Positions 1 to 64,000 of a stretch of DNA of 64,000 nucleotides are shown here, one piece after another. The translations under genes were made by a program, and so were the position numbers. The notes beneath the pieces were generated by a model. The model did no database searches. It was given only the letters and a program-made list of their open reading frames with translations, and was not told where the DNA came from. Position 1 is the stretch's first letter; the number at the start of each line of letters is the position of its first letter. The stretch is from Rhodospirillaceae bacterium (GTDB lineage Bacteria; Pseudomonadota; Alphaproteobacteria; GCA-2731375), in contig JABJKS010000012.1 of NCBI GenBank assembly GCA_018660265.1, forward strand, positions 62,001 through 126,000, in the 5' to 3' direction.

Positions 1-2
1 AG

Positions 3-677
3 ATCTTCCAAGGTTTCGGCATGACCGAATGCAATATGGTGGCCTACTCCAATCCTGGCGACCCATTGGTGGCGGGATGTGCCGGTCATATTCTGGCTGA
101 TTTCTTCGACGTGCGCATCGTTCATCCGGACACTGATCTGGCGTTGCCTAATGGAGAGGTTGGCGAGATTGTGGTGCGGCCAAAAGTGCCGGGCGGTTTC
201 ATGGCCGGCTATTTCAAGATGCCTGAACGTACGGTGGAGGCATGGCGCAATCTGTGGTTCCACAGTGGTGATGCGGGCAAGCTGGATGATCGGGGACAGT
301 TGCATTTTGTCGATCGGATCAAGGATTGCATCCGCCGCCGGGGCGAAAATATCTCCTCGTTCGAGGTGGAACAGGTTTTGAACAATCATCCAAGCATTTC
401 CGAAAGCGCGGTGATTGGCGTTAAGACGGCAGATGCCGGTGGTGAGGAAGAGGTTATGGCGGTGATCGTCGGGCAGGGTGAGGTCGATAACACGGCTCTG
501 TTGGACTATTGCGTTGATCTGATGCCCCGCTATGCGGTGCCGCGATTTGTGGTGCGGGTCGCGGCATTGGAAAAAACGCCGACGGGAAAATTACAAAAAC
601 AGGCCCTCCGTGATGGAGGTGTTACGGCAGATACCTGGGACCGGGAGACGGTCGGTTACAAAATTGCACGACTTTAA
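3..677 (+). CDS. Acyl-CoA/AMP-dependent synthetase, C-terminal part (5' end outside window)
   Basis: The reading frame is open from the left edge, so only the C-terminal ~225 residues of an ANL-superfamily ligase are present. The visible part starts just before the acyl-CoA synthetase signature FGMTE. It continues with the D-R-I-K-D hinge followed by RRGENIS, and ends with the catalytic-lysine motif PTGKLQK. These enzymes adenylate a carboxylic acid and transfer it to CoA. The substrate cannot be told from this half. The next gene begins 27 bp downstream on the same strand and encodes a ThDP enzyme, so the two probably share a transcript and a catabolic pathway. Confidence 0.88.
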   Translation: MFQGFGMTECNMVAYSNPGDPLVAGCAGHILADFFDVRIVHPDTDLALPNGEVGEIVVRPKVPGGFMAGYFKMPERTVEAWRNLWFHSGDAGKLDDRGQLHFVDRIKDCIRRRGENISSFEVEQVLNNHPSISESAVIGVKTADAGGEEEVMAVIVGQGEVDNTALLDYCVDLMPRYAVPRFVVRVAALEKTPTGKLQKQALRDGGVTADTWDRETVGYKIARL

Positions 678-704
678 AATTGGAAAATTGAAGAGGAATA
701 GATC

Positions 705-2357
705 ATGGCACAGCTAAACGGTTCGGAAATTCTGGCAAAAGCTTTGAAGCGGGAGGGGGTGGATGAGCTGTTCTTCCTCATGGGCGGCCCCATGCTGGCA
801 GCGGAAGCAGCCACCATCAATGAAGGTATTCGGTGTATTGATGTGCGCCACGAACAGGCCGCTGCGATGATGGCGCAAGCGTATAGCCGTCTGCAACAAC
901 GCCCCGGTGTCTGCATGGCAGCCTCCGGCCCGGCGACGATCAATCTATCTACCGGCCTGGCCAATGCCTTGATCGATTGCTGCCCCGTGGTGGCTTTGGG
1001 CGGGGCCGGCCCTGTTTCGGGTTATGGCCGTCAGGTCTTCCAGGAAATAGACCAGATGGAGATTATGTCCGGCTGTGTAAAATACGCCGCCCGCGTCCAT
1101 GATGCCCGTCGCATCCCCGAGATGCTGAATGTTGCCATGCAGCGCGCCATGTCGGGTAAACCTGGCCCGGTCTATCTGGATTTGCCGGGCGATGTGCTTT
1201 ATCAGATGGTGGACGAGGATAAGATCGATTGGTCCCCCTCCGAACGCCCCATTCTGGGCGCCCGTCCCCCCGCACCGCAGGCGCAAATCGATGAGTTGGC
1301 CGCCGCCCTGGCCAAGGCGGAACGCCCGGTGCTGCTGTCAGGCAGCGGTGTGATCTGGTCCCAGGCGTGGGAGGAATTGCATGCCCTGGTCGATGCCACG
1401 GGCATTCCGTTCTACACCACACCCCAGGGCCGTGGTGTGGTACCCGAAGATCATCCCTGTTGCTTCCCCGCCGCCCGTTCGACGGCGTTTCGGGATGCGG
1501 ATCTGATTGCCGTGGTCGGCACCCGGCTGAACTATATCGTGGCCCACCTGGCCCCGCCGCGATTCTCGGGCGATGCCACCATCGCCCGCATCGATATTGA
1601 TGTCGAAGAAATCGCCGGCAGTCCGCGGCACCTTGATATAGGCATTGTTGCCGACGCCAAAACCGCGTTGGGGCAATTGAATGCCGCCATCGCAGGTAAG
1701 GTCGACCCAAGCCAATATGATGCCTGGCGTAAAAATCTGGCGGAAGTGGAAGCCTCGAAACGGGCCGGGCCGGGCAGCAACAGCCTCTCTGATGCCGTGC
1801 CCATCCACCCCTTGCGCCTGTGTGAAGAAGTGAAGAATTTCATGGATCGGGACGCGATTTTGGTCGTCGACGGTCAGGAGATCCTGAATTATGGTCGCCA
1901 GTCCATGCCCACATATGCGCCGGGCCATCGCCTGAATTCGGGTCCGTTCGGTACCATGGGTGTGGGTCTGCCGTTTGGTCTGGGTGCGAAGGTGGCAAAG
2001 CCCGATACCCAGGTCATTGTCGTCCATGGCGATGGCTCTTTCGGTCTGAATGCTATGGAGTTGGATACCGCCGTACGGCACAATATTCCTGTGCTGGTGG
2101 TGATTTCTCTGAACGGTGGCTGGACCGCCGATCCTACCAAGGAAAAACCGGGCCGTGATTTGGGCTATACCCGCTATGACAAAATGGCTGAAGCGTTGGG
2201 TTGCTACAGCGAATATGTGGAGGAGCCGGGCGATATCGCCGCCGCTCTCGCGCGGGCCCAGGCCAAGGTTGATGACGGCATGGTCGCCGTCGTTAACGTC
2301 AAGACGGACTGGGCCGCACAGGCCGTGACCCAGAAATTCGCGACCTATTCGACCTAA
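705..2357 (+). CDS. Thiamine-diphosphate enzyme (acetolactate synthase / 2-hydroxyacyl-CoA lyase-like)
   Basis: The 550-residue protein has the three-domain layout of the ThDP decarboxylase/carboligase family. The N-terminal pyrimidine-binding domain carries the catalytic Glu in RHEQAA. The middle domain is of the DHS-like type. The C-terminal domain has the Mg-ThDP motif beginning GDGSFG and ending in the N of LNGG. An AAGAGGA ribosome site precedes the ATG. Similarity looks closest to the IlvB-like group, which also includes oxalyl-CoA decarboxylase and 2-hydroxyacyl-CoA lyase. The neighbouring CoA ligase and class III CoA-transferase favour a CoA-ester substrate, but that is inference. A biosynthetic acetolactate synthase is unlikely because no regulatory subunit gene follows. 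Confidence 0.8.
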   Translation: MAQLNGSEILAKALKREGVDELFFLMGGPMLAAEAATINEGIRCIDVRHEQAAAMMAQAYSRLQQRPGVCMAASGPATINLSTGLANALIDCCPVVALGGAGPVSGYGRQVFQEIDQMEIMSGCVKYAARVHDARRIPEMLNVAMQRAMSGKPGPVYLDLPGDVLYQMVDEDKIDWSPSERPILGARPPAPQAQIDELAAALAKAERPVLLSGSGVIWSQAWEELHALVDATGIPFYTTPQGRGVVPEDHPCCFPAARSTAFRDADLIAVVGTRLNYIVAHLAPPRFSGDATIARIDIDVEEIAGSPRHLDIGIVADAKTALGQLNAAIAGKVDPSQYDAWRKNLAEVEASKRAGPGSNSLSDAVPIHPLRLCEEVKNFMDRDAILVVDGQEILNYGRQSMPTYAPGHRLNSGPFGTMGVGLPFGLGAKVAKPDTQVIVVHGDGSFGLNAMELDTAVRHNIPVLVVISLNGGWTADPTKEKPGRDLGYTRYDKMAEALGCYSEYVEEPGDIAAALARAQAKVDDGMVAVVNVKTDWAAQAVTQKFATYST

Positions 2358-2366
2358 AACGGTTCT

Positions 2367-3473
2367 TTAGAATCCGGCTTCAGGATCCTTCAGGAATTCT
2401 TCCTCCGCTGCCGTGTTTGCCCTGCCCAGGGCAGCATTGCGGTGGGGGAAGCGTCCGTATTCGATAATCTGGTCCCGGTGTTGGATAGCGGCCTCGTACG
2501 ACTTTTCGCCGTTTTCAGTGATGCGTAGGACCTCTGCCAATCGGGCACCCTGTTCCTGATCGTCCAGGTTCTCGCTGTGAGTATACGGCAGCACAAAGAA
2601 CTTGGTTACAAGGGTGTCCGCATCCGCCAGCCAACCTGCCTCCACACCGTGCTTCGCCAAGGCCAGGGCCTTGGCATCATTGGCAAAGGCCTGCGCCGTA
2701 CCGCGATGGATATTGCGGGTAAATTGATCCAACAAGATCAGCAACGCCAAGGTGCCGTCCAGGCTATAGGACCAATGATCCAGTTTGCCTGCTGCTGCTG
2801 CTTTTATTGTTGGCAAAAACACCTCACGTATTTCAGCATCAAATTCAGACCCGCCGGCGTTTTGTCGGGCGAACCAAATTTCGCGCGGTTGGCCACGCTC
2901 TGCTGAGCCGGGCGGGGTAAACCAGAAATCGATCACCTCTCGGCGGCTTTTAACGCCACTGTTGCGTAATTCGCATTCCGCCATATAGCCCAATATCCGC
3001 TCCCGCCAGATATCGGGAAAGGGATGCGCCTTGATTTCCGGTGTGTGGACATCGCGTACCAGGGCGGCTGTGAAACCGCCTGTACAGACCAGCGGCCCGC
3101 CAACCTTGGTCATGGTGATGCGATGGGTGATGGAGGTACGGCCCAGTTTCTCGATTTCCACGACCGTATCAAAACGGTCGCCGACGACCAGGGGTGAATG
3201 AAAATCGAATTTCAGGGATACCGCCGGGTTGCCCAGGTTATCCCGCTTCATTTGATACCAGGTTTGGCCCAGCACGGCTTCGTACCAGACCTCTACCGCG
3301 TCGATGGCGAAATCGATGAATTTGCCGGTATAGGCAATCTCGGCGGTATCCGTATCGCCCCAGTTTATACGTCGGCGAACAGAAAACGGGATATCGGTTT
3401 GGGGTTTCTGGCCGCCGAAATCGGATGTGGGGATCGGGTCGTTGGGTGAATCGGACATGCCACCATTATGCAT
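2367..3473 (-). CDS. Fusion of hotdog acyl-CoA thioesterase and DUF924
   Basis: The 368-residue protein joins two domains that are usually separate. Residues ~28-165 are a 4-hydroxybenzoyl-CoA thioesterase-type hotdog fold. It has the GDTD motif, whose second Asp is the catalytic residue in Pseudomonas 4-HBT, followed by AYTGKFIDF. Residues ~178-365 match DUF924, an all-helical TPR-like family of unknown function: it opens with VIDFWF and carries LLDQFTRNI, YTHSENL and HRNAALGR. The gene converges on the ThDP gene (9 bp between stops) and is divergent from the MFS transporter. An internal ATG at 3458 is an alternative start. The domains are recognised confidently; the fused role is unknown. 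Confidence 0.8.
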   Translation of the reverse strand: MHNGGMSDSPNDPIPTSDFGGQKPQTDIPFSVRRRINWGDTDTAEIAYTGKFIDFAIDAVEVWYEAVLGQTWYQMKRDNLGNPAVSLKFDFHSPLVVGDRFDTVVEIEKLGRTSITHRITMTKVGGPLVCTGGFTAALVRDVHTPEIKAHPFPDIWRERILGYMAECELRNSGVKSRREVIDFWFTPPGSAERGQPREIWFARQNAGGSEFDAEIREVFLPTIKAAAAGKLDHWSYSLDGTLALLILLDQFTRNIHRGTAQAFANDAKALALAKHGVEAGWLADADTLVTKFFVLPYTHSENLDDQEQGARLAEVLRITENGEKSYEAAIQHRDQIIEYGRFPHRNAALGRANTAAEEEFLKDPEAGF

Positions 3474-3550
3474 TCATGGCGACGGTTGCCAATCGCGTCT
3501 AGAATGAAGGGTGGCAGATTCTCAAACTTCTTGATCAAGGCCCATCCTAT

Positions 3551-4810
3551 ATGACGACAGAGGAAACAGCGCCGTCGGTGGAGGCAACCTTGCGGCCAAC
3601 ACCAACCGCGCCACCAGTGCCAGCAATGCCACCGATGCCACCGATGCCACCGATGCCATGGGCTTTGATTGCAGCATCATGTTTTGCCACCTTCGCCATT
3701 ACCGCCAGCGGTGCCACCCGTACGCCATTCCTGATCCAGATGGCCCAGGACCTTGATGTCAGCCTCGGCATGATCGCAAACCTGTTTGGCGTGACGTCTA
3801 TCGCGTGGGGTTCGGCGTCTTTTCTGGCCGGTATCGCATCTGATCGCATGGGCCGGCGGCCATTTTTGGTCGGTGCTCCCATCGCGGTGGCAATTGCCAT
3901 GGGCCTTGTTTCCAGGTCAGAGAGTTTTTTGACCCTTGTTATCTGGTCCACCTTGGCTGGTGGCTGTTGTGGCCTTTACACCGGCGTCAGCCTGGCAGAG
4001 GTCGCAGGGCGCGTATCAGACCGACAGCGGGCCCGGGCCATTGGCTGGGTCATGGCGGGGCAATCCATTACGTTGCTGATCGGTGTGCCCATGGCATCCT
4101 GGATTGGTGCTTTTGTTGGTTGGCGTGGGGTGAACCTGTGCGTGGCCACCTTGGCGGTGATCGGTGCCCTGGCCATGCTTGCCACGACGTCGTCTGTGGC
4201 CAACAGGGCGGCGACAAAGGCCGCCATGGCCGCTGCACCACCGATGAAATTACGCTCTGTTTTGACCGGGCAGGTGCTGCGTTTGTTGGGCAGTGTGGTT
4301 GCAGAGCGTATCTGCTTTGGCCTGACGGCTGTGTATTACGCCACCTTTATGCTGCAGACGTATGATATGTCCCTGGCCACCTTGGCGATACCCCTCGCCA
4401 TCTTTGCCTGCGGTAATATATTTGGCACCCTTATCGGCGGGCAGTTGGGTGATCGTTTCAAGAACCGTATGTTGACATTTTCTTTGGCACTGATGGCCTC
4501 GGGCGTGGTGGCCATATTCCTGTTTGGCTGGCAGGATGGTGTCGTCGTCTCGGTCGTTCTGGGATTTGCTTATATGTTCTTCACTGCACTGTCGCGACCG
4601 TCCCTTACGGCTGCCTTGGCCAATGTCCCAGGCGAAATACGGGGCACGGTTATGGGCCTGAACAGTACCGCAGCTTCTTTTGGCTGGCTGGCCGCAGCCT
4701 CCCTGGGAGGTTGGTTGTTGTCGACCGTAGGCTTCGTCGGATTTGGCCCATTGGCGGCGGTTCTGTCTGTATTGGGCGCGACTTTGGCGTTGAGCAGGCG
4801 CAAAGAATAG
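3551..4810 (+). CDS. MFS transporter
   Basis: The 419-residue polytopic membrane protein has about 12 hydrophobic segments and the MFS loop 2-3 signature, seen here as SDRMGRRP after the second helix. A Pro/Met-rich N-terminal cytoplasmic stretch (residues ~15-37) precedes the first helix and is encoded by tandem 9-bp repeats. The gene lies between a thioesterase and a molybdenum hydroxylase, ending 10 bp before the iron-sulfur subunit. It therefore probably imports the substrate, or exports a product, of that enzyme set. The substrate is not identifiable. Confidence 0.85.
   Translation: MTTEETAPSVEATLRPTPTAPPVPAMPPMPPMPPMPWALIAASCFATFAITASGATRTPFLIQMAQDLDVSLGMIANLFGVTSIAWGSASFLAGIASDRMGRRPFLVGAPIAVAIAMGLVSRSESFLTLVIWSTLAGGCCGLYTGVSLAEVAGRVSDRQRARAIGWVMAGQSITLLIGVPMASWIGAFVGWRGVNLCVATLAVIGALAMLATTSSVANRAATKAAMAAAPPMKLRSVLTGQVLRLLGSVVAERICFGLTAVYYATFMLQTYDMSLATLAIPLAIFACGNIFGTLIGGQLGDRFKNRMLTFSLALMASGVVAIFLFGWQDGVVVSVVLGFAYMFFTALSRPSLTAALANVPGEIRGTVMGLNSTAASFGWLAAASLGGWLLSTVGFVGFGPLAAVLSVLGATLALSRRKE
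3626..3652 (+). repeat. 9-bp tandem repeat (ATGCCACCG x3) in the transporter N-terminus
   Basis: Three perfect copies of ATGCCACCG are followed by a degenerate fourth. They encode Met-Pro-Pro repeats ahead of the first membrane helix. The unit is a multiple of three, so slippage would change length without breaking the frame. Confidence 0.8.
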
Positions 4811-4820
4811 GGAGCGGATA

Positions 4821-5315
4821 ATGGCTGAAACCTATCAGTTTACGGTCAACGGTGAGGCCCGGTCGATTGAGGCGGATGGGGCGATGCCTTTGATCTATGC
4901 GTTGCGCAATGAACTGGGCCTAACGGGCACGCGCTATGGCTGCGGACTTGAACAATGTGGCAGCTGCATGGTGTTGATCGATGGGGTGCCAGGTTATGCC
5001 TGTACCCAAGGCATGGACGCGGTTGCCGGGCGAGAGATCCAGACTATAGAAAGCCTGAGTGCGGAAGGGGGCACCGAGGCCGCGCCGCATCCCCTGCAAC
5101 AGGCCTTTCTGGATGAACAGGCAGGGCAATGCGGCTATTGCCTCTCCGGTATCTTGATCAGCGCCAAGGCCTTGCTGGACAAAAACCCCGATCCCAGCCG
5201 GGCCGATATCGTTGCCGCGTTGGAGGGGCATCTGTGCCGCTGTGGCGCACACACACGCATTATCAAGGCCATAGGCCGTGCGGCGGCGGTTTTACGCGGG
5301 GAGGGGGCGGTATGA
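4821..5315 (+). CDS. (2Fe-2S) subunit of molybdenum hydroxylase
   Basis: The 164-residue protein is the small electron-transfer subunit of a xanthine dehydrogenase-family hydroxylase (IorA/NicA type). The N-terminal plant-type cluster is built from GCGLEQCGSC plus a later Cys in GYAC. The C-terminal helical cluster uses QCGYC and LCRCG. A GGAGCGG ribosome site precedes the ATG. Its stop overlaps the start of the large subunit (ATGA at 5312), the usual sign of translational coupling. No FAD subunit is present, so electrons presumably leave from this protein to a cytochrome or other acceptor. Confidence 0.93.
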   Translation: MAETYQFTVNGEARSIEADGAMPLIYALRNELGLTGTRYGCGLEQCGSCMVLIDGVPGYACTQGMDAVAGREIQTIESLSAEGGTEAAPHPLQQAFLDEQAGQCGYCLSGILISAKALLDKNPDPSRADIVAALEGHLCRCGAHTRIIKAIGRAAAVLRGEGAV

Positions 5316-7441
5316 CCCTGCCGACAAGCTTGCAGAGCAACCCGCGTTTTGATCAATGGCTGAAGTTTTTGTCAGACGAAACCCTGCGCATGGCCACGGG
5401 TAAGGTAGAGATCGGCCAGGGCATCGTTTCGGCCCTGCCGCAAATCGCGGCAGAGGAACTTGATCTGCCTCTTGATCGTGTGATCGTACTATCGGGCGAC
5501 ACGGTTTCTGGTCCGGATGAACGCTATACCGCGTCCAGTTTGTCGATCATGGATTCAGGTGCAGCCATCCGCCTGGTCTGTGCCGAGGCACGCGCCCTGC
5601 TTTTGGATCGGGCCGCCCTACGCCTGAACTGCGCGGTCGCGCAATTATCCGTGGCTGCGGGGCGGTTTCTGGTTGATGGCACGGCCGCCGATTTGTCTTA
5701 TTGGGATGTGGCAGGTGAAATTGATTGGTCGCAATCCGTTAAGGGCGACGGAATTGCCAAGTCCCATACGGAATACAGCATTGTTGGGCAAAGCGTGCCC
5801 CGCCGTGATCTTCCGGCAAAGCTGTCTGGTGGGGCCTTCATCTATGATCTGGTGCATGACAATATGCTGCATGCCCGCGTGCTGCGCCAACCGGGGCGTG
5901 GTGCCAGCCTTGCCGGTCTGGATGAGGCGGCGATCCAACGGGCCGCGCCCGGTGCCATCGAAATTCTACGCCTGGATAATTTTGTCGCCTTTATCGGCTT
6001 GGATGAATGGGCCGTGGAAACAGCCGCCGCCATCGCCCCCAGCCATGCGACCTGGATCGGCGCGCCAGCGATTGAGCCAGCGCAGCAGGATGCGGCCTGG
6101 TTGCGCGGGGAGCCTGCCATCGACAATTCATATGGTGCGCCGGAAGACGCCGGTGCATCGGGGGAGCTGGTGGAGGCGGTTTTTTCCCGGCCTTATGTGG
6201 CCCATGCCTCCCTGGCACCGTCTTGTGCCCTGGCGCAATACGTGGATGAGCATCTGACCATTTGGTCTCACGGTCAGGGTATGCACCTGCTGCGCCGCAA
6301 TATTGCCCAGGTCCTGGATCTGCCGGTAGAGGCGGTGACGGCGCACCATGCTATGGGTGCGGGGTGCTATGGCCACAATGGTGCCGATGATGCTGCCCTG
6401 GATGCGGCCATAATTGCCGTGCAAAAGCCAGGCGCCACCATCCGTTTGCAATGGCGGCGTCAGGAGGAGTTTGGTTTTGAACCCTTTGGCCCGGCGATGC
6501 TGGTGCGTTTGGCCGTGCGCCGCGATAGGGCGGGGCGGCCAAGTGATTGGACGGCAGAGGTTTGGAGCCCGACCCATGTGCAACGGCCCGGCACGGGCAG
6601 CGGCTATATGTTGGCGGCAGATGCATTGGCCTCGCCCCCGCCCGATCTGCAGCCGGAGGATCCGGGCGAGGAACGGGGCGGCGGCGGTACGCGCAACGCC
6701 GCGCCTTATTATGATATTCCCAACAGCCGTATCCAGCATCACCTGGTCACCAACCCGCCGGTTCGGACATCGGCCCTGCGGACATTGGGGGCGATCACCA
6801 ATGTCTTTGCCATGGAGGCGATGATCGACGATCTGGCCGCTATGGCCGATGAAGATCCCCTGGCTTATCGACTATCCATGTTGTCAGACCCCCGCGCCAG
6901 GGCCGTGCTGGAGGTTGTGGCGGAGCGTTCGGGATGGTCGCGACGTGACGCCGGGGGCCAAGGTCGTGATTTGGGCCGTGGATCCGGTAAGGGTTTGGGC
7001 CTGGCCTTTGCCCGTTACAAGAATACGGCCGCCTATGCCGCCGTCGTTGTGGCGTTGTCTGTGGAACGCGAGGTGCATTTGGAGAATATCTGGATCGTGG
7101 CCGATGGCGGCTTGGTGATTAATCCCGACGGTGTACGCAATCAACTGGAGGGCGGTGCCATACAGGGGGCGTCCTGGGCCCTGAAGGAACAGGTTACCAT
7201 GTCGGGGGTCGGGGTCACCTCATTGGATTGGGACAGCTATCCCATTCTGAAGTTCAGTGAGGTGCCTGAAATCGACGCGGTCGTATTGGACCAACCCGAC
7301 CAACCATCCCTCGGCGTCGGTGAATGTTCCGTATCGCCCACGGCGGCTGCCATCGGCAACGCCCTGGCCCATGCCCTGGACCAGCGGATTTACGATATGC
7401 CCTTGAACCGGGACAGGATCATGGCCGCCTTGTCTGCATAG
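5312..7441 (+). CDS. Molybdopterin-binding large subunit of molybdenum hydroxylase (isoquinoline 1-oxidoreductase beta-like)
   Basis: The start is placed at the ATGA overlap with the small-subunit gene, giving 709 residues, close to the IorB type. Moco-binding segments are visible: GQGIVSALPQ near residue 35, GQGMHLLRRN, a GAGCYGHNGADDA loop, and the late GVGECSVSP whose Glu is the conserved active-site base of xanthine dehydrogenase-like enzymes. RTLGAITNVFAME is characteristic of the two-subunit group. With the (2Fe-2S) partner it should hydroxylate an N-heterocycle or oxidise an aldehyde using water as oxygen source. There is no signal peptide at this start, so a cytoplasmic site is likely. 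Confidence 0.9.
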   Translation: MTLPTSLQSNPRFDQWLKFLSDETLRMATGKVEIGQGIVSALPQIAAEELDLPLDRVIVLSGDTVSGPDERYTASSLSIMDSGAAIRLVCAEARALLLDRAALRLNCAVAQLSVAAGRFLVDGTAADLSYWDVAGEIDWSQSVKGDGIAKSHTEYSIVGQSVPRRDLPAKLSGGAFIYDLVHDNMLHARVLRQPGRGASLAGLDEAAIQRAAPGAIEILRLDNFVAFIGLDEWAVETAAAIAPSHATWIGAPAIEPAQQDAAWLRGEPAIDNSYGAPEDAGASGELVEAVFSRPYVAHASLAPSCALAQYVDEHLTIWSHGQGMHLLRRNIAQVLDLPVEAVTAHHAMGAGCYGHNGADDAALDAAIIAVQKPGATIRLQWRRQEEFGFEPFGPAMLVRLAVRRDRAGRPSDWTAEVWSPTHVQRPGTGSGYMLAADALASPPPDLQPEDPGEERGGGGTRNAAPYYDIPNSRIQHHLVTNPPVRTSALRTLGAITNVFAMEAMIDDLAAMADEDPLAYRLSMLSDPRARAVLEVVAERSGWSRRDAGGQGRDLGRGSGKGLGLAFARYKNTAAYAAVVVALSVEREVHLENIWIVADGGLVINPDGVRNQLEGGAIQGASWALKEQVTMSGVGVTSLDWDSYPILKFSEVPEIDAVVLDQPDQPSLGVGECSVSPTAAAIGNALAHALDQRIYDMPLNRDRIMAALSA

Positions 7442-7476
7442 AGAAAATTTTAGCTTCTCTGCTTCTTAAATGCGCT

Positions 7477-8673
7477 CTAAGCGATGCCTTTTTCTTTTAA
7501 TTCGGCTACCTGTTTCGGGTCCAAATCCAGGAATTCCTTATAGATCGCATCGTTGTCGGCACCTAAAGAACGTGCGGTATGGCGCATTTTTCCGGGGTTA
7601 TTGGTCAGCTTGGGGATGATGGCTTGCAGGCGGACTTCGCCGTAGTCATCATCCTGTACGGGCACGATGGCTTCCCGGGCGGCAAATTGGGGATCCTCAA
7701 AAATCTGAGCCACGGAATAAATTGGCGCCAGGGTGCCGTTTTCCCGCTCAAACGCTTCGATGGCCTCCGCCTGGGTGTGGGTGTCAAACCATTCCGTATA
7801 GATCACGTTGATGGCCAGCCGGTTTTCAAAGCGGCTGGCATTGGTGGCAAACATCGGATCGTCCAGAAAGTCCGGACGGCCGATAGCCTTGGCGTTGCCA
7901 ATAAAGGTCGCCTGGGTACTGCCTGAAAGGGACACGTATTGATCGTCAGATGTCTTGAAGACATTGGCAGGGGCTGAATAGTGGGATGCGTTGCCCGTGC
8001 GCTGTGGTTCTTCACCCAGTTGGTCATATTGAATGGTCATCGAATCCAGCAGACGGAAAGTTGCCTCCGTCAGGGACAGATCGATCTCCTCCCCACCTTT
8101 GGTATTGCCACGTTCCCGCCCCAGCAGGGCCATCAGAACCGCGTTACAGGCGGTCAAGCCGCCGATGGCATCGCCGATGGGATAGCCGTTATGCATGGGC
8201 GAACCATCAGGCTCTCCCGTGATATAGGCCAAGCCGGACATCGCCTCGAATATCCGGGCAAAGCCTGGTTTGGTCGCGTACGGGCCGGTCTGCCCAAAGG
8301 CGGTGGCGCGCAGAATGATCAGGTTCGGGTTGGCCTTCCACAGGGTTTCCTTATCAAGGCCCCATTTCGCCAGGGTGCCGGTGCGGAAATTCTCCAACAA
8401 CACATCGAATTGAGGCAGCATTTTCAAGAACAGCTCCACCCCCTCAGGCTTGCGCAGATCAAGGGTCATGAACCGCTTGTTGCGATTGGCGGCCTTCCAC
8501 CAGACGGACTTGCCATCCTTGAAGGGTGGGAAATTGCGTAGGCCATCGCCCGTGCCCGGCAATTCGGCTTTTACCACATCGGCCCCGAAATCGGCCATCA
8601 AGGTGCCGGCAAGGGGGGCTGCAAGAATTGTTGCGATATCCAGGACCCGGATACCTTCTAATGGTCCACTCAT
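7477..8673 (-). CDS. Class III CoA-transferase (CaiB/BaiF family)
   Basis: The start at 8673 has an AGAAGG ribosome site 9 nt upstream and begins MSGPLEGIRVLD, the standard N-terminus of this family. The 398-residue enzyme has the expected ADFGADVVK segment and VLLENFRTGT. The catalytic aspartate lies in PIGDAIGG at residue 168, matching Asp169 of formyl-CoA transferase. It transfers CoA between carboxylic acids. A frc-like partnership with the nearby ThDP enzyme and CoA ligase is plausible, but the acceptor acid is unknown. It converges on the molybdenum hydroxylase genes. Confidence 0.92.
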   Translation of the reverse strand: MSGPLEGIRVLDIATILAAPLAGTLMADFGADVVKAELPGTGDGLRNFPPFKDGKSVWWKAANRNKRFMTLDLRKPEGVELFLKMLPQFDVLLENFRTGTLAKWGLDKETLWKANPNLIILRATAFGQTGPYATKPGFARIFEAMSGLAYITGEPDGSPMHNGYPIGDAIGGLTACNAVLMALLGRERGNTKGGEEIDLSLTEATFRLLDSMTIQYDQLGEEPQRTGNASHYSAPANVFKTSDDQYVSLSGSTQATFIGNAKAIGRPDFLDDPMFATNASRFENRLAINVIYTEWFDTHTQAEAIEAFERENGTLAPIYSVAQIFEDPQFAAREAIVPVQDDDYGEVRLQAIIPKLTNNPGKMRHTARSLGADNDAIYKEFLDLDPKQVAELKEKGIA

Positions 8674-8782
8674 GAAATCATGCCTTCTAAAATACGCGCT
8701 GGTGGGTCTCAATTTTAACAACGAATAATAAGCGAGCGCCCCGATCAGGCAAGTGATTATCAGCAATTTTGGCAGCGGGCGG

Positions 8783-9064
8783 TTATTTCGCCATGAATTT
8801 TGTAAAGATCATCAGGCCGATGACAACGCCGGTGACCCATTTAAAGGTGTTGCCGTAGCTGATTTCCTTACGCATCAAATTCTGAAAACAGACTTTGGCG
8901 CCGGTGAATGCAAAGGCGCACAGCCAGGGGCCCAGGCCGTAGATAACTGTTCTGATCCAACGCCCTGTTGGGGGCTGATTGACGTATTCATTGTGGTAGG
9001 AATGAAATGCCAGGGCGATGGACGCCGCAATGAAAATAGCGGTCAAAAGATTGATTTGTTTCAT
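8783..9064 (-). CDS. Small hypothetical membrane protein
   Basis: The 93-residue product has a hydrophobic N-terminus (residues ~5-22), a central hydrophobic segment (~38-56) and a third (~75-90), with a basic C-terminus. No family is recognised. It lies between the TauD-like gene and the CoA-transferase, all on the minus strand. The composition is membrane-like, which supports this strand over the overlapping open frame on the other, but the call is modest. Confidence 0.5.
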   Translation of the reverse strand: MKQINLLTAIFIAASIALAFHSYHNEYVNQPPTGRWIRTVIYGLGPWLCAFAFTGAKVCFQNLMRKEISYGNTFKWVTGVVIGLMIFTKFMAK

Positions 9065-9098
9065 GGCGTGACTTTAACTGTCTTGGTTGGTCCAAGAC

Positions 9099-9956
9099 CT
9101 ATAAATTTGACTTAATGCCGCTGGAGATAGTGGTGCGCTGCATCAGGCGGTGATGGCGGGCCGCATCAAATTCGGTGGCGCGATGGACGGCGGCTTGGTT
9201 GTCCCAGATAAGAACGTCGTCCTGTTGCCATTCGTGGCGATAGGAATTCTCGGGCCGGGTGGCGCGCGCCAACAGATCATCCAACAGCGCGCGGCTTTCA
9301 TCTTCCGGCCAGCCCACCACGCATTTGGCATGCAACCCGATCATGACAGACTTCAAACCGTTGGCGGGGTTGGTGCGCACCAGGCGATGGCGGGCCGGTT
9401 TCATGCCGGCTAGCTCTTCCTTTGTGAAGGTAAAGCCCACCACGCCACGGGAATGGGCAAAGTCATGCTCGATCACCAGATCCTCAATCTCCTGCTTTTG
9501 CTTTTCACTAAGGCTGGCATATGCGGCCCTGGTGGATGCCAGTTCCGTCGCGCCGCCTTCGGGTGGCACAACCCGCGCGGTCAATATGGAACAGAGCGAG
9601 GGGGTGGGTTTGAAGGTACTATCAGCATGCCACAGCATATTGGCCTTTTGATAAAACATCCGCCGATCATCGGCCGGAATGACGTCGCCTGATTTGATGT
9701 CCAGGTTGGATTGCCGGGCAAACGGTGTGCCGGAAGCAGGATTGACGCCGCGCGTGCCTTCCAGATGACCGAACCATTCACTGAAGGCGATCTGCTGTTC
9801 ATCAGTCATGGCTTGATCGGAAAATATCAATACCTGATGTTCATCGAAGGCGGCGCGGATCGCAGTAAAGGTCGCTTCGTCCAGAGGTTGATTGATGTTG
9901 ACGCCGGAAACGCGCGCACAGAATGTGGCCATTACAGGCGATATGGTCAACGACAT
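9099..9956 (-). CDS. TauD/TfdA-family Fe(II)/2-oxoglutarate dioxygenase
   Basis: The start at 9956 has GGAAGG 7 nt upstream, giving 285 residues. The iron-binding facial triad is visible as H110-x-D112 in WHADSTF and H258 in AAVHRATEF. The Arg-rich segment after residue 268 (ARHHR) supplies the 2-oxoglutarate-binding arginine. Family members hydroxylate sulfonates, phenoxyacetates and related compounds and so release the heteroatom. The gene sits at the end of the catabolic island, divergent from metA. The substrate is unknown. Confidence 0.9.
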   Translation of the reverse strand: MSLTISPVMATFCARVSGVNINQPLDEATFTAIRAAFDEHQVLIFSDQAMTDEQQIAFSEWFGHLEGTRGVNPASGTPFARQSNLDIKSGDVIPADDRRMFYQKANMLWHADSTFKPTPSLCSILTARVVPPEGGATELASTRAAYASLSEKQKQEIEDLVIEHDFAHSRGVVGFTFTKEELAGMKPARHRLVRTNPANGLKSVMIGLHAKCVVGWPEDESRALLDDLLARATRPENSYRHEWQQDDVLIWDNQAAVHRATEFDAARHHRLMQRTTISSGIKSNL

Positions 9957-10116
9957 TGAATATCCTTCCGGCTCGGGAAACAACGCACACTAATCTTTGA
10001 TAGCATGGCCAGCCGGGACGATCCAGATAGCCATTTCTTGTCCCTCGCCATCGTGTTATTGAGCTTTCGCCGGGTCGATGCAGATCCGGGTGGGGCCAGA
10101 TGGGAAACGTAGGCGA

Positions 10117-11055
10117 ATGCCCATAAAAATACCGGACAATCTTCCAGCTCAGGCAACGCTGGAACAGGAAGGCGTTCTGCTGATTACGGAGCAGGCCGCG
10201 GTACGCCAGGACGTGCGTCCGCTTGAAATTGCCCTGCTGAACCTGATGCCGGAAAAAATCAAGACAGAAACACAGATTGCCCGCCTGCTCGGCGTCACCC
10301 CGTTGCAGATCGAATTAACCTTGATCTCCACCTCCTCCTACGCGCCCAAGAACACCTCGGCCGAACATATGCTGGCCTTTTACCGTCCGTGGGATGAGAT
10401 GCGGGATCGTAAGTTCGATGGCCTGATCATTACCGGCGCGCCGGTGGAGACATTTCCCTATCAAGACGTGGCTTATTGGCAGGAATTGACAGAGATATTC
10501 GACTGGACGCAAAGCCATGTTCAGGAGACTTTTAATATCTGCTGGGCCGGACAGGCGGCGTTGCAACATTTCTATGGCGTGCCGAAACACAATTTGACGG
10601 AAAAGATGTTCGGCGTTTTCCCTCATCGCATCCACCGCTTTGAGGGCGTGCAAGATAGCCTGCTACGCGGCTTCAATGATGAAATCCCGGTGCCTGTCAG
10701 TCGTCACGCAGAAGTTCGCCAGGAAGACCTGCCACCCGACGCCGGGTTGAAGGTTCTTTTGGCGTCTGAAGAAGCCGGCCTGTGTCTGATCCGTGACGAA
10801 GCGCGCCGGCAGGTTTATATGTTCAATCACCTGGAATATGACACCAATACCCTGGCTGGTGAGTATGAACGTGACGCCGCCGCCGGTATGGAAACCGCCG
10901 TTCCCGCCTATTATTATCCTGACAATGATCCCGCCCAAATGCCCATCAATCGCTGGCGGGCCAATGCCAACGTGTTATTCGGCAACTGGATCAATGAAAT
11001 CTATAGCTCAACATCATTCGAGCTGTCGGGCATTCCGGCGATCCGAAAGATTTAG
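10117..11055 (+). CDS. metA: Homoserine O-acyltransferase MetA (predicted acetyl-CoA specific)
   Basis: The 312-residue enzyme has the MetA catalytic residues at family positions: Cys142 in NICWAG, then the His-x-Glu pair in FNHLEYD (238/240). It activates homoserine for methionine synthesis. Position 111, which separates succinyl- (Gly) from acetyl-CoA (Glu) users in this family, is Glu here (GAPVE), so the product is probably O-acetylhomoserine. The start is set at MPIKIPDNLP, the family N-terminus; an upstream in-frame ATG at 10078 would add 13 residues. No convincing SAM riboswitch was found upstream. Confidence 0.95.
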   Translation: MPIKIPDNLPAQATLEQEGVLLITEQAAVRQDVRPLEIALLNLMPEKIKTETQIARLLGVTPLQIELTLISTSSYAPKNTSAEHMLAFYRPWDEMRDRKFDGLIITGAPVETFPYQDVAYWQELTEIFDWTQSHVQETFNICWAGQAALQHFYGVPKHNLTEKMFGVFPHRIHRFEGVQDSLLRGFNDEIPVPVSRHAEVRQEDLPPDAGLKVLLASEEAGLCLIRDEARRQVYMFNHLEYDTNTLAGEYERDAAAGMETAVPAYYYPDNDPAQMPINRWRANANVLFGNWINEIYSSTSFELSGIPAIRKI

Positions 11056-11199
11056 CCTCGGCATCCTCGGTGTCGTAATATGGCCGGTATTTAGTTGATA
11101 CTTAGAATTAGTAGAATTGCCAACTTATGGGTGTATGCTGCTCAGGACAAATAGGGCGGGGTTGCCCTTTGTCGAATTTCAATGGGGATAAGCCGCATA

Positions 11200-11313
11200 A
11201 TGTCTAGGAAATTTGTCCTAATACTTACCGAGTATTATCTGCCGCTGATTTCGTGCGAGGCACCCTTGTCGCTGCGAAGGAAAGCCCTAAATGATCAAAT
11301 AATAAACCAATGA
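11200..11313 (+). CDS. Possible 37-residue leader ORF overlapping the kinase start
   Basis: A short open frame begins at ATG 11200, about 10 nt after GGGGAT, and stops in an ATGA overlap with the histidine kinase start at 11310. The product has a hydrophobic centre and no recognisable family. The overlap suggests translational coupling, but a frame this short could be chance. Confidence 0.25.
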   Translation: MSRKFVLILTEYYLPLISCEAPLSLRRKALNDQIINQ

Positions 11314-11732
11314 CAAAAAGCGAAACCATATCTTCGGTCAAAACGGATCCGGCAAAGGACCTTTTGATTCAAGAGAACACGATGCTGCGGGATGCGCTGA
11401 ACGCCATCTCTGATGGCTTCGTTGTATTTGATGCAGATGATGTTGTTATTGCGTTCAATAAAAAGCACCAGGAACTTTTTCCATCCTTAGCACCCTCTCT
11501 CAAGATCGGGGTGGCCTACAAAGATTTGCTGCGTGCGCAGGCGGAAAGCGGACAGATCGAAGTCGCCCGTGGGCGCGAAGAGGAATGGGTTCAGGAATGG
11601 GCAGAACGCCATCAAGTTGCCGATGGCACGCCCAGAGAACAAATTTTTGCCAATGGCAAAATAATGCGCCTGAATGAATACCGCACGTCGTTCGGGGCAT
11701 CGTGGCTGTTCGAACGGATATCACCGACCTGA
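11310..11732 (+). CDS. PAS sensor histidine kinase, N-terminal fragment (frameshifted)
   Basis: This frame encodes a first PAS-type domain (residues ~20-135: NAISDGFVVFDADD, then the PAS core) and should run into the kinase encoded one frame over. The expected continuation, G-I-V-A-V-R-T-D-I-T-D-L, is present in the next frame, so the stop at 11732 comes from a frameshift, not a true end. The break maps to the run of four G at 11694-11697: a fifth G would restore one continuous ~640-residue protein. It may be a sequencing error, a real mutation or a switchable tract. Confidence 0.75.
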   Translation: MTKSETISSVKTDPAKDLLIQENTMLRDALNAISDGFVVFDADDVVIAFNKKHQELFPSLAPSLKIGVAYKDLLRAQAESGQIEVARGREEEWVQEWAERHQVADGTPREQIFANGKIMRLNEYRTSFGASWLFERISPT

Positions 11733-13228
11733 AAATGATGCAGCGGCAGTTGCAGGAGAGCGAATTCAAGTTTCGAACCCTGCTTGAAACCGCGCCAATT
11801 CCGCTGGTCCTGATATCGAATGGCAAATATATCTACGCGAATGAAAAAACATACTCCCTATTTGGCGTGCCCGATGGGGAGTTGCTCGGTCGGGAGACAA
11901 AGGAATTCTATGCTGATCCCGAAGCCCATGCGCGGGCTTTGGCATTGTTGACGAAAGAAGGGCGGGTAGAGAGCCTGGAGGTGGAAATTCAACGCGGCGA
12001 TGGGGCGCTAATTTGGATAACCGTAAGTTCCGCGCCGATCATCTATGATGGCGAGCCTTCGGTTTTTGCCGGTATGATCGATATAACCGCCGCTAAGCAG
12101 TTTGAAGAAGCTTTGTTGGAAAGCGAAAGGCGGTTTCGCGCCATTGCAGAAAGTTCTCCCATACCATTGATCATCACGAAACAGAGTGATGGCGAAATAT
12201 TGTATGCCAACGCTCAAACCAAACTCGTGTTGGAAAGAGAGGAAGTCGATATCATTGGCAAATCCGTCGCCTCATTCATGGAGGACCCTGCCGGCCGCGA
12301 GAGCCGCGCGACGGCAATTGCCGAAAAAGGCTATCTGGATCGCGATGAGATTATAATGCGACTCCCGGATGGCACCAGTTTCCCGACGGTCCATTCATTG
12401 CGTTCTATTATCTTTGACGGCGTGCCAGCCATCGTCGGTGCCTTCATGGATATCACCGAACAGCGGAGAGCTGAACTGGACCTTCGCCAGGCCAAGGAGG
12501 AGGCGGAGGCGGCAAATGCTACGAAATCACAATTTCTTGCAGTGATGAGCCATGAATTGCGCACCCCGCTTAATGCGATCATCGGATTTTCTGAGATGAT
12601 GACGCAGAAGGTTTTCGGGCCTCTCGGACACGAACGCTACGGCGACTATGCGGTGGATATTCATGATAGCGGCACCCACCTTCTGGAACTGTTGACCGAT
12701 ATCCTCGATCTTTCCCGGATCGAAGCTGGGCATATGAAGCGGGAAGAGACGGTGGTGAATATTTCCTCCGTCGTTCAGGAATGTATTGGTTTCGTCCAGA
12801 TGCGAGCCCGTGAGAATAACGTCGATATTCGTACACATGCTTTTGATGCCGCCCCGAAATTACTGGCGGATAACAAGCAAGCCAAACAGATCGTGCTTAA
12901 CCTTTTGACCAATGCCGTTAAATACACGACGCCGGGAACGGGTATAAATATCTATTGGGCCATCAAGGCGAGCGGCGAGTTGGAATTGCGTATTGTAGAT
13001 AAGGGCCCTGGCATACCGAGCTTGGACATAGAACGCATTCTGGAACCGTTTACCCGCCTTGAGAGCCCGCATACCAGTCGCGTCGAAGGTTCCGGGCTGG
13101 GCCTTGCCATTGCAAAAAGCCTTGTCGAAGGGCACGGCGGACGGTTGGACATTGTCAGTGACGTCGGTCGCGGCACCGAGGCAATCGTTGTTTTCCCTGC
13201 GGATCGTGTGCAAGGCGACAACGACTGA
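11702..13228 (+). CDS. PAS-PAS sensor histidine kinase, C-terminal fragment (frameshifted)
   Basis: This frame encodes two further PAS domains (residues ~17-135 and ~140-260), a DHp helix with the phospho-accepting His in VMSHELRTPLN, and a complete HATPase: N box LLTNAVKY, G1 DKGPGIP, G2 GSGLGLAI. No transmembrane segment is seen, so the sensor is cytoplasmic. The ATG at 11702 is only the first Met after the frameshift; the coding signal extends a few codons upstream. No response regulator gene is adjacent, so its output partner lies elsewhere. Confidence 0.85.
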   Translation: MAVRTDITDLKMMQRQLQESEFKFRTLLETAPIPLVLISNGKYIYANEKTYSLFGVPDGELLGRETKEFYADPEAHARALALLTKEGRVESLEVEIQRGDGALIWITVSSAPIIYDGEPSVFAGMIDITAAKQFEEALLESERRFRAIAESSPIPLIITKQSDGEILYANAQTKLVLEREEVDIIGKSVASFMEDPAGRESRATAIAEKGYLDRDEIIMRLPDGTSFPTVHSLRSIIFDGVPAIVGAFMDITEQRRAELDLRQAKEEAEAANATKSQFLAVMSHELRTPLNAIIGFSEMMTQKVFGPLGHERYGDYAVDIHDSGTHLLELLTDILDLSRIEAGHMKREETVVNISSVVQECIGFVQMRARENNVDIRTHAFDAAPKLLADNKQAKQIVLNLLTNAVKYTTPGTGINIYWAIKASGELELRIVDKGPGIPSLDIERILEPFTRLESPHTSRVEGSGLGLAIAKSLVEGHGGRLDIVSDVGRGTEAIVVFPADRVQGDND

Positions 13229-13291
13229 AATCGCGATGTAGGCCAAATTGGACGTGGCCGTGTATCACCCAAATGAAGGCGTGGAAAACCG

Positions 13292-13333
13292 CCATTGCGG
13301 GCACAGCGGGTTGTCCCGTCGTGCCCGCAATGG
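13292..13333. terminator. Long hairpin between convergent kinase and boxB genes
   Basis: CCATTGCGGGCAC at 13292-13304 is perfectly complementary to 13321-13333, and an inner GCGGG/CCCGT pairing closes most of the loop. It lies between two converging stops. On the minus strand, TTTT follows closely, consistent with a terminator for that strand; on the plus strand no T-run follows. Confidence 0.65.
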
Positions 13334-13342
13334 TGAATGCAC

Positions 13343-14773
13343 CTAATTCATCCGGACGTATTCGAAATCAACCGGTTGGTTGTTGATGCCGCGCGCGGGT
13401 GGTGCGATCCAGGCAGCGTACTTGCCGGGTTCCGTTACCGGTTGCATCAGGCTGATGACATAGGCCCTGTCGGCATCGGTCGGCAGCCAATTGCCATGCT
13501 GTTCGGTCCAGGCGGCTTCGGTAATGACTTGGCCGTTCGGGCTGACACGCACGCCGCCGGTGTTCGCCAAATTGAAGCTGCCGATCTGGCGGTTAAAGGC
13601 GCGATGAGGCAGACTTAATTCAAAATCGATCCCGGCCCGTTTGATGATCTGGTTCCAGCGCCGCACGCCACGATCACAATCGGTGACGTAATCATCGCGC
13701 AGACGTTCGTTGATCACCGTCAGGGCATTGTCCTGATTGGTGACGAATTTTTCGCCCTCCAATTCCATAATTGGGTATTGATCGTTGCCCAGTTTGTGAT
13801 CGTCGTCGATCTTGGTCTCTTCAAACCGGCCCTTCAGGCCCATGGCGTAAAAATTCGCCGCGTTGGTGGAGCGTTCGGAACCGAACAGATCCACGGAGAC
13901 CGAGAAGTGGAAGTTCAGGTATTTCTGAATGGTCGGCAGATCTATGCCGCCCATGGCCCGGACTTTGTCTTCGCCGTGTTCATTGATCAATTCGCAAGCC
14001 CGCTGGATCACACGGCCCACGCCGGTCTCACCCACGAACATATGATGGGCTTCCTCCGTCAACATGAAGCGGCAGGTGCGCGACAGGGGATCAAAGCCGC
14101 TTTCCGCCAGGGAGGCCAATTGATACTTGCCGTCCCGGTCGGTGAAGTATGTGAACATGTAAAAGGACAGCCAATCCGGCGTCTCTTCATTGAAGGCGCC
14201 CAGGATGCGTGGCTTGTCCACATCACCTGAATGGCGTTGCAGCATGGCATCCGCCTCGTCCCGGCCATCACGGCCGAAATAGCCGTGCAGTAAATAGACC
14301 ATGGCCCAAAGATGGCGGCCTTCCTCCACATTGACCTGGAACAGATTGCGCAGGTCATAAAGCGAAGGTGCTGTAAAACCCAAGGCGCGCTGTTGTTCCA
14401 CGGATGCCGGTTCGGTATCGCCCTGGGTGACGATCAGGCGGCGCAACTGGCCGCGATATTCGCCGGGGACTTCCTGCCAAGCATCTTCGCCCTGATGCTC
14501 GCCGAAATTGACTTTGCGGCCTTCCTCACGTTCGGCGAGAAAGATGCCCCAACGATAGTCGGGCATTTTGACATAGCCGAAATTGGCCCAGCCTTTGGAA
14601 TCCACACTAATCGCCGTACGCAGATAGACGTCATGGGCCTGGAATTCAGTCGGCCCCATTTCCTGCCACCATTTCAGGTAGTTGGGTTGCCAGGCCTCCA
14701 GGGCCCGTTGCAAGCGCCGGTCTTCGGACAAATCAACATTGTTGGGAATGGTTTCTTGATAATCAATGGCCAT
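13343..14773 (-). CDS. boxB: Benzoyl-CoA 2,3-epoxidase, oxygenase subunit BoxB
   Basis: The start at 14773 follows an AGGAGG site and gives 476 residues, the usual BoxB length. Two E-x-x-H diiron motifs are visible at residues 151-154 (VEEGRHLW) and 241-244 (TEEAHHMF). BoxB is a class I diiron enzyme that inserts one O2 oxygen into benzoyl-CoA to give the 2,3-epoxide. It lies 4 bp downstream of boxC in the same operon, under the duplicated operator upstream of boxC. The usual NADPH reductase gene boxA is not in this window. Confidence 0.97.
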   Translation of the reverse strand: MAIDYQETIPNNVDLSEDRRLQRALEAWQPNYLKWWQEMGPTEFQAHDVYLRTAISVDSKGWANFGYVKMPDYRWGIFLAEREEGRKVNFGEHQGEDAWQEVPGEYRGQLRRLIVTQGDTEPASVEQQRALGFTAPSLYDLRNLFQVNVEEGRHLWAMVYLLHGYFGRDGRDEADAMLQRHSGDVDKPRILGAFNEETPDWLSFYMFTYFTDRDGKYQLASLAESGFDPLSRTCRFMLTEEAHHMFVGETGVGRVIQRACELINEHGEDKVRAMGGIDLPTIQKYLNFHFSVSVDLFGSERSTNAANFYAMGLKGRFEETKIDDDHKLGNDQYPIMELEGEKFVTNQDNALTVINERLRDDYVTDCDRGVRRWNQIIKRAGIDFELSLPHRAFNRQIGSFNLANTGGVRVSPNGQVITEAAWTEQHGNWLPTDADRAYVISLMQPVTEPGKYAAWIAPPARGINNQPVDFEYVRMN

Positions 14774-14777
14774 GGGA

Positions 14778-16427
14778 TCAAACCCTCCTTTTATCGAATT
14801 CACTACGTTGGCCGCTGCCGTACAGGGGCAGCGCGCCCGTTTCGCCAACCGCATTGGGGCGCTGGAAGATCCAGTTCTGCCAGGCGGAGAGGCGGGAGAA
14901 AATTTTGCTTTCCATCGTTTCCGGGCCGCCGAAACGCAAGTTCGCTTCCATGCCGGTCAGTGCGTCCGGGGAAAAGACGGCGCGTTCCTCAATGGCGATG
15001 CGGACTTCGTCTTCCCAATCAATGTCATCGGGGGCGAAGGTGACCAGGCCGGCCGCTTCCGCCGTCAGGGCGTCCATGGCCTCACCCTGGCGCTGTTCTA
15101 GGGCGGCAATCGTTTCCTCTTCATCCAGAAAGCGGGATTGCAATCGGGTCAGGCCGTTGACCATTTCATAAGGGCCGAAGTTCATCGCCGTAAGCGAGGC
15201 CAGGGCAGGCGGGCGGTTATCCCCTTCAAACTGGCCGTCCAGCATATAGCTGCGGTCAGCCGCCAGGGCCAGCTCCAACAAAGTGCCTGTGAAACAAGAC
15301 GCCGGCTCTATCAAGGCGTAGATGCTGCGTGAGGTGACATCGATCCGCTTTAGGGTGCGTTTGAGGTACAGGGTCACTTCGCGTACCAGCCAATGATCCC
15401 TATGTGCCGCCAAGGCTGCATCGTGGGCGGCCATCAAGTCGCAGTCGCCACTGGTTTGAAAAATCCAGGTGCCGATTTCGTTCTCGTTGGTGCGCAGATG
15501 CAGGATGGCGTCATCCAGTTCCCGGGCCAGACGCAAAGGCCAATATTCCGCACCTTGGGCTTGGATGGCGTCGGTGCCTTCGGGCGGTGCTTCCGCCGGG
15601 CCCTGAATGGCAATGGTTGCGGCACCCTGGGTGCGATCAATCTCGATTGTCAGGGTCGAATAGCTGACGTTGTCGCCATCGATGGTGCGCTGCAGGGGCG
15701 TCAAGGCGATGCCCTTGGCCGCAGCCGGGCGGTCCGATGCAGCAACGGCCTGGGCCGTGCGATTGGCCACGGCGTCATCGTATTTGGAGCGTGGAGCGAT
15801 TTCATCGATCAAACGCCAGTCCACGGCCCGTTGACCGCGCATGCCTTCTTCAAGGGTGCAGAACACATCGGCCCGGTCCCGGCGTACCTTGCGCTTGTCT
15901 GACAGGCGGGTCAGACCGCCGGTGCCAGGCAGGACGGCCAGCAGGGGAACTTCGGGCAAAGATACCGTGGTCGAACCGTCATCGATCATGACAATTTGTT
16001 CGCAAGACAAGGCCAGTTCATAGCCGCCACCGGCGCAGGGTCCGTTCACGGCTGCAATATATGTCTGGCCGGAGTGGGCCGAGGCATCTTCGATGCTGTT
16101 GCGGGTTTCGTTGGTGAATTTGCAGAAATTGACTTTGTGGTCATGCGAGGAGGTTGCCAGCATGCGGATGTTGGCACCGGCGCAAAAAATTCGCTCCTTG
16201 GCGGACGTCATGACCACGGCGGCAACTTCCGGGTGTTCAAACCGCAGACGCTGAACAGCGTCGTAAAGTTCAATATCTACGCCCAGGTCATAGGAGTTCA
16301 GTTTTAGCTCATAGCCGTCCCGCAGGCCGCCGCCCTCGTCCACGGACATGGCAAGGGTCGCCACCCTGCCGTCCACGGAAAGTTGCCAATGGCGATAGGA
16401 TGCCGGCTCTGTGCGGAATTCAATCAT
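14778..16427 (-). CDS. boxC: Benzoyl-CoA-dihydrodiol lyase BoxC (epoxide ring cleavage)
   Basis: The start at 16427 (MIEFRTEPASYRHW) is preceded by GGGGAGC and gives 549 residues. BoxC belongs to the crotonase superfamily and cleaves 2,3-epoxybenzoyl-CoA hydrolytically to dehydroadipyl-CoA semialdehyde plus formate. The N-terminal half has crotonase oxyanion-hole segments: FCAGANIRML and NGPCAGGGYELAL. The C-terminal half continues the BoxC-specific region (WIFQTSGD, GTLLELALAADRSYML). It is the first gene of the boxCB operon, with paired palindromic operators 26-70 bp upstream of its start. Confidence 0.97.
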   Translation of the reverse strand: MIEFRTEPASYRHWQLSVDGRVATLAMSVDEGGGLRDGYELKLNSYDLGVDIELYDAVQRLRFEHPEVAAVVMTSAKERIFCAGANIRMLATSSHDHKVNFCKFTNETRNSIEDASAHSGQTYIAAVNGPCAGGGYELALSCEQIVMIDDGSTTVSLPEVPLLAVLPGTGGLTRLSDKRKVRRDRADVFCTLEEGMRGQRAVDWRLIDEIAPRSKYDDAVANRTAQAVAASDRPAAAKGIALTPLQRTIDGDNVSYSTLTIEIDRTQGAATIAIQGPAEAPPEGTDAIQAQGAEYWPLRLARELDDAILHLRTNENEIGTWIFQTSGDCDLMAAHDAALAAHRDHWLVREVTLYLKRTLKRIDVTSRSIYALIEPASCFTGTLLELALAADRSYMLDGQFEGDNRPPALASLTAMNFGPYEMVNGLTRLQSRFLDEEETIAALEQRQGEAMDALTAEAAGLVTFAPDDIDWEDEVRIAIEERAVFSPDALTGMEANLRFGGPETMESKIFSRLSAWQNWIFQRPNAVGETGALPLYGSGQRSEFDKRRV

Positions 16428-16451
16428 GCGTCTTGCTCCCCATTTATAATA

Positions 16452-16495
16452 GGCATTATAATGCATAATTAATCAAGATAAAGCATTATTTCGCA
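16452..16495. promoter_or_regulatory. Two BoxR-type operators upstream of boxC
   Basis: GCATTATAATGC at 16453-16464 is a perfect palindrome and, with the flanking base, a near-perfect TGCA-N6-TGCA. A degenerate copy, GCATTATTTCGC, starts exactly 30 bp away at 16483, about three helical turns. BzdR/BoxR regulators of benzoate clusters are known to bind TGCA-N6-TGCA palindromes. A matching pair sits at the boxR/flavodoxin promoter. Binding is inferred. Confidence 0.7.
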
Positions 16496-16506
16496 TACGA
16501 GCAAAA

Positions 16507-17403
16507 TTAATGCTTGTGACGGTCGCCAACCTCAACTTGTTTATGAACGCCTTCCCGATAGATAATATAGATCCCGGTGGCAATCAGGATGGCCGCCCCG
16601 ATCAGGGTCCATCGATCCGGCAGGTCGTCGAATACCAGATAACCAAACAAGGTGTTCCACAACAACGCGGTATAGGACAAGGGGGCCAGTACAGCGACGG
16701 GGGCGAATTCAAACGACTTGATCAAGGCGTAATGGCCCACGCCGCCGAGGACACCTAATCCGGCCAGCAGGAACCATAGTATAGGAGACACGCCCGCCTG
16801 CCAGAAGAATGGCACGATAACGCTGCCTATGACGGCACCGACGGCGGCGGATATGAATAATGTGGTAATGGGATCATCCGTATCGGACAGCATCCGGGTC
16901 ATGATTTGATACAGCGCATATGCCAGGGCGAGCACCAGCAACATCCAGGCAGCCCAATGGACAACGCCGAGGCCCGGTCGAACGATCACCATGGCACCTA
17001 TGAAACCGATGGCCACGGCCGTCCATCGACGCTTCCCCACAGTTTCCGATAACAGGGGTACGCTAAGTGCGGTGACCATCAAGGGGGAGACGAAACTGAT
17101 CGCGACGGCATCTGCGAGCGGCATGTATTGAATGGCCACAAAGAAGATATAGGTGCAGATCACCAACAATACTGAGCGAACGATTTGCTGCACCGGCTTT
17201 CGGGTTCGAACCAGCTTCCACCGTCGCCGGGGCCAGAATATGGCGGCCATAATAATGAACTGAAAAAAGTACCTGGCCCAGACGATCTGCGGCACGGGCA
17301 CGGATTGCCCCAGATATTTCGCAAGCAGGTCCATCACCGCCAGAATAAACATCGCCAATAAGGCCAGGACGATGCCGGGAAGCTGGTTCTGACCCACCTT
17401 CAT
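16507..17403 (-). CDS. EamA/DMT-family transporter (paralogue 2)
   Basis: The 298-residue protein has about ten hydrophobic helices in two EamA repeats. It shares many identical blocks with the adjacent upstream gene (QYMPLADAV, SFVSPL, VTALSVPLL, NTLFGYLVF), so the pair arose by tandem duplication. Its start overlaps the upstream stop (17400-17403). It ends 80 bp before boxC, but boxC has its own operator region. The family exports or imports small metabolites; the substrate is unknown. Confidence 0.88.
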   Translation of the reverse strand: MKVGQNQLPGIVLALLAMFILAVMDLLAKYLGQSVPVPQIVWARYFFQFIIMAAIFWPRRRWKLVRTRKPVQQIVRSVLLVICTYIFFVAIQYMPLADAVAISFVSPLMVTALSVPLLSETVGKRRWTAVAIGFIGAMVIVRPGLGVVHWAAWMLLVLALAYALYQIMTRMLSDTDDPITTLFISAAVGAVIGSVIVPFFWQAGVSPILWFLLAGLGVLGGVGHYALIKSFEFAPVAVLAPLSYTALLWNTLFGYLVFDDLPDRWTLIGAAILIATGIYIIYREGVHKQVEVGDRHKH

Positions 17404-18401
17404 GTGCTTTGATCCATCGCGCCCGTGGCATTTCCAGCCGTATTTCCAGCCGCTTCACGGCCCCGAACCCCTTCACGATACAGGATATAGATCCCTGTCG
17501 CGACCAGGACCGAGGCCCCGATCAAGGTCCAACGGTCCGGCAGGTCGCCAAAGACCAGATAGCCGAACAATGTGTTCCATAGCAACGCGGTGTAGGCGAG
17601 GGGGGCAAGGACGGCGACAGGGGCGAATTGAAACGATTTGATCAAGGCGTAGTGTCCGACGCCGCCGATAATACCCAACGACGACAGCATCAGCCAATGT
17701 TCGGGCTCAAGGGGCATCTGCCAGAAAAACGGTACGATCAGGCTCATCGCACCGGCCCCGACGATGGCGGAGAAAAACAGCGTGGTAATGGGATCATCGG
17801 TGCGCGACAGCATGCGGGTGGTAATTTGATAGAGGGCAAAGCCAAGGGCCATGACCAACAACAACCAGGCAGCCCAATGCATGACCCCAAGGCCCGGGCG
17901 GACAATGATCATGGCACCTAGAAACCCGACGGCAACGGCGCTCCATCGCCGCGGTCCCACCACCTCGCCCAACAAAGGCACGCTGAGGGCGGTGACCAAC
18001 AGCGGTGAAACGAAACTGATGGAGACCGCATCGGCCAGGGGCATATATTGAATGGCCGTGAAAAAGGCGGCGGTACATAGCAACAACAAAATAGAGCGGA
18101 CCAGTTGCAGGCCGGGACGCCGGGTGCGGAATAGACCCAACCCGCGCCGGGGCATGAAGATTACCGCCATAACCGCAAAGTGACCAAAATACCGGGCCCA
18201 GACCACTTGTGAGACAGGCAAGGTCTGGCCTAGGTATTTAGCTTGAACGTCCAACAATGAAAACAGGAACAGCGCGCCCAGGGCGAGCATAATGCCGGCG
18301 AGTTGGTTTTGCCCCCGCGTTGCCGTCTTTATGACGGTCTTGCCCTCACCAAGTCCCTCGTTCCGCCTGTCATTCGAGCCTCCATCTTTGGGATGGCTCA
18401 C
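17400..18401 (-). CDS. EamA/DMT-family transporter (paralogue 1)
   Basis: The 333-residue protein has about ten transmembrane helices after a ~30-residue hydrophilic N-terminal extension that the paralogue lacks. The two EamA halves are intact. The gene begins directly where the giant coiled-coil gene ends (18401/18402), so the genes look translationally coupled. The C-terminal tail is short and polar. Function beyond metabolite transport is not readable. Confidence 0.88.
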   Translation of the reverse strand: MSHPKDGGSNDRRNEGLGEGKTVIKTATRGQNQLAGIMLALGALFLFSLLDVQAKYLGQTLPVSQVVWARYFGHFAVMAVIFMPRRGLGLFRTRRPGLQLVRSILLLLCTAAFFTAIQYMPLADAVSISFVSPLLVTALSVPLLGEVVGPRRWSAVAVGFLGAMIIVRPGLGVMHWAAWLLLVMALGFALYQITTRMLSRTDDPITTLFFSAIVGAGAMSLIVPFFWQMPLEPEHWLMLSSLGIIGGVGHYALIKSFQFAPVAVLAPLAYTALLWNTLFGYLVFGDLPDRWTLIGASVLVATGIYILYREGVRGREAAGNTAGNATGAMDQST

Positions 18402-21400
18402 TTAGTTCAGGCGTCCCAGGGCTTTGGCCATCAGCATGTACAACTTACCTACATCCGATGATAACAGCACGGCGGAGAGAATATCCTCCGGGTCGTTTTC
18501 CTCTGCCTGCTCCAGGGCTTCTTGGAATTGGGTAAGATAACGGTCCACATGCTCCCGAAAGGCCAGATCATCTTCATAATTGGCCCGGATCGCATCCAGG
18601 GACTTGCTATCCCGGCGGCGGACGATGCGCCGGGCGAATATGCCGCGATCACCATCCAGGTAGCGCTCCCAGGCGTCTTCGGGAACGTTCTTTTCTATGG
18701 CCCGGTCCAGATCAACCGCCAGGGAATTCATTTGTTCCGTGACGAATGTCATGTTGCGCATGAAGGCTTTGCGCCGGTTCAAGACGCTGCTGGCTTCGAT
18801 ATTGGCCGCATCCGCCCGGGCCTTTTCGCTAACCTGGCGCAACTCCTCTGCCTGACTTCGATAGCTTTCGCCGATCTTGTCCGCCGCCTGTCCCGTACGT
18901 TCCGTCAACTGTTCCAATTCGCTGGCGTTACGGGCCAGTTGTTCGCCGAGACCGGCCAGGCGATTTTCGCTGCCCTTGGCCGATGACGACAATTCTTGCA
19001 CCGCCTGGCGCAGGCTGGCGCTCAACTCGGCGATCTGTTGGGCCAGACGGTTGGACTCGCCCCGCAGGTCGGTGCCTTGATCGGCCATGTCCGCGCTGGC
19101 CGCTTTCAGGCGTTCGGCACCCCGTTCGCCGGCCGCGGCTACATTCTGGATTTCCTGGCGGAAGGCAATGCCGGCACCCAGGATCCGTGTCGCCTCCCGA
19201 TCCGATGTCTCGCTTAACGCGGTGGAGGCGTTATCGAAGCTGATATGCGCGCCGCGCAGGCGGGCCGCCGCTTCATCGGCGGCTTCTGCGACGCGCGAGG
19301 TACCCCGCCCCAGAACGTCAATGGCTTCGGTCAGGTCCGTCCGCGACTGTGCTGCCGTCTCGCTCATGCGGTCGGCGCGTTCCTGCAATTCCTGGCTGAC
19401 ATCGCCCGAATGTTGAGACAAGGTATGGCTCTGCTCAATAAAGCGGGTCAATGCCGTCTCCACTCTGGAGGCGGCGGCGGCGGCAACTTCGTTCAATTGA
19501 TCGCTTTGCCCGCGCAGGGACTGCGCCAGACCGGCCATGTTCTCCACCGCCTTGGTGGAGGTGCCTTCCGCCTGCGCACTGCCCTGGCTCAACAAATCCA
19601 TGATCTGGTTCAGATAGGCCCCGCCCTTGGTGGTCGTGGCATCCAGGCCCGCGAGTTCCTTTTGCAGGGCATCCCCGGCCTTGGATAAATCCTCCAATGC
19701 GGTGGAGGAGGCATGGTCCAAGGTATCGGTGCTCTTTTGCAATATGCCTTCGATTTGTGTCGCTTGGGCCGTGATGGTCTCGGTGATTTGTTGCAGGGCC
19801 GTGGCCCGCTCGTGCATGTCATGGCTGAGACGGGCCGTGCGTTGTTCCGCCCTGGCGGCATTTTCTTCCAATACTTCTGCATGGCGTTGCATGGCGGTAC
19901 CCAGGGTCGCCGCCTCGGCCTGGGCGCGGTCGGTTGCGGCGGACAGATTTTGTGAATTGTGATGCAGTGCCTCTCCCGTTGCCTCAATGGCCGTATTGGC
20001 CTGTTCGGCAGCCGCTGTGACACCGTCGGCTTCTTCCCGCAGGCTGGACGTTGTGGCGTGGATTTGGGCCAGGGCGCGTTCGCCCTCCGCCGCCAGATTG
20101 TCCGCGGCCTCGACATAAGCTGTTTCGGTGGCGCGCATTTCCGATTGGGACTGTCTGCCGGCTTCCCCCAGGCTTGTGATGCGGTCTTCAAGCTGGCGGC
20201 TGGCAGCTTCCGTCTGTTCCGCAGCCGCCGTAATGCCGCTTGTACTCCTGTCCAGGGCGGATTGAACTGCTTCTATCCGCTGTCCTGCCGCCGCTGCCGT
20301 CTCGGATACTCTCGTGGCAGCGGTTTGGGCGATTTGCTCAATATGGTCCCCCGCACCGGTGCCCAGTTCACCAAGGTGGCGTTCCGCGCCTGCGGCCACG
20401 CTGCTCATGCGGCTTTCCGTATTCTCGGCAAAGGCAGTGACGCGCTGTTCCGCGCTGTCTGTCAGATCCTCAATGCGGCCTTCCGTACCTTCGGCGAAGG
20501 CGGTTACGCGTTGTTGGGCTGTTCCCGTCAGGTCCTCAATGCGGCCTTCCGTACCTTCGGCGAAGGCGGTTACGCGTTGTTGGGCTGTTCCCGTCAGGTC
20601 CTCAATGCGGCCTTCCGTACCTTCGGCAAAGGCGGTTACGCGTTGTTCCGCTGTTCCGGTCAGGTCTGCAATGCGGCTTTCCGTACCTTCGACAAAGGTC
20701 GTTACGCTTTTTTCCGCGCCGCTCGCCAGGCCCTCTATGCGGCTTTCCGTGCTCTCGGCCAAGGCACTTAGGCGCTGTTCGGCAGCCTCCGTCAAACTTT
20801 CGACGCGGTCGCCGGTATCCTCTGTGAAGGCGCTCAATCGCTGTTCCACCCCGCCGGCCAGGGCGTCGACACGATCTTCGGTGCCTTGGGTAAAGCTTTC
20901 GATCCGGATTTCGGTTGTGGCGGCGATATCTTCGACCCGACCTTCCATGACCCCGGCCATAACTTCGATGCGATCTTCGATCTGACCGGCGGCGGCATCG
21001 ATCCGATCTTCAGCCCCGCCCGTTAGGTCGTCGATCTTTTGCGTCGCGGCTGCAGCAGTGGATTGTACCTGGCTCATAGTGCGGGCCACCCGCTCTCCGG
21101 CCTGGCCCACGGTTTCCGACGTGACCAACGCCGCGTTGGCAATTTCGCCGGTGCGGGCGTCCAGTTTCTGGGTCGTTTCCGCAATCTGTTGGTCGGCCTG
21201 CCAGGCAGCCTGGCGAACGCTTTCCGCCGTTGCCGTCAATTTACTGCCCGCTTCCTCAATACGCCCTTCAGCATGGGTGGCGGTGGCATCGAGGATCTCC
21301 ATATGCTGTTGAACCCGCGCCTCAATCCCGTGGGAGATGACTTCCACCTGGCTGGATATCTGATGCAGGCTATCACCGTCCAGGCGCATGGCTTCGCTGG

Positions 21401-24400
21401 AACGTTTCGCCTCGGCACCAATTTGGCTGGACGCCTGATGCAGTCGATTGCCCTCTTGCGCCAGGCCCTGATGCATTTCGGTACCACGGTTGATCATATC
21501 GTCAACGGCAAGACCCAGGTCGGCAATCTGCCTTCGCAATTCAGCTTCGACGTTGCCGGCCTGGCCAATGGTGCGCCGGGTCAGACCCTCAAGTTGTTCC
21601 ACCACCGCCTCGATCCGGGCTTCAAACTCTGCCTGGATCACAATTGCGGTTTGGCTGGCATCCTGGCCCAATTTTTCGGAATTATCGGCCACGGTCTGGC
21701 CGATATCGTTGATCCGCTGTTCAAAGGCGTTACTTAATTCCAGGGCACTCAGGGCGGCCTGCCGGGCCGCGTCCTCGGTATAAGTGGTGACAATTTCCGC
21801 GCCGTTTTTGAAGGATTGCGCGATCTCTTCGGTCCGGCGATTGACGAACGTGGCGATTTTATCGGTATCGTTGGCGATCTGCACGGTGCGCAACTTGAAC
21901 GCCTGGGCCACGGCTTCCGCCTTTTCCTCGCCCAGCCCCGCGCTTTCGTTTACCGCAGCATTAAATGCCTGCGCCCGGTTGCGCAGTTCAGCCTCCACCT
22001 TGGTGACTGTATCGCGTAGGCCATCCACGGTACTTTCGGCCAGGGACAAAAGATCTGTGCGTCGTGTTTCCAGGTCAGCCAGCAGATCATCGATACGCCC
22101 GGCGGCATGGTCCGTCATGCGGTCGGCGGTCTGGCGCGCCTCGTGCTCTTCTTCCCGCAAGCGTTCGGAAATAACATCGGCATGGCGGGATACGTCCGAC
22201 GTGATGCGCCGGGCGACATCGGCCAGGGCCGTCGCGCGCTCGTCCACGTTGGTCTGTAGATTGGTCCAATCCGTATCAATGGCCTCGATGCTCCGGTTCA
22301 TATCGCCGCTGACCCGTTCAATACGCGACAGCAGGGTCGCGCTCATATCTTCCAGGCGTCGCACAGCATCTTCGGTGGCAGCCGTCGTGGCAGTACGCAG
22401 ATCATCGGTCTGGTCGCGAATACGCTCACCCGTAGATGTCACGCGGGCTTCCATACGGTCGATGGTCTGATCGATTTCCTGGCCAACCCGGCCCACGGTT
22501 TGGCGCACCCCATCGGCCATCTGTTTGGCCTGTTCCCCAACGGCCTTTTGCGTCTTGGCGGATGCGGCCTCAACTGCGGCCAGCTCCTTGGCGTAGTGCT
22601 GGTGCATCTGATCGGCGCTGGCCTCTGCAGTGTCGGTCACTTCTGCGGTACGGGCCTGTAATTGGTCCAGGGACCGGCTGTAATCTTGCCTCAACTGTTC
22701 CACGACCATGCGGACACCATCCGCCATATCAGTTGCGCGGGTGGTGACGGTTTTTTGGTTTTGCGCCGATGCCACATCGATTTCCGCCATCTGTTCGCCG
22801 AAATGCCGGCGCATATGTTCGGCCTGGGACATGGCGTTTGTGGTCATCTCTCCGGTGCGGGTTTCCAGACGATCGATGGACATGTTGAAATGATCGCCCA
22901 GATCGTTCAGGTTCTGCTCCACACTGTCGGCCAGGCGGTCGGCCCGACCGGTCAGGGCGTCGTGGGCCTGATCGGTCGATTGTTCGATGCTCGATAGTTT
23001 CTCCAGATATTGCAGGCGCAACTGCTCCACCCGTTCCAAGGCGTCATCTCGCAAATCGTCGGAGCGGGCGTTCAAACGATCCACCGCACCGTCGAAGGCA
23101 TCCGTCATGGTAGCCAGGTTCTGCCGCATATGGCCGGCCATGCGTTCGTTTTGGCCGGCAATTGTTGTTTGGGCCTGATTGGTCAGCCGCTCGACCTCGG
23201 CCAGTTTCTCACCATAATAGTCGCTCATGGCGTCGGCGCGGGCGGTGGCGGCGTCGGTCATGGTTTCGCCGCGTTGGTCAAGGTGATCAATGTCCTGATC
23301 AAAGCGCTGGCTCAGCTGGTTTAAGTGCTGAGCCAATTCCGCTGCCAAGCTGGTGCCGCGCGCTGCCATTGCGGTTTGACCCGCATCAGCGTTTTGGGCG
23401 ATTTCCGCCAAGCGCGCCTCAAAATGCAGTGCGATGCTGTCGGCATTGTCCGAGGCTTCGTCCTTCATGTCTCCCGCGCGCGCGCTCAGGCGATCTATGG
23501 ACGTATCAAAATCCGCCTCCAAATGGGCCAGGTTTTGCTGTAGGTCATCGGCCATTTGGGTGGAGCGGGTGGAAATATTGGTTTGCGTTTGCTGGCCCGT
23601 ACGCTCGATCTCGCTCAACCGGGTGCTGTAATGCTGGCGCACCTGATCGGCCCGTGCCATGGCTTCTTCGCCCCAGGTGCCGCCGCGTTTGTCCATATGA
23701 TCTATGGTCTGGCCGAATTTCTGGTCCAGTTCACTGACGGATCGTGCCACCCCATCGGCCATGCTGTCGGCCCGCTCGGCAATATTCTGCTGTGCCAGGG
23801 CAGTGGCGTTTTCAATTTCCGAAAGCCGGTCATCATAGTGCTGTCCCAGGCGGTCGGCCTGGCTCATGGCGCTATCGGTCAGGCGATCCGCCCGTGCTTC
23901 GGCCAGATCCATGGCGTCCGCCAGGGCATCGGATTGTGCATTCAGGGCCGCAACCGCGTCTTCCGCCCGACGTTGAGATTGCGCGATGGAGGCTTCAAAA
24001 TTGTTGGCCTGATCCAACAACAGATCGTTGATCTGTGTCCCTTGTTCCGCCAGCCGGTCGGCGGCACCTTCCAAAGACCGTGCCCGCCCGCCCAGTTCCT
24101 CTACCAAAGCCGCCGTCCGCGCGTTGGAGGAGGTGGAGCTGCGGCCAATGTCTTCCACCCGTTGCCGCAGCAGGCTTTCCACCTGTCGGACTTGTTCCGT
24201 TGCCTGTTCCGAAGCATGAGTCAGCTCATCTGCCTGGCTGCGCAGGGCGTTTGAAATCATCTCTATCCGCGCATCCGCCTGATCGTCAGGATAGGTCAGA
24301 CGACGCAGTTCCGCCTGCAACTGTTCTGCGTGATCGGTCATCTCGCTGCCCCGGCGCAGGTAAAACAGCACCAGCCACAACACACCAAGGGGGGCGAAAA

Positions 24401-24701
24401 TCGCGCTCAATACCGCCGCCAGTTCATGCGGCAACAAATAGGCCAGGGCACCCCAGCCTACATAGCCGGTGATATAGCTGAAACAGACAACCAGCCAGAT
24501 GCCGGTAATGACCAGACCCAGCATCAAGCCATGGCGAAAATCAACCTCTCGCCCCGACCACCACCGTGGCGGCCGGCCACTGGGTCCGCCGCCCGAACCA
24601 CCACCATAGCCGCCACCATGCCTGCCATGGCTATTGCGCGCACGGTCGACGGCTTCCGCCTGGATCGGCAGTTGGGTGGGCGGCGTCTCTATCTGCGACA
24701 T
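18402..24701 (-). CDS. Giant membrane-anchored coiled-coil repeat protein (GPR/TipN-like polarity factor candidate)
   Basis: The start at 24701 follows AGAGGA and gives 2,099 residues. A Gly-rich N-terminus (residues ~28-45) precedes hydrophobic segments at ~58-80 and ~84-115; almost everything after is predicted helix. Residues ~288-770 are seven consecutive units of exactly 69 residues (each near HYxxRLAEIE ... FDxxIDRLxAR). Residues ~1250-1450 contain 22-residue apolipoprotein-like units. The last ~120 residues form a distinct non-repeat domain (RKAFMRNMTFVTEQMNSL to the end). The layout resembles Agrobacterium Growth Pole Ring protein and TipN, giant polar organisers of alphaproteobacteria. 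Assignment to that family is by architecture and composition, not alignment. It lies in an operon between a secreted protein and two EamA transporters. Confidence 0.8.
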   Translation of the reverse strand: MSQIETPPTQLPIQAEAVDRARNSHGRHGGGYGGGSGGGPSGRPPRWWSGREVDFRHGLMLGLVITGIWLVVCFSYITGYVGWGALAYLLPHELAAVLSAIFAPLGVLWLVLFYLRRGSEMTDHAEQLQAELRRLTYPDDQADARIEMISNALRSQADELTHASEQATEQVRQVESLLRQRVEDIGRSSTSSNARTAALVEELGGRARSLEGAADRLAEQGTQINDLLLDQANNFEASIAQSQRRAEDAVAALNAQSDALADAMDLAEARADRLTDSAMSQADRLGQHYDDRLSEIENATALAQQNIAERADSMADGVARSVSELDQKFGQTIDHMDKRGGTWGEEAMARADQVRQHYSTRLSEIERTGQQTQTNISTRSTQMADDLQQNLAHLEADFDTSIDRLSARAGDMKDEASDNADSIALHFEARLAEIAQNADAGQTAMAARGTSLAAELAQHLNQLSQRFDQDIDHLDQRGETMTDAATARADAMSDYYGEKLAEVERLTNQAQTTIAGQNERMAGHMRQNLATMTDAFDGAVDRLNARSDDLRDDALERVEQLRLQYLEKLSSIEQSTDQAHDALTGRADRLADSVEQNLNDLGDHFNMSIDRLETRTGEMTTNAMSQAEHMRRHFGEQMAEIDVASAQNQKTVTTRATDMADGVRMVVEQLRQDYSRSLDQLQARTAEVTDTAEASADQMHQHYAKELAAVEAASAKTQKAVGEQAKQMADGVRQTVGRVGQEIDQTIDRMEARVTSTGERIRDQTDDLRTATTAATEDAVRRLEDMSATLLSRIERVSGDMNRSIEAIDTDWTNLQTNVDERATALADVARRITSDVSRHADVISERLREEEHEARQTADRMTDHAAGRIDDLLADLETRRTDLLSLAESTVDGLRDTVTKVEAELRNRAQAFNAAVNESAGLGEEKAEAVAQAFKLRTVQIANDTDKIATFVNRRTEEIAQSFKNGAEIVTTYTEDAARQAALSALELSNAFEQRINDIGQTVADNSEKLGQDASQTAIVIQAEFEARIEAVVEQLEGLTRRTIGQAGNVEAELRRQIADLGLAVDDMINRGTEMHQGLAQEGNRLHQASSQIGAEAKRSSEAMRLDGDSLHQISSQVEVISHGIEARVQQHMEILDATATHAEGRIEEAGSKLTATAESVRQAAWQADQQIAETTQKLDARTGEIANAALVTSETVGQAGERVARTMSQVQSTAAAATQKIDDLTGGAEDRIDAAAGQIEDRIEVMAGVMEGRVEDIAATTEIRIESFTQGTEDRVDALAGGVEQRLSAFTEDTGDRVESLTEAAEQRLSALAESTESRIEGLASGAEKSVTTFVEGTESRIADLTGTAEQRVTAFAEGTEGRIEDLTGTAQQRVTAFAEGTEGRIEDLTGTAQQRVTAFAEGTEGRIEDLTDSAEQRVTAFAENTESRMSSVAAGAERHLGELGTGAGDHIEQIAQTAATRVSETAAAAGQRIEAVQSALDRSTSGITAAAEQTEAASRQLEDRITSLGEAGRQSQSEMRATETAYVEAADNLAAEGERALAQIHATTSSLREEADGVTAAAEQANTAIEATGEALHHNSQNLSAATDRAQAEAATLGTAMQRHAEVLEENAARAEQRTARLSHDMHERATALQQITETITAQATQIEGILQKSTDTLDHASSTALEDLSKAGDALQKELAGLDATTTKGGAYLNQIMDLLSQGSAQAEGTSTKAVENMAGLAQSLRGQSDQLNEVAAAAASRVETALTRFIEQSHTLSQHSGDVSQELQERADRMSETAAQSRTDLTEAIDVLGRGTSRVAEAADEAAARLRGAHISFDNASTALSETSDREATRILGAGIAFRQEIQNVAAAGERGAERLKAASADMADQGTDLRGESNRLAQQIAELSASLRQAVQELSSSAKGSENRLAGLGEQLARNASELEQLTERTGQAADKIGESYRSQAEELRQVSEKARADAANIEASSVLNRRKAFMRNMTFVTEQMNSLAVDLDRAIEKNVPEDAWERYLDGDRGIFARRIVRRRDSKSLDAIRANYEDDLAFREHVDRYLTQFQEALEQAEENDPEDILSAVLLSSDVGKLYMLMAKALGRLN
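20461..20658 (-). repeat. Three near-identical 66-bp tandem repeats (22 residues each)
   Basis: Copies start at 20461, 20527 and 20593. The first two differ by one base and the third by a handful, while flanking units encode the same pattern with much lower DNA identity. Each encodes one 22-residue helix unit containing VTAFAEGTEGRIEDL. The identity points to recent expansion or gene conversion inside the giant gene. Confidence 0.92.
22392..23840 (-). repeat. Seven 69-residue protein repeats in the giant coiled-coil gene
   Basis: Units begin at residues 288, 357, 426, 495, 564, 633 and 702, each with an aromatic pair or H/Q-Y, then a helix ending in (S/A)-x-(I/V)-E. Spacing is 69 residues with no insertion or deletion across the units counted. 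The DNA copies are diverged, so the exact length appears constrained. Confidence 0.88.
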
Positions 24702-25384
24702 TGGGTTGTCCTCTGGAGGCTGGCTTCCGGAGCCATAATAGCAGCGCACTGCGCCAGAAGTATTGGATTATCCAGTCTATCCATGTGGGCATAAGGGGGT
24801 CGGACGTGCTGGACAAGGAAAAATTTCGGCTGAATACCCGTATGGGTGATAGATATTGCAAACCGGACCCGCTGTCCAGGATCAACCTGGCCCTGGGAAA
24901 AGCGGATGACGTCCCTGGGCTCGGTCAAATCATCCACCACACTGAAGCGATCTGACTGAAAGGGCCGGTTCACTTCCGATAGCTGGGCAAAGGATAAACC
25001 GTCGTAATAATCACTGCCCCGGCCCGTCTCAAACTCCAGCTCCAGGGCGAAATAGGTCCAGATATTTTTGGTTCGGTTGATCACAACTTTCTGCAGGGCA
25101 AAGCCCACCGCATGCATGGTTTTCACCCGGCTGCCGAATTTCTCTGCCTCCACATTGATCGCAACGACAACTTCACCATGGCCAAAGACTTCCTCAACCA
25201 AAATAAAGGGATCATCCAGGCTACCCGTGCCCGAGGCGCCCAGCAGGCGGAAATTGTCTGATGCTTCGGAAAATGTAATGCCGTCCAGGCTAATATAGCC
25301 TGCGGCGTGGGTGCGATCTGCCATCGTGCCCAGGATGATGGGCAGTATGATCAGGATGATCAGTTTGATTGGGCGCACCAGCAT
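24689..25384 (-). CDS. Hypothetical secreted protein upstream of the giant gene
   Basis: The start at 25384 has GAGG 8 nt upstream and gives 231 residues. A strongly hydrophobic signal peptide (residues ~6-21) ends in an A-x-A-like site near THA-AGY. The mature part is mixed beta-like with acidic patches, and no family is recognised. Its stop lies 13 bp inside the giant coiled-coil gene, so the two are probably translationally coupled. It follows the halohydrin-dehalogenase-type gene by 16 bp. An envelope role linked to the giant protein is an inference from this coupling. Confidence 0.65.
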   Translation of the reverse strand: MLVRPIKLIILIILPIILGTMADRTHAAGYISLDGITFSEASDNFRLLGASGTGSLDDPFILVEEVFGHGEVVVAINVEAEKFGSRVKTMHAVGFALQKVVINRTKNIWTYFALELEFETGRGSDYYDGLSFAQLSEVNRPFQSDRFSVVDDLTEPRDVIRFSQGQVDPGQRVRFAISITHTGIQPKFFLVQHVRPPYAHMDRLDNPILLAQCAAIMAPEASLQRTTQCRR

Positions 25385-25400
25385 GGCCATGGCCTCAGCT

Positions 25401-26090
25401 TTAGGAAACCCAGCCGCCGGCAAAGGGAATGACCTGGCCGACGAAAAAGTCACTGTCGTTGCTGGCCAGGAACATGGCCAGGGCGACATCTTCCTCGGCC
25501 CGGGCCAAGCGGCCCAAGGGGACATCCCGCTTCAAATTGGCCTGGAATTTGGGGTTTTCCTGCATGCTTTTCGGATAATAGACATCGCTTTCAACGAAAT
25601 TCTGCGCGATCAGGTTGACCTGAATGTTGTTCCGCGCCAATTCCACCCCGACGGCCCGGACATAGGCCGCCTGGGCCCCACGGGCGGCAGTATAGGCCGC
25701 CAGGCGGGCCATGCCGCGTAACGGCGTGGCGCTGCCATAGACGATGATCTTGCCCTGCTCCCGCTCGATCATGCCAGGTGCCGCGGCCCGTACCAGGCGG
25801 TGTAAGGGATGTACCATGATATCAAAGACAGAGGCCCAGATTTCATCGTCAACCTCTGCCACCGGGACGCCGTAATGGTTGGGCGCGGCCAGATTGGCGA
25901 TCAGGATATCCAAGGGACCGGCATCCTTTACGATCTGGGCGGCAGCGCCTGGGTCGGTCAGGTCCGTGCGGTCGGCAATGACCTCGGCACCCGCCGCGCG
26001 AAAGCTTTCAATTGATTGCGGCCCCATATAATCGTCGGCCTGGGTTACCAGTACCCGTTTGCCTGCCAAATTGACCGTCATGTTGTCCAT
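25401..26090 (-). CDS. Halohydrin dehalogenase-type SDR
   Basis: The 229-residue protein has the SDR fold but lacks the NAD(P)-binding Gly motif and the Y-x-x-x-K pair. Instead it shows T16-x4-Y21-x-G23 (TQADDYMG) and S120-x12-Y133-x3-R137 (GSATP ... AYTAAR). These match the signature motifs of halohydrin dehalogenases (T-x4-F/Y-x-G and S-x12-Y-x3-R). The C-terminal segments YYP, RDVPLGRL, FLAS and the late AGGW also resemble HheA/HheC. Such enzymes interconvert vicinal halohydrins and epoxides without a cofactor. It is the first gene of the operon leading to the giant protein and is divergent from a molybdoenzyme. ATGs at 26108 and 26081 are alternative starts. Confidence 0.82.
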   Translation of the reverse strand: MDNMTVNLAGKRVLVTQADDYMGPQSIESFRAAGAEVIADRTDLTDPGAAAQIVKDAGPLDILIANLAAPNHYGVPVAEVDDEIWASVFDIMVHPLHRLVRAAAPGMIEREQGKIIVYGSATPLRGMARLAAYTAARGAQAAYVRAVGVELARNNIQVNLIAQNFVESDVYYPKSMQENPKFQANLKRDVPLGRLARAEEDVALAMFLASNDSDFFVGQVIPFAGGWVS

Positions 26091-26189
26091 AGTCCCCTGG
26101 AAATTCATTAATGTGTATTTCTTACCGGGAATGGTAGACTAGCGGGACGGGGAACGCACCAAATTCCAACTGAATGTCGGGGAACGTAA

Positions 26190-28412
26190 ATGAGCACGCA
26201 AACGATCTATGAGGCACCGCGTCCGGCGGCAAAAACAGGTGAGCAGGTGATCACCTCCACCTGCGGCCATAATTGTGGCGGCCGCTGCGTCGTCAACGCG
26301 CATGTAAATGATGGCAAGATTACCCGCATATCGACGGACGCCCGACGCTGGAACCCCGAACATCCTCCCCTGCCGGCGTGCGCACGGGGCGTGGGGCAGA
26401 TCGAACGGACCTATCATCCCGACCGCCTGAAATATCCCATGCGCCGCACCGGCCCGCGCGGATCAGGGCAGTATGAACGGATTTCCTGGGATGACGCCCT
26501 GGACGAGGTAGCAGCCCAAATGCTGCGGGTGCGGGAGACCTATGGCAACGCCGCGATCCTTGATGGCTCCCGCTCTGGCGCTTTGTCCAAGCTGCATGGT
26601 CGGTCGGCTGCCCTGCGGTTTTTGCACATGTTTGGTGGCTGCACAGACCTGTGGTCGAGTATGTCAAACCAGGCCGAGATTTTCTCTGTACGCACCGTCT
26701 ATGGACCCGATGTCCACTTTAAGGCTGCCGGGCGGGAGCCGACGGATTATATCAATTCAGAACTGATCTGGATGTGGGGCTGGTCGCCAGGCGATGGCAC
26801 CTTTGGGACCGGCACCATGTCGTACCTGAAGCAGGCCAAGAAAGCGGGTGTGCGCATCGTCTGTATAGATCCCCGGCGCACCAGATCCTCGCGCCAATTG
26901 GCGGATGAACACGTTTTCATTCGCCCGTCCTCCGATGCCGCCGCTTTGATTGCCATGGCCCAGGTCATCGTCAGTGAAGGTCTGCACGATCAGGCCTATT
27001 GCGATGCCCATGTGCTGGGGTTTGACGAAAGCGGCCTGCCTGAAGGTGCACCGGCGGGGGCCTCTTATCGGGCCTACCTGGAGGGGGACGTGGATGGCAT
27101 TGTCAAAACGCCTGAATGGGCAGCAGATATCACGGGTATCCCGGCGGAAACCATCCGTCGTCTGGCCATAGAATTCGGTACTGCGAAACCCGCCGCCATA
27201 CAAACCGGTTATGCGCCGGGTCGCACGGCGTTTGGCGAGCAGTTCCATCGTGCCGCATATGCCCTGGCTGCGATTACCGGCAATGTGGGCATCGTGGGCG
27301 GTAATTCCGGCTCCTCCAACGGGTCGACGGGACAAAGTTTCATCAAGGGGCTGCCGACGGGCAAAAACCCCATTGATGCCAAAGTTTCCACGCCCCTGCT
27401 GGCGGATTTGCTGACGCGGGGAAAAAGCGGTGGTTACCCAGCGGATATCAAGATGATTTATTCCGCGGGCGGGAACATTTTCAATCAATGCTCCAACGCC
27501 GCGAAGGTTATTGAGGCCCTGAACAGCGTGGAGTTTATTGTCGGGCAGGATCATTTCCTCACCCCAACGGCGCGCTATGCCGATATCGTGCTGCCGGCGA
27601 CGACGTTTTGGGAGCGCAATGATGTGCATGTGCCTTGGGCAGGCGCGGGCCATTACGCCATATACATGAAGCAGGCGATCGCCCCCATGGATGAATGCCG
27701 CAACGACATCGATATCTTCACAGACCTTGCCGAACGGGTTGGAATAGAAGGCTACAACGACAAGACCGAGACGGAATGGCTCAAGGAATTTACCGGCGAT
27801 GCGGTTGATGATTTTGCCGCCTTTAAGGATCAGGGTGTGGCCCGCTTCCCAGGCCCGGCACCAGAAGATGCGGTCGCCTTCGCCAAGCAGATAAGTGACC
27901 CGGAAAACCACCGCTTTTCCACGCCGTCCGGCAAGATCGAAATTTACAGCACCACCCTGGCGGAAAATCCCAATCCCTATGGTCTGGGCGATATATCACC
28001 AATCCCGACCTGGGTGCCTCAATTAGAGGATGGTCAGGATTTTCCCTTGCATATGTTCAGCGCCAAATCACGGGCCCGGACGCATTCCATACACGCCAAT
28101 CAGGAAAAATTGGGCAAAGTGGATCCGGATGATATTTGGCTGCATCCCGCTGACGCTGCCGCTCGTGGTATCCATGACGGCCAGATGGTGCGTGTGTTCA
28201 ATAACAATGGCGCAACGATGCTGCCAGCGAAGGTGACGGAAGATATCAAGTCTGGCGCGGTTTCCATGAAGGAAGGGGCCTGGTTCACCCCGAACGAAGA
28301 AGGTGTGGATACGGAAGGTTGCGCCAATGCAGTGACTTCGGATATCTCCGCGCCGTGTGGGGCAACCACCTACAACACCAATTTCGTCCAGGTGCGGCCC
28401 GTCAATACTTAA
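26190..28412 (+). CDS. Molybdopterin oxidoreductase, DMSO-reductase family, with (4Fe-4S) site
   Basis: The 740-residue enzyme has an N-terminal (4Fe-4S) motif (CGHNCGGRC ... CARG), followed by the bis-MGD domains: WDDALDEVAAQM, GWSPGDG, RRTRSSRQLADEH, and the C-terminal molybdopterin-dinucleotide domain from about residue 620. There is no twin-arginine signal, so it is probably cytoplasmic. No iron-sulfur or membrane-anchor subunit is adjacent, unlike classical DmsABC. The gene is divergent (99 bp) from the halohydrin-dehalogenase-type gene and converges on boxR with overlapping stops. The substrate is unknown; a role in aromatic hydroxylation or transhydroxylation is possible but unproven. 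Confidence 0.88.
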   Translation: MSTQTIYEAPRPAAKTGEQVITSTCGHNCGGRCVVNAHVNDGKITRISTDARRWNPEHPPLPACARGVGQIERTYHPDRLKYPMRRTGPRGSGQYERISWDDALDEVAAQMLRVRETYGNAAILDGSRSGALSKLHGRSAALRFLHMFGGCTDLWSSMSNQAEIFSVRTVYGPDVHFKAAGREPTDYINSELIWMWGWSPGDGTFGTGTMSYLKQAKKAGVRIVCIDPRRTRSSRQLADEHVFIRPSSDAAALIAMAQVIVSEGLHDQAYCDAHVLGFDESGLPEGAPAGASYRAYLEGDVDGIVKTPEWAADITGIPAETIRRLAIEFGTAKPAAIQTGYAPGRTAFGEQFHRAAYALAAITGNVGIVGGNSGSSNGSTGQSFIKGLPTGKNPIDAKVSTPLLADLLTRGKSGGYPADIKMIYSAGGNIFNQCSNAAKVIEALNSVEFIVGQDHFLTPTARYADIVLPATTFWERNDVHVPWAGAGHYAIYMKQAIAPMDECRNDIDIFTDLAERVGIEGYNDKTETEWLKEFTGDAVDDFAAFKDQGVARFPGPAPEDAVAFAKQISDPENHRFSTPSGKIEIYSTTLAENPNPYGLGDISPIPTWVPQLEDGQDFPLHMFSAKSRARTHSIHANQEKLGKVDPDDIWLHPADAAARGIHDGQMVRVFNNNGATMLPAKVTEDIKSGAVSMKEGAWFTPNEEGVDTEGCANAVTSDISAPCGATTYNTNFVQVRPVNT

Positions 28413-29317
28413 GACGGATTTTTGCAAGCCTCAGGTGCCATGGCGACCAGATCATCCAGGCTGACGCCAATTGTGCGTCGGGTGGTGTCCAGGACGGCGT
28501 CGGCTTTGCGATAAAGGCTTTCCCGGCCCTCTAGAATACGGTGTAGATCGGCCATGGCCTCTCTATTGCCGGCCATAGGGCGCTGGTCGCCCTGGGCCGC
28601 CACCCTGGTCATATGTTCCTCCGGCGAGGCTTGTAGCCAGACCGTGTAGCAGCTGGACAACAACCGCTCGTAAGTTCCCGCCTCGGTCACCAGGCCGCCG
28701 CCGGTCTCGATAACCGCCCGTGCGTGGGTTTCTATTGTATGTTCCAGGCTTTGCCGCTCCAACCGCCGGAAGGCGGCTTGGCCCAACAAATCGAATATTT
28801 CCTCTAGTTTCATGCCGGCGGCGGTTTCGATTTCCTTGTTCAGCTGCACAAAGGGCAGCTCCAACCGCTTGGCCAGGGCCCGGCCCAGAGTGCTTTTGCC
28901 GGCACCGCGCAGGCCGATCAGGGCAATCCGGCCATTTTGGGCCGCCTCCGGCGTATAGCGTTGGCGTAGATGGCGATGTAGATCAGCCAGATCGCCCACA
29001 CTCAGATCGGCCAATTGCTCCAGGATCAGAGCCATTTCCACGGGCTGGTCCGGGCCATCCTGCACCAGTTCAGCCAGGGGGACATGCATGGCAGCAGCAA
29101 TTTGCCGCAGCAGAATGATGGAGACATTGCCCCGCCCACTTTCAAGTTGCGCCAGATATCGTTCCGATACTTTGGAATAATTGGATAATATTTTCCTGGT
29201 CATGCCGCGACGCGACCGCTCCCCACGGACCCGGTCGCCCAGCATGGCCAGATAGCGATCATCGTCACTCAAAATATGGCTATCGTTCACTTGACCCTCG
29301 AGTTGTTTTTGGCCCAT
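28409..29317 (-). CDS. boxR: BoxR/BzdR-type regulator: XRE HTH fused to shikimate-kinase-like domain
   Basis: The 302-residue protein has an XRE helix-turn-helix at ~24-82 (GERSRRGMTRKILS, then VSERYLAQLESGRG) joined by a linker to a shikimate-kinase-like domain with the P-loop GLRGAGKST at 135-143 and ETGGGLV. This fusion is diagnostic of BzdR/BoxR, repressors of benzoate catabolism in which the kinase-like part binds benzoyl-CoA as inducer. It is divergent from the flavodoxin-benzoate-CoA ligase operon, and the 130-bp gap holds two copies of the palindrome also found before boxC. Autoregulation and control of both box operons is the natural inference. Confidence 0.95.
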   Translation of the reverse strand: MGQKQLEGQVNDSHILSDDDRYLAMLGDRVRGERSRRGMTRKILSNYSKVSERYLAQLESGRGNVSIILLRQIAAAMHVPLAELVQDGPDQPVEMALILEQLADLSVGDLADLHRHLRQRYTPEAAQNGRIALIGLRGAGKSTLGRALAKRLELPFVQLNKEIETAAGMKLEEIFDLLGQAAFRRLERQSLEHTIETHARAVIETGGGLVTEAGTYERLLSSCYTVWLQASPEEHMTRVAAQGDQRPMAGNREAMADLHRILEGRESLYRKADAVLDTTRRTIGVSLDDLVAMAPEACKNPS

Positions 29318-29354
29318 TACCGTACTGCCATTGGAACATAAAATCCCCTAATAT

Positions 29355-29397
29355 GCATTATAATTCTTTTTTATTGATTTTTCGCATTAAAATGCAG
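29355..29397. promoter_or_regulatory. Two BoxR-type operators between boxR and the flavodoxin gene
   Basis: GCATTATAATTC at 29356-29367 and GCATTAAAATGC at 29385-29396 start 29 bp apart. With flanking bases the second reads CGCA-N6-TGCA. Both sequence and spacing match the pair before boxC. The position, in the divergent promoter region of boxR, suggests control of both directions. Confidence 0.7.
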
Positions 29398-29447
29398 TAT
29401 ATAGGAGATTGGATTTGTAAGATGACGACGGACGTTTTGGGGGGACT

Positions 29448-29906
29448 ATGGCGCAATCCATCACCATATTGATTGGTACGATCACGGGTACGGCCGAACT
29501 GGTCGCAGAAGATGTCTCGCCAATTTTGGAAGATGCTGGCTATGACGTCGAAACCCTGGATATGAATGACCTGACCCCGGCTGTCTTTAAGGAAAATGAA
29601 CTGGTGCTGATCTGCACCTCTACCTATGGCCAGGGCGATGTACCTGACAACGCGTTGAATTTGTACGAGGCGTTGGAGATCGATTTGCCGGACCTCTCGA
29701 ACCTGCGGTACGGGGTCATTGGCCTGGGCGATAGCACTTACGCCGATACCTACAATGAAGGCGGCACCAAGTTTGACAAGGTATTGTACGATTGCGGTGC
29801 CCGGCGCATCGGAGAGATCATGCAACACAATGCCTCAAGTGATGAGTTGCCGGAGGAGGCGGGCGTCGCCTGGGCCAAGGAATGGGTTGAAATTCTGGCG
29901 AATTAG
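29448..29906 (+). CDS. Flavodoxin (MioC-like)
   Basis: The 152-residue protein has the FMN phosphate-binding loop GTITGTAE at residues ~10-17, the isoalloxazine-contacting loop TSTYGQGDVPDN and the late GLGDSTYADTYN, covering a full short-chain flavodoxin. It is the first gene of an operon with benzoate-CoA ligase and an alpha/beta hydrolase, under the duplicated box operators. Since no boxA reductase is present here, this flavodoxin is a candidate electron carrier for the BoxB epoxidase. That role is inferred from position only. Confidence 0.92.
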   Translation: MAQSITILIGTITGTAELVAEDVSPILEDAGYDVETLDMNDLTPAVFKENELVLICTSTYGQGDVPDNALNLYEALEIDLPDLSNLRYGVIGLGDSTYADTYNEGGTKFDKVLYDCGARRIGEIMQHNASSDELPEEAGVAWAKEWVEILAN

Positions 29907-29947
29907 CCAGACCTGAATTGAACGCTGTTAGGTTGTTGGGAGGCGAC

Positions 29948-31531
29948 ATGAACGAGTATAGCTCATACGATCTATCTCAGGACCCGCCAGTGGTCACCGT
30001 GCCACGGGATTATAATGTGGCGGTGGATTTCGTCGACCGTCGGGTCGATGAGGGCTTTGGCGATAAAGCGGCCTTCATTGATGAAAATGGCAGTCATAGC
30101 TATGGCGCGCTACAAGACGGCGTGAACCGGTTCGGCAATGCTTTGTTGGATCTAGGCTTGCAGGCGGAGCAGCGGGTTCTGCTGTTGCAGTTGGACAGCA
30201 TCGATTTTCCCATCGCCTTTTTCGGGGCCATCAAGGCGGGCCTGGTGGCGGTGCCCGTCAACACGCTGCTGACCACCGATGATTATCATTACATGCTGAA
30301 GGATTCCCGGGCCCGGGTCCTGGTAGTCAGTGATGCATTGTTGCCTGTGGTGGCTCCCATATTGGATCATTTGCCGCAATTGCAGCACATTATCGTAACC
30401 GGCGGTGGCGATGCGGGCGGACACAAGACAATGGCCGATACCTTGGCCGGGGCCGCGCCGACACTGATAGCGGCGGCAACATCCGCCGATGATATCGCCT
30501 TTTGGCTTTATTCATCCGGCTCCACCGGCAGGCCAAAGGGCGCGCCGCATCTGCAAAGCGATATGATCAATACGGCAGTGTTGTACGGCATGGGCGTGCT
30601 GGGCATCCGCGAGGATGATGTGGTCTATTCCGCCGCCAAATTGTTTTTTGCCTATGGCCTGGGCAATGGTCTGACCTTTCCCATGGCGGTGGGGGCAACG
30701 GCGGTTTTGCTGCCGGGGCGGCCAACGCCGGATGCGGTGATGGCTAAAGTAAAAGACAACAACGCCACGATTTTTTATGGGGTGCCGACCCTGTATGCGG
30801 GCATCCTGGCCGATGAAAGTATCGGCAAGGCGGCCTCCTCACCCAAATTGCGGCAATGCGTCTCTGCCGGTGAGGCGCTGCCCGAAGACGTGGCCAAGCG
30901 CTGGGCGGGTCGGTTCGGTGTTGATATTCTGGATGGTATCGGCTCCACAGAGATGCTGCATATCTTCGTCTCCAACCGTCCCGGACAGGTGCGCTATGGC
31001 TCTACGGGGCTGCCTGTGCCTGGTTATCGTTGTCGTCTGACGGATGATGCAGGTGCGGATGTGGCCCAGGGCGATATTGGTGATCTGTTGGTCAACGGGC
31101 CGTCGTCCGCGCCCTATTATTGGAACAACCGGGAAAAAAGCATCGCCACCTTTGAAGGGGCCTGGACCCGCACGGGCGATAAATACTTTCAGGACGACGA
31201 TGGCTATTATGTCTATGCCGGGCGCACGGACGATATGTTGAAGGTGGGCGGCATCTGGGTTTCGCCGTTTGAAGTGGAATCCGCCCTGATGTCCCATGCG
31301 GACGTATTGGAAGCGGCTGTCGTTGGTCATGCGGACAAGGATGATCTGATCAAACCAAAAGCCTTTGTTGTTCTGATTGCCGGTGGTGGTGATGCGGACA
31401 AGGCCGTGGCGCTACAGCAGTTCGTCAAGGATATGCTGGCACCTTATAAATATCCACGTTGGCTGGAATTCGTCGATGAACTGCCAAAGACCGCGACAGG
31501 CAAGATCCAAAGGTTCAAATTACGTGATTGA
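29948..31531 (+). CDS. bclA: Benzoate-CoA ligase family protein
   Basis: The start at 29948 has GGGAGG 4 nt upstream and gives 527 residues. Adenylation motifs are complete: SSGSTGRPKGAPH, GSTEMLHIF, TGDKYF, GRTDDMLKVGG and the terminal lysine motif TATGKIQRF. The pattern around GSTEMLHIF and the YNVAVDFVDR N-terminus is characteristic of benzoate-CoA ligases, as opposed to general acyl ligases. It would make benzoyl-CoA from benzoate, the entry substrate for BoxB. It follows the flavodoxin gene and precedes an alpha/beta hydrolase by 13 bp. Confidence 0.93.
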   Translation: MNEYSSYDLSQDPPVVTVPRDYNVAVDFVDRRVDEGFGDKAAFIDENGSHSYGALQDGVNRFGNALLDLGLQAEQRVLLLQLDSIDFPIAFFGAIKAGLVAVPVNTLLTTDDYHYMLKDSRARVLVVSDALLPVVAPILDHLPQLQHIIVTGGGDAGGHKTMADTLAGAAPTLIAAATSADDIAFWLYSSGSTGRPKGAPHLQSDMINTAVLYGMGVLGIREDDVVYSAAKLFFAYGLGNGLTFPMAVGATAVLLPGRPTPDAVMAKVKDNNATIFYGVPTLYAGILADESIGKAASSPKLRQCVSAGEALPEDVAKRWAGRFGVDILDGIGSTEMLHIFVSNRPGQVRYGSTGLPVPGYRCRLTDDAGADVAQGDIGDLLVNGPSSAPYYWNNREKSIATFEGAWTRTGDKYFQDDDGYYVYAGRTDDMLKVGGIWVSPFEVESALMSHADVLEAAVVGHADKDDLIKPKAFVVLIAGGGDADKAVALQQFVKDMLAPYKYPRWLEFVDELPKTATGKIQRFKLRD

Positions 31532-31544
31532 GCGTTTCTTCTGA

Positions 31545-32354
31545 ATGGCCAATTCATATGACAGCATTGAGGTCTTGGGCCAGCGCCTGGAGTGTGCCTG
31601 GCTGGGTCCCAAACCGTCCAATGACCCCGACGGCCCGCCCACCCTGGTATTTCTGCACGAAGGTCTGGGCTGTGTCGCCCTGTGGCGTGATTTCCCGGAA
31701 CAGCTTGTCGCGGCCACGGGTCTGAGTGGCTTTGTCTACAGCCGGCAGGGCTATGGTGGGTCTGAACCGTGCGAATTACCCCGGCCTATTACATATATGC
31801 ATGACGAGGGATTGCAGGTACTGCCCGCGCTATTGGCGGCGGCCGGGATCAAGCGCGCCATCCTGGTGGGCCATTCGGACGGTGCCTCGATTGCCCTCAT
31901 TTATGCCGGCGGGACACCCAGCCCCGGCCTGTTGGGTATAATCCTCGAGGCACCGCATGTCTTTATGGAAGACTGCAATACGGATGCCATCGCCCAGGTG
32001 AGGGAAGCATATGTTAAGACCGACCTGCGCGCCCGTTTGGGGAAATACCATGGCGACAATGTGGATTGCGCTTTTCGCGGCTGGTCGGAGCCGTGGTTGG
32101 GGGAGGGCTTCGCGACCTGGAACCTGGAAGAATACCTACCCAATATCTGCGCCGAAAAAGCGGTGCCGACACTGATAATTCAGGGCATCAGCGACGAATA
32201 CGGCACAATCGCCCAATGCCAGGCCATCGAGCGGGGCATCGGCCCCCTGGCCTCAACCTTGATGTTGGAAGATTGCGGGCACGCGCCTCATAATGATCAG
32301 CGTGAAAAGGTCTTATCGGCCATGACAGACCATATCCGCAATATCGTTTCATAG
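31545..32354 (+). CDS. Alpha/beta-fold hydrolase of the box locus
   Basis: The 269-residue protein has the nucleophile elbow GHSDGAS (Ser111), an oxyanion segment HEGLGC, an acid residue in ISDEYG and the catalytic His in CGHAPH. It is the third gene of the flavodoxin-ligase operon. Hydrolases of this type recur in box clusters and could release a trapped CoA ester or hydrolyse a benzoate ester or lactone, but no substrate is established here. The ribosome site is weak. Confidence 0.85.
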   Translation: MANSYDSIEVLGQRLECAWLGPKPSNDPDGPPTLVFLHEGLGCVALWRDFPEQLVAATGLSGFVYSRQGYGGSEPCELPRPITYMHDEGLQVLPALLAAAGIKRAILVGHSDGASIALIYAGGTPSPGLLGIILEAPHVFMEDCNTDAIAQVREAYVKTDLRARLGKYHGDNVDCAFRGWSEPWLGEGFATWNLEEYLPNICAEKAVPTLIIQGISDEYGTIAQCQAIERGIGPLASTLMLEDCGHAPHNDQREKVLSAMTDHIRNIVS

Positions 32355-32431
32355 TCGTTACACGGCTTCGTCGGCACACTTGGCGGCGCCGGTCTAAATG
32401 CGGCACAAGCCATAGGGTGATGTCCCAGACT

Positions 32432-32470
32432 CTAAAACGACGCCACCGAATTTCGGCGACGTCGTTTTAG
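32432..32470. terminator. Hairpin downstream of the benzoate-CoA ligase operon
   Basis: CTAAAACGACG at 32432-32442 pairs perfectly with 32460-32470, and an inner CCGA/TCGG stem forms the tip. It sits 80 bp after the hydrolase stop, with A/T-rich arm ends, so it could end transcription in either direction. The rest of 32355-32537 shows no gene. Confidence 0.6.
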
Positions 32471-32537
32471 GTACTGATTTTTAATTCTTGCATGGTATCC
32501 GGCATTACGCCCGTGACCCATGCTTAGGGATTATGTC

Positions 32538-32729
32538 CTAGGCCGCTTTCCGACGTGGAATAAACGGCTGACGTGGTTCGATCTCAAGGTCGCGGATCGA
32601 TTTCGCCTTGTGTTCGTCGCAATAGGAGCTACCGTCGGTACGGTGCTCGCCGCAGTATTCATGGCTGGGGTGATCGCCATGGGGCCACATTGGCCAAAGG
32701 CATCCCCGGCGGGGCCTGATATCAAGCAT
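32538..32729 (-). CDS. Mini-protein with GcrA C-terminal-like cysteine domain
   Basis: The 63-residue product carries C10-x-W12-P13, C26-G27 and Y-C37-x-x-H40, the pattern that closes the alphaproteobacterial cell-cycle regulator GcrA (CxWP ... CG ... YCxxH). The N-terminal DNA-binding helix-turn-helix of full GcrA is missing, and no coding continuation was found upstream. A GAGAG site precedes the ATG. Three GANTC sites lie about 100-140 bp upstream in the gap it shares with the next gene. It may be a free-standing GcrA-domain protein or a remnant. Confidence 0.6.
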   Translation of the reverse strand: MLDIRPRRGCLWPMWPHGDHPSHEYCGEHRTDGSSYCDEHKAKSIRDLEIEPRQPFIPRRKAA

Positions 32730-32830
32730 ATGCCGCTCTCACAATGTTGTTGAAATGATGTCCGTCACTATTTGTACTGAATATTATATGTTGCGCCGCA
32801 CCATTTTGTCAAGTACTGATTATCATTAAT

Positions 32831-32871
32831 GAATCATGACTTGCCACTTTTTTCGAATCGGCCTACGAATC
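32831..32871. promoter_or_regulatory. Cluster of three GANTC (CcrM) sites
   Basis: GAATC occurs at 32831, 32855 and 32867, within 41 bp of an AT-rich gap between the divergent GcrA-like gene and the gene at 32951. GANTC is the CcrM methylation site and is bound by GcrA in methylated form. Function is inferred. Nothing else gene-like was seen in 32730-32950. Confidence 0.5.
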
Positions 32872-32950
32872 GATATACTAAAGCAACCTAAGGGGCATTG
32901 ATCTGATCCCCAGTTCTAAATGCATTGGGCAATGGGGTAATCAATTAATC

Positions 32951-33190
32951 ATGGCAAAACCCAGCACGAACCAATTGCGCTATTTGGAACGCGGCTTACC
33001 CCAGCCGGGTGGAAAATTACCCTTGTTTGACGAATTCGGCCAGGAAATCGATATTCGGACAATTCGTGCCTGTATCAAGGCGGGCTGGGCCGAACCCTGG
33101 TTCGCAAACCCGCTAAAGCCTGACTGGCTGGTCTGCCGATTGACCGATAACGGCCGGGACGTCCTGGCCAATATTGAAGCATCTGCCTAG
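32951..33190 (+). CDS. Small conserved-looking hypothetical protein
   Basis: The 79-residue product begins MAKPSTNQLRYLERGLPQPG and has a compact alternation of charged and aromatic residues (WAEPWF, DWLVCRLTDNGR) suggestive of a winged-helix-like mini-domain. No named family is assigned. It is preceded by the GANTC cluster. The composition is protein-like and the frame is not explained by any overlapping gene. Confidence 0.65.
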   Translation: MAKPSTNQLRYLERGLPQPGGKLPLFDEFGQEIDIRTIRACIKAGWAEPWFANPLKPDWLVCRLTDNGRDVLANIEASA

Positions 33191-33217
33191 CGACAACGTA
33201 CTCCCGGCAGACTAGAA

Positions 33218-33243
33218 TAGCAGATTATTGTAGCAGATTATTG
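33218..33243 (+). repeat. 13-bp tandem duplication upstream of acyl-CoA dehydrogenase
   Basis: TAGCAGATTATTG occurs twice back to back, ending 32 bp before the acyl-CoA dehydrogenase start. It may be an operator or a recent slippage; no protein is encoded. Confidence 0.85.
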
Positions 33244-33275
33244 CAATGGTAATCGCGTAAGAGAGATATTCAGCC

Positions 33276-34421
33276 ATGCCGTACAAAACCTTTGGCTTCA
33301 CGGAAGAACAAATTCTGATGCGTGACAGCATCCTGGGCCTTTTGGGGCGGGTGCTGCCGGATGAGATGAAGTTGGAGCTGGATAAAACCTCCACCTTCCC
33401 CGAAGCCGCTTTTAAGGCGATCGCGGCGGATGGTTGGCTGGGCCTGCCGATCGAGGCGGAATATGGCGGGGCAGAGGCATCCAATATGGATATGGCGGTC
33501 TTCATTGAGGCCATGGGCTATTATCATTACGGTGTCCGCTCCGCCTATATGACCACGGCCATCTATGGTGCCTCGCACTTACGTTTCCATGCCTCCGAGG
33601 CTCAGCGCAAATTGATGTTGCCGCCTTTGATCGCGGGCGAGTTGAAGATGTGCATCGCCTATTCCGAACCTGACAGTGGCTCCGACATGGCCGGTATTCG
33701 CACCCGCGCCGTCCGCCAAGGTGACAATTACGTCATCAACGGCCAGAAAATCTACATCACCAATGCCCATGTCAGCGATTGGATGGTGGTTGCGGCTAAA
33801 ACCGATCCGGACGCAGGCCGCAGGGGGTTGAGCCTGTTTTTGGTCGACAGCAAATCGTCGGGGTTGACGATCCGTAACATGGATCCCTTGGGCTCCCGCA
33901 CCTCGTTGCCCAACGAAGTGTTTTTTGACGATGTCACGATACCTGCCGAAAACCTGTTGGGCGCGGAAGGCGGGGCCTGGCCCATGTTGATGCGGGGGCT
34001 GAACCAGGAACGGCTGTTGCTGGCGGCGACGTCTGCGGGTCATTGCATGCGGATATTGGAGTTGGTGAAGGAATTCGCGATCAACCGCAAGGCGTTTGGC
34101 AAACCCATCACGGCGTATCAGGCCGTCTCCCACAAATTGGCCGATATGTACATGCTGACCGAGGGGGCCCGACAGGCAACCTTCCATGCGGCCCAAATGC
34201 TCGATGCCGGCGAAGATGCGGTGCTGGAAACCACAACGGCCAAAATCGTCGCGACCGAAAACAATTATAAGGTGGCCGATATGGGTATGCAGATCATGGG
34301 TGGGGCGGGCTATATGGCCGGCGAGATGCAGCGTCTGTTTCGCGAAGCGCGCCTCGGGCCCATTGGCGGTGGGACTTCGGAAATACTGCGCAATGTCATT
34401 GGTCAACGCATTGGTCTGTAG
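33276..34421 (+). CDS. Acyl-CoA dehydrogenase (isovaleryl/long-chain-type catalytic Glu)
   Basis: The 381-residue flavoenzyme has the family blocks AYSEPDSGSDMA, QKIYITNA and RKAFGKPI, ending in the FAD-contacting GGGTSEI. The catalytic Glu of medium-chain enzymes, normally just before GT in the last motif, is Gly here. Glu245 in LNQERLLLA occupies the helix-G position used by isovaleryl- and long-chain-type dehydrogenases, so the base is probably there. An AGAGAG site precedes the ATG. No electron-transfer partner is adjacent; the acyl substrate is unknown. Confidence 0.92.
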   Translation: MPYKTFGFTEEQILMRDSILGLLGRVLPDEMKLELDKTSTFPEAAFKAIAADGWLGLPIEAEYGGAEASNMDMAVFIEAMGYYHYGVRSAYMTTAIYGASHLRFHASEAQRKLMLPPLIAGELKMCIAYSEPDSGSDMAGIRTRAVRQGDNYVINGQKIYITNAHVSDWMVVAAKTDPDAGRRGLSLFLVDSKSSGLTIRNMDPLGSRTSLPNEVFFDDVTIPAENLLGAEGGAWPMLMRGLNQERLLLAATSAGHCMRILELVKEFAINRKAFGKPITAYQAVSHKLADMYMLTEGARQATFHAAQMLDAGEDAVLETTTAKIVATENNYKVADMGMQIMGGAGYMAGEMQRLFREARLGPIGGGTSEILRNVIGQRIGL

Positions 34422-34566
34422 GCAAATATTCGGAACGGGGGTTTTTAAATAAGAACATTTGCCGTAAAAGTGGTTCTGATCAGTTGCGTAGGGGAGATTA
34501 TGCTCGCAACCAATCTCATGCGCTGGCAAAGTAGTGGCAAATTTGGGATCGATTAGAGCGGACGAC

Positions 34567-34902
34567 ATGACGAATACCACTGACATAAAACGCACAATGA
34601 AAGACGTCATTGATAGCGTCGAAGATCTGTCCAATGTGGACGAGGCAATACAGCGTAAAGTACGCCGTGCTTTATCCGGGATGCGGGATATTCTGGTCCG
34701 TCTGCCTCAGGATCGTTTGGTCGAGGCGGAAATGGTCGCCGATCAAGCCAAGGAATTCCTCACCACCGCCTCGCAAAGCCGGATCAATCAAACCATGGTC
34801 CGGTCCTCCTCCGCCGGCCTGTGCCAAGCTGGCGAGCGTCTGGACGACATCGCGCCGAGGGTCCTGACCCTGTGCCGGGAAATCACCAATTTAATGAGCT
34901 AG
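34567..34902 (+). CDS. Small helical hypothetical protein
   Basis: The 111-residue product starting MTNTTDIKRTMKDVIDS is rich in charged residues and appears wholly alpha-helical. No signal peptide, membrane segment or known motif is present. An in-frame ATG at 34534 would add 11 residues. The 145-bp gap before it shows no gene. It could be a cytoplasmic stress or adaptor protein, but nothing specific supports that. Confidence 0.55.
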   Translation: MTNTTDIKRTMKDVIDSVEDLSNVDEAIQRKVRRALSGMRDILVRLPQDRLVEAEMVADQAKEFLTTASQSRINQTMVRSSSAGLCQAGERLDDIAPRVLTLCREITNLMS

Positions 34903-34928
34903 TGGTTGTGTGATTTTTTCACTGCAAC

Positions 34929-34946
34929 ACAACCCAATTGGGTTGT
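34929..34946. promoter_or_regulatory. 18-bp perfect palindrome upstream of the metalloprotease
   Basis: ACAACCCAATTGGGTTGT is self-complementary over its full length. It lies 26 bp after the preceding stop and 75 bp before the metalloprotease start, so it could be a terminator stem or an operator. No T-run follows. Confidence 0.55.
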
Positions 34947-35020
34947 TTGCGGGATGGAATTGCGCTAATTTAACTCCCTTTAGGGCAATACTGAGCGTAT
35001 TGTAAAGGTGGAGACTAACA

Positions 35021-36196
35021 ATGAATTTCAAACACTTGAGTGAACGGGGGGCGACATTAAGGCACCTTATAGTCGGCATTTTGGGTGTGCAGGCCGTGTG
35101 TCTGGGCTCGGCGCAGGCCTTGACAATAAACTTGAACGATATTGGTGGCGTGACCGACACCAGTGCCGAGACCGGATTTCAAGAAGCGGCGAGTTTTTGG
35201 GAAAGTATGTTCACGGATAGTGTTACCGTGAACCTTGATGTGGGTTTTAGAAGTTTGAGTCCCGGCGTACTTGAGCAAACAGACAGTACGCTTATACAGA
35301 CCCAGTACGCCGACACCCTAAATGCCATGCAGGCTGATGCGACATCGGCCAGTGATATTGAAGCGACGACGAGCCTTGAGAAAGGGACGCTAGACTATTT
35401 GGGTGTGAAGACCTTTGATGTTATTATCAATCGTACCCAAGATAACCCCAACGGTGTATTCGTTGCTGAGCCATATTTGGACAACGACTTTGGCTACAAC
35501 AACAGTACAAATTACATGACGTCGGCCAATGCTAAGGCCTTGGGGCTTCTGGCCGCAAATGACCCTCTTGCCGATGGGGAAATTAGCTTCAATAGCGATT
35601 TTGCCTTTGACTTCAATCGTGGGGACGGCATTGCTGGCGGTACCATTGATTTCGTCGGTGTCGCAATCCACGAAATCGGCCATGCTCTTGGTTTCGTTAG
35701 TGGCGTCGACTATTTGGATAGCACGAGCCCACGACTAGGTGAGGGCGGCAGCGGCGATGATGACGAATATCTCTCAAGCACGCTTGACCTGTTTCGTTAT
35801 TCTGAACTCAGTAGTTATGGCCGGGTGATCGATATGTCTGCGGATACCCGCGAGAAATATTTCTCTATTGACCGCGGCGTGACGAATTTGGGCTTTTTCT
35901 CGACAGGTGTAAATTTTGGCGATGGACGTCAAGCCGGTCATTGGCAGGATAATTTAGGCCTTGGCATCATGGACCCGACCTTAGCGTCAGGCGAATTTGG
36001 CTTTATAACGGACCGTGACATCCTCGCGCTTGACGTTATCGGTTGGGATATCAATTTTGACACGCCCGTCGTGCCAGTTCCAGCGTCGTTGCCGCTGTTT
36101 GCGACAGCCCTCGCCGGGCTAGGCTTTTTGAGATATCGTAGACGTAGGGCTAAGGCTAGCCAGTCAAACAACATTTCCAAATTGGAAACGTCCTAA
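35021..36196 (+). CDS. Secreted zinc metalloprotease with VPLPA-CTERM sorting tail
   Basis: The 391-residue protein starts after a GGTGGAG site with a signal peptide (residues ~13-36, cleavage after AQA). The zinc motif HEIGHALGF near residue 218 is of the metzincin-like HExxHxxGF type. The C-terminus has the three-part sorting signal VPVPASLPLF, a hydrophobic stretch and RYRRRR, matching VPLPA-CTERM domains handled by exosortase XrtD. It should be exported and then processed at the envelope. Its stop overlaps that of lpdA, which reads from the other strand. Confidence 0.85.
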   Translation: MNFKHLSERGATLRHLIVGILGVQAVCLGSAQALTINLNDIGGVTDTSAETGFQEAASFWESMFTDSVTVNLDVGFRSLSPGVLEQTDSTLIQTQYADTLNAMQADATSASDIEATTSLEKGTLDYLGVKTFDVIINRTQDNPNGVFVAEPYLDNDFGYNNSTNYMTSANAKALGLLAANDPLADGEISFNSDFAFDFNRGDGIAGGTIDFVGVAIHEIGHALGFVSGVDYLDSTSPRLGEGGSGDDDEYLSSTLDLFRYSELSSYGRVIDMSADTREKYFSIDRGVTNLGFFSTGVNFGDGRQAGHWQDNLGLGIMDPTLASGEFGFITDRDILALDVIGWDINFDTPVVPVPASLPLFATALAGLGFLRYRRRRAKASQSNNISKLETS

Positions 36197-37617
36197 CTAT
36201 TCAGCGTTTTACCCGTTACCGCCAGGGCGGCTTCCTTGACGGCTTCGTTCAATGTCGGGTGGGCATGGCAGGTGAGGGCAATGTCTTCTGACGACGCGCC
36301 CATTTCCAATGCTAAAACCAGTTCGGCGATCATGGTGCCCGCATCGGGGCCAATGATGTGGGCGCCCAACAGGCGGTCGGTTTCCTTGTCTGCCAACAGC
36401 TTCACAAAACCTCCTTCCGTGTCGCCGCTGGCACGCGCCCGGCTGTTGGCGGCGAAGGCGAAGCGGCCTTTGTTATAGGGGGTACCAGCTGCCTTCAAAT
36501 CATCTTCGGACTGGCCCACGGTGGCGACCTCGGGCCAGGTATAGCAAACGCCGGGGATGGCATCGTAATTCACCGTGCCTACATGTCCGGCGATTTTCTC
36601 GGCCACCACGACGCCTTCCTCTTCGGCCTTGTGGGCCAGCATGGGGCGGTCGGGCAGGATATCACCAATGGCGAAGATGCCGGCGACATTGGTTTGATAG
36701 TCTTCGTCCACGGGGATAAAGCCGCGATCATCCATTGTCACGCCAACCTCTGCCAGGCCCAGGCCGTCAGTGTAGGGTTTGCGCCCGATGGAGACCAATA
36801 CGACATTGGCTTTTAATGTCTCCGCATCCCCGCCTTTGGCGGGTTCCACGGTCAATTCCACGCCGCTTTTGGCTTTCTTCACGCCGGTCACCTTGGTGCC
36901 TAGGCGGAATTCCATGCCCTGGGCTGTTAAGGCGCGCTGGAGGTGGCGGGAGAGTTCGCCGTCCATGCCGGGGGTGATCCGGTCGAGGAATTCAACAACG
37001 GTGACTTTCGCCCCCAAACGCCCCCAGACGGAACCCATTTCCAGGCCGATATAGCCGCCGCCAATAACGACAAGGTGTTTGGGAACTTTGTTCAGGGTCA
37101 ATGCGCCGGTGGATGAAACAATAGTCTTCTCATCAATCTCCACGCCTGGCAGGCCCATAACATCGGAGCCGGTGGCGATGACGATATTCTCTGTCTTCAG
37201 GGTCCGTTCGCCGCCGTCCGCCAGCGTCACCTGAACCGTGCCCGCATCCGTGACGCGTCCGCGACCGGGGATGTAGGTTACCTTGTTCTTTTTGAACAGC
37301 CCTGCAATGCCCGTGGTCAGATCCTTTACCACTGTGTCCTTGCGGGCCATCATGGCCTTCAGGTCCAGGGCCAGGCCGGAGGTTTTGATGCCATGGGCGG
37401 CAAAATCCGCTTCAGCCTCGTGATACAGATGCGATGATTGCAACAGGGCCTTGGAGGGGATGCAGCCCACATTCAGGCAGGTGCCGCCCAGGGTGCCGCG
37501 CATTTCCACACAGGCTGTGTTCAGGCCCAGTTGTGCCGCCTTGATGGCGCCAATATAGCCCCCCGGTCCGCCGCCAATGAAGATCACGTCGAACGGGTCG
37601 AAAGTATCATCAGTCAT
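36193..37617 (-). CDS. lpdA: Dihydrolipoyl dehydrogenase (E3)
   Basis: The 474-residue flavoprotein has the FAD motif GGGPGGY, the redox disulfide C47-x4-C52 (GGTCLNVGC), the NAD motif GGGYIGLEMG, a second FAD segment AIGDILP, and the C-terminal active-site HAHPTLNE. It reoxidises dihydrolipoyl groups of the 2-oxoglutarate dehydrogenase complex and is the last gene of the mdh-sucCDAB-lpd operon. A 155-bp gap with a repeat element separates it from sucB. Confidence 0.98.
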   Translation of the reverse strand: MTDDTFDPFDVIFIGGGPGGYIGAIKAAQLGLNTACVEMRGTLGGTCLNVGCIPSKALLQSSHLYHEAEADFAAHGIKTSGLALDLKAMMARKDTVVKDLTTGIAGLFKKNKVTYIPGRGRVTDAGTVQVTLADGGERTLKTENIVIATGSDVMGLPGVEIDEKTIVSSTGALTLNKVPKHLVVIGGGYIGLEMGSVWGRLGAKVTVVEFLDRITPGMDGELSRHLQRALTAQGMEFRLGTKVTGVKKAKSGVELTVEPAKGGDAETLKANVVLVSIGRKPYTDGLGLAEVGVTMDDRGFIPVDEDYQTNVAGIFAIGDILPDRPMLAHKAEEEGVVVAEKIAGHVGTVNYDAIPGVCYTWPEVATVGQSEDDLKAAGTPYNKGRFAFAANSRARASGDTEGGFVKLLADKETDRLLGAHIIGPDAGTMIAELVLALEMGASSEDIALTCHAHPTLNEAVKEAALAVTGKTLNS

Positions 37618-37661
37618 GATCAGTTATCCCTACGGCAATATCTAACAAAATTTTAAGTCGT

Positions 37662-37760
37662 TACCGGGCTTAACCCGGTAATCCAGGGCGACAGACTCAA
37701 GTGCCTGCATCCCTGGATCCCCTGGGCGTTTGCGGGTTTCCGCTTCGCTGCACCCAAGGA
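37662..37760. repeat. Palindrome-rich intergenic repeat between sucB and lpdA
   Basis: The gap contains TACCGGG/CCCGGTA (37662-37680) and ATCCAGGG/CCCTGGAT (37681-37718), followed by a CCTGGG-type stretch ending AAGGATGACGGAG. The layout resembles short REP-like repeats common between alphaproteobacterial genes. It could stabilise or attenuate transcript ends inside the operon. Confidence 0.5.
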
Positions 37761-37772
37761 TGACGGAGTGGG

Positions 37773-39098
37773 CTAAATCTCGAACAACAGGCGTTCGGGT
37801 TCTTCAATGCATTCCTTGACCCGAACCAGGAAGGTTACCGCTTCGCGGCCATCGATGATCCGATGATCATAGCTCAACGCCAGATACATCATGGGCCTTG
37901 CCACCACCGCGCCATCCACGACCATGGCCCGGTCCTGGATTTTGTGCATGCCCAGAATGGCTGATTGCGGCGGGTTCAGGATCGGCATGGAGAGCAGGGA
38001 GCCATAGACGCCACCGTTGGATATGGTGAACGTGCCGCCCTGCATCTCGTCGATGGTCAATTTACCGTCCCGGGCTCGGCGGCCGAAATCAACGATGGAA
38101 CCTTCAATATCGGCGAACGACATACCGTCCGCATCCCGCAACACCGGCACCACAAGGCCCTGTGGCGTGCCCACGGCAACGCCGACGTTGTAGTAGTTTT
38201 TATAGACCAGATTGTCGCCGTCCACTTCCGCGTTCACGGCCGGGACCTCCGCCAAGGCCTGGGTGCAGGCCCGCACAAAGAAGGACATGAAGCCTAAACG
38301 ATGGCCGTGGCGTTTTTCGAAGACATCGCGGTATTTGCTGCGTGCTGCCATCACCGCGCTCATATCCACTTCGTTAAAGGTGGTCAGCATGGCGGCGGTG
38401 TTTTGCGCATCTTTCAGACGCCGGGCAATCGTCTTGCGCAGGCGTGTCATCTTGACGACTTCTTCCAGGCCCGCATTGGGCCGCGCGCCCGTATTCTGAT
38501 GTTGGGCCGGCGCGGCGGCCACGGTCGCTGCGGGGATGACTTGCTGTGCCGTTACTGCTGGTGGTGCTGCTGGTGGTGCTGCTGGTGGTGCTGCTGGTGG
38601 TGCTGTTGGGGCAGGCGTCGGTGCGGCTGGCGCAGGCGCGCTACCACCAGCCTTGACGAAGTTTAGAACGTCTTCTTTCGAGAGACGACCATTCTTGCCG
38701 CTGGCGGGAATGACGCTGGCGTCCAGGCCATGTTCCTGCACCAATCGGCGCACGGCGGGTGACAGCGGTGCTGCTGAAGCAGCAACTGGGGCAGGCGCGG
38801 CAGATGGTGCTGGCGCTGCTGCTGCTGCGGGCGCTGGCGCAGGGGCTGAAGCTCCGGCTGTCTGGCTTTCATCCAGACGGCCCAACAGGCCACCCATGGC
38901 CACCGTCGCCTCTTCCGGTGCGGTAATCTCACTCAACACACCGGCAGCGGGGCTGGGAACCTCTATGGCGACCTTATCGGTCTCCAACTCCACCAACGGC
39001 TCATCCACAGCCACGGCTTCGCCCGGCTGTTTAAGCCAGCGCGCGACAGTTGCTTCCGTAACGGATTCACCCAATGTGGGAACCACGATATCGATCAT
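37773..39098 (-). CDS. sucB: Dihydrolipoamide succinyltransferase (E2 of 2-oxoglutarate dehydrogenase)
   Basis: The 441-residue protein has one lipoyl domain (Lys42 in ETDKVAIEV), a long Ala/Pro linker, a peripheral-subunit-binding domain (residues ~111-147, [14 protein letters not shown]), a second Ala/Pro linker and the catalytic acyltransferase domain with [12 protein letters not shown] near the end. The second linker contains four APPA units encoded by perfect 12-bp repeats. It forms the core of the 2-oxoglutarate dehydrogenase complex with SucA and Lpd. Confidence 0.98.
38557..38604 (-). repeat. Four perfect 12-bp repeats in the sucB linker
   Basis: GCTGGTGGTGCT is repeated four times without change, encoding Ala-Pro-Pro-Ala units of the flexible linker. 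Copy-number change would alter linker length in frame. Confidence 0.95.
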
Positions 39099-39156
39099 CT
39101 AACGGCCCTCATATTCTTCATGGCTTTTATACCTGCGCTGTAATTTGGTTCGCGCC

Positions 39157-42111
39157 TTATAGTCCCAGTGCCTTGGCAACCAAAGCCGCTTGTTCTTTTT
39201 GATGCGCGGCCATGCTGCCGGCAGCAGTAGAGGCACTTTCGGGGCGACCGGCATATTTCGGCCGTTGGCATTTGTGGCCGATCTTTTCCAATACCTGTTC
39301 CAGACGCGGCATCATATGCCACCAGGCACCCATGTTCTGGGGTTCTTCCTGGCACCAGACCACCTCCGCTTTTGGAAAGCGCGATAGCTCTTTGCCCAGG
39401 GCTGCTTTGGGGAACGGGTACAATTGTTCCACCCGCAACAGGTAGACACCCTTTTTCTTTGCCGCGTCCCGTTGTTCCAACAGGTCATAGTAGACTTTGC
39501 CGCTGCAGAGTACGACGCGGCGGATCTTGTCATCCGGTGCCAAGATGCTTCGGTCAGCCTCGCCATCATCCCAAAGGACACGATGAAAGGTCGAACCTGG
39601 GCCCAGCTCCGCCAAAGTCGATACACAGCGCTTATGACGCAGCAATGATTTCGGTGTCATCAATACCAGCGGTTTGCGGAATTTACGGTGCAATTGACGG
39701 CGCAGGATATGGAAATAGTTGGCCGGTGTGGTGCAATTGGCCACTTGCATATTGTCTTCGGCGCATAGTTGCAGATAACGCTCCAACCGGGCGGAAGAAT
39801 GTTCCGGGCCCTGGCCTTCAAAGCCATGGGGCAACAGCATGACAAGACCGCTCATACGCAGCCATTTACTTTCACCCGACGAAATGAATTGATCAATGAT
39901 GACTTGGGCACCATTGGCGAAATCGCCAAATTGCGCTTCCCACATGATCAGGCCGCGTGGCTCCGCCATGGAATAGCCATATTCGAAGCCCAGCACGGCG
40001 GCCTCCGACAGAGCGGAATTTATGACGTCGAAGGTTGCCTGCTTTTGACTGAGGTTATTCAGGGGCGTGTAGGTGTGTTCATCAACTTGATCGATAAACT
40101 GGCAATGTCGCTGGGAAAATGTGCCTCGGGCACTGTCCTGGCCGGACAAGCGAACGGGAAAACCCTCCATCAACAACGAGCCGAAGGCCAAGGCCTCCGC
40201 CGTGGCCCAATCAACGCCCTCACCACCGTCAATGATGGCGCGCTTGGCCGTCAATTGCCGGCCAATGGTGCGGTGCAGGTTAAAGTCCACCGGTGTTTCC
40301 GTGAGGACCTTGCCAATATATTTCAGAGTCTTTGGCTTTACCGATGTGTCACCGCGCCGGGCCTCGCCACGGGCGGTTTCCAGGCCCTGCCAGCGGCCCT
40401 CCAACCAGTCCGCCTTGTTCGGTTTATAGGCCGCTGCCGCCTCAAAATCCTGCTCCATACGGGCCTGGAAGTCGGTGACGCTGTTGTCGGCTTCTTCCTG
40501 ACTGATAAGGCCGTCTGCGACCAGCTTTTCCGCATAGATCTGCCGCGAGGTCGGGTGCTGGCGGATCGCTTTGTACATCAAGGGCTGGGTGAACGCGGGT
40601 TCGTCACCTTCGTTATGGCCGTGACGGCGATAACAGAACATGTCGATAACCACGTCTTTTTTGAAGCGTTGACGGAATTCCGTGGCGATCTTGCCGATGT
40701 AACAGACAGCTTCGGGATCATCACCGTTGACGTGGAAAATCGGTGTCTGCACCATCTTGCCGACGTCGGATGGATAGGGGGAAGAGCGTGACAGATTGGG
40801 ATTCGTGGTGAAACCGATCTGATTGTTGACGATGATATGGATGGTGCCGCCGACCGTATAGCCGTCCAGATCCGACAGGGCGAAACATTCCCCGACGAGG
40901 CCTTGTCCCGAAAAGGCCGCATCACCGTGCATCAAAAGCGCCATGACTTTCGAGCGGTCATCATCGTTCAACTGGTCCTGCTTGGCCCTGGCCTTGCCCA
41001 GGACGACGGGGTCAGCCGCTTCCAGGTGCGATGGGTTGGCGGCCAGGGACAGATGCACCATGTGCCCGCCCAATTCCCGATCCGCCGACGTGCCCAGATG
41101 ATATTTCACATCGCCCGAACCCTGCACATCCTGTGGGTGGGCCGAGGTGCCCTGAAACTCTGAAAAGATTGCTGTGAACGGCTTACGCATCAGATTTGAT
41201 AAGACATTCAGGCGGCCCCGATGGGGCATGCCCAGGGAGATTTCCCGCACACCCAATTGCGCCGCCCGGATCAGCACGGAATGCAACAGGGGCATCAGGC
41301 TTTCGCCGCCATCCAGGCCAAATCGCTTGGTGCCCGTATGTTTGACCTGCAGAAAACTTTCAAAGCCTTCCGCTTCAACCAATTCGCGCAGGATCTGCCG
41401 TTTTTCATGGTCTGTTAGATTGATTTCCTTGCCCCGGCCCTCGATCCGTTCCTGTATCCAGGCTTTTTCTTCGGGGCCCATGATGTGCATGAATTCCACA
41501 CCAATACTGCCGCAATAGGTGCGGTTGAGAATATCCAGAATTTCCCGCAAAGTGGCGTTTTCCAGACCCAGGACGTAATTGATATAGATCGGGCGATCCA
41601 GATCAGCCTCGGTGAAGCCGAATGTGTGCGGGTCCAGTTCCGAATGGGACACGGTTTTCTGTAAATCAAGCGGGTCCAGCTTGGCATAAAGATGGCCGCG
41701 TACCCGATAGTTCCGGATCAGCATCAAGGCGCGCAGGCTGTCCAAAGTGGCTTGGCGGACCTGGGCCGAGCTGACCGCACCCAGGGCGGCAGGGGCCCGG
41801 CGGGCACCATCAAGGACGCTCTGACCATCATCGCCGGCGGTATAGGGATCGTCGGTCTTGCTTTCCAGGCTGCCGCGCGGGGCCCAGGGGGCACCGCGAA
41901 CCTCTGCCACCACAGCATCAGCCTCATCGCCCAGTTCCGAGAAAAACTGTTGCCAGGAAGCATCGATGGAGCTGGGAGAGGTTAAATAGCGCTGGTAGAG
42001 TTGTTCGATGAAGGCACTGTTGGTGCCGAATAGAAATGATGATCCTTCAAGACCTGCGTCTTCAGGATCAGGATGGCTAGAATCTGACCGAGCCGGGTCC
42101 GATATGGACAT
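39157..42111 (-). CDS. sucA: 2-oxoglutarate dehydrogenase E1
   Basis: The 984-residue ThDP enzyme shows the N-terminal E2-binding segment (FLFGTNSAFIEQLYQRYL), the first ThDP block GMPHRGRLNVL, GDAAFSGQG, and the transketolase-like C-terminal half (WEAQFGDFANGAQV, LPHGFEGQGPEHSS). It decarboxylates 2-oxoglutarate and passes succinyl groups to SucB. It sits between sucD and sucB in the TCA operon. Confidence 0.98.
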   Translation of the reverse strand: MSISDPARSDSSHPDPEDAGLEGSSFLFGTNSAFIEQLYQRYLTSPSSIDASWQQFFSELGDEADAVVAEVRGAPWAPRGSLESKTDDPYTAGDDGQSVLDGARRAPAALGAVSSAQVRQATLDSLRALMLIRNYRVRGHLYAKLDPLDLQKTVSHSELDPHTFGFTEADLDRPIYINYVLGLENATLREILDILNRTYCGSIGVEFMHIMGPEEKAWIQERIEGRGKEINLTDHEKRQILRELVEAEGFESFLQVKHTGTKRFGLDGGESLMPLLHSVLIRAAQLGVREISLGMPHRGRLNVLSNLMRKPFTAIFSEFQGTSAHPQDVQGSGDVKYHLGTSADRELGGHMVHLSLAANPSHLEAADPVVLGKARAKQDQLNDDDRSKVMALLMHGDAAFSGQGLVGECFALSDLDGYTVGGTIHIIVNNQIGFTTNPNLSRSSPYPSDVGKMVQTPIFHVNGDDPEAVCYIGKIATEFRQRFKKDVVIDMFCYRRHGHNEGDEPAFTQPLMYKAIRQHPTSRQIYAEKLVADGLISQEEADNSVTDFQARMEQDFEAAAAYKPNKADWLEGRWQGLETARGEARRGDTSVKPKTLKYIGKVLTETPVDFNLHRTIGRQLTAKRAIIDGGEGVDWATAEALAFGSLLMEGFPVRLSGQDSARGTFSQRHCQFIDQVDEHTYTPLNNLSQKQATFDVINSALSEAAVLGFEYGYSMAEPRGLIMWEAQFGDFANGAQVIIDQFISSGESKWLRMSGLVMLLPHGFEGQGPEHSSARLERYLQLCAEDNMQVANCTTPANYFHILRRQLHRKFRKPLVLMTPKSLLRHKRCVSTLAELGPGSTFHRVLWDDGEADRSILAPDDKIRRVVLCSGKVYYDLLEQRDAAKKKGVYLLRVEQLYPFPKAALGKELSRFPKAEVVWCQEEPQNMGAWWHMMPRLEQVLEKIGHKCQRPKYAGRPESASTAAGSMAAHQKEQAALVAKALGL

Positions 42112-42182
42112 ATTTTCACCGGCAGCCTTCTGCCACCGCCTCCCATAGAATTTTTTACACGCGCATTCTGCGCTTCCGCAGG

Positions 42183-43061
42183 TTAACCCTTCATTACTTC
42201 TAACATAGTGCTGCCAAGGTTGGCCGGCGAATCCGCGACCGTAATACCGGCACTTCGCATTGCGTCCATTTTGTCCCCCGCAGTACCCTTGCCACCGGAA
42301 ATGATCGCACCCGCATGGCCCATACGCCGACCGGGAGGGGCCGTAACACCGGCAATAAAGCCGACCATGGGTTTTTTGACCTTTGACTGCTTGATAAAAT
42401 CGGCCGCTTCCTCTTCCGCCGTACCACCGATTTCGCCAATCATCACGATGCCTTCGGTCTCATCATCGCCAAGAAACATCTCCAGGCAGTCAATGAAATT
42501 GGTGCCGTTGATGGGATCGCCGCCAATGCCGATACAGGTGGTCTGACCCAAACCGGCAGCCGTTGTCTGACCCACCGCTTCGTAGGTCAAAGTGCCAGAG
42601 CGGGAGACGACGCCAATCCTGCCACGGGTATGAATATGGCCCGGCATAATGCCGATCTTGCATTCGTCCGGGGTGATCACACCGGGGCAGTTCGGGCCGA
42701 TCAGGCGGGTCTTGCCCGATGCCTGCAGGGCCCGTTTTACCGTCACCATGTCCAGCACGGGGATGCCTTCGGTGATGCAGATGGCCAGCTCAATCTCGCA
42801 ATCGATGGCTTCTAAAATAGCATCGGCGGCAAATGGCGGCGGCACATAGATGACGGACGCATTGGCACCAGTCGTCTCTACCGCATCGGCAACCGTATCA
42901 AATACGGGTAGGCCTAAATGCTGCTCTCCCCCCTTGCCCGGCGAAACGCCGCCGACCATCCGGGTGCCATAGGCGATGGCTTGTTCCGAATGGAAGGTGC
43001 CTTGATTGCCAGTGAAGCCCTGGCAAATAACTTTAGTATCATTACCAACCAGCACAGCCAT
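42183..43061 (-). CDS. sucD: Succinyl-CoA synthetase alpha subunit
   Basis: The 292-residue protein has the CoA-binding Rossmann segment ([15 protein letters not shown]), IGPNCPG and the phosphorylated His in [10 protein letters not shown]. Together with SucC it converts succinyl-CoA to succinate with nucleotide phosphorylation. Its start overlaps the sucC stop by one base, which couples translation. Confidence 0.98.
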
Positions 43062-44230
43062 TACGCGGCCTCCTTCACGGCGGCAACCACTTTGGCGGCT
43101 GCATCACCCAAATCATCGGCAGAGATAATCGTCAGACCGGAATTGGCCATGATCTCCTTGCCCTTCTCCACATTGGTGCCCGCCAGGCGAACCACCAGGG
43201 GTTTGTCCAGGTGAACTTCCCGGGCGGCAGCGACAACGCCCTCGGCAATAATGTCGCATCGCATGATGCCGCCAAAGATATTGACCAGAATGCCTTGCAC
43301 GTTTTTGTCCGACAGAATGATCTTAAAGGCCTGGGTCACGCGCTCCTTGGTTGCACCACCGCCCACGTCGAGGAAATTCGCCGGCTCCCCGCCATGCAGC
43401 TTAATAATGTCCATGGTCGCCATGGCCAGGCCCGCGCCATTGACCATGCAGCCAATTTCACCGTCCAGCTTGATATAGTTTAATTCCGCTTTGGCGGCTT
43501 CCAATTCAGCTGGGTCTTCCTCATCAGGGTCGCGCAATGCCTCCAGATCCGCATGGCGATAGAGGGCATTGTCGTCAAAGTTCATCTTCGCATCCAGGGC
43601 CATGACATCACCTGCGCCGGTGACGACCATGGGGTTGATCTCTACCAACGAGGCATCGGTATCGACAAAGGCCTGATACAGCGCCGTGATCAACTTCACG
43701 GCAGAGCCAACCTGCTTACCTTCCAGGCCCAGGCCATAGGCGAGGCTGCGGGCATGGTGCCCTTGCAGACCCGAAATCGGATCAATCACCAGGGTTTGAA
43801 TTTTTTCCGGTGTTTCTTCGGCGACCGCCTCAATATCCATGCCGCCTTCGGTGGACGCCATGATGGCGATGCGCGAGGTGCCCCGATCCATCACCGCGCT
43901 CAGGTAAAGCTCCCGCGCGATGTCACAGCCGTCCTCAACATACAGGCGATTAACCACTTTGCCTTGCGGTCCCGTCTGATGGGTAATCAGGTTCATGCCA
44001 AGAATTTCCGTCGCCATGGCGCGGACTTCATCAATGGACTTAGCGATTTTGACACCGCCGCCCTTGCCCCTGCCGCCTGCGTGGATCTGGGCCTTTACAA
44101 CCCAGACCGGCCCCGGCAGACCTTCGGCAACCTTAACCGCCTCATCTACGGAATAGGCGACGCCACCATCCGGCACGCTGACGCCATAACCCTTGAGTAC
44201 GGTCTTGGCCTGATGTTCATGAATATTCAT
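43061..44230 (-). CDS. sucC: Succinyl-CoA synthetase beta subunit
   Basis: The 389-residue protein starts [17 protein letters not shown] and has the ATP-grasp domain ([15 protein letters not shown]), EINPMVV and the C-terminal [12 protein letters not shown]. It supplies the nucleotide-binding half of succinyl-CoA synthetase. It lies 46 bp after mdh in the operon. Confidence 0.98.
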
Positions 44231-44276
44231 AGCAACCCCTCTTTAACTATCCCCTGATCTGTCCCGCTCGAACCGG

Positions 44277-45299
<1,023 letters not shown>

Positions 45300-45544
45300 T
45301 TATCCCTTTCGGATTAGATGTCGTTTGTGTCAAAAATCTATCGTGTCAAAGTCCTGCGTCGAATGATCCCATCACCGACGAATAAATTCGCCACCCTTGT
45401 ACCCCCCGTAGGCAACGTGTGCAACGGCGTCTACATTTAGTTTCATAACATTCTCAAAGGTCGATCTAATTGGCGCGCATGGTCAAATCGACCAGCGCCG
45501 GTTATCTTCGCAGGTAAGTCGCATAATTTAGGGAGTGAAGCGGT

Positions 45545-45925
45545 ATGTCGAGACGCGAAGAACTGGTGGCAGAGGTGATGGAGCTGTTGAACAGGTATCA
45601 AGACGCCATTGAGGTTGGAACCCGTGATGATATCCAGGCCCTGGTGCATTTGCCTGTCGCCTATATCACCGAAGACGATGTGCAGATGCGGGAACGTTAC
45701 CCGTTCGATCCGGCAAAGCTGCGGGAGGCCACGGGCTTTCATCATGGCGATTCAGATTACAATGTGGTCCATGTGGAAGAGACCAAGGCCCACGTTCTGG
45801 TCACCGCGACCCGCAGGCGGGAAGACAACAGCGCCATCGAAAATGTCGGCGCCTTCTATATTCTGCAAAAACGCGAAGGGCAGTGGAAGGTCGCGGCCTT
45901 CTCAGGCATTCGCACGCCGGCTTGA
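45545..45925 (+). CDS. NTF2/SnoaL-like small protein
   Basis: The 126-residue product has an N-terminal helix pair followed by the strand pattern of the NTF2/SnoaL fold, ending in YILQKREGQWKVAAFSGI, typical of this family. A GGGAGTG site precedes the ATG. No catalytic residues can be assigned. It stands 24 bp before the acyl-CoA dehydrogenase pair and may be co-transcribed. Confidence 0.75.
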   Translation: MSRREELVAEVMELLNRYQDAIEVGTRDDIQALVHLPVAYITEDDVQMRERYPFDPAKLREATGFHHGDSDYNVVHVEETKAHVLVTATRRREDNSAIENVGAFYILQKREGQWKVAAFSGIRTPA

Positions 45926-45949
45926 TCCTTAAAGTCAAAGGTAAAACAG

Positions 45950-47158
45950 ATGAGTATTTCCCCCCAGGAAAAAGCTGAATTTCAGGCCGAAGTGTCTGCC
46001 TGGTTCACCGAGAACCGACCGGCGGATCCGGGCTATCTATTGCCGCAGAGTTTCATGGAAGTGGGCACGGATCAGCAGTTCGATTTTCTACGCACCTGGC
46101 AACGCAAGGTTTACGACGCAGGTTATCTGGGCATGGCCTGGCCGAAGGAATATGGCGGCGGTGGTAAGGATCAGGCATTCCAGGATATTGCGACAGCCGA
46201 AATGGTGGCGCAAAAGGTCCCCTTCATGACCAATACCATTGGTTTAAGCTGGGCCGGGCCCTTGATCCTGAACATGGGACCGGATGCGCAAAAGGAAGCC
46301 TATATCAAACGCATCTTGAGCGCGGAAGACATCTGGTGTCAGGGGTTCTCGGAACCTGATCACGGCTCCGATCTGGGAAATGCACAGCTGCGCGCGGTCC
46401 GCGATGGTGATGAATTCGTCCTTAACGGTTCCAAAATATGGACTTCGTTGGGATCTTATGCCGACTTCATGATCCTGCTGGCCCGCAGCAATACCGAAAC
46501 CAATACCAAGTACGAAGGGTTGAGCTATTTTCTCATCCCCATGAAAATTCCCGGCATTGACCCGGTGCCAATCAAAAAACTGACCGGCGAATTTGGCTTC
46601 ACCCAAACCTTTTTTGACAATGTACGGGTGCCCGATAGCTGCCTGATCGGCGAAGAAGGCAAGGGCTGGCAAGTGGCCATGAAAACCCTGACCTTTGAAC
46701 GCGCGGTCAGTGGCGGTCAAGCGGGCGGTGTCCATTCCATGCAGGTTTCTACCGATGAGGTGGTGGAGATGGCCCGCCATGCCATGCGTGACGGTCATCC
46801 CGCAATTGAAGACGCAATTGTGCGGGATCAATTGGTGGCGTTTATGATGGAAGAGCGCGGCCTGGATCTGAACAATCAGCGGGACAAAATCCCCGGCCTG
46901 GCATCGGAATGGCCCGGTTCCATCGCCATGGCGCGGAAGTTGACGAATTCCGAATGGCGGCGGCGTTTGAACCAATTCGCGATGACCCTGCAAGGTGCCA
47001 ATGCCTCCCGCTATGTGGGGGACGATGGGGCAATTGATGGGGGCCGGTGGCAGCGCGGTTACTTCAATGCGTTTTCCGGCACCATTGGCGGCGGCACCTC
47101 GCAGGTGCAAAAGAACATCGTTGGCGAGCGGGTCCTGGGCCTGCCGAAGTCCGAGTAG
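45950..47158 (+). CDS. Acyl-CoA dehydrogenase, first of a heteromeric pair
   Basis: The 402-residue flavoenzyme has FSEPDHGSDLGN, NGSKIWTS and the terminal GGGTSQVQKNIV. Glu250 in TLTFERAV is at the helix-G catalytic position. It is followed 12 bp later by a shorter, more divergent acyl-CoA dehydrogenase, a layout typical of alpha2-beta2 acyl-CoA dehydrogenases that act on bulky or ring-bearing CoA esters. The substrate is unknown. Confidence 0.92.
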   Translation: MSISPQEKAEFQAEVSAWFTENRPADPGYLLPQSFMEVGTDQQFDFLRTWQRKVYDAGYLGMAWPKEYGGGGKDQAFQDIATAEMVAQKVPFMTNTIGLSWAGPLILNMGPDAQKEAYIKRILSAEDIWCQGFSEPDHGSDLGNAQLRAVRDGDEFVLNGSKIWTSLGSYADFMILLARSNTETNTKYEGLSYFLIPMKIPGIDPVPIKKLTGEFGFTQTFFDNVRVPDSCLIGEEGKGWQVAMKTLTFERAVSGGQAGGVHSMQVSTDEVVEMARHAMRDGHPAIEDAIVRDQLVAFMMEERGLDLNNQRDKIPGLASEWPGSIAMARKLTNSEWRRRLNQFAMTLQGANASRYVGDDGAIDGGRWQRGYFNAFSGTIGGGTSQVQKNIVGERVLGLPKSE

Positions 47159-47170
47159 AGAGTAGTCAGC

Positions 47171-48340
47171 ATGCCAGAACAAAATGCACGAATAGAGCAA
47201 GCGGATATCCTGTTCACGGATGAGCAGGGCCAATTGATGGAAATCGCCCAGTCCTTTTCGGCCAATAAATCGCCCATCGCCAGCGTGCGCCAACAGATGA
47301 CGGCGGATGGTTCTATCGAGCGGGACCTGTGGGCTGAAATAGCTGCCCTGGGCTGGCTTGGTGTTGCCATACCTGAAGAATATGGCGGCAGCGGCCTTGG
47401 CCTTGGCGAAGTGGTCAGCATTGTGGAACCCATGGGCCGCAATCTTTTTTCCTCGCCCCTGATTGCCACCACCCTGGCAGCCCAGGTGATCCTGGCCGTT
47501 GGCGATGACGATCAGAAATCTCAATGGCTGCCGCAATTGGCCGGCGGCAGCATCGCCGCCCTGGCCTTGAGCGAAGCGCATGGGGATTGGGATCTGAGCA
47601 ATCTGACCTGCACCGCGACGGTTGATGGTGACAGCTTGCGTTTAGGCGGCGGCAAGACCTTTGTGACGGATGCGGGCTTGGCGGATCTGTTCGTGCTGTC
47701 GGTGGCTATGGATGGTGCACCGGCATTGCTGCTGGTTGAGGCGTCCGATTTGCCCGATGGTGCTTTACGGCGGGAGGTGGTGATTGACGAGACCCGGCGC
47801 AGCTATGGCTTAAACCTGGATGGTCTGTCGGTGCCCAGGGCCAACTTGTTGACGGGCGGTGATGCTTCGGCATGTCTGAAAAGCCTACATCTGGCGACCT
47901 GTCTGCTGTATGCTGCGGAAATGTGCGGCGGGACGGCGGGGGTCATCAACGTGACCCTTGAATATCTCACCACCCGGCGGCAGTTCGATCATTTCATTGG
48001 TGCCTATCAGGCCCTGAAACATCCCATGGTCGATGCCTTGACCGGGTTGGACGCCGCGCGCTCTCACCTCTATCACGCTGCGACCATTTTCGAATTTGGT
48101 ACGGATCGCAGTGGTCAGGGTGGTCACGGTAGTCGGGACGAAGTTGCCGTGCGCATGGCCAAGGCCCAGGCAGCGGACGCCTTCGCCTTTGCCTCTGATC
48201 GTGCCATCCAGTTCCATGGTGCTTTTGGCTTTACCTATGAATGTGATGCCCAGCTGTTTCGCCGCCGGGCCTTGTGGTGCGAACAGCAACATGGCGACAG
48301 CCAGCACCATCGCAAGCATCTGGCGGGATTATTGCTATGA
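47171..48340 (+). CDS. Acyl-CoA dehydrogenase, second of a heteromeric pair
   Basis: The 389-residue protein has an N-terminal helical domain (LGWLGVAIPEEYGGSGLG), a weakened middle domain without the usual SEPxxGSD block, and a C-terminal domain with TTRRQFDHFIGAYQALKH and IQFHGAFGFTYE. The missing active-site segment suggests that it pairs with the preceding subunit. Its stop overlaps the next gene (ATGA at 48337). Confidence 0.88.
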   Translation: MPEQNARIEQADILFTDEQGQLMEIAQSFSANKSPIASVRQQMTADGSIERDLWAEIAALGWLGVAIPEEYGGSGLGLGEVVSIVEPMGRNLFSSPLIATTLAAQVILAVGDDDQKSQWLPQLAGGSIAALALSEAHGDWDLSNLTCTATVDGDSLRLGGGKTFVTDAGLADLFVLSVAMDGAPALLLVEASDLPDGALRREVVIDETRRSYGLNLDGLSVPRANLLTGGDASACLKSLHLATCLLYAAEMCGGTAGVINVTLEYLTTRRQFDHFIGAYQALKHPMVDALTGLDAARSHLYHAATIFEFGTDRSGQGGHGSRDEVAVRMAKAQAADAFAFASDRAIQFHGAFGFTYECDAQLFRRRALWCEQQHGDSQHHRKHLAGLLL

Positions 48341-49227
48341 CCGATAAAGATACCGGCCTCAACGTCTGGCAAATGACCTCCAACCATAATCGGATGATTG
48401 ATCTGCAGGCTGATAGCACGTTCAACGCGCCGAACCACAATGGCCCGGTTGAAGTGGCGTTTTTCGGCAGCTCCGCCTTTCGCATCACCTCACCCAAGGG
48501 GGTCAGCGTGATGATCGATCCGTGGCGCAATCATCCCTCACGTACGTGGGATTGGTATTTTAAGGATTTCCCCATAACGGCGGTGGATATCGGTTGTTCA
48601 ACCCACGCCCATTTTGACCATGATGCCCTGCACCGCCTGGACGCCCATGTGCTGTTGGATCGGCTGATCGGTATGTATTCATTCGGCGACATGACCATCT
48701 ATGGTTTGGCGGACAAGCATGCGATAGATAGTTCCTGCAACATCTACGATTTCAAAAAGATCCATAAACATTTCAACGGTACGGATGTAGAGCCACCCAA
48801 TAATCCCCGCTCCTGGGATCATTGCCTGATCGTCGTGGAAACCGGGGGCATGCGGATCGTCCATTGGGGGGATAATCGCCATAATCCGCCCGACGACATC
48901 TGGCAGGCCCTGGGCCATATCGATATGGCCCTGTTGCCCGTGGATGCCTCCCAACATGTCATGGGGCATATCCATGTACAGGCCATCGTGGACCGTTTGC
49001 AGCCGCGCATCGTGGTGCCCCATCATTATTATATTTGGGACGTGGTGCAGCGCCAAAGCACTCTGCAAACCTGCGACGACTGGGTCAACGAACACGAAGT
49101 GGTCGAACGGATCGCCGGTTCAAAACGCATTTATCGCATAGAGGAAATGGATAAGCTGGAAGCCGCCGTGCATTACTTTGGCGACAACGTCGCCTTTGAC
49201 AAAGAAGCCTGGATGGCGGGCACGTAG
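48337..49227 (+). CDS. MBL-fold metal-dependent hydrolase
   Basis: The start at the ATGA overlap gives 296 residues. The metal-binding motif THAHFDHD (HxHxDH) follows an early IDPWRNH segment; later His residues lie in VHWGDNRH and VPHHYY. The sequence resembles the UlaG/YtnP-like beta-lactamase fold group acting on phosphoesters or lactones. Coupling to the acyl-CoA dehydrogenase pair suggests a role on the product of that pathway. Confidence 0.85.
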   Translation: MTDKDTGLNVWQMTSNHNRMIDLQADSTFNAPNHNGPVEVAFFGSSAFRITSPKGVSVMIDPWRNHPSRTWDWYFKDFPITAVDIGCSTHAHFDHDALHRLDAHVLLDRLIGMYSFGDMTIYGLADKHAIDSSCNIYDFKKIHKHFNGTDVEPPNNPRSWDHCLIVVETGGMRIVHWGDNRHNPPDDIWQALGHIDMALLPVDASQHVMGHIHVQAIVDRLQPRIVVPHHYYIWDVVQRQSTLQTCDDWVNEHEVVERIAGSKRIYRIEEMDKLEAAVHYFGDNVAFDKEAWMAGT

Positions 49228-49337
49228 GGTGCTGCATTCAGTGGTGAATTGTTGCAAGTTCATCACAAAGGTGGTTATACTTTTGGATAATTAGACGCAT
49301 GTAATAGCTGGACCGTTCTCCAAGAGAGGTAAACGGG

Positions 49338-50207
49338 ATGTACCGCGCATTAATATTTGTCGGCTTTGTTGCGCTTAACGTAGGCGCGGTTTGCGCCGGG
49401 GCAAACGCCGCATCGGTTTATGCTGCGTCAGCCACTGCAACCATTGACCTTGCCTCCATCGCGGAAGGATTGGTATTTCGCGGTGCCAGGATCAACTATG
49501 GGGCCAATGCCCAAGCGACGTCGGACGGGAGTACCCAGGTCGTCGACAAGCCTGGATCTACGACCACATTCGGTTCGTCTGATCCGCAATTTGAGAATTT
49601 GTTCCCGACCCCACCAAACATCAACTTTCAGACTGTTGATGCGTTCAGAGGCGGTGCCGAGGGCCATGGCCGCAACAGCTATAGTTCTTCAAGTAATATA
49701 ACGACTTTTGGGGCGGAAGCTTTTGGCCAGGCAACGGACCCGGTTGAATTCGCCTCGTCCAGAGTTCGCTGGGATGTCTTAATCGCGTTTGAAAACATCA
49801 CGACGGAGGCATTAGTCGCGTCATGGACGGTGGCCTATGTACTTGCAAATAGTGCCACCGCAGATCCGCGCGGCACCGCTTTCGCGAGTTCCCGTGTTCG
49901 GGTGCAACGCAGCACTTTCGTGGATGGCCACCGGGTGCCTGAAGATGGGTTTTTTGAAGCTGAAACGGCATCTTGCGGCGCCACAACTACCTGTGACCCG
50001 GGAACAAAGCCGGACGGCTCTTTTGTTTTTAATCTAAACCTTGCCGCCGGCGAGATCGGCTATCTCAACGTTGAAGTAGTGGCGGAGGGAAATGCTTCCG
50101 TGGTGCCGCTGCCAGCCGCAATGCCTCTCTTTGGCTCTGGCCTCGTGCTCATTGGCTGCATCGGCTGGCGTAGAAAACGTAAAGTCTTGGCACGTTTGGG
50201 CGATTAA
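49338..50207 (+). CDS. Secreted VPLPA-CTERM protein
   Basis: The 289-residue protein starts after an AGAGGT site. A signal peptide (residues ~1-24, ending ANA) is followed by a beta-rich Ser/Thr/Ala body with two Cys near residue ~215. The C-terminus has VPLPAAMPLF, a hydrophobic helix and WRRKRK, the exosortase sorting signal. No enzymatic motif is seen. A role as a surface or extracellular-matrix protein is inferred from the sorting tail. Confidence 0.8.
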   Translation: MYRALIFVGFVALNVGAVCAGANAASVYAASATATIDLASIAEGLVFRGARINYGANAQATSDGSTQVVDKPGSTTTFGSSDPQFENLFPTPPNINFQTVDAFRGGAEGHGRNSYSSSSNITTFGAEAFGQATDPVEFASSRVRWDVLIAFENITTEALVASWTVAYVLANSATADPRGTAFASSRVRVQRSTFVDGHRVPEDGFFEAETASCGATTTCDPGTKPDGSFVFNLNLAAGEIGYLNVEVVAEGNASVVPLPAAMPLFGSGLVLIGCIGWRRKRKVLARLGD

Positions 50208-50232
50208 GCACTAGGCGTTTGGGCAATCTGAG

Positions 50233-50247
50233 TTTCCCAAAGGGAAA
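50233..50247. terminator. Short hairpin after the VPLPA-CTERM gene
   Basis: TTTCCC and GGGAAA are separated by AAA. It lies 26 bp after the stop. No T-run follows, so termination is uncertain. The remaining gap to 50384 shows no gene. Confidence 0.4.
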
Positions 50248-50384
50248 GACCTTCGATCCGTTTGGTCGGTGTGCCAAAATATTTTGGGAATAGCCGACAT
50301 TGCAACGTCGATGGCTGGAAGCTTAAATTCACAGTGGCGTATCGAACCGATAATTTTACAGGTTATCTGAGATGGATAAGTTAA

Positions 50385-51542
50385 ATGAGCAACATTGATC
50401 TAAACGAAGACGAACTGGCCGTTGTTGCGGACGCCAAGGAATTCGCTGCGGGTTATGTTGCCCGCCATTGCAGGCAGTGGGAAATGGACCGGGAGATGCC
50501 GCGCGAGGTGTTTCAGGCCGCCGCCGATGCGGGACTTTGCGGCTTGTTGGTGCGCACGGATCGGGGGGGCAGGGGTATTGGGACATGCGCCTTGTTGAAG
50601 GTGTTGGAAGAGTTGACCTATGTGGATATGTCCGTCGCTTTCGCCCTCGTCGTTCATAATAACCATGCCCGCTTTATCGATAACGCCGGCACCCCGGATA
50701 TGATCGAGGGCTATTTGCCCAAGATGATCGCCGGCGAGATGATTGGCGCTTTCCTGCTGACCGAACCGCAGGGTGGCAGCGATGCCGCCGCCATTGCCAT
50801 GCGCGCCGAAGGTGACAAGGGGAGCTATGTCCTGAATGGGGAGAAAGCCTGGATCAGCAATGCACCGCACGCTGATCTGCTGAATGTTTTTGCCCAGACC
50901 GATCCCGCTGCCGGTGCCCGGGGCATCGCCAGTTTTCAGGTCCCGGTGGATACGCCGGGCGTGACCCGGTTGCCGGCCTACGAAATGCTTGGTTGTCACG
51001 CTATTGGTGCGGGGGGCTTTCGCTTTGAGAATGTTCAGGTTGGTCCGGGCCAGCAACTGGTGCCGGCAGGGCAGGGGTTCAAGGCAGCCATGGCGGGCAT
51101 TGATCTTGCCCGCGCCTGTGTCGCCGCCATGTGCGTTGCAATGCTCCGCGCTGGCCTGGATACCGCGATGCCACATATTCTGCAGCGCCATGCGTTCGGT
51201 CGCCCCCTGGCGGAGCAACAGGGATTGCAATGGCAGCTGGCCGATGTCGCAACGGACATGCGCGCAAGCGACCTGCTCGCCTATGATGCGGCCCGTCTTA
51301 TTGATCAGGGCGGCGCATCCGCCGAAGCCGCCGCGCATGCGAAAAAATTCGCCACCCGCGCCGCTTTCAACGGCCTTAATGCCTGCATGCAGGCCATGGG
51401 TGCCGATGGCTTGAAGCAGGATTACCCCCTGGCCCGCCATCTGGCGGCTGCAAAAGTGGCGCAATATGTCGACGGCACGACGGAAATTCAGAATGTCGTG
51501 ATTTCCCGCGCCCTGCAAAAGGCCTATCAGACAGACGAATGA
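50385..51542 (+). CDS. Acyl-CoA dehydrogenase with Asp at the usual catalytic Glu position
   Basis: The 385-residue flavoenzyme has LLTEPQGGSDAA, NGEKAWISNAP and RHAFGRPLAEQQG. The terminal motif reads YVDGTTEIQ, so the residue aligned with the catalytic Glu of medium-chain enzymes is Asp. Asp here occurs in some family branches and may still act as the base. The gene stands alone on the plus strand and is followed by a 1.6-kb region without convincing genes. Confidence 0.92.
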   Translation: MSNIDLNEDELAVVADAKEFAAGYVARHCRQWEMDREMPREVFQAAADAGLCGLLVRTDRGGRGIGTCALLKVLEELTYVDMSVAFALVVHNNHARFIDNAGTPDMIEGYLPKMIAGEMIGAFLLTEPQGGSDAAAIAMRAEGDKGSYVLNGEKAWISNAPHADLLNVFAQTDPAAGARGIASFQVPVDTPGVTRLPAYEMLGCHAIGAGGFRFENVQVGPGQQLVPAGQGFKAAMAGIDLARACVAAMCVAMLRAGLDTAMPHILQRHAFGRPLAEQQGLQWQLADVATDMRASDLLAYDAARLIDQGGASAEAAAHAKKFATRAAFNGLNACMQAMGADGLKQDYPLARHLAAAKVAQYVDGTTEIQNVVISRALQKAYQTDE

Positions 51543-52740
51543 GATCCGGAGTGACCGATTGACGGGGCTATGGGAGAGGCATTTCAGACAAAAAGAGAGG
51601 CGTCAGGTGCATTGGACGCGGGGTCCTAGCAATGTGCCCCGAAGGACACGCCTGACGCCTCGGAACCAGTGATCCTAAAGCCCGTGAAGGCGGAAGTCTC
51701 CAAAGGCCGAAGCCTCTGTGCCCCGAAGGGCTGCCGGTTCACGGAGTCCAACCATCCCAATATGCGCCACCCGAAGGCCGTAGCCCAAAGATTGTCGCCC
51801 AAAAACGGTGGCCCGAAGGTCCCAGCTTGAAGGCAGTGCCCGAAAACCAAGATCCGAAGACCCCGATCAACAGACCCTCATAAAGGGAGCTGCTGCTCCA
51901 GCAGATCGGTGGTCAGGGAACCTCACCCCGAAAGGTCACATTCCACAATCGCCTCACTGCGTGGATCTTTTCCGAAATCGCCGCAGACCCGAAGGTGCAC
52001 CGCCATAACAGTCCGATCCAACCAATCCAGACACACCCACGGGTTAAACCCGCTTGACGCCTCGACCGGGTTGCCAGCCTGTCCGAACCGCGGGCGAACC
52101 CGTGGACCGTTCCTGCTGACCGGTGCGTTACACCCCGAAGGGCACGCCGCGCCGTTTGCCAAATTTTGAAGCCTCCCAAAGGTGACTTATCCATCCAGCG
52201 GACCTGGGCAAAACAGCAACCCGAAGATCGCGCATCCACCATGATCCAAGCTGCCACCCCGAAGGATAGGCAACCCCGGCGTACCGGCATCCCAAGATGC
52301 CTGCTGCCGTTCGGGTTGTTCCTGCCTCCACCTTGTCACCCATGAGCTTGCGCCCAGGGTATCGCAGCGGCTGCCGCCCAACCCACCAACCAAAACCGCC
52401 CGAAAGCCGCTTCCGCCGGCTTGGCCTACGCGTTCCGGGTCGATCCGAAGATCCACGCCGTGGTGCGCCGGCCCCGCGCCTGATCGCCCGAAGGCAGCCT
52501 GTCGCGGTTGCTGGTCCAGGGCACATCCGAAAACGCGCCGTCCTTTCCAGCTGACCCACCCATCCGAAGATGTTTTGGTCGTTCGATCTTTCCCCGAACG
52601 AGACAGCCCGAAGGCCATTCCGAAGGGTGCCAATCCCGAAATATCATCCGCATCACCAACCCCGAAGGAGAGGCAGACGCGGTATCCAATGGCCTTCACC
52701 AACCAAGGTTGATCAAAACAAATGGGTCTTGATATCCCGC
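51543..52740. other. Non-coding-looking region with dispersed CCGAAGG mini-hairpins
   Basis: No frame here has a recognisable domain. The heptamer CCGAAGG occurs 11 times between 51639 and 52668, always on the plus strand, plus about a dozen CCGAA variants. Each forms a mini-hairpin. Read on the minus strand they are C-C-UUCG-G-type tetraloops, several with 4-6 flanking pairs, for example at 51636-51649 and 52605-52618. Eight of the 11 positions share the same phase modulo three, which leaves open a decayed minus-strand gene with Phe-Gly repeats. Function is unknown. Confidence 0.6.
51597..51661. repeat. 11-bp inverted repeat enclosing a UUCG-type hairpin
   Basis: GAGGCGTCAGG at 51597-51607 pairs perfectly with 51651-51661. 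Between them lies an inner stem around the first CCGAAGG copy. It starts 55 bp after the acyl-CoA dehydrogenase stop and may protect or end that transcript. Confidence 0.7.
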
Positions 52741-52866
52741 AGCGATCCCGGCTTTTGAACTTTCTGCTTTTGAAGGCAGAAAAAACTTCCCTCGTAACCG
52801 CTGATCAAATGGTGGATCATGATACTGCGGAAAACAAGAAAATATCGAAATAAAGCGTCAAAAAAC

Positions 52867-52930
52867 TGTGGATAAGTGAAATATTATTACACAATTGCTC
52901 CACAGGCTTTCCACAGCTAGATGTGGATTA
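52867..52930. other. DnaA-box cluster in AT-rich DNA (candidate replication origin)
   Basis: TGTGGATAA at 52867 is a perfect DnaA box (TTATCCACA complement). TGTGGATTA at 52922 has one mismatch, and CTTTCCACA (52907) and TGCTCCACA (52896) have two each. The cluster sits in AT-rich DNA from ~52800 to 53000, with GANTC sites at 53053 and 53067. No hemE, dnaA, repABC or parAB gene is nearby, so origin status is uncertain; a DnaA-regulated or titration site is the alternative. No gene was seen in 52741-53121. Confidence 0.5.
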
Positions 52931-53121
52931 TGTCAATTATCTATTGCAAATCATTTGCTTAAGAGAAATATTATGGAAATTTAGGGGCGGATGTCTGCGG
53001 CTCAAACCGCCGAAAAAGGACTGTAAATTAGTTCCCGTGAAGTTCGACAAACGAATCAACTTGGCTGATTCAAGCACTTATTCCAAGCCTCGCCTTAATA
53101 CTTGCTCATGAAGGCTTTCCT

Positions 53122-54291
53122 CTAAAAAGCGGCGCGTAGTATTTCCATGACCTGTTCCGGTGCGCGGATCTCCCGTGGATTGGAATAGGTCCAGGAATCC
53201 AGCATGCAATTCTCCGCCAACAGGGGCAGTTGATCCTCGGTGATATCCACATCCCGCAGGGTTCGTGGCATGCCCAGACCGGCGATTAATTTGTCCAGGG
53301 CATCGCCTGCGGATGCCTTCGGCTGTCCCAGGGCCCGGGAAATATCGGCCTGGCGATTGCTGTTGATGGCGGCGTTATAGTCCAGCACATAAGGCAGCAT
53401 GACGCAGGAAGTATAACCGTGGGGCACATTCGCCGTGCCGCCCAGAATATGCCCGATGGCATGGCTCGCCCCCAACCGCGTGCCGGTGACAATGCCGGTC
53501 ATGGAAATCCACGCCCCCATGAGGCATTGCAGGCGCGCCTCCAGATCGTTCGGGTCGGCTTTTACCCGTGGCAGGCCCTTGCTCAACAGGCTCAGGGCCT
53601 GCAGGGCCGCACCATCCGTATAGTCATTGGCATCCAGGGAACAATAGGTTTCCACCGCATGATCCACCGCCCTGATGCCGGTGGACAGCCACAGCCATTC
53701 CGGTGTGTAGATTGTTGCAGCCGGGTCCAGGATCACCGAAAGGGGGATGATGCCGGGATGGATATAGCTTTGTTTCAGCTTTTCCACCGTATTGGTGACG
53801 CCTGCACGGGCGTTGAATTCACCTCCCGACAGGGTGGTCGGCACAACGATCTGGCGCACCTCGGGCGGGTCATAGTCGGGGAAGAAACGATCACCGTTCG
53901 CATCCACAATGGTGCGAAACGGCTCCAACCCAGCGGCCTCCGTGATGTTGTGCTGCAGGCAGATGGTCACCGCCTTGCCGCCGTCCGTGGCTGAGCCGCC
54001 GCCGAAACTGACCAGCAGATCACAGCCCACCTCCCGCGCTGCGTTGGCGCAACCCACCACGGCTTCGCGCGGGGAATGGGACGGCATATCGTCCCAGCGT
54101 CCGGCATAACGAGAGCCTAACGCTGTGGCCATTTTGTCGACCGCATCCGTCTCCCTGTTCAAGGTGCCGCTGACCAACAGGAACACGCGTTCCGCGTTCA
54201 GGCGTTCAGCTTCTGCTGCGACCGCATCCGTCGCGGACTGGCCAAAGATGACCCGGTCCATGGCGGTAAAAACAATTTCTCCACTTTGCAT
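53122..54291 (-). CDS. Iron-containing alcohol dehydrogenase
   Basis: The 389-residue protein has the group III alcohol dehydrogenase nucleotide segment FGGGSATDGGKA and the metal-binding residues in AVDHAVETYCS and GASHAIGHILGG, with a further His in VPHGYTS. An AAGGA site lies 9 nt before the ATG. It oxidises an alcohol or reduces an aldehyde or ketone; maleylacetate reductases are close relatives. It follows the M81 peptidase gene by 44 bp on the same strand. Confidence 0.93.
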   Translation of the reverse strand: MQSGEIVFTAMDRVIFGQSATDAVAAEAERLNAERVFLLVSGTLNRETDAVDKMATALGSRYAGRWDDMPSHSPREAVVGCANAAREVGCDLLVSFGGGSATDGGKAVTICLQHNITEAAGLEPFRTIVDANGDRFFPDYDPPEVRQIVVPTTLSGGEFNARAGVTNTVEKLKQSYIHPGIIPLSVILDPAATIYTPEWLWLSTGIRAVDHAVETYCSLDANDYTDGAALQALSLLSKGLPRVKADPNDLEARLQCLMGAWISMTGIVTGTRLGASHAIGHILGGTANVPHGYTSCVMLPYVLDYNAAINSNRQADISRALGQPKASAGDALDKLIAGLGMPRTLRDVDITEDQLPLLAENCMLDSWTYSNPREIRAPEQVMEILRAAF

Positions 54292-54335
54292 TTTCGATAT
54301 TCCTTAGTTTGTTAGGTTTGCGGTCAATTGGAGAA

Positions 54336-55823
54336 TTAGGGATTAGGATCATTGATTTTATCGAGGGGAAATATCGGTCGCCGCACATTCTTGAAATCCA
54401 GCATGTCATAGTCGGATGTACAGACCCCAACACCGGCGCATTCAATCACTTGCGTGGCGATGTCGGCGAACCCGGCCCGGTAGTGAATGCGGCTTTTCAG
54501 CATCAGATAATGTTTTTCCAGCGGGTCGATCCCCATGCTCAGAAAACAGTTCAGATCGTTGGGTTCCTGATGGCGGGAGATCACGACGATTTCCACCTTG
54601 CCCGTATCCAACACCACGGACGGTCCCATGTCCTGCAATGTGCCCTGGGCCATGGGCCCCCGATTGCGGTACTGCCCGTTGGAGATCAGCTTGACCGTGC
54701 CGCTGACGGGACGCGGCGCACCTTTGCGATTGATGGACGGCATATCGATCTTGCCGCCCAAACTAACCGTGACCTTTGCCCCGATGCCTGCGGCGATCAT
54801 TTCCTGTACGGCACCTGGATCATGAATGGCAAAGACCGCTACGTTCTCCAGTCCGGCATCAAGCACACCGCCCAATACGGTCATGGTATCCATGGTCCCG
54901 CCCGAGGCGGCATTGTCATAGTGATCAAGGACGACCACCGGGCCTTTCGTTGCCGCTTTGGCACGGGCGAGGGACTCTTCCAGCGGCTCGATTTCATAGA
55001 CAAAGGCTTCCCGTTGGGCCCAGGCGAAGTCCAGCAGTTCATCCCGGTAGCGTTCCGCCAGATCGGGATCGTTGTCGGTGACAACCACGGCAGACAGACC
55101 CGCATTGTGAATATCTGCGTGCGGGAAGCCCACGAACAATGTGGCGATCAGGGCACCTTCTGCCTCCATCCGCCGGGTCATGTCCTGTAGGTCTTTGTTG
55201 GGGAAATTATCAGTACCCTGGCGCATCACATGGGGCAGCATGGGCCGGTTGCCCCATACCATTGTGGGTTTGCCCGACCCCGCCAGCATGGCGAACACGG
55301 GCTTGCCGGCCCGCTCCGCCGTCTCGTAATTGTCAATATGGGGATAGGTTTGATAGCCTGCGATGACCGTGGCATTATCCGCAATGGCCGGATACATGTT
55401 GGTATGCATATCCAGGGTCACGGCCATGGGAACGTCCGGCGCGATCTGCCGCAAACGGGACAACAAGGCACCTTCACCATCATCCATGCTTTGGGTCACC
55501 ATGGCACCATGCAGGTCCAGCAATATGGCATCACAGCCCGCTTCGACCGCCGCGCAAATGCGGGAGGTGATATACTCAAAGGCATCATCGTGGACCGGGC
55601 CCGACGGCGGCGCGTTGGCTGCAATGGGGAAGACCATTTCAGCACCCGCTGCCTCCGCCAAATCAATATAGGCACCGATCCCGCTGCCCGTGCCCTTGAA
55701 GGCGTCGTAGACTTCCTGCCCCTCAAAAGGCAAAGGCTGGCCCTTGGCAAACCGTTCAATGGGCGTTGGCACCGGTGAAAAGGTGTTGGTTTCGTGTTTC
55801 ATCATGGCGATGACCACGCGCAT
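54336..55823 (-). CDS. M81-family metallopeptidase (MlrC-like)
   Basis: The 495-residue protein begins MRVVIAMMKHETNTFSP, the typical M81 start with its metal-binding His-Glu. It also has LDLHGAMV, LDMHTNMYP, AGYQTYPHIDNYETA and DHYDNAASGG, all conserved in the MlrC group (microcystinase C relatives). No signal peptide is seen. It likely acts on a small peptide or amide; the microcystin activity of the namesake should not be assumed. Confidence 0.9.
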   Translation of the reverse strand: MRVVIAMMKHETNTFSPVPTPIERFAKGQPLPFEGQEVYDAFKGTGSGIGAYIDLAEAAGAEMVFPIAANAPPSGPVHDDAFEYITSRICAAVEAGCDAILLDLHGAMVTQSMDDGEGALLSRLRQIAPDVPMAVTLDMHTNMYPAIADNATVIAGYQTYPHIDNYETAERAGKPVFAMLAGSGKPTMVWGNRPMLPHVMRQGTDNFPNKDLQDMTRRMEAEGALIATLFVGFPHADIHNAGLSAVVVTDNDPDLAERYRDELLDFAWAQREAFVYEIEPLEESLARAKAATKGPVVVLDHYDNAASGGTMDTMTVLGGVLDAGLENVAVFAIHDPGAVQEMIAAGIGAKVTVSLGGKIDMPSINRKGAPRPVSGTVKLISNGQYRNRGPMAQGTLQDMGPSVVLDTGKVEIVVISRHQEPNDLNCFLSMGIDPLEKHYLMLKSRIHYRAGFADIATQVIECAGVGVCTSDYDMLDFKNVRRPIFPLDKINDPNP

Positions 55824-55949
55824 GGCTTATTCCCCCGAACAATTGTTTTGTTGACTTTGTCATAGGCTGTCAGAGTGGACCTATTGAGGCAAGCGGCATA
55901 TGGCCAGCTGTCGCTTGTCGCGGCAAGGCCGGGGACGTAGAGTATCGCC

Positions 55950-56885
55950 ATGTTTACACACCATACATATGCGACGTTCGGTCGGGGCGTCGTTTTCTGC
56001 CTTAGTTTGATGCTGCTGCCTTTCGCACCCGCAGGGGCACAAACGACTGATCTGTCCCGGGCTCATGATGATTACAAGACGGGCCGGTATGACAGTGCGT
56101 TGGTGTCTTTTCGGCGGGGGGCGGATGCCGGATTGGGGGAGGCGCAGCATTGGCTGGGTCTGATGTATGACCGGGGCCACGGTGTCGAACGTAATCAACA
56201 AATTGCCTATCAATGGTTCGGCAGGGCGGCGGAGCAGGGCTATCCGGAGGCACAGCGCGTGATCGGGGTTTATCTTGAGGACGGCACTGTGGTCGCCCAA
56301 GATTTAGTGGCCGCTGCTTCGTGGTACCGGCGCGCGGCAAACGAGGGCAACGCCAAGGCTATGCGAAATCTGGCGCAGCTTTTTATTCAAGGCCGTGGCG
56401 TGGAGCAGAATTATAAGGCGGCGGCGGACCTTCTGCGCCAAGCCGTTGACAAAGGCAATGCCAAGGCCATGCGCAACCTCGGTTATCTGTTCTATTTTGG
56501 CAACGGCGTGCGCCAGGATTCGGGCGAGGCTTCCGCTTTGTTTCAGGCTGCGGCAGAAGCAGGTTTGGACAAGGCGAAATATAACCTTGGCTTTGTCTAT
56601 TATAACGGCGATGGCGTGCCGCGGGATCTGCCTCGTGCGGCCTATCTTTTCGGTCAGGCGGGGGAAGGTGGCAATGCCCTTGCCCAATTGATGCTGGCAC
56701 GCATGTATTTGTTCGGTGAAGGTGTGACGCAAGACCCGGCCAAGGCCTACTATTGGGCCCTTTTGGGCGCGGTGCAAAAGCCTGACCTGGCGGCCTGGTA
56801 TTTCGACAAACTGCGCGGAACATTGTCTGTGTCAGAAATGGATAGGGTCCGGGTGCAAAGCCGCAACTGGTATCCAAAAGGCTAA
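55950..56885 (+). CDS. Secreted Sel1-repeat (TPR-like) protein
   Basis: The 311-residue protein has a signal peptide (residues ~10-31, cleavage after AGA) followed by about six Sel1-like repeats, each with an A-x-x-x-L-G-x-x-Y-x-x-G-x-G-V core (for example LGLMYDRGHGV, LGYLFYFGNGV). Sel1 proteins are scaffolds for protein-protein contacts, here presumably periplasmic. It ends 31 bp before the amidase gene. Confidence 0.88.
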   Translation: MFTHHTYATFGRGVVFCLSLMLLPFAPAGAQTTDLSRAHDDYKTGRYDSALVSFRRGADAGLGEAQHWLGLMYDRGHGVERNQQIAYQWFGRAAEQGYPEAQRVIGVYLEDGTVVAQDLVAAASWYRRAANEGNAKAMRNLAQLFIQGRGVEQNYKAAADLLRQAVDKGNAKAMRNLGYLFYFGNGVRQDSGEASALFQAAAEAGLDKAKYNLGFVYYNGDGVPRDLPRAAYLFGQAGEGGNALAQLMLARMYLFGEGVTQDPAKAYYWALLGAVQKPDLAAWYFDKLRGTLSVSEMDRVRVQSRNWYPKG

Positions 56886-56916
56886 ATCAAAAAACGTCGA
56901 CGATGGAGGAAACATT

Positions 56917-58320
56917 ATGAGCGATGATCTGATTAGAATGAGTGCCGTTGAACTGTTGGCAGGCTATCGAAGTGGCAGCATTTCGCCGCGCGAGGCAACC
57001 CGCGCGGTACTGGACCGTATTCACGATAAGAATGACAAGATCAATGCCTTCATGATCATTGATGATGAAGGTGCCATGGCGGCGGCTGGGGAGTCCGAGG
57101 CGCGTTGGGCCAAAGGTGCGCCCATGGGCCTGCTGGACGGCGTGCCGACCACCATCAAGGATTTGGTGCTGACAAAAGGTTGGCCGACCCTGAAGGGATC
57201 GCTCACGGTTGATCCGGCCGGGCCGTGGGAAGAGGACGCGCCCTGTGTCGCTCGTCTGCGGGAACATGGCGCGGTGTTGTTGGGCAAGACCACAACGCCG
57301 GAGGTGGGCTGGAAAGGCCTGACGGAAAGTGCCTTGAGTGGTATCACGCGCAATCCCTGGAACCTGGCCAAGACGCCGGGTGGATCGTCGGGCGGGGCCT
57401 CTGCCGCCTTGGCCGCCTATATGGGGCCATTGGCGGTTGGTTCCGATGGCGGCGGCTCGATCCGCATCCCGGCATCCTTCACCGGCGTTTTTGGTATTAA
57501 GGCAAATTATGGCCGGGTCCCCGTCTATCCCGAAAGCGCCATGCGCACCCTGTCCCATGTCGGGCCCATGACACGCTCGGTGCGTGATGCCGCCCTGATG
57601 CTGAATGTCCTGTCTGAACCCGATTATCGGGATCATACCGCTCTCCTATATCAGGGTACTGATTTTACGGATGGTCTGGAGGACGGCATAGCGGGGCTGC
57701 GGATCGCGTATAGCCCCGATCTTGGCTATGCCAAGGTCGATGAAGAGGTCGCCCGAATTGTTGAAGACGCGGTAAGCGCTTTTACGGATCTTGGGGCCAA
57801 TGTCGAACGGAAGGACCCTGGTTTCGCCAATCCCAAGGCAGATTTTAAGGCCCATTGGTGGGCCGGCTCGGCAGGTGCCTTTGCCGGTCTGCCAGCCGCG
57901 GAGATGGCAAAGCTGGAACCGGAATTGGCCGAAATTGTCGCCGAAGGCAAAGAGCTATCCATTGTGGATTATATGCGGGCCCTGGAAGGGCGTACGGCCT
58001 TGTGCCTGCATATGCGGGAATTTCATCGCACCTATGATTTACTGCTGACGCCTTCCTTGGCGGTGCCCGCATTCGATGTTGGTCGCCTGCAGCCCCCTGG
58101 CAGCGCGCCGGATGATACCTATTGGACAGATTGGACACCGTTCAGCTACCCCTTCAATATGACCCAGCAACCGGCCTGCTCCATCCCCTGCGGCTTTACA
58201 AAAGACGGCCTGCCGGTGGGATTGCAAATCGTTGGCGACAGCTTCCGCGAAGATATGGTCCTGCGCGCGGCCCGGGCTTTTGAAACTGCCCGTCCCATGG
58301 ACAGGGAACCTAACCTGTAG
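56917..58320 (+). CDS. Amidase (amidase-signature family)
   Basis: The 467-residue enzyme has the Ser-cisSer-Lys triad: Lys81 in TIKDLV, the cis-Ser of GGSSGG near 158 and the nucleophile Ser181 in GSDGGGSIRIPAS. It hydrolyses amides; the Gln/Asn transamidosome partners GatB/C are not adjacent, so it is probably a catabolic amidase. The C-terminal PCGFTKDGLPVGLQI is typical of the family. The Nnr gene starts 7 bp after its stop. Confidence 0.93.
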   Translation: MSDDLIRMSAVELLAGYRSGSISPREATRAVLDRIHDKNDKINAFMIIDDEGAMAAAGESEARWAKGAPMGLLDGVPTTIKDLVLTKGWPTLKGSLTVDPAGPWEEDAPCVARLREHGAVLLGKTTTPEVGWKGLTESALSGITRNPWNLAKTPGGSSGGASAALAAYMGPLAVGSDGGGSIRIPASFTGVFGIKANYGRVPVYPESAMRTLSHVGPMTRSVRDAALMLNVLSEPDYRDHTALLYQGTDFTDGLEDGIAGLRIAYSPDLGYAKVDEEVARIVEDAVSAFTDLGANVERKDPGFANPKADFKAHWWAGSAGAFAGLPAAEMAKLEPELAEIVAEGKELSIVDYMRALEGRTALCLHMREFHRTYDLLLTPSLAVPAFDVGRLQPPGSAPDDTYWTDWTPFSYPFNMTQQPACSIPCGFTKDGLPVGLQIVGDSFREDMVLRAARAFETARPMDREPNL

Positions 58321-58327
58321 CGATAGC

Positions 58328-59779
58328 ATGACCGAAGTCCTCTCCGTTGCGCAAATGTATGCCGCTGACCGTGCGGCGATGGCATCGGGCGTGAGCGGCG
58401 AAACATTGATGGAGGCGGCGGGGAAGGCCTGCGCCGATGCGATCCTGGAGCGCTTTGGTGTGCAAACCGTGGCGGTCCTGTGTGGCCCCGGCAACAATGG
58501 TGGTGATGGCTTTGTCATCGCGCGGCATTTGAAAAAGGCCGGGGCCAAGGTCCGTCTGGCGCTGTTGGGGGAAAAGGCCAAACTAAAGGGCGATGCCGCT
58601 GCCATGGCCCGGCGTTGGCGGGGCAAGGTAGGGGCGCTGAACAACGAAATTCTGGACGGTGCTGATCTGGTCGTTGATGCCCTGTTTGGTGCCGGTTTGG
58701 CACGGCCGCTGAAAGGTCCCGCACGGGCGGCATTGGTTGCGGCGGAAAAACGCGGTCTTCCCATCATCGCCATCGATGTGCCTTCCGGTGTGCATGGTGA
58801 CAGCGGCCAGGTTCTTGGCTTTGCCCCGCAGGCGGCCCTGACGGTGACCTTCTTTCGAGCTAAAAGCGGCCATCTGCTTTATCCGGGCCGGGGGCTTTGC
58901 GGCGATCTGTCGGTAGTGGATATAGGTATTCCCGGTGCGGTGCTCGGCAAAATTCAGCCGCAAACCTGGTGCAATAAACCGTCCCTCTGGCTGCCCAGCT
59001 GGCCACCCCTGCGCCCTGACGGCCACAAATACACTCGCGGCCATGCGGTGGTTGTAAGCGGCGGCGTGGGCAAGACCGGTGCCGCACGCCTGGCCGCCGG
59101 TGCCGCCCTGCGCGTAGGTGCCGGGCTGGTCACTGTGGCCTCGCCGAAAGCTGCAGTGGCTGAAAATGCGGCCCATCTGACAGCGGTTATGATCAGTCCA
59201 TGGACAGACGCAGCGGGTTTCCGCCGGGTCATATCCGACCCACGGCGCAATGTCGTTTGCTTAGGCCCCGGCGCTGGCGTCGGTAAAAGTTTGCGGGAAA
59301 ATATTCTGGCGGCGTTGGGTCTGGGCAAGGCGGTGGTGTTGGATGCGGATGCCATTACGGCCTTTACCAAGGCGCGAAAGGGCCTGTTTCAAAAACTGCA
59401 TGGTAACTGCATCCTGACGCCCCACGGAGGTGAATTCAGCCGTCTGTTTGATGGCGCAGGCGACAAGCTGCAACGAACCCGCCGCGCCGCTGCCGATTGT
59501 GGTGCCGTGGTTTTGTTAAAAGGCCCCGATACCGTGATCGCCGCACCGGATGGTCGGGTGGTGATCAATACCAATGCGCCCCCGGATTTGGCAACGGCAG
59601 GCTCCGGCGATGTGTTGGCGGGGCTTTGTACCGGCCTGCTGGCCCAAGGAGTGCCGGCATTTGAAGCGGCAGCGGCGGCCTGCTGGTTGCACGGCGCTGC
59701 CGCCCAGGCTTTTGGCCCTGGTTTGACGGCAGAGGACCTGGCCCCGGCGCTGCCAGGCGTGCTGGCGAAATTGCGATAG
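58328..59779 (+). CDS. nnr: Bifunctional NAD(P)H-hydrate epimerase/dehydratase
   Basis: The start at 58328 (MTEVLSVAQMYAADRAAM) gives 483 residues. The N-terminal YjeF domain has CGPGNNGGDGF. The C-terminal ribokinase-like dehydratase has GPGAGVG, LTPHGGEFSRL, LLKGPDTV and GSGDVLAGL. The enzyme repairs hydrated NAD(P)H in two steps. An in-frame upstream ATG at 58232 lies inside the amidase gene and is rejected. It is probably co-transcribed with the amidase. Confidence 0.96.
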   Translation: MTEVLSVAQMYAADRAAMASGVSGETLMEAAGKACADAILERFGVQTVAVLCGPGNNGGDGFVIARHLKKAGAKVRLALLGEKAKLKGDAAAMARRWRGKVGALNNEILDGADLVVDALFGAGLARPLKGPARAALVAAEKRGLPIIAIDVPSGVHGDSGQVLGFAPQAALTVTFFRAKSGHLLYPGRGLCGDLSVVDIGIPGAVLGKIQPQTWCNKPSLWLPSWPPLRPDGHKYTRGHAVVVSGGVGKTGAARLAAGAALRVGAGLVTVASPKAAVAENAAHLTAVMISPWTDAAGFRRVISDPRRNVVCLGPGAGVGKSLRENILAALGLGKAVVLDADAITAFTKARKGLFQKLHGNCILTPHGGEFSRLFDGAGDKLQRTRRAAADCGAVVLLKGPDTVIAAPDGRVVINTNAPPDLATAGSGDVLAGLCTGLLAQGVPAFEAAAAACWLHGAAAQAFGPGLTAEDLAPALPGVLAKLR

Positions 59780-59865
59780 ATTGTCTCAGCCATACATTTA
59801 CCGGTTGAACGGAATGGTAACACTTATTATGTCATTGTTCGTTTACATGAATTTATGGATTTGTG

Positions 59866-61269
59866 ATGTTGCATAGAGAGAGCCTTTTTGATCGGACCAT
59901 GGCACCGCTGCGGCGGGCGTTGTTCGGCACCTCCGAGGGAGATACCCAGGGTGCTGAGCTGAACGATGCCGGTATCGAAAAGCTGAAACAACGCATCGAA
60001 GATTGCCTGGACCGCCGGGGCGGTGATGTCTCGGCGCGTGCGGGCGCAGCAGAACTGGGCCATTTCTATCTTGAATTAGGGCCTGAGGGGCGACGGCGCT
60101 TTTTATTATTGCTGGCAACGGATTATGGCGTCGATAGGGAACGGGTGGACAAGGCCATGGCGGCCCTGCAGGCGATGGAGACGGGCGCCGATACGGGGCG
60201 GGCGGAACGGGAATTACGCGCGGCCCTTGTGCATCGCCGGGTGGCCTTGTTGACACAATTCAATGCGCTGCCCCAGGGGGTGAAATTCCTTGTTGATATG
60301 CGGGCGGAAATTCTCTCTCTGCTGGGTGAAGAGCCCAGCCTGAGGCCCCTGAACGATGATTTGCGGGAGTTGCTGACCTCGTGGTTCGACATTGGCTTTC
60401 TGGATCTGGAGCGCATTACCTGGGGGTCGCCTGCCGCCTTGTTGGAAAAACTCATGGCCTACGAAGCGGTACACGAAATCCGCTCCTGGGATGACCTGAA
60501 AAACCGGTTGGATAGTGATCGCCGCTGTTTTGCTTTTTTTCATCCCCGAATGCCTGACGAACCATTGATCTTTGTTGAGGTCGCCCTGGTCAGCGGTATG
60601 GCCGACAACGTTCAGGTTTTACTGGACGAACATGCCCCGGAAGGTGATCCGGGTAAGGCGGACACGGCGATATTCTATTCCATCTCCAACGCCCAGGCCG
60701 GATTGGCCCAGGTCAGCTTCGGCGATTTTCTGATTAAGCGGGTGGTTGATGAATTGCGCCGCGAACTGCCGAAGTTGAAGACTTTCGCGACCCTGTCACC
60801 GGTGCCGGGTTTCCGGGCTTGGTTGACGGCCACCTTGGCCAAGGATGAAAGTGTGCCGGTGGATTTGTGGGACCGGGGGCTTGATGCCGCCTTGATAGAG
60901 GTTGCGGGCAGCGCCAATGGGCGGGATGCCTTGCGCAACCTGTTGGCGCGCAGTGACTGGCACCAGGATGAAGCTGCAACTGCTGCGATCCGCCCGGTGG
61001 TGGAGCCGTTGGCAGCGCATTACTTGCTGGAGGAAAAACGCGGTCAGCGCGCCTTGGACCCGGTACAGAATTTCCATCTTTCCAATGGCGCCAGGCTGGA
61101 GCGGATCAACTGGCTGGGCGACACTTCCCGCAATGGCCTGGATGGTGCGGCGGGCCTGATGGTCAATTACCTCTATAAACTGGCCGATATTGAACAAAAC
61201 CACGAGGCCTACCGGGGCAGGGGCAAGGTTACCGCTGCCGCGTCTGTGCGCCGGCTGCTCAAGGGATAA
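59866..61269 (+). CDS. Malonyl-CoA decarboxylase
   Basis: The 467-residue protein has the helical N-terminal domain (residues ~1-150) and the acetyltransferase-like C-terminal domain of MCD, with HPRMPDEPLIFVEVAL, SISNAQAGLAQVSFG and the closing NFHLSNGARLERINWLGD. It decarboxylates malonyl-CoA to acetyl-CoA. GTG at 59863, directly before this ATG, is an alternative start. No mat-type ligase or transporter gene is adjacent. Confidence 0.95.
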   Translation: MLHRESLFDRTMAPLRRALFGTSEGDTQGAELNDAGIEKLKQRIEDCLDRRGGDVSARAGAAELGHFYLELGPEGRRRFLLLLATDYGVDRERVDKAMAALQAMETGADTGRAERELRAALVHRRVALLTQFNALPQGVKFLVDMRAEILSLLGEEPSLRPLNDDLRELLTSWFDIGFLDLERITWGSPAALLEKLMAYEAVHEIRSWDDLKNRLDSDRRCFAFFHPRMPDEPLIFVEVALVSGMADNVQVLLDEHAPEGDPGKADTAIFYSISNAQAGLAQVSFGDFLIKRVVDELRRELPKLKTFATLSPVPGFRAWLTATLAKDESVPVDLWDRGLDAALIEVAGSANGRDALRNLLARSDWHQDEAATAAIRPVVEPLAAHYLLEEKRGQRALDPVQNFHLSNGARLERINWLGDTSRNGLDGAAGLMVNYLYKLADIEQNHEAYRGRGKVTAAASVRRLLKG

Positions 61270-61322
61270 CCGAACGACCGGCTATCCAGTCTATTGCCAG
61301 TGTCAATTGTCAGCGTGGATTA

Positions 61323-62441
61323 TTAGGCCGCTACCGACTGCCGTGCCGCATCCTTCATGACGTCGGCAATCAGGGTATAGGTTGCTGCCCAGGCATCGTG
61401 AACTTCATCGGTAAAGGCCTCGCCCAAGCCCTGCTCCAGGGTCCAAAGCAGGGCCGCACCAACGGTATCATAGTGATGTTCCTCGACACCGTATTCCCGA
61501 TGCCGTTGACCCAGTATTTGAACCGCGGGCACAATGGCTTCCAACTTGGTCAGGCCATTGACCACGACTTTTAAGGTCGCCATCAATTTCTGTCCCTGCT
61601 CCGTGATGTCACCCTTAAACAGTGGCCGGACCGAGGGGTCGTGTTCAAACAGTCGATTGTAAAACAGCTCTGCCGCCGCATCGGCAATCGTCTCGACTAT
61701 GGCGAAGGTGGACTGCACCAATTCGATCTGATGCGCGCTCAATGGCGCGGCGTCTTGAGCGCCCGCATCTTGGGTCGTGATTGTATTTTCTTCCGCTGAT
61801 TGCTCAGCTACCGCGCTGCCATCAACGATGCTGACCAATTCCTCGCTCAGGTTTTGTACCCGCTGGGCCATAATTGCGACCATTTCACCGATCCGATCCG
61901 TCGCATCCCGGGTGCTGCCGGAAAGGGTTTTCACTTCCCCCGCAACAACCGCAAATCCGCGACCGACTTCACCCGCCCGGCTGGCTTCAATCGTGGCGTT
62001 AAGGGCCAGAAGATGTGTTTGCGCAGATATTTCATTGATGGACGTTGCCACCCTGCGAATATCTTCCATATCCACGTGCAACGCCTCAATCAGGGCTGAA
62101 ACAGGATCAATATTGCCTTCGGACTGCCCGATCAGTGCCGCCAGCTGTTTATACAGCTCTTGAATTTGCGTGGCAGTGGTGCCGACAACATCATTGATGC
62201 GATCTGTCGCTTCACGGGTACTGGCGGAAAGGTTTTTGACTTCCTGGGCAACGACTGCAAAGCCGTGACCGGCGTCGCCGGCTCTTGCGGCCTCTACATT
62301 GGCGTTCAAAGCCAGAAAATTTGTTTGCCCCGCAATGCCCTTGATAACGGTAGCGACCCCGTAAATCTTTTCAATGTCATCATCAAAAGGTTGCGCCAGC
62401 GATGTCATCCGCTCGATCGTTCCGTCCGCGAGACTGACCAA
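61323..62441 (-). CDS. Chemoreceptor-tip/globin fusion: two MCP signalling tips and a C-terminal globin
   Basis: The 372-residue protein contains two MCP hairpin-tip modules, residues ~32-72 ([21 protein letters not shown]) and ~132-172 ([20 protein letters not shown]), each ending in GFAVVA.EVK-L. A globin domain follows at ~235-372. Its Tyr261 (B10), Phe275 (CD1), Gln284 (E7) and proximal His314 match flavohaemoglobin/HemAT-type sensor globins. No membrane, HAMP or PAS segment is present. HemAT has the reverse order, globin first. The start is TTG 62441; ATG at 62408 is an alternative, and a frameshifted upstream extension is possible. A cytoplasmic O2- or NO-responsive signalling role is inferred. 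Confidence 0.83.
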
Positions 62442-62649
62442 TGTTACTACTCCAAAATCCCCAATTCGGATTTGAACGTAGTTGATACCAATTAAGGATT
62501 CCTAAAGGGGCGGTGGCACTCGGAGATGGCTTGACCTGAGTGCCCAAGGCCGTTTGCTGTGTCGGGCCGCCGCCTTGGCCGCCGCCTTGGTCGTCGTCCA
62601 GGATGTTCGCGATCTCGTGCGTTAGATCTGTGGGGGGAGTGTGACTCAA
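62442..62649 (-). other. Possible frameshifted N-terminus of the globin-receptor protein
   Basis: An open frame from TTG 62649 encodes MSHTPPTDLTHEIANILDDD and a Gly-rich stretch, then runs out of phase into the receptor gene. The receptor frame itself is open back to a stop near 62504, just beside the CCCCTTT run (plus-strand AAAGGGG at 62504-62510). One inserted or lost base there would join them. No other feature was seen in 62650-62767. Confidence 0.35.
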
Positions 62650-62767
62650 TCCATGTTTAGAGCAGAAAATGCCCCGCGTTCAAAACCCGATCAGCGACTT
62701 TCTCTGGTCGTCTAAACTCTATTGCTTTTTGCCTCATTGCGCATCAGCCTTGCGCGCATTGTCAGGA

Positions 62768-62794
62768 AAGAAAACGGCGGCCCGAAGACCGCCG
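62768..62794 (-). terminator. Intrinsic terminator of the VPLPA-CTERM gene
   Basis: On the minus strand CGGCGG and CCGCCG (62789-62794 and 62775-62780) enclose a TCTTCGGG loop and are followed by TTTTCTTT. It lies just downstream of the stop at 62822. Confidence 0.85.
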
Positions 62795-62821
62795 CTCTCT
62801 ATAGTCAGATTTGAATTTTGG

Positions 62822-63580
62822 TCAGGCGACTTTTGACTTGCGCTTGCGATACCCAGCGAAGCCCAACCCAGCGATGGCCGTTGCGAATAGGGGCAAGGCT
62901 GCAGGAATGGGGACAACGGCTTGATCGGCTAGTATGCTAACGTTATCGATGCCAGCGTTTAAAAACGACTGGGTGTCTACCTCGCCGAGCCTAAAAATGA
63001 ATGTGCCGCCGCCGCCGACGAGGGCTGTTATGTCGGCTGTAATTGTGGAGAAGGCGTGAGGGTCGGCTCCAGCGTCCACACCGAGATAGAAGTTCGCTAG
63101 GCCGAGGGTTTGGAACACTGCATCGGTGGACGCCATGATATCCACACTAGCGTGCTGGTTGGGGCCGTTCGAGGTTCCGTCGGCTAGTCCGCCCGGTGCG
63201 AACAAGGGGCCGCCATCTGCGTCATTGACAAACAGATCGAAACTGAGGAGCACGCTCGTCGCCCCGGCAGCGACGGTAAAGCTCTGGGATAATTCATGGG
63301 CACCCGGCCCGCTTTGGTCGGTTACTGCGTAGAAGGATCCGTGTGCAGAGCCCCCCGCTGCTGAGGTGAGATGGCCGCTGGTTGGGGTGGTTGTGCCAGG
63401 TGTGTCAACGAAAACACCGCCACTGCCTGTATTGTTCACAGTCCAGCCTGTAAAGTCACCAGTTTCGAAGCCGCCATTAGAAATTAGCTCTACAATTGCG
63501 GCTTGGGCAGATAAAGAAGGTAACCCGAAGGCCGCGACGCCAAGAATAAAACCGAAGGTGACTGACTTGATATGTTGCAT
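62822..63580 (-). CDS. Secreted VPLPA-CTERM protein (choice-of-anchor-like)
   Basis: The 252-residue protein starts after an AGGAG site. A signal peptide (cleavage after AQA near residue 27) is followed by the NGGFETGDFTGWT motif common at the N-terminus of jelly-roll/carbohydrate-binding-like exosortase substrates. The C-terminus has VPIPAALPLF, a hydrophobic helix and YRKRK, the VPLPA-CTERM sorting signal. It is presumably exported and anchored or released at the surface. A strong terminator follows. Confidence 0.85.
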   Translation of the reverse strand: MQHIKSVTFGFILGVAAFGLPSLSAQAAIVELISNGGFETGDFTGWTVNNTGSGGVFVDTPGTTTPTSGHLTSAAGGSAHGSFYAVTDQSGPGAHELSQSFTVAAGATSVLLSFDLFVNDADGGPLFAPGGLADGTSNGPNQHASVDIMASTDAVFQTLGLANFYLGVDAGADPHAFSTITADITALVGGGGTFIFRLGEVDTQSFLNAGIDNVSILADQAVVPIPAALPLFATAIAGLGFAGYRKRKSKVA

Positions 63581-64000
63581 TTTGTACTCCTAACTAATGC
63601 CTAATCTTGAAAATGTTGTTGCGAATCCTCTTATTTAAAGAAGCGCGTCCATCTGAAAAAGCGTTTCATAACATATTGACTGTTCCAATATTCTGGACCA
63701 CCCTACTCTTGCCTACCCCAAATGGGGGAAATCTATGTCATCTGAGGAATATTTCTGTCATTCTCAGAGTTTTCACTACTCCTGACAGTAATATCATCTC
63801 TCGAATACCCATGATGTTGGCACAACCCAATTGGATGAGTCAATAGCATTGCGGGTATTTATTCGTCATTAATCCTAAAATTTACCTATGGTTAACCAAT
63901 TATCGGCCAGCGCTTGACGGCTGCTCGTGAGAAATCTGTGGCTCCACCACACCAACTGATAGGTGCGCAATGCCCGGCAGCCGCCTATAGACGCTGCGAC
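63581..64000. other. Right-edge region without convincing genes
   Basis: The first ~100 bp must hold the promoter of the minus-strand VPLPA-CTERM gene. A CCCC-AAAT-GGGG mini-hairpin lies at 63716-63727, and ACAACCCAATTGG at 63822-63834 repeats half of the palindrome at 34929. A plus-strand open frame at 63607-63846 has no protein-like features. Nothing else was recognised. Confidence 0.5.

Follow-up and report, generated by a model that had tools for sequence, protein, structure and literature searches.

The window, by which we mean the whole 64,000-nucleotide stretch of DNA that was analysed, carries on its minus strand a gene whose 372-aa product joins two minimal chemoreceptor (MCP) tips to a C-terminal F-family globin in one soluble chain. 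The probable role of this gene is to pass gas or redox status on to the cell's chemosensory array or to park a globin there.

A soluble protein with a conserved start site

The gene and its putative ribosome-binding site are located as follows:

61323..62441, minus strand: MCP tip-MCP tip-single-domain globin gene, 372 aa, TTG start (open reading frame and same-genus homolog)
62450..62453, minus strand: GGAG Shine-Dalgarno-like site, 8 nt before the TTG (sequence; the homolog has GGGGGA in the same place)

The open reading frame is a real gene that encodes a soluble protein. A homolog from the same genus (genome G003, L013:1498-2595) is 69% identical to it across residues 2-371; its TTG start lies at the equivalent site, preceded by GGGGGA, and an in-frame stop is found shortly before it. 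Since the domain order and the TTG start are the same in both, we reject the reading of the 372-aa protein as the end of a longer receptor, and the gene boundaries set by an earlier note on this sequence are correct; the concern raised in that note, that homologs might prove to be tails of normal long receptors, was dispelled by the homologs themselves. A frameshift or missing N-terminus, represented by an out-of-frame upstream ORF (62649-62383), was likewise discarded on account of the in-frame stop, the shared TTG and the DNA upstream of the homolog, which is an unrelated AMP-binding enzyme gene. Neither a transmembrane stretch (maximum 19-residue hydropathy of 1.47) nor a Pfam match to HAMP or to a classical receptor sensor domain was found in the protein.

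Comparison with the G003 homolog places the gene under purifying selection. The globin has a dN of 0.148 and a dN/dS of about 0.05, and the tips have dN values of 0.20-0.27 with saturated dS, whereas the linker reaches a dN of 0.72, against 0.15-0.27 in the domains, and carries an indel.

An FNR-like palindrome, TTGATACCAATTAA (one mismatch), lies at 62482-62495, 41-54 bp upstream of the gene start, and the G003 homolog retains half of it only. We dropped FNR-type boxes as evidence because 8 were found window-wide against 6.2 expected by chance and because they are absent from most other globin genes. Elsewhere in the window, the proteins encoded at 62822-63580 and 49338-50207 are both secreted and carry VPLPA/PEP-CTERM-like sorting signals at the C-terminus.

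Two MCP tips in tandem

The N-terminal part of the protein comprises the following elements:

62166..62393, minus strand: MCP tip module 1, residues 17-92 (tip profile, 104 bits; Pfam MCPsignal)
61857..62090, minus strand: MCP tip module 2, residues 118-195 (tip profile, 112 bits; Pfam MCPsignal)
61767..62441, minus strand: predicted single-chain four-helix bundle, residues 1-225, with helices 4-53, 57-104, 112-155 and 161-220 (AlphaFold2)

Pfam MCPsignal matched the protein in two stretches (E 1e-47, 162.6 bits, cut-off 34.6), one on each tip. The earlier note had described a duplicated tip, with copies 100 residues apart, and this was borne out: the QT motif begins at residues 39 and 141, a spacing of 102, and the two tips are identical at 43 of 80 positions without gaps. 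The protein thus holds two MCP signalling hairpins in tandem within one soluble chain. Both are the hairpin end of MCPsignal only, the best stretch covering profile positions 26-109 of 172, with helix arms of about 45-60 residues each in the AlphaFold2 model. The MCP signalling domain is not complete and lacks its methylation helices, so that no adaptation would be expected. Missing long arms, HAMP and membrane segments had also been reported in the note, as had solubility, all in agreement with our results. The tips do carry the CheA/CheW contact residues: across the 13 tips of the lineage that comprises fusions and free tips, the Tsr-equivalent positions Q374, T375, L380, N381, E385, G390, F396, V398 and E402 are invariant, and R388 is conserved in 12.

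The tip of an MCP dimer is normally a four-helix bundle contributed by two chains. When residues 1-225 were modelled in AlphaFold2 with MCP relatives in the alignment, all of which fell on tip 2, the four helices were predicted to form one bundle (pLDDT 81.7, pTM 0.77); in the full-length model, built with globin relatives only, the tips appeared as two straight helices of low confidence. Fold searches with the bundle returned single-chain four-helix bundles, mostly designed ones, which are expected for any helical bundle and back the predicted topology only. The model suggests that one chain could provide both hairpins and make a natural covalent receptor-tip dimer; a domain-swapped dimer of residues 1-225, compatible with the monomer prediction, may form instead.

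An F-family globin on a flexible linker

The C-terminal part consists of a linker and a globin:

61743..61826, minus strand: flexible acidic linker, residues 206-233 (low pLDDT, fast evolution)
61341..61739, minus strand: F-family single-domain globin, residues 235-367, with Y261 (B10), F275 (CD1), Q282 (E7), K285 (E10) and H314 (F8) (Pfam, conservation, model)

The domain matched Pfam Globin PF00042 (E 3e-17, 63.6 bits, cut-off 22) and stayed under the cut-off of the HemAT-type Protoglobin family PF11563 (13.6 bits, cut-off 25), which groups it with the flavohemoglobins and single-domain globins; for the three globin lineages we follow the scheme of PMC1457004. In line with what the note had read from the sequence, the B10 Tyr, CD1 Phe, E7 Gln and proximal His that together with the PF00042 match mark an F-family single-domain globin are all present. 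Among 78 related globins, Y261, F275 and H314 are kept in every one, Q282 in 74 and K285 in 66. A globin fold, whose absence from a structure prediction had been put forward as a reason to give up the globin reading, is predicted with a pLDDT of about 83-96 across most of the domain, and the model superposes on Hell's Gate globin I (HGbI) with a TM score of 0.94 (to the target) and an rmsd of 1.0 Å. The best solved relatives by sequence are HGbRL (98 bits, the closest), HGbI and Vitreoscilla haemoglobin. HGbRL changes conformation strongly upon ligand binding, and its Lys E10 binds the heme in the closed form (PMC4476040).

The 28-aa linker is predicted to be disordered, with a pLDDT below 50 at residues 208-230. 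Its disorder and fast evolution make a rigid mechanical signal from globin to tips unlikely.

Repeated fusion of globins to MCP tips

We searched 385 genomes of the class, the window's order (15 genomes) and 398 genomes of the phylum with the globin alone as query, and then sought a tip in the same ORF. Most matches were stand-alone globins. The class genomes and the window's order yielded ten short fusions of tip and globin, all of them alphaproteobacterial, host classes here and below having been judged from the sequences and from named relatives. Their domain orders are:

tip-tip-globin: the window and G003
tip-globin: G013, G058, G126 and G099
tip-globin-globin: G197 (562 aa)
globin-tip: G129, G206 and G298 (frame of G298 shortened near the contig end)

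Seven fusions, spanning every order other than tip-tip-globin, were confirmed with Pfam. Two of the 11 sampled genomes of the window's genus carry a fusion, as do eight more outside it, and no fusion was among the matches listed in the plasmid searches. A domain-architecture search for MCP-MCP-globin proteins had been proposed in the note, and the G003 protein is a second case. The same note had presented the protein as a globin-coupled receptor with the HemAT order reversed. The arrangement it described stands, with the tips first and the globin last in the chain, but the protein is not a rearranged HemAT: the globin is of the F and not the S family, and domain order is free across the wider family; as both tip-globin and globin-tip proteins occur, the reversal has no special meaning.

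An F-family globin also stands at the N-terminus of full-MCP receptors of 790-950 aa in G635, G683 and G699, three genomes from a single gammaproteobacterial family; Pfam, run on one of these receptors, gave the order globin, PAS repeats, HAMP and MCP.

L156:3911-6712, L157:3849-6629 and L158:1434-3803: gammaproteobacterial globin-PAS-HAMP-MCP receptors

Tips also occur on their own. Free tip proteins of about 105-125 aa were found across the class, in G054, G049, G283, G188, G359, G223, G269, G312 and G106.

L202:2927-3292, L204:2786-3154, L205:2669-3001, L206:3086-3442, L207:2853-3221, L208:2707-3075 and L209:2746-3084: free-standing MCP tip proteins from several alphaproteobacterial families, with neither a sensor domain nor an adjacent globin

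In the tip tree (77 columns, weak inside), a supported branch (96/91) has the fusion and free tips on one side and the gammaproteobacterial tips plus 36 ordinary MCP ones on the other. Together with the free tips, this split indicates that the module is a separate mini-tip lineage and not a recent cut from the receptors of its own genome. In the globin tree, which is weakly resolved, the fusions do not form one clade and several changes are needed; the G129 globin-tip protein has as its sister the stand-alone globin of the adjacent gene (100/98). Fusion of a tip with a globin likely happened repeatedly, in at least three events, because a single simple fusion cannot have produced both orders and the tips of the gammaproteobacterial receptors fall within the ordinary MCP set. 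The linkers of the fusions are disordered and variable.

Two further short tips were noted. One is a free mini-tip ORF (L104:2905-3270) at the end of the viral-classed contig IMGVR_UViG_3300045950_000290, either a phage gene or host flank; the other belongs to a 246-aa protein of the window's own genome (L012:1138-1875) that pairs a PilJ-type N-terminus with a short MCP tip, another combination of sensor and mini-tip.

A conserved operon was ruled out, as neighbours differ between fusion loci, and no chemotaxis gene adjoins the fusion in the window or in G003. The fusion is directly followed by a HisKA sensor gene in G013, by a PAS sensor gene in G058 and by a stand-alone protoglobin gene (PF11563; L086:3973-4467) in G126. 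Among the stand-alone F-family globin genes, one in G054 (L022:1516-1920) follows a long MCP gene at a distance of 180 bp, and another (L021:1012-1923) is flanked by genes read from sequence as those of an ABC transporter ATPase and a NirB-like protein, a position that suggests a link to nitrate/nitrite use.

Chemotaxis genes in the host genomes

A che cluster in the window's genome encodes a 927-aa CheA, which has CheW-like domains, and a CheW; CheY, CheB and CheR of this cluster were read from their sequences. CheA and CheW are present in the fusion hosts G000, G013, G099, G197, G129 and G206, and neither was detected in G003, G058 and G126, whose assemblies are 94-98% complete. These three genomes carry other, full MCPs, which also need CheA, and missing contigs are therefore a fair explanation; the fusion may nonetheless have a CheA-independent role. 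Given the kept kinase-contact residues and the che cluster in the protein's own genome, the simplest reading, and judged from these sequences a plausible one, is that the protein docks on CheA/CheW.

Proposed mechanism and alternatives

Our best explanation, which we hold tentatively and at somewhat less than an even chance, is a soluble, adaptation-free accessory chemosensory protein whose covalent tip dimer docks on the array and whose tethered heme globin modulates this engagement. The two minimal hairpins of one chain would fold into a covalent receptor-tip dimer and dock on CheA/CheW or among receptor tips, while the flexibly tethered globin would sense O2, NO or redox state and alter the engagement of the tips with the array, possibly through ligand-dependent association or steric effects; the flexible linker would also allow simple tethering. 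Docking, heme binding and ligand-dependent output are what we infer from the domains with their landmarks, the contact residues, the che cluster of the same genome, the repeated fusions and the predicted bundle. The full-length PAS-HAMP-MCP receptors of gammaproteobacteria that carry a globin of this family, the G054 globin gene downstream of an MCP gene and the ligand-driven movement of HGbRL, whose Lys E10 has its counterpart in K285, would also fit such a sensor. Against it stand the disordered linker, the lack of adaptation, the three hosts with no detected CheA/CheW and the absence of an adjacent chemotaxis gene in the window and in G003.

The variable, disordered linkers, the free domain order with tandem globins in one member and the separate occurrence of stand-alone globins and free tips would suit a tether, in which the tip bundle is an address tag that parks the globin at the array for NO scavenging or O2 buffering near redox- or heme-based receptors, and the state of the globin does not control the tip. 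We consider this rather unlikely, given that the duplicated tips keep kinase-contact residues beyond what a tag needs and that no reductase partner for NO dioxygenase turnover is known. The tips are also short and devoid of methylation helices, and minimal Tsr signalling fragments of similar size are reportedly known from the work of Ames and Parkinson, which would favour a constitutive competitor that titrates CheW/CheA or spoils receptor trimers irrespective of the globin. Such a decoy is improbable in view of the strong purifying selection on the globin, its intact heme pocket and the repeated fusion specifically with F-family globins.

A role of the tips outside CheA/CheW, for instance as a bundle through which a neighbouring sensor kinase or receiver dimerises or docks, would account for the three hosts with no detected CheA/CheW and for the sensor genes behind the fusions of G013 and G058. 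We give it little probability: neighbours are not conserved between fusions, six hosts do have CheA/CheW, and the other three carry full MCPs and may simply lack che genes as drafts. Lastly, the patchy distribution within the genus and the TTG start could betray a chance or decayed gene, a former-receptor fragment beside a globin, but the architecture kept at 69% identity, the low dN against saturated dS and the eight further fusion-bearing genomes outside the genus make this very improbable.

Relation to known systems and significance

Like the HemAT-type globin-coupled sensors, the 372-aa protein combines a heme globin and an MCP signalling sequence in one soluble chain; unlike them, it has a C-terminal F-family globin and two short tips in place of an N-terminal S-family (protoglobin-like) globin and a full, C-terminal MCP signalling domain. 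HGbRL of Methylacidiphilum (PDB 3wfw/3wfx; PMC4476040) is also an F-type globin without helix D, with Tyr B10, Gln E7 and Lys E10, fused to a signalling domain, but its globin is N-terminal and its partner a C-terminal Roadblock/LC7 domain. Soluble single-chain MCP-like proteins of the Rhodospirillum centenum type share the two tandem MCP signalling domains and, as described, are set apart by having no reported globin, whereas the tips in the window are short and of the mini-tip lineage. Cc_4972 of Corallococcus coralloides, cytoplasmic and described from sequence only, likewise joins a globin to MCPsignal, but through a Bac_globin (truncated-haemoglobin family), a PAS and an MCP domain (PMC6194562). 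The stand-alone F-family Vitreoscilla haemoglobin and HGbI resemble the globin domain and have no signalling domain attached. A literature search, with subscription journals mostly outside it and hence a weak negative, returned no paper in which short MCP tips are fused to an F-family globin.

We regard the 372-aa protein as a globin-linked chemosensory variant with a plausible candidate mechanism. A broader idea, offered with more reserve, is that proteins joining F-family globins to free mini-tips make up an undescribed, recurrent class of gas sensors that serve chemosensing without adaptation, in which the protein of the window would be a natural covalent tip dimer that regulates CheA directly. 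If the proposed link is true, gas-linked chemosensing would involve a second globin lineage, distinct from that of HemAT, and the repeated fusions would be evidence of a working connection between globins and chemosensory arrays. Two further leads are a family of free MCP tips and a natural single-chain tip dimer; the latter would offer a ready minimal reagent for asking which piece of a chemoreceptor suffices for CheA control.
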